DNA of 29,768 bases from IMG/VR virus record IMGVR_UViG_3300017598_000103, positions 1 through 29,768 of that record. The stretch is one strand, 5' to 3'. Source of the stretch: a virus. Within the stretch, counting starts at the first letter, position 1; each line of letters starts with the position of its first letter. Below are positions 1-29,768 of this stretch, one piece after another. The notes under the pieces are model-generated. The model searched no databases, was not told the origin of the DNA, and saw nothing but the letters and a program-made list of their open reading frames with translations. The position numbers and the translations under genes are program-made.

Positions 1-1392
1 CTGTAGGTCATCACTATCACCTAGTAATAATTTACCGCCATCAGATAGGTCTACATTACCAGTAAAAGTAGCATCCTGACTTGAATCAATACGCAACCCA
101 ATATTTCCAGCACCATCACTAATAACTATTTGATTAGATAATGCAGCATGGCTTGAGCCAGTATAACCCCCTATATACACATTATAGTTACCACTTGTTA
201 ACGCATTCCCTGCATTAACACCTAAGCCTATATTATAACCCCCGGCTGTAGTGCTTATTGCATTAAGCCCTACAGCAGTGTTATTGTCTCCTGTCTGTAA
301 TGTTGTTAAAGAACTCTTACCAATAGCTGTATTACCTTTACCAGAAGTAATAGAATCCCCTGCATAAGACCCAACAATTGTGTTATCTGCCCCTGTACAA
401 ACATTGAGTGCGTTATATCCTACGGCTGTATTGTCATCGCCTGTTATTGTTAATAATACCCCGCTACCTAAAGCAGCATAACCTAAAGCTGTATTCCTAT
501 TAGCTGTGGTTGCTGATGCTAAAGCAGCAGAACCAAGAGACACACTATTTATTCCAGATGTTAATGCTGCAGAAGCCGTATAACCAATCGCTGTGTTATT
601 TGCGCCCGTAGAATTATTTAAAGAAGATGCGCCAACTGCTGTATTATTAGATGTTGTATTAGCTAATAATGCATTTAATCCAACAGCAACATTGTTAGCC
701 CCACTAACATTAGCTCCAAGAGCATCTTGTCCGACAGCTGTGCAATTAATTGCTGTCGTCATAGCATCTCCTGCACTTTTACCTACAGCAGTATTCCCTG
801 CACCAGTGGACAAAGCTAAAGCAGCGCTTCCCACAGCAGTTATTTCATTGCTTACTTGTGCCCCACCAGCGTTATAACCGAGAAATGTTCCTGATGAGCC
901 TGTATATACTAAACCTGCTTGATACCCTACCCCAACATTATTTGAACCAGTTACAACATCTGTTAAAGCATTCACACCTACACCAGTATTACCTGAACCA
1001 GAAGTAACGCTATCTAATGCTGCTGTACTTAATGGTGTATTGTTACTGGATATTGTGCCTATCATTGCTGCTGCTAAGGCTATTGTAGGGGAATTACTAT
1101 TTTGCGTAGTTGTGGCATCTCTTAATGCCTGAGTAGCTGCTACAAAATCACCTGCTGTAGGGAATACATATGCAGGTTGTATAGTTTGAGAAGCATTAGG
1201 CCATGGATCTACTAGATGTATAGTGGTTACTGGGCCAGCAGATTGTTCTGCATAATTTATCTCTACTGGGGGAAATGATCCAACAATTAGAGCATCACCT
1301 GCTGATATGTTGACTGGATCTTCATCGGACACAACATCTACTAGTAATGAACCATTAGCTATTGTTACAGACGCTGCGGTATACCAAGTCAT
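1..1392 (-). CDS. NTAVG-repeat adhesin / tail fibre (3' end outside window)
   Basis: The frame is open from an ATG at 1392 to the window edge, giving 464 residues without a stop. The start has an AGAAGG ribosome binding site seven bases upstream. The N-terminus (MTWYTAASVTIANGS, then a GDAL motif near residue 32) has the style of short N-terminal domains shared by many phage fibre and virion proteins. From about residue 130 to 430 the protein is a run of short repeats of the type NTAVG-x-x-AL (variants NTALGYAAL, NNVAVGLNAL, NTAIGKSSL), spaced mostly 14 to 25 residues apart. Such repeats resemble the left-handed beta-roll head repeats of YadA-like trimeric adhesins and occur in phage fibres. 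The inferred role is a trimeric receptor-binding or distal fibre protein. It sits last in the tail module behind its own candidate promoter. The C-terminus, which may hold a chaperone domain, is not visible. Confidence 0.8.
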   Translation of the reverse strand, partial: MTWYTAASVTIANGSLLVDVVSDEDPVNISAGDALIVGSFPPVEINYAEQSAGPVTTIHLVDPWPNASQTIQPAYVFPTAGDFVAATQALRDATTTQNSNSPTIALAAAMIGTISSNNTPLSTAALDSVTSGSGNTGVGVNALTDVVTGSNNVGVGYQAGLVYTGSSGTFLGYNAGGAQVSNEITAVGSAALALSTGAGNTAVGKSAGDAMTTAINCTAVGQDALGANVSGANNVAVGLNALLANTTSNNTAVGASSLNNSTGANNTAIGYTASAALTSGINSVSLGSAALASATTANRNTALGYAALGSGVLLTITGDDNTAVGYNALNVCTGADNTIVGSYAGDSITSGKGNTAIGKSSLTTLQTGDNNTAVGLNAISTTAGGYNIGLGVNAGNALTSGNYNVYIGGYTGSSHAALSNQIVISDGAGNIGLRIDSSQDATFTGNVDLSDGGKLLLGDSDDLQ

Positions 1393-1439
1393 ATTTACAC
1401 CTTCTCTAGTTGTTTTATGAAATTATACATTAAAAACCA

Positions 1440-1468
1440 ATTAAAGCTATACTAATAGGTAATGTTAA
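1440..1468 (-). promoter_or_regulatory. Candidate sigma70-type promoter for the NTAVG adhesin
   Basis: On the minus strand the sequence shows TTAACA (five of six matches to the -35 consensus), a 17-base spacer, and TTTAAT (five of six to the -10 consensus). It lies in the 81-base gap between the 1991-residue fibre gene and the adhesin gene. A second possible -10, TATAAT, occurs a little further downstream at 1427-1422 but lacks a good -35. The gap is AT-rich and otherwise empty. Use by host RNA polymerase is an inference. Confidence 0.45.
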
Positions 1469-1473
1469 GCATA

Positions 1474-10037
<8,564 letters not shown>

Positions 10038-10856
10038 TTAGTCCTCATAATAGTAAGGTTGATCAGCACCAAAATTCCAGCCATCACCGCCACCTATATC
10101 AATTAGTGGAGGTCTAGCCCAGTGGTAAGAGAATGAAACCTTAACAAACTGCACGCCTGTAGCAGCAACTGTATCAGTAACTGTCACTCGGTACGTAGCC
10201 TCTGCCGTTTCTGTTTCAGTTATAGCAGCGGGTGCACTTAATGTAGAACATGTAAATGTAGGGTTAGCAATACTTGTACTGTCGATAGAAATATCTGCGT
10301 GCCCCTCGACTACTTCCCACAAATAAGTGTCTGCGGCGCTAACTATAGGCTCTGCTATCGTTGCAATAACCTGCCGCGTCATATTAGTTTGTGGGTCTAC
10401 TGCACCTGCAGGAGCTGTATTAGAGGTATGTGTGTATGTATACGCAGCAGAGTATAAGTTGTCATCAATAAGCGCTGTTACTGTTGGGTCTACCCCTGCC
10501 AAAAGAATAATCAGTGAGTGCCCATCCACAACTACCGGCTCAGGAGCAACAGGATAGTCATACTTGTCTATATCATTGTAACGAGTTTCAAGCACTGTTA
10601 CTGCAGCATCAACCGTCCATGCCATCCACGAAATGGTATCGTTAGTACTAGCTTTAAAAAAATTAGTATAACCATCGAAATTAGCAGATAAATCAGAATT
10701 GACATCAACACTATCAACAGGCTCATAAAAAGGACGAATAGTCTTATCAGTGAGGCGAGCGTTAACAGCATGTGACGCAGCCTGCTCAGGCAACGCGTAA
10801 TTAGGAACACGTGGGGTTACTCCAGTAAACTGTTCAATTGCGATTTTTTTAGCCAT
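10038..10856 (-). CDS. N-terminal part of a split nozzle protein with Ig/PKD-like C-terminus, 272 aa
   Basis: The opening (IEQFTGVTPRVPNYALPEQAASHAVNARL) matches what I know as the N-terminal signature of phage nozzle or tail tubular-B-like proteins: FxGxxPRxxxxxLPxxxAxxAxNxxL. The WMAWTVDAAVTVLE stretch near residue 78 also fits that family. In those relatives one polypeptide continues into the propeller. Here the frame enters an Ig/PKD-like region (about residues 110-250, with YLWEVVEGHADISID and YRVTVTDT) and ends in an acidic Tyr-rich tail. The next gene then starts at once with the propeller part. I infer a two-chain nozzle. The start overlaps the stop of the giant gene as TAATG. Confidence 0.6.
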   Translation of the reverse strand: MAKKIAIEQFTGVTPRVPNYALPEQAASHAVNARLTDKTIRPFYEPVDSVDVNSDLSANFDGYTNFFKASTNDTISWMAWTVDAAVTVLETRYNDIDKYDYPVAPEPVVVDGHSLIILLAGVDPTVTALIDDNLYSAAYTYTHTSNTAPAGAVDPQTNMTRQVIATIAEPIVSAADTYLWEVVEGHADISIDSTSIANPTFTCSTLSAPAAITETETAEATYRVTVTDTVAATGVQFVKVSFSYHWARPPLIDIGGGDGWNFGADQPYYYED

Positions 10857-13800
10857 TAGTCATTGTACCTTTTTTTACGCCTTTCAGCACGCGCTTCTTT
10901 TTTCCACTCTCTCCAAAGACCCGGTGAAGTAATACCAAGTATTGGGGTAGTTCTTTGCACAAACTCAGGGCTAAAAGGCCCATATTTAACTAAAGTATCT
11001 AAATGCCCCATTGTCGGGCCAAGCGCGCGTATCACACCAGACTGCCCAAATTGCTCAGCATCATAGAAAGACATCATTAAATCTACCGGGCCGAGCACGC
11101 CGGAAGCGCGTACTAAATCAACTAAACGTTCACCAGCGCCCATCTTCTCTAAATACTTATCTCGACGTTCTTCGTAGTCATCATCAGCTAACTCTCGAAT
11201 ACTAGCTTTAAGTTCTTGCGATAAGTAAGCTAAAGGAACGGCCATTGTACCGATAACAACTAAAGGTAAAGCAGCATTCATTCCAGCAAGCACGTGAGCC
11301 TTATCTGCACGTCGTGCACCACTATAGCGATCAGCCATAGTCTTCCCTAGTTCCGGGATGATGTCTGCGCCATACGCGTAAAAGAAACTTTTCAGCTGGC
11401 TAATCAGCATAAAATGCGGGTCATTACCAGACACCGATTTTGACATAGAAGTAGGTCGAGCTACATGGTGGTCTGCAAAATTCAACAAAGCATTTGCCAT
11501 AGGGGACAGCGTACTGGTGCCTTCTATAAAACTCTTTCTACCTTCTTTATCCCATTGTAATACTTGTTCTGGAGTAACCCCAAAACGTTTCATCGCTTTA
11601 GCATCACCAGCTTTTGCTTTTTTAATGAAGTATTCCGCCCCAATATTACTAGCTATAGACCGCAAGGAATTATTAAATAGTATGTTTAAATTATAGGTAA
11701 ATAATTTCTCCATAGCCGCGCGAGGTTTATTACCCTGCACTTCGAAATCAGAAGAATCTATAAACCCGGTAGCTGTTAGTGCGTCAGGAATAGCTCCCAT
11801 TAAGCGGGCGAGCTCCATAGAATTATTCCGCGCTTGTTTTATAGCCTCTTTTACCGACATGCCTTTTTCTACATTCTGCGAGATTTGTTTTGTATAATCA
11901 CCAGTATCCCGAACAAATTGTTTTAGCCCTTTCCACGCGGCTTCTGGGTCTTTACCAATAGCACCAGCCATTAAAACACCAAACTCCGGGATAGAACTTA
12001 AAGTAGAAAAAGCCAATACAGTATACGCTTGCACCACAGTTAGCCACTGCATAGATTTTCTAATTTTTGGGTTTAGCTCTCGGCCAAGCAAACCATCCAT
12101 CGCGTTCATACTCTTCCTTGCTTCGTGCACCGCGTCAAGACCTTTAGTTTCATTAACCGTCTCAAGTAATTTTAGTTTTTTAGCTCCAGCAACCCATACA
12201 TCAAACATAGCTTTTTCTTTCTTATTACGACGAACCAGCCCGCGTTTGTTAGCATCTACCATAGCCTTTTTTAGAGCCTCTGGGTCTTTATCACGCACTG
12301 TATACCCATAATTTCTGAGTACAGAAGGCATATCCTCAAGACTTTTAGTTTCATAACCACCGAAAGTCTCTTCATAATTCTTTTGCTTCATCATAGAAGA
12401 AACATAAACCTCCATAACCGCACGAGGGTCTTTATTCAACCACCCAGCGTCAAACGCTGCTGCTTGGTAGTCAGGGTCAACAAGAATACGTTTCTTTGCA
12501 GATGCTGCTTCAGGGCCAAGACTTTCACCATCAGATTGTTCAAGGATACTATCGGCTATAGCGGTAGCGCTCTTTTTATTATCTAAAAGATGCATAGTTC
12601 CGTCATACCCACGATAAGAAAAAGGTTTCCCATTTTTACCCCTCATCAAAAACTTAATGAATCCTTCTTTATCTGCACGTATAACGTCCTGCATATGTAT
12701 TTGTGGGAAGTATGGACGCCCGTTAATAGTTAATTCTAAAGACCCAAAATGCTTTACAGAACTTTCTTGCATATTCTTTATAACCTGCTTAAAAAACCCT
12801 TGCATCTTGTCTGTAACTGGCGTCCCAGTTTTTCCGTGAATATAATCAGAAAACCCCTGCTCCATCTCCACTTCACTAAACTCACGGTATATATTATTTA
12901 ACATAGCCTTGAACTGTGACTCATCCGCATGAAACTGTCGTTGGTACTTTTCGTACAAACGACCGAGCATAGGGCTGACTCTTTTTACTCGCCGCATACT
13001 TGTTAAAAAAGGAGTAACCACATCCAGAGAGAGTTCTTTAACTCGAATAGCTGTGTTCTTTGTAAATACTTCTCTAAGCCCTTTAGTGATTTTATTCAAA
13101 GGGATACGTTCACGAGGAGTGAATTTTATCTCATCGACAACACCGCCAACTTCATATCCTTCTGCTTGGAGCTGCTCGTTTCTTTTTTGAGTAGCCTCTT
13201 CCATTGACAAAGTGATAATTCTTTGCGACTTTGTCTTTTTGTGTTTAAGCTCCCTAATCAGCCCTCTAACATGTGGGTTATTAATATCGCTGGAAGGAAC
13301 TAAATACTCTTGCGCTACTGCTGTAGAAGTAGCACCTACTACCTGTACTACCCCCGGAGTATTTGTTTTTTTATATATTTCTGTAGGACTCAACGCAGCT
13401 TTTGGGCGAAGAACTCTATTTGCCCTTTCTACTCCAGTACGTTTAACACGGGTTATGTAATTAAAGGCTCTTTTTTTATTATTGAAATAGACATCGCCTT
13501 TTAGCATACCATCATTAACTCTAGTTTTATAAAGTGTCGCTTGGTTCTGTGTTTTTACAGTTTCTAACTTACTAACTAGTGGCGTGTTTGCAGGGATTTC
13601 CGTTTCTATAAATACTCCAACCGCTCTTCCTTTTCTTACTTCTACTAAACGCGTCTGAATACTTTTTTCTGAAAGTTTCTTTGTACGTGTTTTAGACTTA
13701 ATAATATTAATCGCGCGTCCAGCACTATCTTGCTCTACCTTACCCATTAACTTTGAGTTATCAGCTGCTATGGCCTCAGTAACACGAATAAGCCTCGCAT

Positions 13801-16800
13801 TTAAAGAAGTACCCATAACCCCAAAAAATTCACGTACTGCCTCAAACAGCCGGTGTAAAAAACCTTTGCCTTTTAAGTATTCCACTAATAATGGATTAGA
13901 GCGACCAGAAGCCATAAACTCAGAAACTGAGTTTATATTATTAGGGTTAGTCTCAAAAGCCGCAATAATATCTTCGTTTGTTATGATATTGTCTTTAGCT
14001 AGTTGCTTTTTAAAATCTTTGTATGTTTTTAGTATTTCTTCAGAAAAATTAATTAGCCGCCCTAGAGACTCTGCATCTGTATCTGTCAACTGCTTCAAAA
14101 CCGCTACATGTTTTGTGTCTGTGATATTTTGTAAAGTATTATTTTGTACCCTTGTAATAAGTTCTTTGACTGAACCTTTTTTATCCCCAAACTCAGCAAA
14201 TACAGAATCAGCCACTGCGCCATGAAACATTGAAACCGAATGCATTAGTTCATGCAACAATACCTCGCCACCAAAACCTTCGGGTACTTGATATGCTACT
14301 TTAGCGTTATCCGGTAAGTAAAGCGTGGCAAACGCAGTTTTTTTCTTTGTTTCTGGACTGTATGTGCCCTTACCTTCAGATTCTTTTGAAAGAACAAAAA
14401 TATTAACGTTATCAGGCAAATTCTTTAGCGTATTTTTAAATTGTTTTTGCAGTGTACGCGGCAAAGCCCGTTCAAATATTTTTTGGACTTCTTCACGAGT
14501 AAACATTGTATAATTATTATTACCGCTAGCTTCATCCTCAATATACTTATGGATTTTATTTTGCGCCTGAGATAGTGCTGATTTTCTTCTTTTCTTGTTA
14601 ACTTTAAAAAAGCTAGCTATAGACTCAAGATCCAAATCGCTTTTTTGTTGCGCTTTTTTTAATAGTTTGTCGGCCTCTTTTTTTAGTTTAACTCTCTTCT
14701 TAGCCTGTTTAATAGCCGCCATAATACTTGCTGTTTCTTTCCCTGCACTTCTTGCTTTATCATACTGCTTTTGTAAATCTTGAAGCTCTACTGCTTCCTG
14801 ATCCATCAAGATTTTTTCATCGGGGGCTTTATCCCGTTTTTCCTGCTGTGTAATTTGGTCTTCAATACCAGTATCAGTTTCAATTTTCTCTGTAATAGTC
14901 AGTTGCTCATCCATAGCCTGACCTTCAGAAATAGTCTCTACTTCTGAGGCTTGTTCTTCAGATAGCACAGGATTATCAACTTCTGCAGTTTGTGCAAGCT
15001 CCTCTTCTGTAGGAGCACGACCTGTTTTTTCAGCTTCAGCACGTGCTATACGTTCTTTGTCTTTAATTTTTTCTACTTTTTGTGGTTCAAGTTGAACTCC
15101 GCCAGAAGGGGCACCTGTGCCTCTTCCAGCTTCACGAGCTGTTTCTTTCTTTTTGGCTATTTCTTCGTTAATTTTTCTGTCTGCTACGCGCTTCTCATCG
15201 TGCGCATCAAGCTCGGCTTCTTCCTGCCTAATAATAGACTCTCGGATCTCCAAACTCGCCTCGGGCGACATACGTTCTATAGATTGTTTTGGGAAGTCCT
15301 TCTGCATTTTTGCCATAGAAACTTCTACATCAGCCTCAGTAACTATTGTATCTTGCACTACAGAATGTACACTACCGTCTTCCATAATATTCGCTGCAAC
15401 TATAACAACGGGTTCAGTACCTGCAATTTCAGATTCTGCCAATACCTGTGTTTTAGGCTTAGCCCATTTTGGTTGCGTAACAATATTCGCTTCTTCTGCC
15501 GACTGCTCGTTAACTTTAGCTTCGTATTCTTTTGCTAACTTTCTACTCTTAAAATAAGTGCGTCCCTTTTGGGTACTATCAAGCTCAACTACAAAGTAAC
15601 CGTTTTCATCCCGTTTACCAATAAAACGAGCCTTTTGGCCTTCAGGAAGCGAAACGCTATCATCTGCATCAAAAACCGCTCTTTTCTGCCCACTGTTGAG
15701 CATCTCAAGTTGACTTTCAATACTACGGCGGGCCTCTGGATCAGTCTGTGGCACATCTTCAGCAGTTACTACTCCTTCGTCATCTCTTTCAGCGCGTTTC
15801 TTCTTAATATCTTCGAGCCGCGCCGCGCGGCTCATTTTTTGTCCTGCAGTTTGTACAACAGCTCCGGGGAGGCCGATAGCCTTACCAGCAGCAAAGCCGA
15901 CTACGAAAGACTCGAGCACCGCATCAGTATCTTTATCGCTCCACTCGCGATCTAAACTAGTATTAACCGCCACTGCATCTGCAACGGCTTGGAACGCTTC
16001 AGTCGTGCCCTCAGCCGCAGCTGCTTGCATAACTTTAAAAGGTACCCGCTTAAACATTTGGGCACGAGTTAGTTTAGCTTTTTTGGCTGTCTTACTAGCA
16101 CGTAAGCCCATACCCACAAGACGGTTTAATCCGGGGATAGCTGCAAGGCCGACCATATCAGCCGCACCTTTTACAAGACCTGTGAACCAAACCTTTGAAT
16201 CATTAGATATACCTTCGCGGTCAAACGTAATTTTAGTCTCACCGGTATTCATACCTATTGAAGCTACACCTGCACCAACAGCTGCTCCACGCTTATAGCC
16301 AGTAGCCATAGCTGCTTTTTTCAAATCCGCACGATCTTTAACGAACTTTTTCGCCATCGCTTTTGTAACTAAAGAAGTTCCAGCTATTTCACCGCTTGCA
16401 AGACGTGCAGTAGCGGCTCGCATTGCAGCACCGCCTATACCGCCAGTAGCAAGAGCTGAAGCAATGGTTGTTCCTATATTTGGAACTTGCTCAATAAGTG
16501 TTTCGTATACAGAGCCAAGTGATTCTGCAAAACCTTCAGCTTCTGTCCATGACCTAGTCTCGCGAGGATTAAGCATCATGGTAAGAGTATTTTCGTCAAT
16601 GCCTGCCTGTGCTAATTTAGATAGTCCTTCAGAACCAACAGAGTCACCAACCAGTTTCATAAGCCCATAACCCATCTGCTGGACTTGATCTATTCCACGG
16701 TCTATGGCCTTGCCGTGCATACCGCGCTTAACAGTAGAGCCTATACGTTCAGAGTTACCGCGCACGCGTTTGATGTATTCTGCTTGGTTTCGTTGGTGGG

Positions 16801-17257
16801 TATCAAAATCGGAACGTTGTTGTGCAGTAGGCGCATTTAAACCATGGCCTCTATTATCTAACAAAAACTTGTTAGCTATAGCTTCTTGTTGTGGGTCAGA
16901 AGAACTAGTAGGGAACGCTTGCCCGCGCGACAAAAGCTCATGGGAAAGTAACTGCCCTGCAGCGTCTCGTCGGTCACCAAGTCTACGGCCATAGTAACCG
17001 CGCTCATGCCAAAAAGAATTACCGCCAAACTCGCTGGTAGCTCCCTTCTCATATTTCTGCGCCGTTTCAAACGCATCTTCAGCTCCGGGCTGAGGTCGCC
17101 CGTATCGCCCTTTCATCTCAGGCGTGTTTACCCCTTTTAAACGCAGCGCTTCATCGCTACCATAAGACGTACTATCACCTTCTACACCATAAAGTGTATC
17201 ACCATCATAGGCCTTTAAATCTTGCTGCTCTTTAAGAAAAATATCATAAGCACTCAT
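10856..17257 (-). CDS. Giant ejection (internal virion) protein: SNase-like + zincin-like domains, 2133 aa
   Basis: Residues about 14-120 resemble the staphylococcal nuclease fold: DGDT (Asp18, Asp20), LRLKGVNTPE (Arg39, Asn44, Glu47) and YGRRLGD (Arg91), followed by LLSRGQAF. The catalytic Arg, Glu and Arg are present, but the second calcium-ligand Asp is Asn44. Hydrophobic, Gly/Ala-rich segments lie near 256-285, 366-385 and 447-470, with an EGTTEAFQ motif at about 413, as seen in polyvalent phage proteins. A charged, coiled-coil-prone stretch covers about 680-900. HELMH (1002-1006) with a downstream SEFMA (Glu1113) indicates a zincin-type metallopeptidase domain. Further hydrophobic helices lie near 1736-1765 and 1990-2013. 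Position and size match T7 gp16 (1318 aa), the ejectosome protein that crosses the cell envelope, though I see no lytic transglycosylase motif. Start: ATG at 17257, with a weak GCAGGT-type site. Confidence 0.78.
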   Translation of the reverse strand: MSAYDIFLKEQQDLKAYDGDTLYGVEGDSTSYGSDEALRLKGVNTPEMKGRYGRPQPGAEDAFETAQKYEKGATSEFGGNSFWHERGYYGRRLGDRRDAAGQLLSHELLSRGQAFPTSSSDPQQEAIANKFLLDNRGHGLNAPTAQQRSDFDTHQRNQAEYIKRVRGNSERIGSTVKRGMHGKAIDRGIDQVQQMGYGLMKLVGDSVGSEGLSKLAQAGIDENTLTMMLNPRETRSWTEAEGFAESLGSVYETLIEQVPNIGTTIASALATGGIGGAAMRAATARLASGEIAGTSLVTKAMAKKFVKDRADLKKAAMATGYKRGAAVGAGVASIGMNTGETKITFDREGISNDSKVWFTGLVKGAADMVGLAAIPGLNRLVGMGLRASKTAKKAKLTRAQMFKRVPFKVMQAAAAEGTTEAFQAVADAVAVNTSLDREWSDKDTDAVLESFVVGFAAGKAIGLPGAVVQTAGQKMSRAARLEDIKKKRAERDDEGVVTAEDVPQTDPEARRSIESQLEMLNSGQKRAVFDADDSVSLPEGQKARFIGKRDENGYFVVELDSTQKGRTYFKSRKLAKEYEAKVNEQSAEEANIVTQPKWAKPKTQVLAESEIAGTEPVVIVAANIMEDGSVHSVVQDTIVTEADVEVSMAKMQKDFPKQSIERMSPEASLEIRESIIRQEEAELDAHDEKRVADRKINEEIAKKKETAREAGRGTGAPSGGVQLEPQKVEKIKDKERIARAEAEKTGRAPTEEELAQTAEVDNPVLSEEQASEVETISEGQAMDEQLTITEKIETDTGIEDQITQQEKRDKAPDEKILMDQEAVELQDLQKQYDKARSAGKETASIMAAIKQAKKRVKLKKEADKLLKKAQQKSDLDLESIASFFKVNKKRRKSALSQAQNKIHKYIEDEASGNNNYTMFTREEVQKIFERALPRTLQKQFKNTLKNLPDNVNIFVLSKESEGKGTYSPETKKKTAFATLYLPDNAKVAYQVPEGFGGEVLLHELMHSVSMFHGAVADSVFAEFGDKKGSVKELITRVQNNTLQNITDTKHVAVLKQLTDTDAESLGRLINFSEEILKTYKDFKKQLAKDNIITNEDIIAAFETNPNNINSVSEFMASGRSNPLLVEYLKGKGFLHRLFEAVREFFGVMGTSLNARLIRVTEAIAADNSKLMGKVEQDSAGRAINIIKSKTRTKKLSEKSIQTRLVEVRKGRAVGVFIETEIPANTPLVSKLETVKTQNQATLYKTRVNDGMLKGDVYFNNKKRAFNYITRVKRTGVERANRVLRPKAALSPTEIYKKTNTPGVVQVVGATSTAVAQEYLVPSSDINNPHVRGLIRELKHKKTKSQRIITLSMEEATQKRNEQLQAEGYEVGGVVDEIKFTPRERIPLNKITKGLREVFTKNTAIRVKELSLDVVTPFLTSMRRVKRVSPMLGRLYEKYQRQFHADESQFKAMLNNIYREFSEVEMEQGFSDYIHGKTGTPVTDKMQGFFKQVIKNMQESSVKHFGSLELTINGRPYFPQIHMQDVIRADKEGFIKFLMRGKNGKPFSYRGYDGTMHLLDNKKSATAIADSILEQSDGESLGPEAASAKKRILVDPDYQAAAFDAGWLNKDPRAVMEVYVSSMMKQKNYEETFGGYETKSLEDMPSVLRNYGYTVRDKDPEALKKAMVDANKRGLVRRNKKEKAMFDVWVAGAKKLKLLETVNETKGLDAVHEARKSMNAMDGLLGRELNPKIRKSMQWLTVVQAYTVLAFSTLSSIPEFGVLMAGAIGKDPEAAWKGLKQFVRDTGDYTKQISQNVEKGMSVKEAIKQARNNSMELARLMGAIPDALTATGFIDSSDFEVQGNKPRAAMEKLFTYNLNILFNNSLRSIASNIGAEYFIKKAKAGDAKAMKRFGVTPEQVLQWDKEGRKSFIEGTSTLSPMANALLNFADHHVARPTSMSKSVSGNDPHFMLISQLKSFFYAYGADIIPELGKTMADRYSGARRADKAHVLAGMNAALPLVVIGTMAVPLAYLSQELKASIRELADDDYEERRDKYLEKMGAGERLVDLVRASGVLGPVDLMMSFYDAEQFGQSGVIRALGPTMGHLDTLVKYGPFSPEFVQRTTPILGITSPGLWREWKKEARAERRKKRYND

Positions 17258-17265
17258 ATAACCTG

Positions 17266-19122
17266 CTACCCATTGTATGCATTAATAGCATTAACCATTA
17301 ATCTAACGTCACTAACCCCTTTGTTCTTTGGGTCGGCCTTAGCGGTCTTAACTTTCTGCATAATATGCGCAGCTACGCTACGCCCTGAAGATTTACCACG
17401 AGGGTCTTCATTAATACGGTCGGATATGCTTTGAAAACTAGTAGCAAATTCATCAACCCTATTGTAAAAGTCTTCTCCTTCTAGGCCTTTTAAAAAGCCA
17501 CCGGAAGTAAGGTCTGTAGCAATTATAGCAGTATCATATGATAAATCATCTGTATAAGGTGCAAGTTTTTTAAACATGGGATCGACTGCAGCTGCATCAT
17601 CCTCAGTAAAATCTGTATACGGGTTATTCATTATTTGTGACTTCTTAATAGCGCCTAAAGCTTTCTCAGGCCACCCACCAGAACGATAATCCGTTTTGAT
17701 ATTTGAATTAAGAAATTTGTAATGGTCAATAACGGCCTTACGATTAGCATCACGAATCTTGTTCAACTCCGCCCTTGCTTTTTGGCTATTACGCTGTGCA
17801 AGCATCTTATTGCGCATATTATAATGATAGTTAGCATCTTGGTGGTTCATGATACTACTAATATCGCCCGCATCCATTTTGATACCCATCTTCTGCATAG
17901 CTGCTATATGCGCGCGACTTCGTGCTACTTCCGCTTTATCAGCTGCAGTTCGCGCGTTGTTATAAGCTAATTCAAGCTGCTTATCTTTAGCAATCCACGC
18001 CGCTTCGGCGGCTTTTTTATCTTTAACATCTTCTGGAGCTACTTGCCCTTTAGTAACTTTCTCAACTACTTCAGGGTTTTCTGTTAGCGCTTTTTGTTTA
18101 GCTAGGATTTCTTTCTCTTTAGCTAGTAGCTTAGTATGCTGCGAATTATTGTTTTTCTCCATCTCTCGCTGCTTTTCTATATCACTACCAGCCCTAAAAC
18201 CTCTATCAGAAACATGTAAAGAGCGCAGACGGCTAGGAGTTTTCGACGCTGTTTCTATCTCTTCTCGTACAGCCTTCAGCTCTTGGTCCAATACATCTAA
18301 AGCTACATTTCTTTTTATGTTTGCTGCCGACTGTTCTTGTGTCATCGGCTTTGCATCGACAGCAGGCGAGGCACCGCCACCTAAGCCCGGCTTGCTTGCT
18401 CGGTGTGCACCCCATGCGCTCCATGTATCACGTACACCGGCATTGGCCTGCACATAATTATCATCAAAGGACTGAAGCCCTTTTGATAGGCTATCTACAC
18501 GTTTATCTTGTCGATCTAACTCAACATTTCCAGCTTTAAAAGCATCATTAAAAGAGCCGTCCATAAGACCCATAACGTCATCAACTGTCATGGTTAATGG
18601 GACTCCTTTATTATCAGCGACCACATTACCATTTTCATCAGGATGGGCTGCATACCCTCCCTGCTTATTAGTTATAGCAACTAGAGGTTTCCCGGTTTTC
18701 TCGTCAAAAGCTCCGGCGGTTAGTGTATCTAACTCGTTACCTGTATCCAATTCTTTCATGGGGCGGCCAGTAGCTTTCTCAAAACCAGCGCCAAGTATTT
18801 CTTTTACATAAGCATTATTCTGTAAGCCGTTATTAAAGTGCGCGAGCACCTGCCTACCATAAGCTTCTTTCTTGTCATCAGGAGCGGCATCATATTCTTT
18901 TTTCATACTATGCAGTCTGCTGCGCCATGCTTGCGCTGCCTGCATATTTTCGTTTCTTTTAGTTCTTCGGTTATCCTCATCGAACATATCTTGCTGCAAT
19001 TTCTGCTGTTGTTGGAATTGATCCGCACCGACATTAAACTCATATCGACGTTGACGGGCATTAGCGCTTCGTTGAGCTAGACCAGCACCTGCCATTATAC
19101 CTTCTAAAATAGGATTACTCAT
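17266..19122 (-). CDS. Internal virion protein, T7 gp15-like by position, 618 aa
   Basis: The protein is hydrophilic, with Gln-, Ala- and Lys-rich helical stretches. The N-terminus (GAGLAQRSANARQRRYEF, then FQQQQKLQQDMF) and several coiled-coil segments (about 250-330 and 350-450) lack any transmembrane helix or catalytic motif I recognise. It lies between two small Ala/Met-rich proteins and the giant 2133-residue protein, exactly where T7 gp15 (747 aa) lies relative to gp14 and gp16. T7 gp15 is the helical, periplasm-spanning tube of the ejectosome. I infer the same role from synteny, size and composition, not from sequence identity. The gene starts two bases after the previous stop. Confidence 0.6.
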   Translation of the reverse strand: MSNPILEGIMAGAGLAQRSANARQRRYEFNVGADQFQQQQKLQQDMFDEDNRRTKRNENMQAAQAWRSRLHSMKKEYDAAPDDKKEAYGRQVLAHFNNGLQNNAYVKEILGAGFEKATGRPMKELDTGNELDTLTAGAFDEKTGKPLVAITNKQGGYAAHPDENGNVVADNKGVPLTMTVDDVMGLMDGSFNDAFKAGNVELDRQDKRVDSLSKGLQSFDDNYVQANAGVRDTWSAWGAHRASKPGLGGGASPAVDAKPMTQEQSAANIKRNVALDVLDQELKAVREEIETASKTPSRLRSLHVSDRGFRAGSDIEKQREMEKNNNSQHTKLLAKEKEILAKQKALTENPEVVEKVTKGQVAPEDVKDKKAAEAAWIAKDKQLELAYNNARTAADKAEVARSRAHIAAMQKMGIKMDAGDISSIMNHQDANYHYNMRNKMLAQRNSQKARAELNKIRDANRKAVIDHYKFLNSNIKTDYRSGGWPEKALGAIKKSQIMNNPYTDFTEDDAAAVDPMFKKLAPYTDDLSYDTAIIATDLTSGGFLKGLEGEDFYNRVDEFATSFQSISDRINEDPRGKSSGRSVAAHIMQKVKTAKADPKNKGVSDVRLMVNAINAYNG

Positions 19123-19124
19123 AG

Positions 19125-19661
19125 TTACACACTCATTGCCATTGTAGCCATTGACATGGCTGATCCAAGATTAGCACCACGTGCTTGCGATGCAGACTGC
19201 GCGTTACCTACCATCCGGCCGCTCTCTTGCGAAACCGCTGATACCATTTCATTTAAGGCTTGGCCTCTATAAGAACTACCCTGCCCAGCTAAAGACATCG
19301 CCACATTTGCGTTTCTATCTGATTGCGCTAATCGCGCGTTATTTATACTACCGGCGTTTGTTGCACTACTATGCATCTTCTGTCGTTTTGACATAGAGTT
19401 ACGTTGGGCAGTAGTCATACCCATACCATACCGAGCAACATTTCTTTTTGTCGCCCCTGTTTGCAATTCTCCACGTTTAGCATTATCTGCAACGGCTTGT
19501 TTTACCATAGTATTATCATTAAGGCTAGCTATCTGCTCTTGAGCTAAAGGTAAGGTATCACGCATAAAAGCTTCAAAATCTTCACGATACGTCTGTCCAA
19601 CCTCTCGGTCCGCAGCCGCTGCATCACCTTTTAACCTTACTGTTTTAGTACCGCCACCCAT
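19125..19661 (-). CDS. Small internal virion protein, 178 aa, Ala/Met/Ser-rich
   Basis: The N-terminal third carries a Glu/Asp-rich helix (YREDFEAFMRDTLPLAQEQI). The rest is low-complexity, rich in Ala, Asn, Ser and Met, and ends in an alternating AMSMATMAMSV tail. This is the composition of helical ejection proteins such as T7 gp14. It is overlapped by TAATG with the preceding 238-residue gene and followed two bases later by the 618-residue protein, so it belongs to the ejection operon. It may share the outer-membrane pore role of gp14 with its larger neighbour. I do not recognise a specific family. Confidence 0.55.
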   Translation of the reverse strand: MGGGTKTVRLKGDAAAADREVGQTYREDFEAFMRDTLPLAQEQIASLNDNTMVKQAVADNAKRGELQTGATKRNVARYGMGMTTAQRNSMSKRQKMHSSATNAGSINNARLAQSDRNANVAMSLAGQGSSYRGQALNEMVSAVSQESGRMVGNAQSASQARGANLGSAMSMATMAMSV

Positions 19662-20377
19662 TATCCACCGCCTGAGAATCTATTCATCATGTTATAACCC
19701 CACGAATCGTGTTGGTCTTTATACCCTCCCGCCTTACCAAGCGTAGATTGAGCCCAGTCGCTGAAGGCAAGTTTTTTTTCCCCGACATTTTCGCGCCGTT
19801 GATTCATTCTATAAAACTTATCTCTATTATCTTGATCGAGCGCATCATTCTTGCCTTCCATAAATTTGCCTGCACCCAGAGACGCCATACCCCATGCAGC
19901 TCCGCGCATATTATTCGCTTCGTTCGCTGCAATTTCAGCGCTGGCTTTTGCTCGTTGGAACTCTGCTTGAGATAGGGCAGTCATGGCTCTGCTACTTTGC
20001 GCTTGCGCGCCAATACCAAGATTAATCATATTGGCTATATTAGTATCTCGAGAAAGTACGCCACGTTTTGTGCCTTCAGAAAGCGCTGAAGCTGTACCTT
20101 TATCCATAGCACTACCGACTTTCAATACAGAGCCTAGGCCTTTACCTGTACTACTTGCCTTGGCGTGCACTTGGCTTACAGGCTTTGCAAACATTTGTGC
20201 AGCATCTGCAGAAGCTCTACCTCTATATAAGCCAGAATCATCACGCTTAGCACTTACAAGTGCTGCTTGACGCCCGCCTTGATATATCTGGTCTCCGATT
20301 CGTTTCTTTTCGCCACTAGTCCTAAGAATCTCTTTATTAGATTCTGTTTGCTTAGTCACTGTCTTTTTAGCGCCCAT
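19661..20377 (-). CDS. Internal virion protein, T7 gp14-like by position, 238 aa
   Basis: The protein is basic at the N-terminus (MGAKKTVTKQTESNK) and then Ala-, Gln- and Ser-rich with long amphipathic helical segments (about 120-175, ending in ANNMRGAAWGMASLGAGKFM). It ends in a Gly-rich tail. T7 gp14 (196 aa) has the same order: an Ala/Gln-rich helical body and a small hydrophobic Gly/Ala segment. The gene follows the 133-residue GNAT-like gene with a TAATG overlap and precedes another Ala/Met-rich protein. I infer a DNA-ejection protein placed in the capsid around the portal. No enzymatic motif is visible. Confidence 0.55.
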   Translation of the reverse strand: MGAKKTVTKQTESNKEILRTSGEKKRIGDQIYQGGRQAALVSAKRDDSGLYRGRASADAAQMFAKPVSQVHAKASSTGKGLGSVLKVGSAMDKGTASALSEGTKRGVLSRDTNIANMINLGIGAQAQSSRAMTALSQAEFQRAKASAEIAANEANNMRGAAWGMASLGAGKFMEGKNDALDQDNRDKFYRMNQRRENVGEKKLAFSDWAQSTLGKAGGYKDQHDSWGYNMMNRFSGGG

Positions 20378-20778
20378 TATAAATACTTCCTATATGTAGT
20401 CATTGGAAGCACTTCAACGTCAAAGCGCTCCATCTTACGTGTCCACCCGCATCTATGAGAAGCCGCTTCTATGTATTCGCAGCCTGTTTGACCTGCTGCC
20501 CATTTAAGCGACTCGAACACTTTATCCATATCGTACTTGATTGTAGCATACGAACCCCAGATAAAGAGATACTTCTTACCAAAATCATTTACCATCACTT
20601 CGCAGATAATAGCTAGTTCTTTTGTATCCCCAGACATAATTATTAAGTCTGTAACCGCTCGACCTATTAATCTATGTATAGAAAAACCAGAATCTGGATT
20701 ACGTTTTATAACTCGTTGCATACCAACTAAAAGACTATCCAAAACTTCTTCTGTATATTCTTCTATTACTGGGTACAT
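20377..20778 (-). CDS. GNAT-like small protein at the T7 gp13 position, 133 aa
   Basis: The C-terminal half reads as the end of a GNAT-type fold: an AAGQTGCEYIEAASHRCGWTRKM segment followed by a short strand and a TYRKYL terminus. This is the pattern of phage GNAT-like proteins in which a conserved GW-R follows a helix-strand unit. The acetyl-CoA binding signature (QxxGxG/A) is not obvious, so it may lack catalysis. T7 gp13 (138 aa), also GNAT-like, is encoded at the same place ahead of gp14-15-16. I infer an assembly or internal core protein on that basis. The gene starts one base after the previous TAA and its stop overlaps the next ATG. Confidence 0.5.
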   Translation of the reverse strand: MYPVIEEYTEEVLDSLLVGMQRVIKRNPDSGFSIHRLIGRAVTDLIIMSGDTKELAIICEVMVNDFGKKYLFIWGSYATIKYDMDKVFESLKWAAGQTGCEYIEAASHRCGWTRKMERFDVEVLPMTTYRKYL

Positions 20779-20779
20779 T

Positions 20780-21403
20780 TTACCAACTAAACGCGGCTAT
20801 GCGCGTGCCCGGAGTACGTGTCTCCTCAGCTCGAAGTTTCGCATCCGCAGTACGGCTTAAAAACTTATTCAAATGATACTGAGATAATTTAATATCGGAC
20901 CAGCTCTCTTGAGGCATTTCATATAATCTATACAAAGCGCCATCCAAAATAGCATCTTCAAACTCGTCTACAATAGCGTCATCTATTTCAGTTGCTGTGC
21001 GAGTAATAGATAAAACTATTTTCATAGTCACTATATCATCAGCAGTAGGTGTAGGTAATAGCTCGAAAGTATCGTTATCCACAAGGGTAACGTATTTAGA
21101 GTCTGTTGAACCTGATTCAAAATCAGGAGTTACATATGCTTTTCCTGCGTCACGTAAATAAGCTAAATTAGTATTACTTGTTTGTAATTTGGCATAAACA
21201 ATATCATGCACCAAAGTTCCCGTAGGTTGAGTAAACGAATACGCATTAGATCCTGCAGTAATAGCGCCACTAAAGTCTACACGCCATGCGCGAGATTTAC
21301 GGAAAAATTCTCGAGCACTTTCACGAACCAAACGTTCAAGCATAAACGCGGGAGCTTCCCGTGCCTTTATCCGCAATAATTGTGCTAAATCAGAAATAAG
21401 CAT
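20780..21403 (-). CDS. Head-tail connector / adaptor-like protein, 207 aa
   Basis: The N-terminal helix contains an ESAREFFRKSRAW motif, which in my knowledge marks a family of podovirus neck or tail-adaptor proteins. It continues with a beta-rich middle (DFSGAITAGSNAYSFTQPTGTLVHDIVYAKL, then FELLPTPTADD) and ends with a C-terminal helical region containing DEFEDAILDGALYRLYEMPQ. This alpha-beta-alpha arrangement is typical of proteins attaching below the portal. It is joined by TAATG overlap to the 226-residue adaptor gene. The exact ring it forms (upper or lower) cannot be told from sequence alone. Confidence 0.6.
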   Translation of the reverse strand: MLISDLAQLLRIKAREAPAFMLERLVRESAREFFRKSRAWRVDFSGAITAGSNAYSFTQPTGTLVHDIVYAKLQTSNTNLAYLRDAGKAYVTPDFESGSTDSKYVTLVDNDTFELLPTPTADDIVTMKIVLSITRTATEIDDAIVDEFEDAILDGALYRLYEMPQESWSDIKLSQYHLNKFLSRTADAKLRAEETRTPGTRIAAFSW

Positions 21404-22083
21404 TAATCAACCGCCTGTACTATTGCTGGTGGTACGTTTCTATCAGGGGCTTCTGTATTTTCTGCGACTAACTTACCAGTAAGCCCTTGAACAAAAGCAC
21501 CATAATAACCGGAAGCAAGATTCATATTACCAGAAAAATCTGAATCCTTACTAAACGCACGCCAAGCGACGTAGTTCGTTAAAGAAGGCCCATATATATC
21601 TTGCAGCGGTATTGAATCTCCCACCACTGTAACTGCAGTAGGAACAGCGGCGTAGACTAATTCAATAGTGGCGCCGGCTGTAGCAGGAGGGTAAGTATAG
21701 AAAAAATCACGCTGACGCGTATTATACATATAATGTTGAAGAGTCAGACTCGAGGTTACGCTACGCCATGTAGGCATCTCAGTATCTAAAACATTACGTT
21801 TTACATAAGTAACTGGTAGCTCTGTACCACCGCCTGTAGTTGTATTTGCTACAACATCGAGCAATAAAACCAGCTCAAGCGCTAACGTACTAAGCCCTTG
21901 CTTATACCCAGCAACGCATGTGAACTCTTCAGTAATAGGGTTACAGTCTGGTTTAATAAGCACAGCTTGACGGATAGCCTCATTAATCCAGTCGATTAAC
22001 TCTGCATCAGTCCAGCGAACTGCAACTGGGTCTATCAGTATAGCTCGAGCGTCGTCGATAATATCTCGGACAGTTAGCGCCAT
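21403..22083 (-). CDS. Phage adaptor protein (DUF6682-like), 226 aa
   Basis: The N-terminus reads RDIIDDARAILIDPVAVRWTDAELIDWINEAI, followed by KPDCNP. This is the signature of a phage adaptor family in which an LxD-x-RWxxxELxxWxNxAxR helix pair precedes a beta-sandwich (labelled DUF6682 as I recall it). The middle part holds a Gly-Thr-rich loop and a YPPATAGATIELVYAA strand, and the C-terminus is helical (YGAFVQGLTGKLVAENTE). The position directly after the coat protein fits a portal-proximal neck ring. The start is an ATG with AGGAG seven bases upstream. Confidence 0.65.
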   Translation of the reverse strand: MALTVRDIIDDARAILIDPVAVRWTDAELIDWINEAIRQAVLIKPDCNPITEEFTCVAGYKQGLSTLALELVLLLDVVANTTTGGGTELPVTYVKRNVLDTEMPTWRSVTSSLTLQHYMYNTRQRDFFYTYPPATAGATIELVYAAVPTAVTVVGDSIPLQDIYGPSLTNYVAWRAFSKDSDFSGNMNLASGYYGAFVQGLTGKLVAENTEAPDRNVPPAIVQAVD

Positions 22084-22094
22084 TTCGATCTCCT

Positions 22095-22149
22095 AAAAAA
22101 GACCGGAAGCCAAAGTACCACGAAGTACGGACAACCACCGCCACCGGCC
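22095..22149 (-). terminator. Terminator-like or attenuator-like structure between coat and adaptor genes
   Basis: Read on the minus strand, GGCCGG (22149-22144) can pair with CCGGTC (22106-22101) with one G-U pair, directly followed by a run of six T (22100-22095). The 37-base loop contains a small GTAC/GTAC hairpin. The stem is short for the loop, so efficiency may be low, as for a partial terminator reducing transcription downstream of the coat gene. The same T run borders the ribosome binding site of the next gene. Confidence 0.35.
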
Positions 22150-22158
22150 AAGGTTGAC

Positions 22159-22195
22159 GAGCAAGAGCACATACGAGGGAGGTATGCTCCTGCTC
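22159..22195 (-). promoter_or_regulatory. Imperfect hairpin just downstream of the major capsid gene
   Basis: The coding-strand segment GAGCAGGAGCATAC pairs with GTATGTGCTCTTGCTC across a seven-base loop, with one mismatch and a two-base bulge. It begins 14 bases after the coat-protein TAA. No U-tract follows at once, so a role in mRNA 3'-end protection or processing is more likely than intrinsic termination alone. It may act together with the T-run structure at 22149-22095. Confidence 0.5.
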
Positions 22196-22208
22196 AGCCT
22201 ACGCGCCT

Positions 22209-23393
22209 TTAGATATGTGCTACGTCAAGCGTCAAACAACCAAAATCTTGGGCGTTAGACGGATCATCGTAAGACCCTTTATAAACGGTCTTAGCCATAC
22301 CATAAAGCTTACCAACTGACATACCGGGTTGGTTGCCATAGTCATTATCACTTGATTCATCCCAGTACGGAGTACCAAGATCACAAAGTGCTAATGCCTG
22401 TGCTCCTAAGAACAAGCAACGAGAACCAGTTACAGCGTTAGTAGTACCGGGAGTAGGACCAAACTTAGCAAGTCCAACACCAGCTGCAGAAGTAGAAGCG
22501 GTAGTAATAGCAGTGTCGTCAGCCACACCAGTGTTACTTGGAACGTAACGGTGAGACATTACAACTACACCATCAACCATTACAGCGTCAGTACCAACAA
22601 ACAGGTCGTGAGACTTGCTACGTGGCATAGCGTGGCGTACGTTATCCAAGAAGTCTTGGTCTAACTTTAAGTTAGCCATAACTCGTGGAGATACCCAGAA
22701 GTAATACACTTCGCCGTATTGGCTATGTACTACAGGCTTTATATAACGCTCATGCGCTTCAGCCTTCAGGTTAACGATATGCCCATAGCTAATAGCTGTA
22801 GGAGTAGCTCCGTAACCATCACCAAGAACGATAGCATCAGATGCTTCTGTATGGAACTGACGATTAGAGGAAGGCGCTGCTTCTGTACCGAAAGCTAATT
22901 CGTATAAATTAGCACCTGTTGTAGCTGACCACTGCGGCTCAACACCATCAGGATTAGTATCAACAGCGATACCAGCCAGAAGGTTAAAACCAATTTTGTC
23001 GATTACTGTACCAAAACGATAACCTAACAGGTCACGTGCGGTTTTACGGAATTTAACGATAGTAGCCTGCTCAGCCATACGACCTGAAGACTTCATACCC
23101 ATTCTATGTTGATCAATAGGCACCTTGAAGTCATAAGCGCTAGCGCCTTCTTCGTTTCCTTCCAGAGTGTTGTCCCCTGCGATACCGTGACCGGTAAGCT
23201 CAGGAACTAAGGTTACAACTGCCGCGTCGCCTTTTTCAGACTTAGTCAATGCAGTTACTTTTTGAATACATGAAGTTGGAGATGTACTCGCGTGCTTAAG
23301 CACGAATGATGCGTTTCTTGCCTGTCTCCACAGGTCACGGGCCCACGCGATCTTCTGATCCGTTAATAGGGCACCAAAATCAGTAGTAGCCAT
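22209..23393 (-). CDS. Major capsid protein, N4-gp56 family, 394 aa
   Basis: The protein has the conserved run of the N4-gp56-type HK97-fold coat: AAVVTLVPELTGHGIAGDN, LEGNEEGASAYDFKVPIDQHRMGMK (about residues 77-101), then MAEQATIVKFRKTARDLLGYRFGTVIDKIGF. It lacks a cleaved N-terminal delta domain. Length is typical of this family. The start is an ATG with TTTAGGAG seven bases upstream. The gene is set apart on both sides by non-coding gaps of 123 and 125 bases that contain inverted repeats, unlike the tightly packed neighbours, which suits a highly expressed structural gene with its own mRNA stability elements. Confidence 0.9.
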   Translation of the reverse strand: MATTDFGALLTDQKIAWARDLWRQARNASFVLKHASTSPTSCIQKVTALTKSEKGDAAVVTLVPELTGHGIAGDNTLEGNEEGASAYDFKVPIDQHRMGMKSSGRMAEQATIVKFRKTARDLLGYRFGTVIDKIGFNLLAGIAVDTNPDGVEPQWSATTGANLYELAFGTEAAPSSNRQFHTEASDAIVLGDGYGATPTAISYGHIVNLKAEAHERYIKPVVHSQYGEVYYFWVSPRVMANLKLDQDFLDNVRHAMPRSKSHDLFVGTDAVMVDGVVVMSHRYVPSNTGVADDTAITTASTSAAGVGLAKFGPTPGTTNAVTGSRCLFLGAQALALCDLGTPYWDESSDNDYGNQPGMSVGKLYGMAKTVYKGSYDDPSNAQDFGCLTLDVAHI

Positions 23394-23403
23394 TATAGCT
23401 CTC

Positions 23404-23449
23404 CTAAATAGGTTAATAAAAAGTGTTTGTCTAACTAATGCCTATTTAG
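23404..23449 (-). promoter_or_regulatory. Perfect 9-bp inverted repeat in the coat-gene leader
   Basis: CTAAATAGG (23449-23441 on the minus strand) and CCTATTTAG (23412-23404) are perfect inverse copies separated by 28 bases. The downstream arm ends in the first Gs of the AGGAG ribosome binding site of the capsid gene, 10 bases before the ATG. A leader hairpin may adjust translation or protect the 5' end of the coat mRNA. A weak TAGACA-17-TATTTA promoter-like pair lies within it. Confidence 0.55.
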
Positions 23450-23491
23450 TTTTACGCCCGTGGCACTGCGGCGGCCAGCTTGTTGTAAGTA

Positions 23492-23513
23492 TATAACAGC
23501 TAGCGCTGCTATA
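23492..23513 (-). promoter_or_regulatory. Compact 9-bp hairpin after the mini-ORF
   Basis: On the minus strand TATAGCAGC, loop GCTA, GCTGTTATA forms a nine-pair stem with one G-U pair, three bases after the stop of the 14-codon ORF. There is no T-run behind it. It may be an RNA processing or stability element between the scaffold/Lys-rich message and the coat message. Confidence 0.5.
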
Positions 23514-23516
23514 CAA

Positions 23517-23561
23517 TTACTTATTCTTCGGGTATCGCTTAGCTTTCTTTTTAGCGGACAT
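23517..23561 (-). CDS. Candidate 14-codon basic mini-ORF coupled to the Lys-rich gene
   Basis: An ATG overlaps the stop of the Lys-rich gene as TGATG and opens a 14-codon frame encoding MSAKKKAKRYPKNK, then TAA. Eight of its 14 residues are Lys or Arg. Its arrangement allows translational coupling. The peptide continues the strongly basic character of the upstream gene, so it could also be an evolutionary remnant of that gene's C-terminus after a frame change. It is directly followed by a hairpin. Nothing proves that it is translated. Confidence 0.35.
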   Translation of the reverse strand: MSAKKKAKRYPKNK

Positions 23562-23752
23562 CATTTCTTGGTCGCCTTCTTAGCTGCAGGTTTTTTAGCT
23601 GCAGGTTTTTTCTTAGCCAAAGGCTGCTTAATCTTTGTTTCTGGCTCTTTAGAGAGCTTAACTGCATAAGTACGCCCTTTACCGCGTTTCAAATGCCCGT
23701 GTTCATCATAATAATAACCTTGAGCTTTTCTCATAGAATTAAGCTTTCTCAC
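23561..23752 (-). CDS. Lys/Ala-rich small basic protein, 63 aa
   Basis: The protein starts at a GTG with GGAG at a good distance (AGGAGAATACT). The N-terminal half (RKAQGYYYDEHGHLKRGKGRTYAVK) is polar and aromatic. The C-terminus is a histone-H1-like repeat (KKKPAAKKPAAKKATKK). Composition suggests binding to DNA or to an acidic partner. The scaffold upstream has a very acidic N-terminus, so either packaged DNA or the scaffold is a plausible partner. It is placed between scaffold and coat, eight bases after the scaffold stop. I do not recognise a named family. Confidence 0.7.
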   Translation of the reverse strand: MRKLNSMRKAQGYYYDEHGHLKRGKGRTYAVKLSKEPETKIKQPLAKKKPAAKKPAAKKATKK

Positions 23753-23761
23753 AGTATTCTC

Positions 23762-24796
23762 CTATCCAATAGTACCAGTTAGTATTTCATCTCTTACAGA
23801 TTCAGGCAACGCGTCCCATTGGTCTTGCGACATTTCAGATGCATTGTGCTTTGGTGTTGCTGTTTTATCTGCTCCACCACGTCCAGTCGGTGCAGGTTGC
23901 GCTATATCTTTCGCTGCTGCTTTCTTACGCGCTACAGGTTTTGCTTTAGGCGTTTTCAAAGTAGCTACTTTTTGCGTAGTCCGCAAATCATAATTAGCAG
24001 CAACACTACGTACTGCGCGTTCCATAGCAGCTGCGGGCCTATAACCACGCTGTTCATACATGCCTGCTATATCAATAGCTTCTTCTAGCGCATCCTGATT
24101 AACATCAGCGCTTTCGTGGTCAAGCTCAGGATAAACCGCAACCCATTCGTCTGCAGCGTCCTGTCTCTCCATATCTCGCGTATTCTGCTCAATTACTTGT
24201 ACTGCGTTCTTTGTAGCTTGCTCAAGTATATCTGCTTCAGATTTACTGGTAGCTTGCCTCATATTATTAAACTGCTCGGCCAAAACCTGACTGAACGCAT
24301 CAGTATCGCCATCAAGTACTTTTTCCGCTGCTTCTTTCAATACAGCGGGGTCAATAGCCTCCATACCTGCGTCTTCTGTAGCTGCAGTCATTTGGCTCTC
24401 AAGCTCTGCTACTTTTGCTAAAGCCGCTTCAGCACGATCTGCCTCTTGCTGTCTCTTACGATTAGCAGCATTTAAGCGCTCTCGTGGAATCATGGGATTT
24501 TCTTCTGGAACGGCTAAGTCATCAGCGTCCTCTACTTCTTCAGGTTCGTCTTCCGCAGTTGCCTCTGTCTCTCCGTCAGACTCTTCCTCAACTTCCGCCT
24601 CTGTATCTTCAACTTCAGCTGTGGGTTCGTCATCGTCACTTTCAGATGCGCCATCTTCTGTTGACTCCTCTTCGGCCGCTGCTTCTGCTTCGAGTTTATC
24701 TACTTCAAACTCATAATCACCTAAATCTTCCATTCCGTCATCTTCGACTTCCATGGACTCAGGGTCAAATACATGTTCTTCGGTTGTCTTATTCAT
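23762..24796 (-). CDS. Capsid scaffolding protein, 344 aa
   Basis: The first 100 residues are extremely acidic (Glu/Asp-rich runs with Ala, Ser and Thr). Next come PMIPRERLNAANRKRQQEADRAEA and a coiled-coil helix region (about 105-240), then a basic Lys/Ala segment (about 275-300, TPKAKPVARKKAAAK), and an SQDQWDALPESVRDEILTG C-terminus. Position between portal and coat, the helical charge-segregated design and the basic C-terminal region fit internal scaffolding proteins, which bind coat through basic helices and leave before DNA packaging. The start overlaps the portal stop as ATGA. No protease gene is seen next to it, consistent with scaffold release rather than cleavage. Confidence 0.8.
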   Translation of the reverse strand: MNKTTEEHVFDPESMEVEDDGMEDLGDYEFEVDKLEAEAAAEEESTEDGASESDDDEPTAEVEDTEAEVEEESDGETEATAEDEPEEVEDADDLAVPEENPMIPRERLNAANRKRQQEADRAEAALAKVAELESQMTAATEDAGMEAIDPAVLKEAAEKVLDGDTDAFSQVLAEQFNNMRQATSKSEADILEQATKNAVQVIEQNTRDMERQDAADEWVAVYPELDHESADVNQDALEEAIDIAGMYEQRGYRPAAAMERAVRSVAANYDLRTTQKVATLKTPKAKPVARKKAAAKDIAQPAPTGRGGADKTATPKHNASEMSQDQWDALPESVRDEILTGTIG

Positions 24797-27114
24797 TTAG
24801 CTTTCTCCGTGGGTTTGTTTTGCTGAGATAACGCGGTCGTAGCCATGTTACCCATTATTTTCGTTTTTTCTGCTTCAAGCTTAGCTTTATTATTGTTCAT
24901 ATTATTCATCTGGGCGCTAAGTTCTTTAAGCCGTGAAACTCGTTCTCTTGTAGCTTGTTCTATTGCTGTAATTGTGGCCTCAAGCTGTAATTTCTCACGC
25001 TCAAGTCCCGGCACATCTGCTGCTTTCATAGCATTTGCTTGCGCAAGGTCAGCTTGTGCTTTCTTGAGCTCAACATCTGCAATCTTGTCTTCCAGTCCTA
25101 ACTGAATCATTTGAATCTGGATTTCTTCCTGCAACTGCTGCATCTGCTGTTCTTGTTCCGTCGGAGGAGCAAGACCCTGCATTTGTTTAGACTCTTCGAC
25201 GATCTCTTCCTTATTATCAAGGTTACTATAAGAAAGGATTCTGTAATCAGGAATACCAATACCTGCTTCACGTAGCGTGAGCGCTTCAGCGAACTGAACC
25301 TCGCTATATACGTCTTTAGCAGGCATATTACCGATAGTTACGCCGTACTTACCAAGAGTAAGGTCATTAACAACGGTTATAGGTGGACCTTGCTGAGCAA
25401 ACTGCTGCTCTAACATAGCTATCGCTTCCTGCTGCTGTTCGGGAGGCATCTGGTCTATTTCTGCCTGCATCTGCATAAGCTGCTGCTCATCAGGCTGCAT
25501 CTGGTTAACTGCCATCTCTTGAGGCTCAGCGTCTGGCTGCTTGTAATCAGAAATCATAAAGACTCGCTCGTCTGTATAGAACTTCTGTATCAACTCAAGG
25601 AACTTACGGCCTATTAAGCGCCTAGAACGGGCTAAGTTATCAAATACTGGTTGTAATTGGAGTAATCCGCGCGCTTGGCGGTTCTCGAGGGCTATTCCAG
25701 ATACGTGGGCCTGCTCGGTCCCCTGCATAGCTCTATTAACCCCGGAAATCTCGAATATAGACTCCATCGCTCTAACACCAACCGCATCTATCCCAGTAGG
25801 GACTGTATTCGGTTGTATCTTCTCGGGAGACTCTCTACCGGGTGCTTTTTCTATTACAATTCCTGTTTTGGACCCTTTTGCAGCTAAGTCATCAGCTGTC
25901 ATATTAGCAAGGGCGCCTGATTCAACAATCCAGCCGCTATTAGCAGTAGTATTAACTACATGCAGCATTTGGGAAGTTGTTTTATTCAAAATTTCTTGTG
26001 AAGAGAGTAAATTCTTAACTACACCGACTGGATGGCCTCTTCGGAAGTAAGGAAAGAAAGGAACAATAGTAAATGAGTCATAAGGAGACCATTCATCAAA
26101 AAGAAGTGTTTTATCTGCGCTAACAGTCCATCTGACTCGTTTTTGTCTCTTTTCTACTACCTCAAGGCCAAAAGACTGCGCATGATTAACAATACGTTCT
26201 TCGCTCCAATTAAGAGGAACCGGTGTAGTATCGCCTGCTGTCGGATTCAAAAAGTGTTTAAACGTACCAACCTGCCAATACTGGCGGTCGATGATGCGGA
26301 CAGACTTAACGATGTTTTTCTCTGTCCCGTCTGTATTTGCATAAAACGTACCTTCTTGCACGCCGTAATCAAGACCTAAGTCATCACCGAACGTGGTCTC
26401 TTCATGAAACTCCACCGAATCTGTAGCAAAATTGCCTATACTGTCTATGTTAATTCTGACCATACGCGCTTTGTCATCTCCAAAACGCATAGCCAACTCT
26501 TCCATAGACAAGAACTCAGTAGTAATTACATCAGCCCAAGTTTTAGGGTCATAGTCATGTGCATCAGGGTCAGGAATAACAGAACGAGGATCACGAAGAG
26601 TAGCCTGCAACTCACCGTGCTCATTGTCAGTAGTATCAATACGAATGTCGATATAGCCACGATCAGTAATTAAACCATCCTCGAACATGTCCGACTCAAC
26701 GTCGTCATATGCCATATCATCACACTCGTGCATAAGCACTTTGTTGATAATAGACGCCAGCTCAGTTGTGGCCCCGCCACGTTTAGGTTTAAACCGAAAG
26801 TCGGCTCTTTTGTTGGAATACTCACCTTTAACAGAATTTACTGCTGTAAGTATCATATTAACAGTCATAGCAGGACGACCCTGCTTTTCTAATTCTTTCT
26901 TATCTTCTTCCTTCCACTGGTCACCACGATAAAACTTATCGCATTCATTGGCTTCACGTATATAATCAGTGTGGCCTCTGCCCCTTACATAAAAATATCT
27001 ATTATAAGTACGTCTCGCTAAGTCACGGTGTTGAGGTGACTGTTCGTAAACAGACGCATTGGGGTTGTCTAATATTTCTTTATTAGGATCGGGCGCTATA
27101 GATGCTTGCTTCAT
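24793..27114 (-). CDS. Portal protein, P22-like, 773 aa
   Basis: The N-terminal pattern ANECDKFYRGDQWKEEDKKE, then RPAMTVNMI and VKGEYSNKRADFRFKPKRG (about residues 50-110) is characteristic of P22-type portals, as are DPRSVIPDPDAHDYDPKTWADV (about 175-195), FPYFRRGHPVGVVKNLLSSQE (stem region) and SGIALENRQARGLLQLQPVFDNL. The C-terminus is long and helical, rich in Gln and Met, like the barrel/crown helices. Length is close to P22 gp1 (725 aa). It forms the dodecameric vertex ring for DNA packaging and ejection. The start ATG has GGAG ten bases upstream and the gene follows a candidate promoter. Confidence 0.9.
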   Translation of the reverse strand: MKQASIAPDPNKEILDNPNASVYEQSPQHRDLARRTYNRYFYVRGRGHTDYIREANECDKFYRGDQWKEEDKKELEKQGRPAMTVNMILTAVNSVKGEYSNKRADFRFKPKRGGATTELASIINKVLMHECDDMAYDDVESDMFEDGLITDRGYIDIRIDTTDNEHGELQATLRDPRSVIPDPDAHDYDPKTWADVITTEFLSMEELAMRFGDDKARMVRINIDSIGNFATDSVEFHEETTFGDDLGLDYGVQEGTFYANTDGTEKNIVKSVRIIDRQYWQVGTFKHFLNPTAGDTTPVPLNWSEERIVNHAQSFGLEVVEKRQKRVRWTVSADKTLLFDEWSPYDSFTIVPFFPYFRRGHPVGVVKNLLSSQEILNKTTSQMLHVVNTTANSGWIVESGALANMTADDLAAKGSKTGIVIEKAPGRESPEKIQPNTVPTGIDAVGVRAMESIFEISGVNRAMQGTEQAHVSGIALENRQARGLLQLQPVFDNLARSRRLIGRKFLELIQKFYTDERVFMISDYKQPDAEPQEMAVNQMQPDEQQLMQMQAEIDQMPPEQQQEAIAMLEQQFAQQGPPITVVNDLTLGKYGVTIGNMPAKDVYSEVQFAEALTLREAGIGIPDYRILSYSNLDNKEEIVEESKQMQGLAPPTEQEQQMQQLQEEIQIQMIQLGLEDKIADVELKKAQADLAQANAMKAADVPGLEREKLQLEATITAIEQATRERVSRLKELSAQMNNMNNNKAKLEAEKTKIMGNMATTALSQQNKPTEKAK

Positions 27115-27141
27115 TCAATGACTCTCCAGAAGGAATGCCTA

Positions 27142-27171
27142 AGTATAGCCTAAGTAAACGCTACTTGTCAC
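27142..27171 (-). promoter_or_regulatory. Candidate sigma70-type promoter upstream of the portal gene
   Basis: On the minus strand GTGACA (five of six to the -35 consensus) lies 18 bases before TATACT (five of six to the -10 consensus). The -35 overlaps the stop codon of the o-spanin-like gene, and the expected start site is about 20 bases upstream of the portal ATG. It would drive the portal, scaffold and coat genes. Phage-specific polymerases cannot be excluded. Confidence 0.45.
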
Positions 27172-27416
27172 TTATGCTCTTCGTTATGTTTCTTAATAAT
27201 CGCTTGGTTAGCTTTATCGTTTACATAACAGTTGTTTTGGTTGCTATCTATTTTAACACCAACTGCTTCTGACATCGAGTCTTTCTCAGCCTCAGTAAAT
27301 TTTGCAAACTCACAAGGACTATCTAATTCAAGAGGAACGTGAATAACACGGTATCTATCAATACAGCCGCTAGATACGATCGCGCCAATCAGCACTATCA
27401 TGATTCTTTTTATCAT
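27168..27416 (-). CDS. Candidate o-spanin (Rz1-like lipoprotein), 82 aa
   Basis: A basic N-terminus (MIKR) and a hydrophobic stretch end in VSSGC with Cys18, a plausible lipoprotein processing site; the position at -3 is Ser instead of the usual Leu, so the lipobox is not ideal. The mature part is short and polar. The gene overlaps the 3' end of the i-spanin-like gene by 47 bases in another frame, the typical Rz/Rz1 arrangement. A strong AAAGGAGG site precedes the ATG. Expected role: outer-membrane half of the spanin complex that fuses the membranes at lysis. Two further Cys residues may form a disulfide. Confidence 0.55.
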   Translation of the reverse strand: MIKRIMIVLIGAIVSSGCIDRYRVIHVPLELDSPCEFAKFTEAEKDSMSEAVGVKIDSNQNNCYVNDKANQAIIKKHNEEHK

Positions 27417-27606
27417 TCTCTGCCTCCTTTTTAATCACTTCAGTCGCTTCTTTCATCTGCTCGCTAATATCATCTTTAATAACATGACCTGCGTTTTCTT
27501 CTTCCAAGTCATCTATCTTACGATTCTTGTAACCAATAACAGCCAATAAGATAGCAACGGCTGCGCCTAACAAAGCTACTAGTTTTGCCCAAATACCTGC
27601 AAACAT
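27370..27606 (-). CDS. Candidate i-spanin (Rz-like), 78 aa
   Basis: I choose the ATG at 27606, nine bases behind GGGGGA, over a GTG at 27615 that abuts the same motif. The protein has one N-terminal membrane segment (about residues 5-26, LVALLGAAVAILLAVIGY) followed by a charged helical region (KIDDLEEENAGHV, then EQMKEATEVIKKEAENDKK) suited to a periplasmic coiled coil. It is short for an Rz protein, but the orientation, the overlap with a lipoprotein gene and the location beside a holin-like gene support a spanin role. It could also be an unrelated membrane protein. Confidence 0.5.
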   Translation of the reverse strand: MFAGIWAKLVALLGAAVAILLAVIGYKNRKIDDLEEENAGHVIKDDISEQMKEATEVIKKEAENDKKNHDSADWRDRI

Positions 27607-27607
27607 C

Positions 27608-27877
27608 TTATACACTCCCCCAGCTATTAGCGTAAGTTATCCGTTTAAGTAGGTTATGCCTAGATTCCGCCACATACCCGTACTTCTGGTTAGGACTCCA
27701 TTCACCTAATATGCGCCCGTCTATCTTATTAGATTGTACATAAGTTTTAGGCCCATCTTTAAACATAAACGCGTTGTGCATCTTTTCGCTTATATACTCC
27801 CGCCATTTTGTATAACTAGTAAAGGCTATTATCTTCTCTTCATGAAATTCATGCTTACAGTTAGGACATACACGCAC
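27608..27877 (-). CDS. Unknown 89-aa protein with N-terminal CPNCKHEFH motif
   Basis: The start is a GTG overlapping the previous stop as TAGTG, with AAGGGAA upstream. Residues 4-12 read CPNCKHEFH, a zinc-ribbon-like half site; a second Cys pair is absent, so metal binding could involve the His residues or be lost. The rest contains many aromatic and basic residues (YTKWREYISEKMHNAF, then RHNLLKRITYANSWG). It lies between the holin-like and spanin-like genes. I do not recognise a family and assign no function. It is not similar to any endolysin I know. Confidence 0.65.
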   Translation of the reverse strand: MRVCPNCKHEFHEEKIIAFTSYTKWREYISEKMHNAFMFKDGPKTYVQSNKIDGRILGEWSPNQKYGYVAESRHNLLKRITYANSWGSV

Positions 27878-28092
27878 TACTTTTCCCTTAAAGGCGCAGT
27901 AGTAAGCGCCCGAAGCACACCAACTATAATGGAAAGAGACATCAACGCTATTCCATAATTATCTGCCAGCACGTTTTTTAACGCTGGTAAATTCTCCAGC
28001 GCAGGTACAAGTGCAGCCAAGGCATAAGCCAAGTACATAGTCTTTGATTTAGTGGCGCCTTTTAAAGTACCAGTTACGGGTTTTGTATTCAT
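27877..28092 (-). CDS. Holin-like small membrane protein, 71 aa
   Basis: The start is the ATG at 28092, one base after the previous TAA, with CTGGAG upstream. The longer frame opening at 28140 would overlap the preceding gene and has no good ribosome site. The protein has two hydrophobic stretches (about residues 22-35 and 45-60) separated by a short polar turn with NVLADNY, and ends LRALTTAPLREK. Small phage membrane proteins with this LRAxTTxPL ending are often annotated as holins or class II-like proteins. Role in lysis timing is inferred from topology and the neighbouring spanin-like pair. Confidence 0.5.
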   Translation of the reverse strand: MNTKPVTGTLKGATKSKTMYLAYALAALVPALENLPALKNVLADNYGIALMSLSIIVGVLRALTTAPLREK

Positions 28093-28093
28093 T

Positions 28094-28357
28094 TTATTCT
28101 CCAGTTGTTCGTGCCCATGCGCCAAGAGTACTATCACCAACCTCGCGTTCTATTGCCATAGAACCAGAATCAACAAAAGCTCCTAACGGGTTAGCCCTAG
28201 TACTTCCACCCCAAATCGCGCAATCATCATTATACCCATCAAGATTTAGCATCCGCTTCATAACACCTAACATTTTCTCAGCGTCATCTGCTTTTAAAGT
28301 TACTTTCTTACCTTTAATTTTCAAGACTACACCAACTACCTCTATATCGCTACTCAT
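28094..28357 (-). CDS. Unknown protein, 87 aa
   Basis: I choose the ATG at 28357 (MSSDIEVVGV), preceded by GAGGG, rather than an upstream in-frame ATG at 28384 that would lie deeper in the neighbouring gene. The N-terminus is a beta-like strand pair (VVGVVLKIKGKKVTLKADD), followed by a helix with many Met and Leu residues and a Gly-rich, Trp-containing C-terminal half. No motif is recognisable. It shares an eight-base overlap with the upstream gene and is one base from the holin-like gene. Confidence 0.6.
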   Translation of the reverse strand: MSSDIEVVGVVLKIKGKKVTLKADDAEKMLGVMKRMLNLDGYNDDCAIWGGSTRANPLGAFVDSGSMAIEREVGDSTLGAWARTTGE

Positions 28358-28580
28358 AATTTTTGCCCTCTTCTGCATATACATTTAAGAAGTGAGCCTC
28401 ATCAATCCAAGTGACAAACCCGTCACTAAACGCTATCTGATACCCCTTCTCTTTCTTGTCCATACCAAAAGGCACGGGCCAAGAGCGTTTTTTACTGTAC
28501 TTGCCGATAGTCATGCTTTTCGCATCCACCATCTTATCAGCCGTATACTCATGTATTTTTTCTGCTATTGTTTTACCCAA
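28350..28580 (-). CDS. Unknown 76-aa phage protein with GYxxxxxDGxVxWxxxxxF motif
   Basis: A TTG start at 28580 has GGAGG nine bases upstream and lies four bases after the previous stop; an ATG at 28625 in the same frame lacks a ribosome site and would overlap. The body contains IHEYTADKMVDAKSMT and the C-terminal pattern GYQIAFSDGFVTWIDEAHFLNVY. Short phage proteins with a GYxVxYxDGYxSWxPxxxFExAY ending are common and mostly uncharacterised. No function can be assigned. The start choice is moderately confident. Confidence 0.6.
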   Translation of the reverse strand: MGKTIAEKIHEYTADKMVDAKSMTIGKYSKKRSWPVPFGMDKKEKGYQIAFSDGFVTWIDEAHFLNVYAEEGKNYE

Positions 28581-28584
28581 CGCC

Positions 28585-28968
28585 TTAATCCTCCATACCG
28601 CAATGAGCTTTATCCCATGGTTCAACTAAATAGCGGCAGATAAACCGAGCCAAATAATACTGATAACGTCGCATAAATATAGTGCCGCGCCCCCCGCGCA
28701 AAATATCCCGCAGCCTCTCAGTCAGTGTCGGGAACCCAATACCTTTCCACTTAAAATGTGCCCCAGCAAAATCCGGTTTCTGGAGGAACATAATACTGCC
28801 AAATATAATATTAAACACTACATCCCAAAGTATGCCAACGAACGCAAAAGCGTACGCCGGATATTTCAAATACTTAGGAATCTTCTCCTCGTTTTCTTTT
28901 AGCCACATAACATTAACAAAGAAAATCCAAAGAATAAGAAATGAAACTGCCCAATAGATAAAAAACAT
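28585..28968 (-). CDS. Two-helix membrane protein of unknown function, 127 aa
   Basis: The start is the ATG at 28968, four bases after GGAGG (28977-28973); a longer frame reaching 29013 would overlap the terminase end without a ribosome site. Two strongly hydrophobic segments cover about residues 2-23 (rich in Phe, Ile and Trp) and 39-60 (AFAFVGILWDVVFNIIFG). The C-terminal half is positively charged (LTERLRDILRGGRGTIFMRRYQYYLARFICRYLVEPWDKAHCG). I recall related phage proteins beside terminase or lysis genes, but no function. A cytoplasmic basic tail with a membrane anchor is the likely topology. Confidence 0.65.
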   Translation of the reverse strand: MFFIYWAVSFLILWIFFVNVMWLKENEEKIPKYLKYPAYAFAFVGILWDVVFNIIFGSIMFLQKPDFAGAHFKWKGIGFPTLTERLRDILRGGRGTIFMRRYQYYLARFICRYLVEPWDKAHCGMED

Positions 28969-28972
28969 ATAA

Positions 28973-28977
28973 CCTCC
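28973..28977 (-). promoter_or_regulatory. Ribosome binding site that sets the start of the membrane protein
   Basis: The coding strand reads GGAGG, then TTAT, then ATG at 28968, placed directly after the terminase TAA. This decides the start in favour of the shorter protein. Confidence 0.75.
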
Positions 28978-28978
28978 G

Positions 28979-29768
28979 TTAACTAGCCATTGAACTAGTC
29001 GCACGTGACCCACTCATAATACTTGGGAGTTTATCACGCCATGATAATTTTTTAGGCTCAACCGGAACTGTACCGGGTGCTGCCTCTTCCAAGAATAAAC
29101 CTATATAGGCCATGGCGTCAACAAAGTCGTCGTGTTTAGCTGATGGAAACTGCAACATTTCTGTGTGAACGGCAGAACCCTCAAAATTCTTAGGGAAGTA
29201 AACACGACCCTGCATCATCCGCGCCTGAATAGAACGGGCACGCAACATTTTATCCTGACCGCGTGTCCCCATTGGATGTATAACAAACGAGTACGCTTTT
29301 CTATCCTGAATAGATTTATTTAACGCTGGCCCAAGAGACATAAGAATTTGTCCCTTCTCAATAGTTACTACCTGACACTTGTGCTCCAACGCAGAAGTAA
29401 TTACCCGCTCGATAATCTCATCAGCTGGAAAGTGCCCTCTGTGATAGTTCACTATATATACATTCTCGTTAGGGTCAACTGCCCAGATTACTCCGACCGT
29501 ATAGTCATTCACTTCCTTCACACCAATTGCCAAATCCCATGAGGAATAAAACCTGAGAGTAGAAGCATCTGGTAAAGAGTCATACCAATGGAATGTGGGT
29601 TTCTTGAAATATACACCGTCGTCTGGAACGGGATTCTGCTGATATAAACTTGCCCATGTCCTCGGGCCAACGGCCTGTTTTATTCTTTCAAGTGCTGTAA
29701 GGTCGTATCTATCAGGGTGTAAAGCTTCCCCTTCTTTCCTGAACTGCTCGTCTTCGGTTGCGACTGCA
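28979..29768 (-). CDS. Terminase large subunit, C-terminal 262 residues (5' end outside window)
   Basis: The frame is open from base 29767 to the TAA at 28979. The first visible part contains GEALHPDRYDLTALERI, GPRTWASLYQQNPVP and DGVYFKK, the linker between ATPase and nuclease domains in many terminases. The nuclease domain follows with RFYSSWDLAIG (first acidic metal ligand), VVTIEKGQ (second) and KHDDFVDAMAY (third), the three-acid arrangement of RNase H-like terminase nucleases. A TTG within SSWDLAIG at 29533 should not be taken as a start. The protein pumps DNA through the portal and cuts the concatemer. The ATPase domain and the small subunit lie outside the window. Confidence 0.9.
   Translation of the reverse strand, partial: AVATEDEQFRKEGEALHPDRYDLTALERIKQAVGPRTWASLYQQNPVPDDGVYFKKPTFHWYDSLPDASTLRFYSSWDLAIGVKEVNDYTVGVIWAVDPNENVYIVNYHRGHFPADEIIERVITSALEHKCQVVTIEKGQILMSLGPALNKSIQDRKAYSFVIHPMGTRGQDKMLRARSIQARMMQGRVYFPKNFEGSAVHTEMLQFPSAKHDDFVDAMAYIGLFLEEAAPGTVPVEPKKLSWRDKLPSIMSGSRATSSMAS

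Follow-up and report, generated by a model that had tools for sequence, protein, structure and literature searches.

The giant gene and its genomic setting

The window, i.e. the whole stretch of 29,768 nucleotides analyzed here (IMG/VR record IMGVR_UViG_3300017598_000103), carries on its minus strand a giant open reading frame that runs from an ATG start at 17257 to 10856 (10856..17257 (-)) and encodes 2133 aa. Its product is assigned as a giant ejection-type protein by homology to KPP25 ORF088, phiA008 gp66, and the LUZ24-type particle proteins. A preliminary description had proposed that this ejection protein combines a nuclease-like and a zincin-like domain; the motifs on which that proposal was based are located in the frame as claimed, i.e. 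DGDT (residues 18-21), LRLKGVNTPE (38-47), and YGRRLGD (89-95), together with HELMH (1002-1006) and SEFMA (1112-1116, including Glu1113).

The giant gene follows the genes for head and adaptor proteins in the late operon, a position that agrees with that of particle proteins of the LUZ24/KPP25 lineage. In reading order, genes for terminase, portal, an acidic probable scaffold, a probable major capsid protein, and two SU10-type adaptors are followed by three small genes, a 618-aa gene, and then the giant; downstream of the latter come a 272-aa gene, with a match to a PHROG annotated 'internal virion protein', and the fibre genes. The 618-aa gene (17266..19122 (-)), directly upstream of the giant, is by position a candidate for a gp15-like ejection protein; its order and size parallel those of a 681-aa gene adjoining the giant of phiA008, and BLASTP gave no sequence similarity bearing on a gp15-like identity. 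The order of gene sizes around the 2050-aa phiA008 giant closely parallels that in the window. Two further features of the window are the adjoining SU10-adaptor family genes at 20780-22083 (-), apparently a tandem head-tail adaptor pair, and a 1991-aa fibre-like protein (1474-7449 (-)) with collagen-like runs between other parts.

Both the giant and a test segment of 5 kb from the window are present at 100% identity in a 49,255-base IMG/VR contig of the same virus, which adds ~22 kb with genes for a family-A DNA polymerase, an SNF2-type helicase, and a PD-(D/E)XK nuclease, among others. In L120, an SNF2-type helicase (9003-10356 (-)) occupies two frames that overlap (helicase_C at 9003-9608 and the SNF2 N-part at 9499-10356); the split could stem from a frameshift or a sequencing error, or the frames could be two genes in their own right. 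Scans of the whole giant with Pfam, PHROG, NCBIfam, and PADLOC gave nothing firm, phmmer against the PDB gave no relevant match, and IMG/VR scans, whether with the entire giant or with its zincin region, returned the identical contig only. An Rfam scan of the window gave no match.

A two-module chassis with two cargo sites

At the level of sequence, the giant is built on a chassis of two modules, an N-module with hydrophobic segments followed by a C-module, with two cargo sites, one at the N terminus and one between the modules. The N-module (residues 192-499; 15761..16684 (-)) has hydrophobic segments (356-374 and 450-468) and an EGxTExxQ motif, with Glu420 and Gln423 invariant across 15 members; it is likely the membrane-facing part of the chassis. 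The C-module (residues 1344-2128; 10874..13228 (-)), which is linked to KPP25 and phiA008 by tblastn, is conserved more strongly than the rest of the ejection protein and has two further hydrophobic segments.

Module HMMs built from the giants were run on particle proteins of ~1,000 aa from phages tf and JB8, which they match in the same order. In tf_51 the best N-module stretch covers residues 56-308 (42.6 bits) and the C-module residues 303-981 (192.7 bits); the corresponding ranges in JB8 are 69-316 (38.1 bits) and 340-1027 (161.6 bits). Since the match ranges adjoin, the modules are contiguous in these proteins of 1,021-1,043 aa. The window giant keeps the order, with the modules separated by a cargo insert of ~845 residues (500-1343; 13229..15760 (-)) that is absent from tf_51 and JB8 and holds HELMH.

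The giant is homologous to phiA008 gp66 and KPP25 ORF088; a weaker homology links it to the ~1,000-aa particle proteins that LUZ24-type Pseudomonas phages encode. Of 15 members tested, 14 match PHROG 'virion structural protein' families, the window giant not being among the matches, and relatives are annotated as virion or particle proteins; a virion location for the window giant is accordingly predicted from its relatives. The modules shared with LUZ24/tf/KPP25-type particle proteins, taken with the gene order, argue for the ejection-protein identity that had been proposed. In IMG/VR, relatives that share the C-terminal region are common, one scan giving 284. Three giants of the family alignment match an endolysin PHROG and one a virion RNA polymerase PHROG, so this chassis may accommodate additional enzymes; one giant of >3,200 aa (L013 3-9671) has three HExxH motifs.

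An N-terminal SNase domain

Residues ~12-124 of the giant (16886..17224 (-)) form a staphylococcal nuclease (SNase) domain, as identified by leave-one-out HMMs, a profile search of the PDB, Foldseek, and invariant columns. Leave-one-out HMMs recover each of six seed N termini, that of the window being found by the other five at E ~1e-14. A profile of the six sequences matches 283 distinct solved sequences in the PDB at E up to 1 (best E 5.6e-10), and the best 60 of these 283 are all SNases or thermonucleases. Five of the six aligned domains match PF00565 with E values of 1 or below, the best being 2.5e-8; taken alone, the window scores 13.2 bits against a cut-off of 21, whereas phiA008 scores above it (29.9 and 35.7 bits). 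The AF2 model of the region is of modest confidence (pLDDT 57), and with it the PDB matches listed by Foldseek are all SNases (E 4.8e-4, probability 1.00, TMt ~0.55).

Residues D18/D20, R39, N44, E47, and R91 of the window correspond to D19/D21, R35, D40, E43, and R87 of SNase. D18, D20, R39, E47, and R91 are among just 16 invariant columns of the domain alignment, the core catalytic residues (D20, R39, E47, and R91, equivalent to SNase D21, R35, E43, and R87) all being invariant. Asp40 of SNase is a Ca2+ ligand; the Asn that replaces it in the window (Asn44) is found in several members and also in phage SNases that are 137-aa stand-alone proteins. In the SNase region of L080 and L090, the only close pair, dN/dS is 0.135, indicating purifying selection. 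Against phages and plasmids, tblastn with the SNase region of the window alone found no credible relative, and a scan with the SNase alignment found stand-alone SNases of 137-138 aa only. Profile, modeled fold, and invariant catalytic residues thus bear out the nuclease-like domain of the preliminary description, with core catalytic residues intact and nuclease activity predicted.

A candidate zincin in the insert

For the family as a whole, a zincin-like domain is well supported. Of 85 full-length relatives, 83 have an HExxH, where ~1.3 would be expected, and mostly in the same mid-protein region; the usual form is HExGH followed by FEEWxADQ, so a zincin in the insert can be regarded as a family trait. 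Pfam M48/M78-type families match several members (best 4e-6), and phiA008 and L111 are examples of relatives in which the assignment is firm. A family zincin HMM built without the window matches phiA008 and L117, which were likewise outside it, at E ~1e-22.

The copy in the window (residues 893-1190; 13688..14581 (-)) is likely a divergent zincin-like metallopeptidase. It comprises HELMH (1002-1006; 14240..14254 (-)), which aligns with the HExGH of relatives, and Glu1113 (13919..13921 (-)), the candidate third zinc ligand, which lies in SEFMA where the family has EEWxAD, but at a longer spacing and with low confidence in the alignment. When the window is aligned with 29 relatives, His1002, Glu1003, His1006, and Glu1113 are the only four invariant columns, although this alignment of 30 regions, which included the window and relatives selected on the presence of both motifs, is no independent test. 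The family HMM has no match at residue 1002; KPP25-type members, which have HESMH and are equally divergent, are missed by it too. In an hhalign comparison with a profile from which the window was left out, HELMH, SEFMA, and the FLHRLF helix fall in register with HElGH, EEWfA, and FkRia, at a probability of only 18%. The AF2 model of residues 893-1190 is of low confidence (pLDDT 56), with a three-strand sheet, an HExxH helix, and a Glu helix in an order fitting a zincin; Foldseek with it gave no match, and the hit list was discarded since the model was too poor. Nor did tblastn with the zincin region alone find a credible relative among phages and plasmids. The zincin-like domain anticipated earlier is therefore upheld for the family, and the order of structural elements fits it in the window, but the window copy is termed a candidate because it is missed by the HMM, poorly modeled by AF2, and unmatched by Foldseek.

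Distribution of the SNase-zincin combination

SNase-like N termini are present in eight family members, i.e. the window, phiA008, L036, L080, L090, L111, L116, and L117, the seven others also being phage or prophage proteins. In a FastTree analysis of the C-module the SNase-bearing members cluster, none of 500 shuffles being as low, and within the tree the domain is confined to a single region. Its distribution takes two changes to explain, e.g. one gain and one loss in a 62-member clade, with L116 included and three truncated members excluded; the placement of the window itself is unsure because of long branches. Such giants are rare: one was found among 294 genomes in the order of Motiliproteus, the remaining matches being frames of 260-400 aa. 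The SNase-zincin giant L111 (NZ_QQOH01000001.1, ~1.37 Mb) lies in a 1.5-Mb contig of Motiliproteus coralliicola, a culturable marine bacterium, and is probably part of a prophage. Two large phage proteins in BFVD (1,368 and 1,342 aa) match the SNase model, the latter, from an uncultured phage, being labeled 'SNase-like'; database traces of large SNase phage proteins thus exist.

Proposed mechanism and alternatives

The explanation that we prefer, tentatively and as one somewhat more apt to be revised than to stand in full, is that the giant is a gp16-like podovirus ejection protein in which an envelope-side SNase cuts nucleic acid there and the zincin trims the giant chain. The giant would be packed in the capsid, leaving it ahead of or with the DNA, and may then refold in the envelope, its N- and C-modules lining a channel. 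By analogy with T7 gp16 the SNase would lie toward the envelope, a location rich in its Ca2+ cofactor, and could cut nucleic acid in or on the envelope, while phage DNA inside the channel would be spared. The most likely substrate of the zincin would be the giant chain that bears it, trimmed either ahead of ejection or following it so that cargo is released or removed. Autoprocessing by zincins has been proposed for polyvalent proteins, but N4 vRNAP, which bears a zincin, is packaged unprocessed, which speaks against it as a rule (PMC5512222). Further points counted against the preferred explanation are the sub-threshold Pfam score of the window SNase, Asn in place of Asp40, and the failure of HMM and Foldseek to find the zincin.

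With the same architecture, the nuclease could instead be freed by the zincin into the cytoplasm and attack host DNA or RNA early, as a polyvalent effector, which we consider a possibility, if an unlikely one. Polyvalent proteins have been proposed to bring such effector domains into the host (PMC5512222), and the SNase domain looks, from its residues, catalytically intact. However, an unspecific SNase released there would threaten the incoming phage DNA as well, and the position of the domain, ahead of the hydrophobic N-module, resembles that of the enzyme domain in T7 gp16, whose location is periplasmic (PMC8954989). The metal supply also matters. SNase requires Ca2+, and cytoplasmic free Ca2+ is low. 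The periplasmic location of the T7 gp16 domain, the need for Ca2+, and the danger to phage DNA are the reasons for placing the SNase on the envelope side.

A second alternative, which we regard as distinctly unlikely, is that HELMH in the window arose by chance or is a nonfunctional relic, such that the giant has an SNase but no working zincin. Shuffling the giant yields HExxH in 37 of 2000 shuffles (1.9%), so that the motif alone is only suggestive, and the outcomes with the family HMM, hhalign, and Foldseek given above point the same way. Against this, HELMH sits in the insert where nearly all relatives have HExxH, its register with SEFMA and FLHRLF was obtained with a window-free profile, and the KPP25-type members show that escaping the HMM is compatible with having the motif.

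It is also conceivable, but improbable, that the SNase domain is real and serves binding or assembly, e.g. as an OB-fold contact to DNA or a core protein, rather than catalysis. SNase-like domains without activity exist, and Asn at the Asp40 position in several members would suit such a role; the invariance of all four core catalytic residues, among so few invariant columns, and the presence of the same Asn in the 137-aa stand-alone phage SNases argue otherwise. That the giant is an assembly or scaffold component that is not ejected is very improbable, in that its relatives are annotated as virion or particle proteins, it has hydrophobic modules, and its gene lies in the late operon between the head/adaptor and fibre genes.

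Returning to the envelope-side SNase, a speculative and unlikely extension is that the giant carries, within the virion and fused to the ejection channel, a Ca2+-dependent nuclease that is placed at the envelope and degrades nucleic acid in the vicinity of the entry site, its release being controlled by the zincin. If so, the SNase of this ejectosome would target extracellular or periplasmic DNA and RNA, rival phage DNA included, its own genome being shielded in the channel. The architecture suggests a plug-in logic, in which a channel chassis of two modules and ~1,000 residues offers two cargo sites, one nearly always with a zincin and the other sometimes with an SNase. The long-standing question of the role of ejection-protein enzymatic domains after entry is concerned here, and testable members are at hand in the cultured Aeromonas phage phiA008 and in the prophage-like locus of the cultured M. 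coralliicola.

Comparison with known systems

The LUZ24/tf-type particle protein (tf_51, LUZ24 gp50 lineage) has homologous modules in the same order and, like the window giant, is last in the core/ejection gene cluster; unlike it, the protein is of the 1,021-1,043-aa type, with contiguous modules and neither an SNase nor an HExxH insert. KPP25 ORF088, a Kochitakasuvirus virion structural protein, shares the C-module and a large insert with HESMH, and also the N-module, but in frame upstream of its annotated start; it differs in lacking an SNase and in the flavor of its zincin (PEERxAYxYE, not EEWxAD). The annotated start of ORF088 (NC_024123.1; L007 ~551-1300, minus strand) looks too late, in that the frame runs ~250 aa further upstream to an ATG and there holds the N-module with an EGLTEGAQ motif. 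A parallel in domain content is gp66 of Aeromonas phage phiA008 (UIS74281, a hypothetical protein), with SNase, N-module, zincin, and C-module, albeit at ~25% identity, with a standard zincin (HELGH...DEWFAD), and with Asp at the SNase Ca2+ position.

T7 gp16 likewise has an N-terminal enzyme domain, a lytic transglycosylase, before the channel part (PMC8954989), but this is a cell-wall enzyme rather than a nuclease, and the two are likened by domain placement, not by homology. The review of ejection proteins (PMC8954989) mentions no nuclease or protease, the polyvalent-protein paper does not mention SNase, and in open-licence literature, at the level of titles and abstracts, no paper describing an ejection-protein SNase was found; the earlier suggestion that SNase and zincin in one chain may be undescribed stands within that literature. 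SNase would thus be a nuclease class beyond those mentioned in the polyvalent-protein paper.

N4 vRNAP and polyvalent proteins resemble the window giant as giant ejected chains with a zincin and another enzyme (PMC5512222, PMC12633501), but have RNA polymerase, ART, lysozyme, and similar domains in place of the SNase. Polyvalent proteins as delimited by Iyer et al. (2017) hold unrelated enzymes in one chain; in the window giant the SNase is present and the zincin likely. A zincin in giant ejected proteins is therefore already described (PMC5512222, PMC12633501), and the added SNase is a variation on a known type of protein, the combination of the two in one chain being common to a small group of distant phages.
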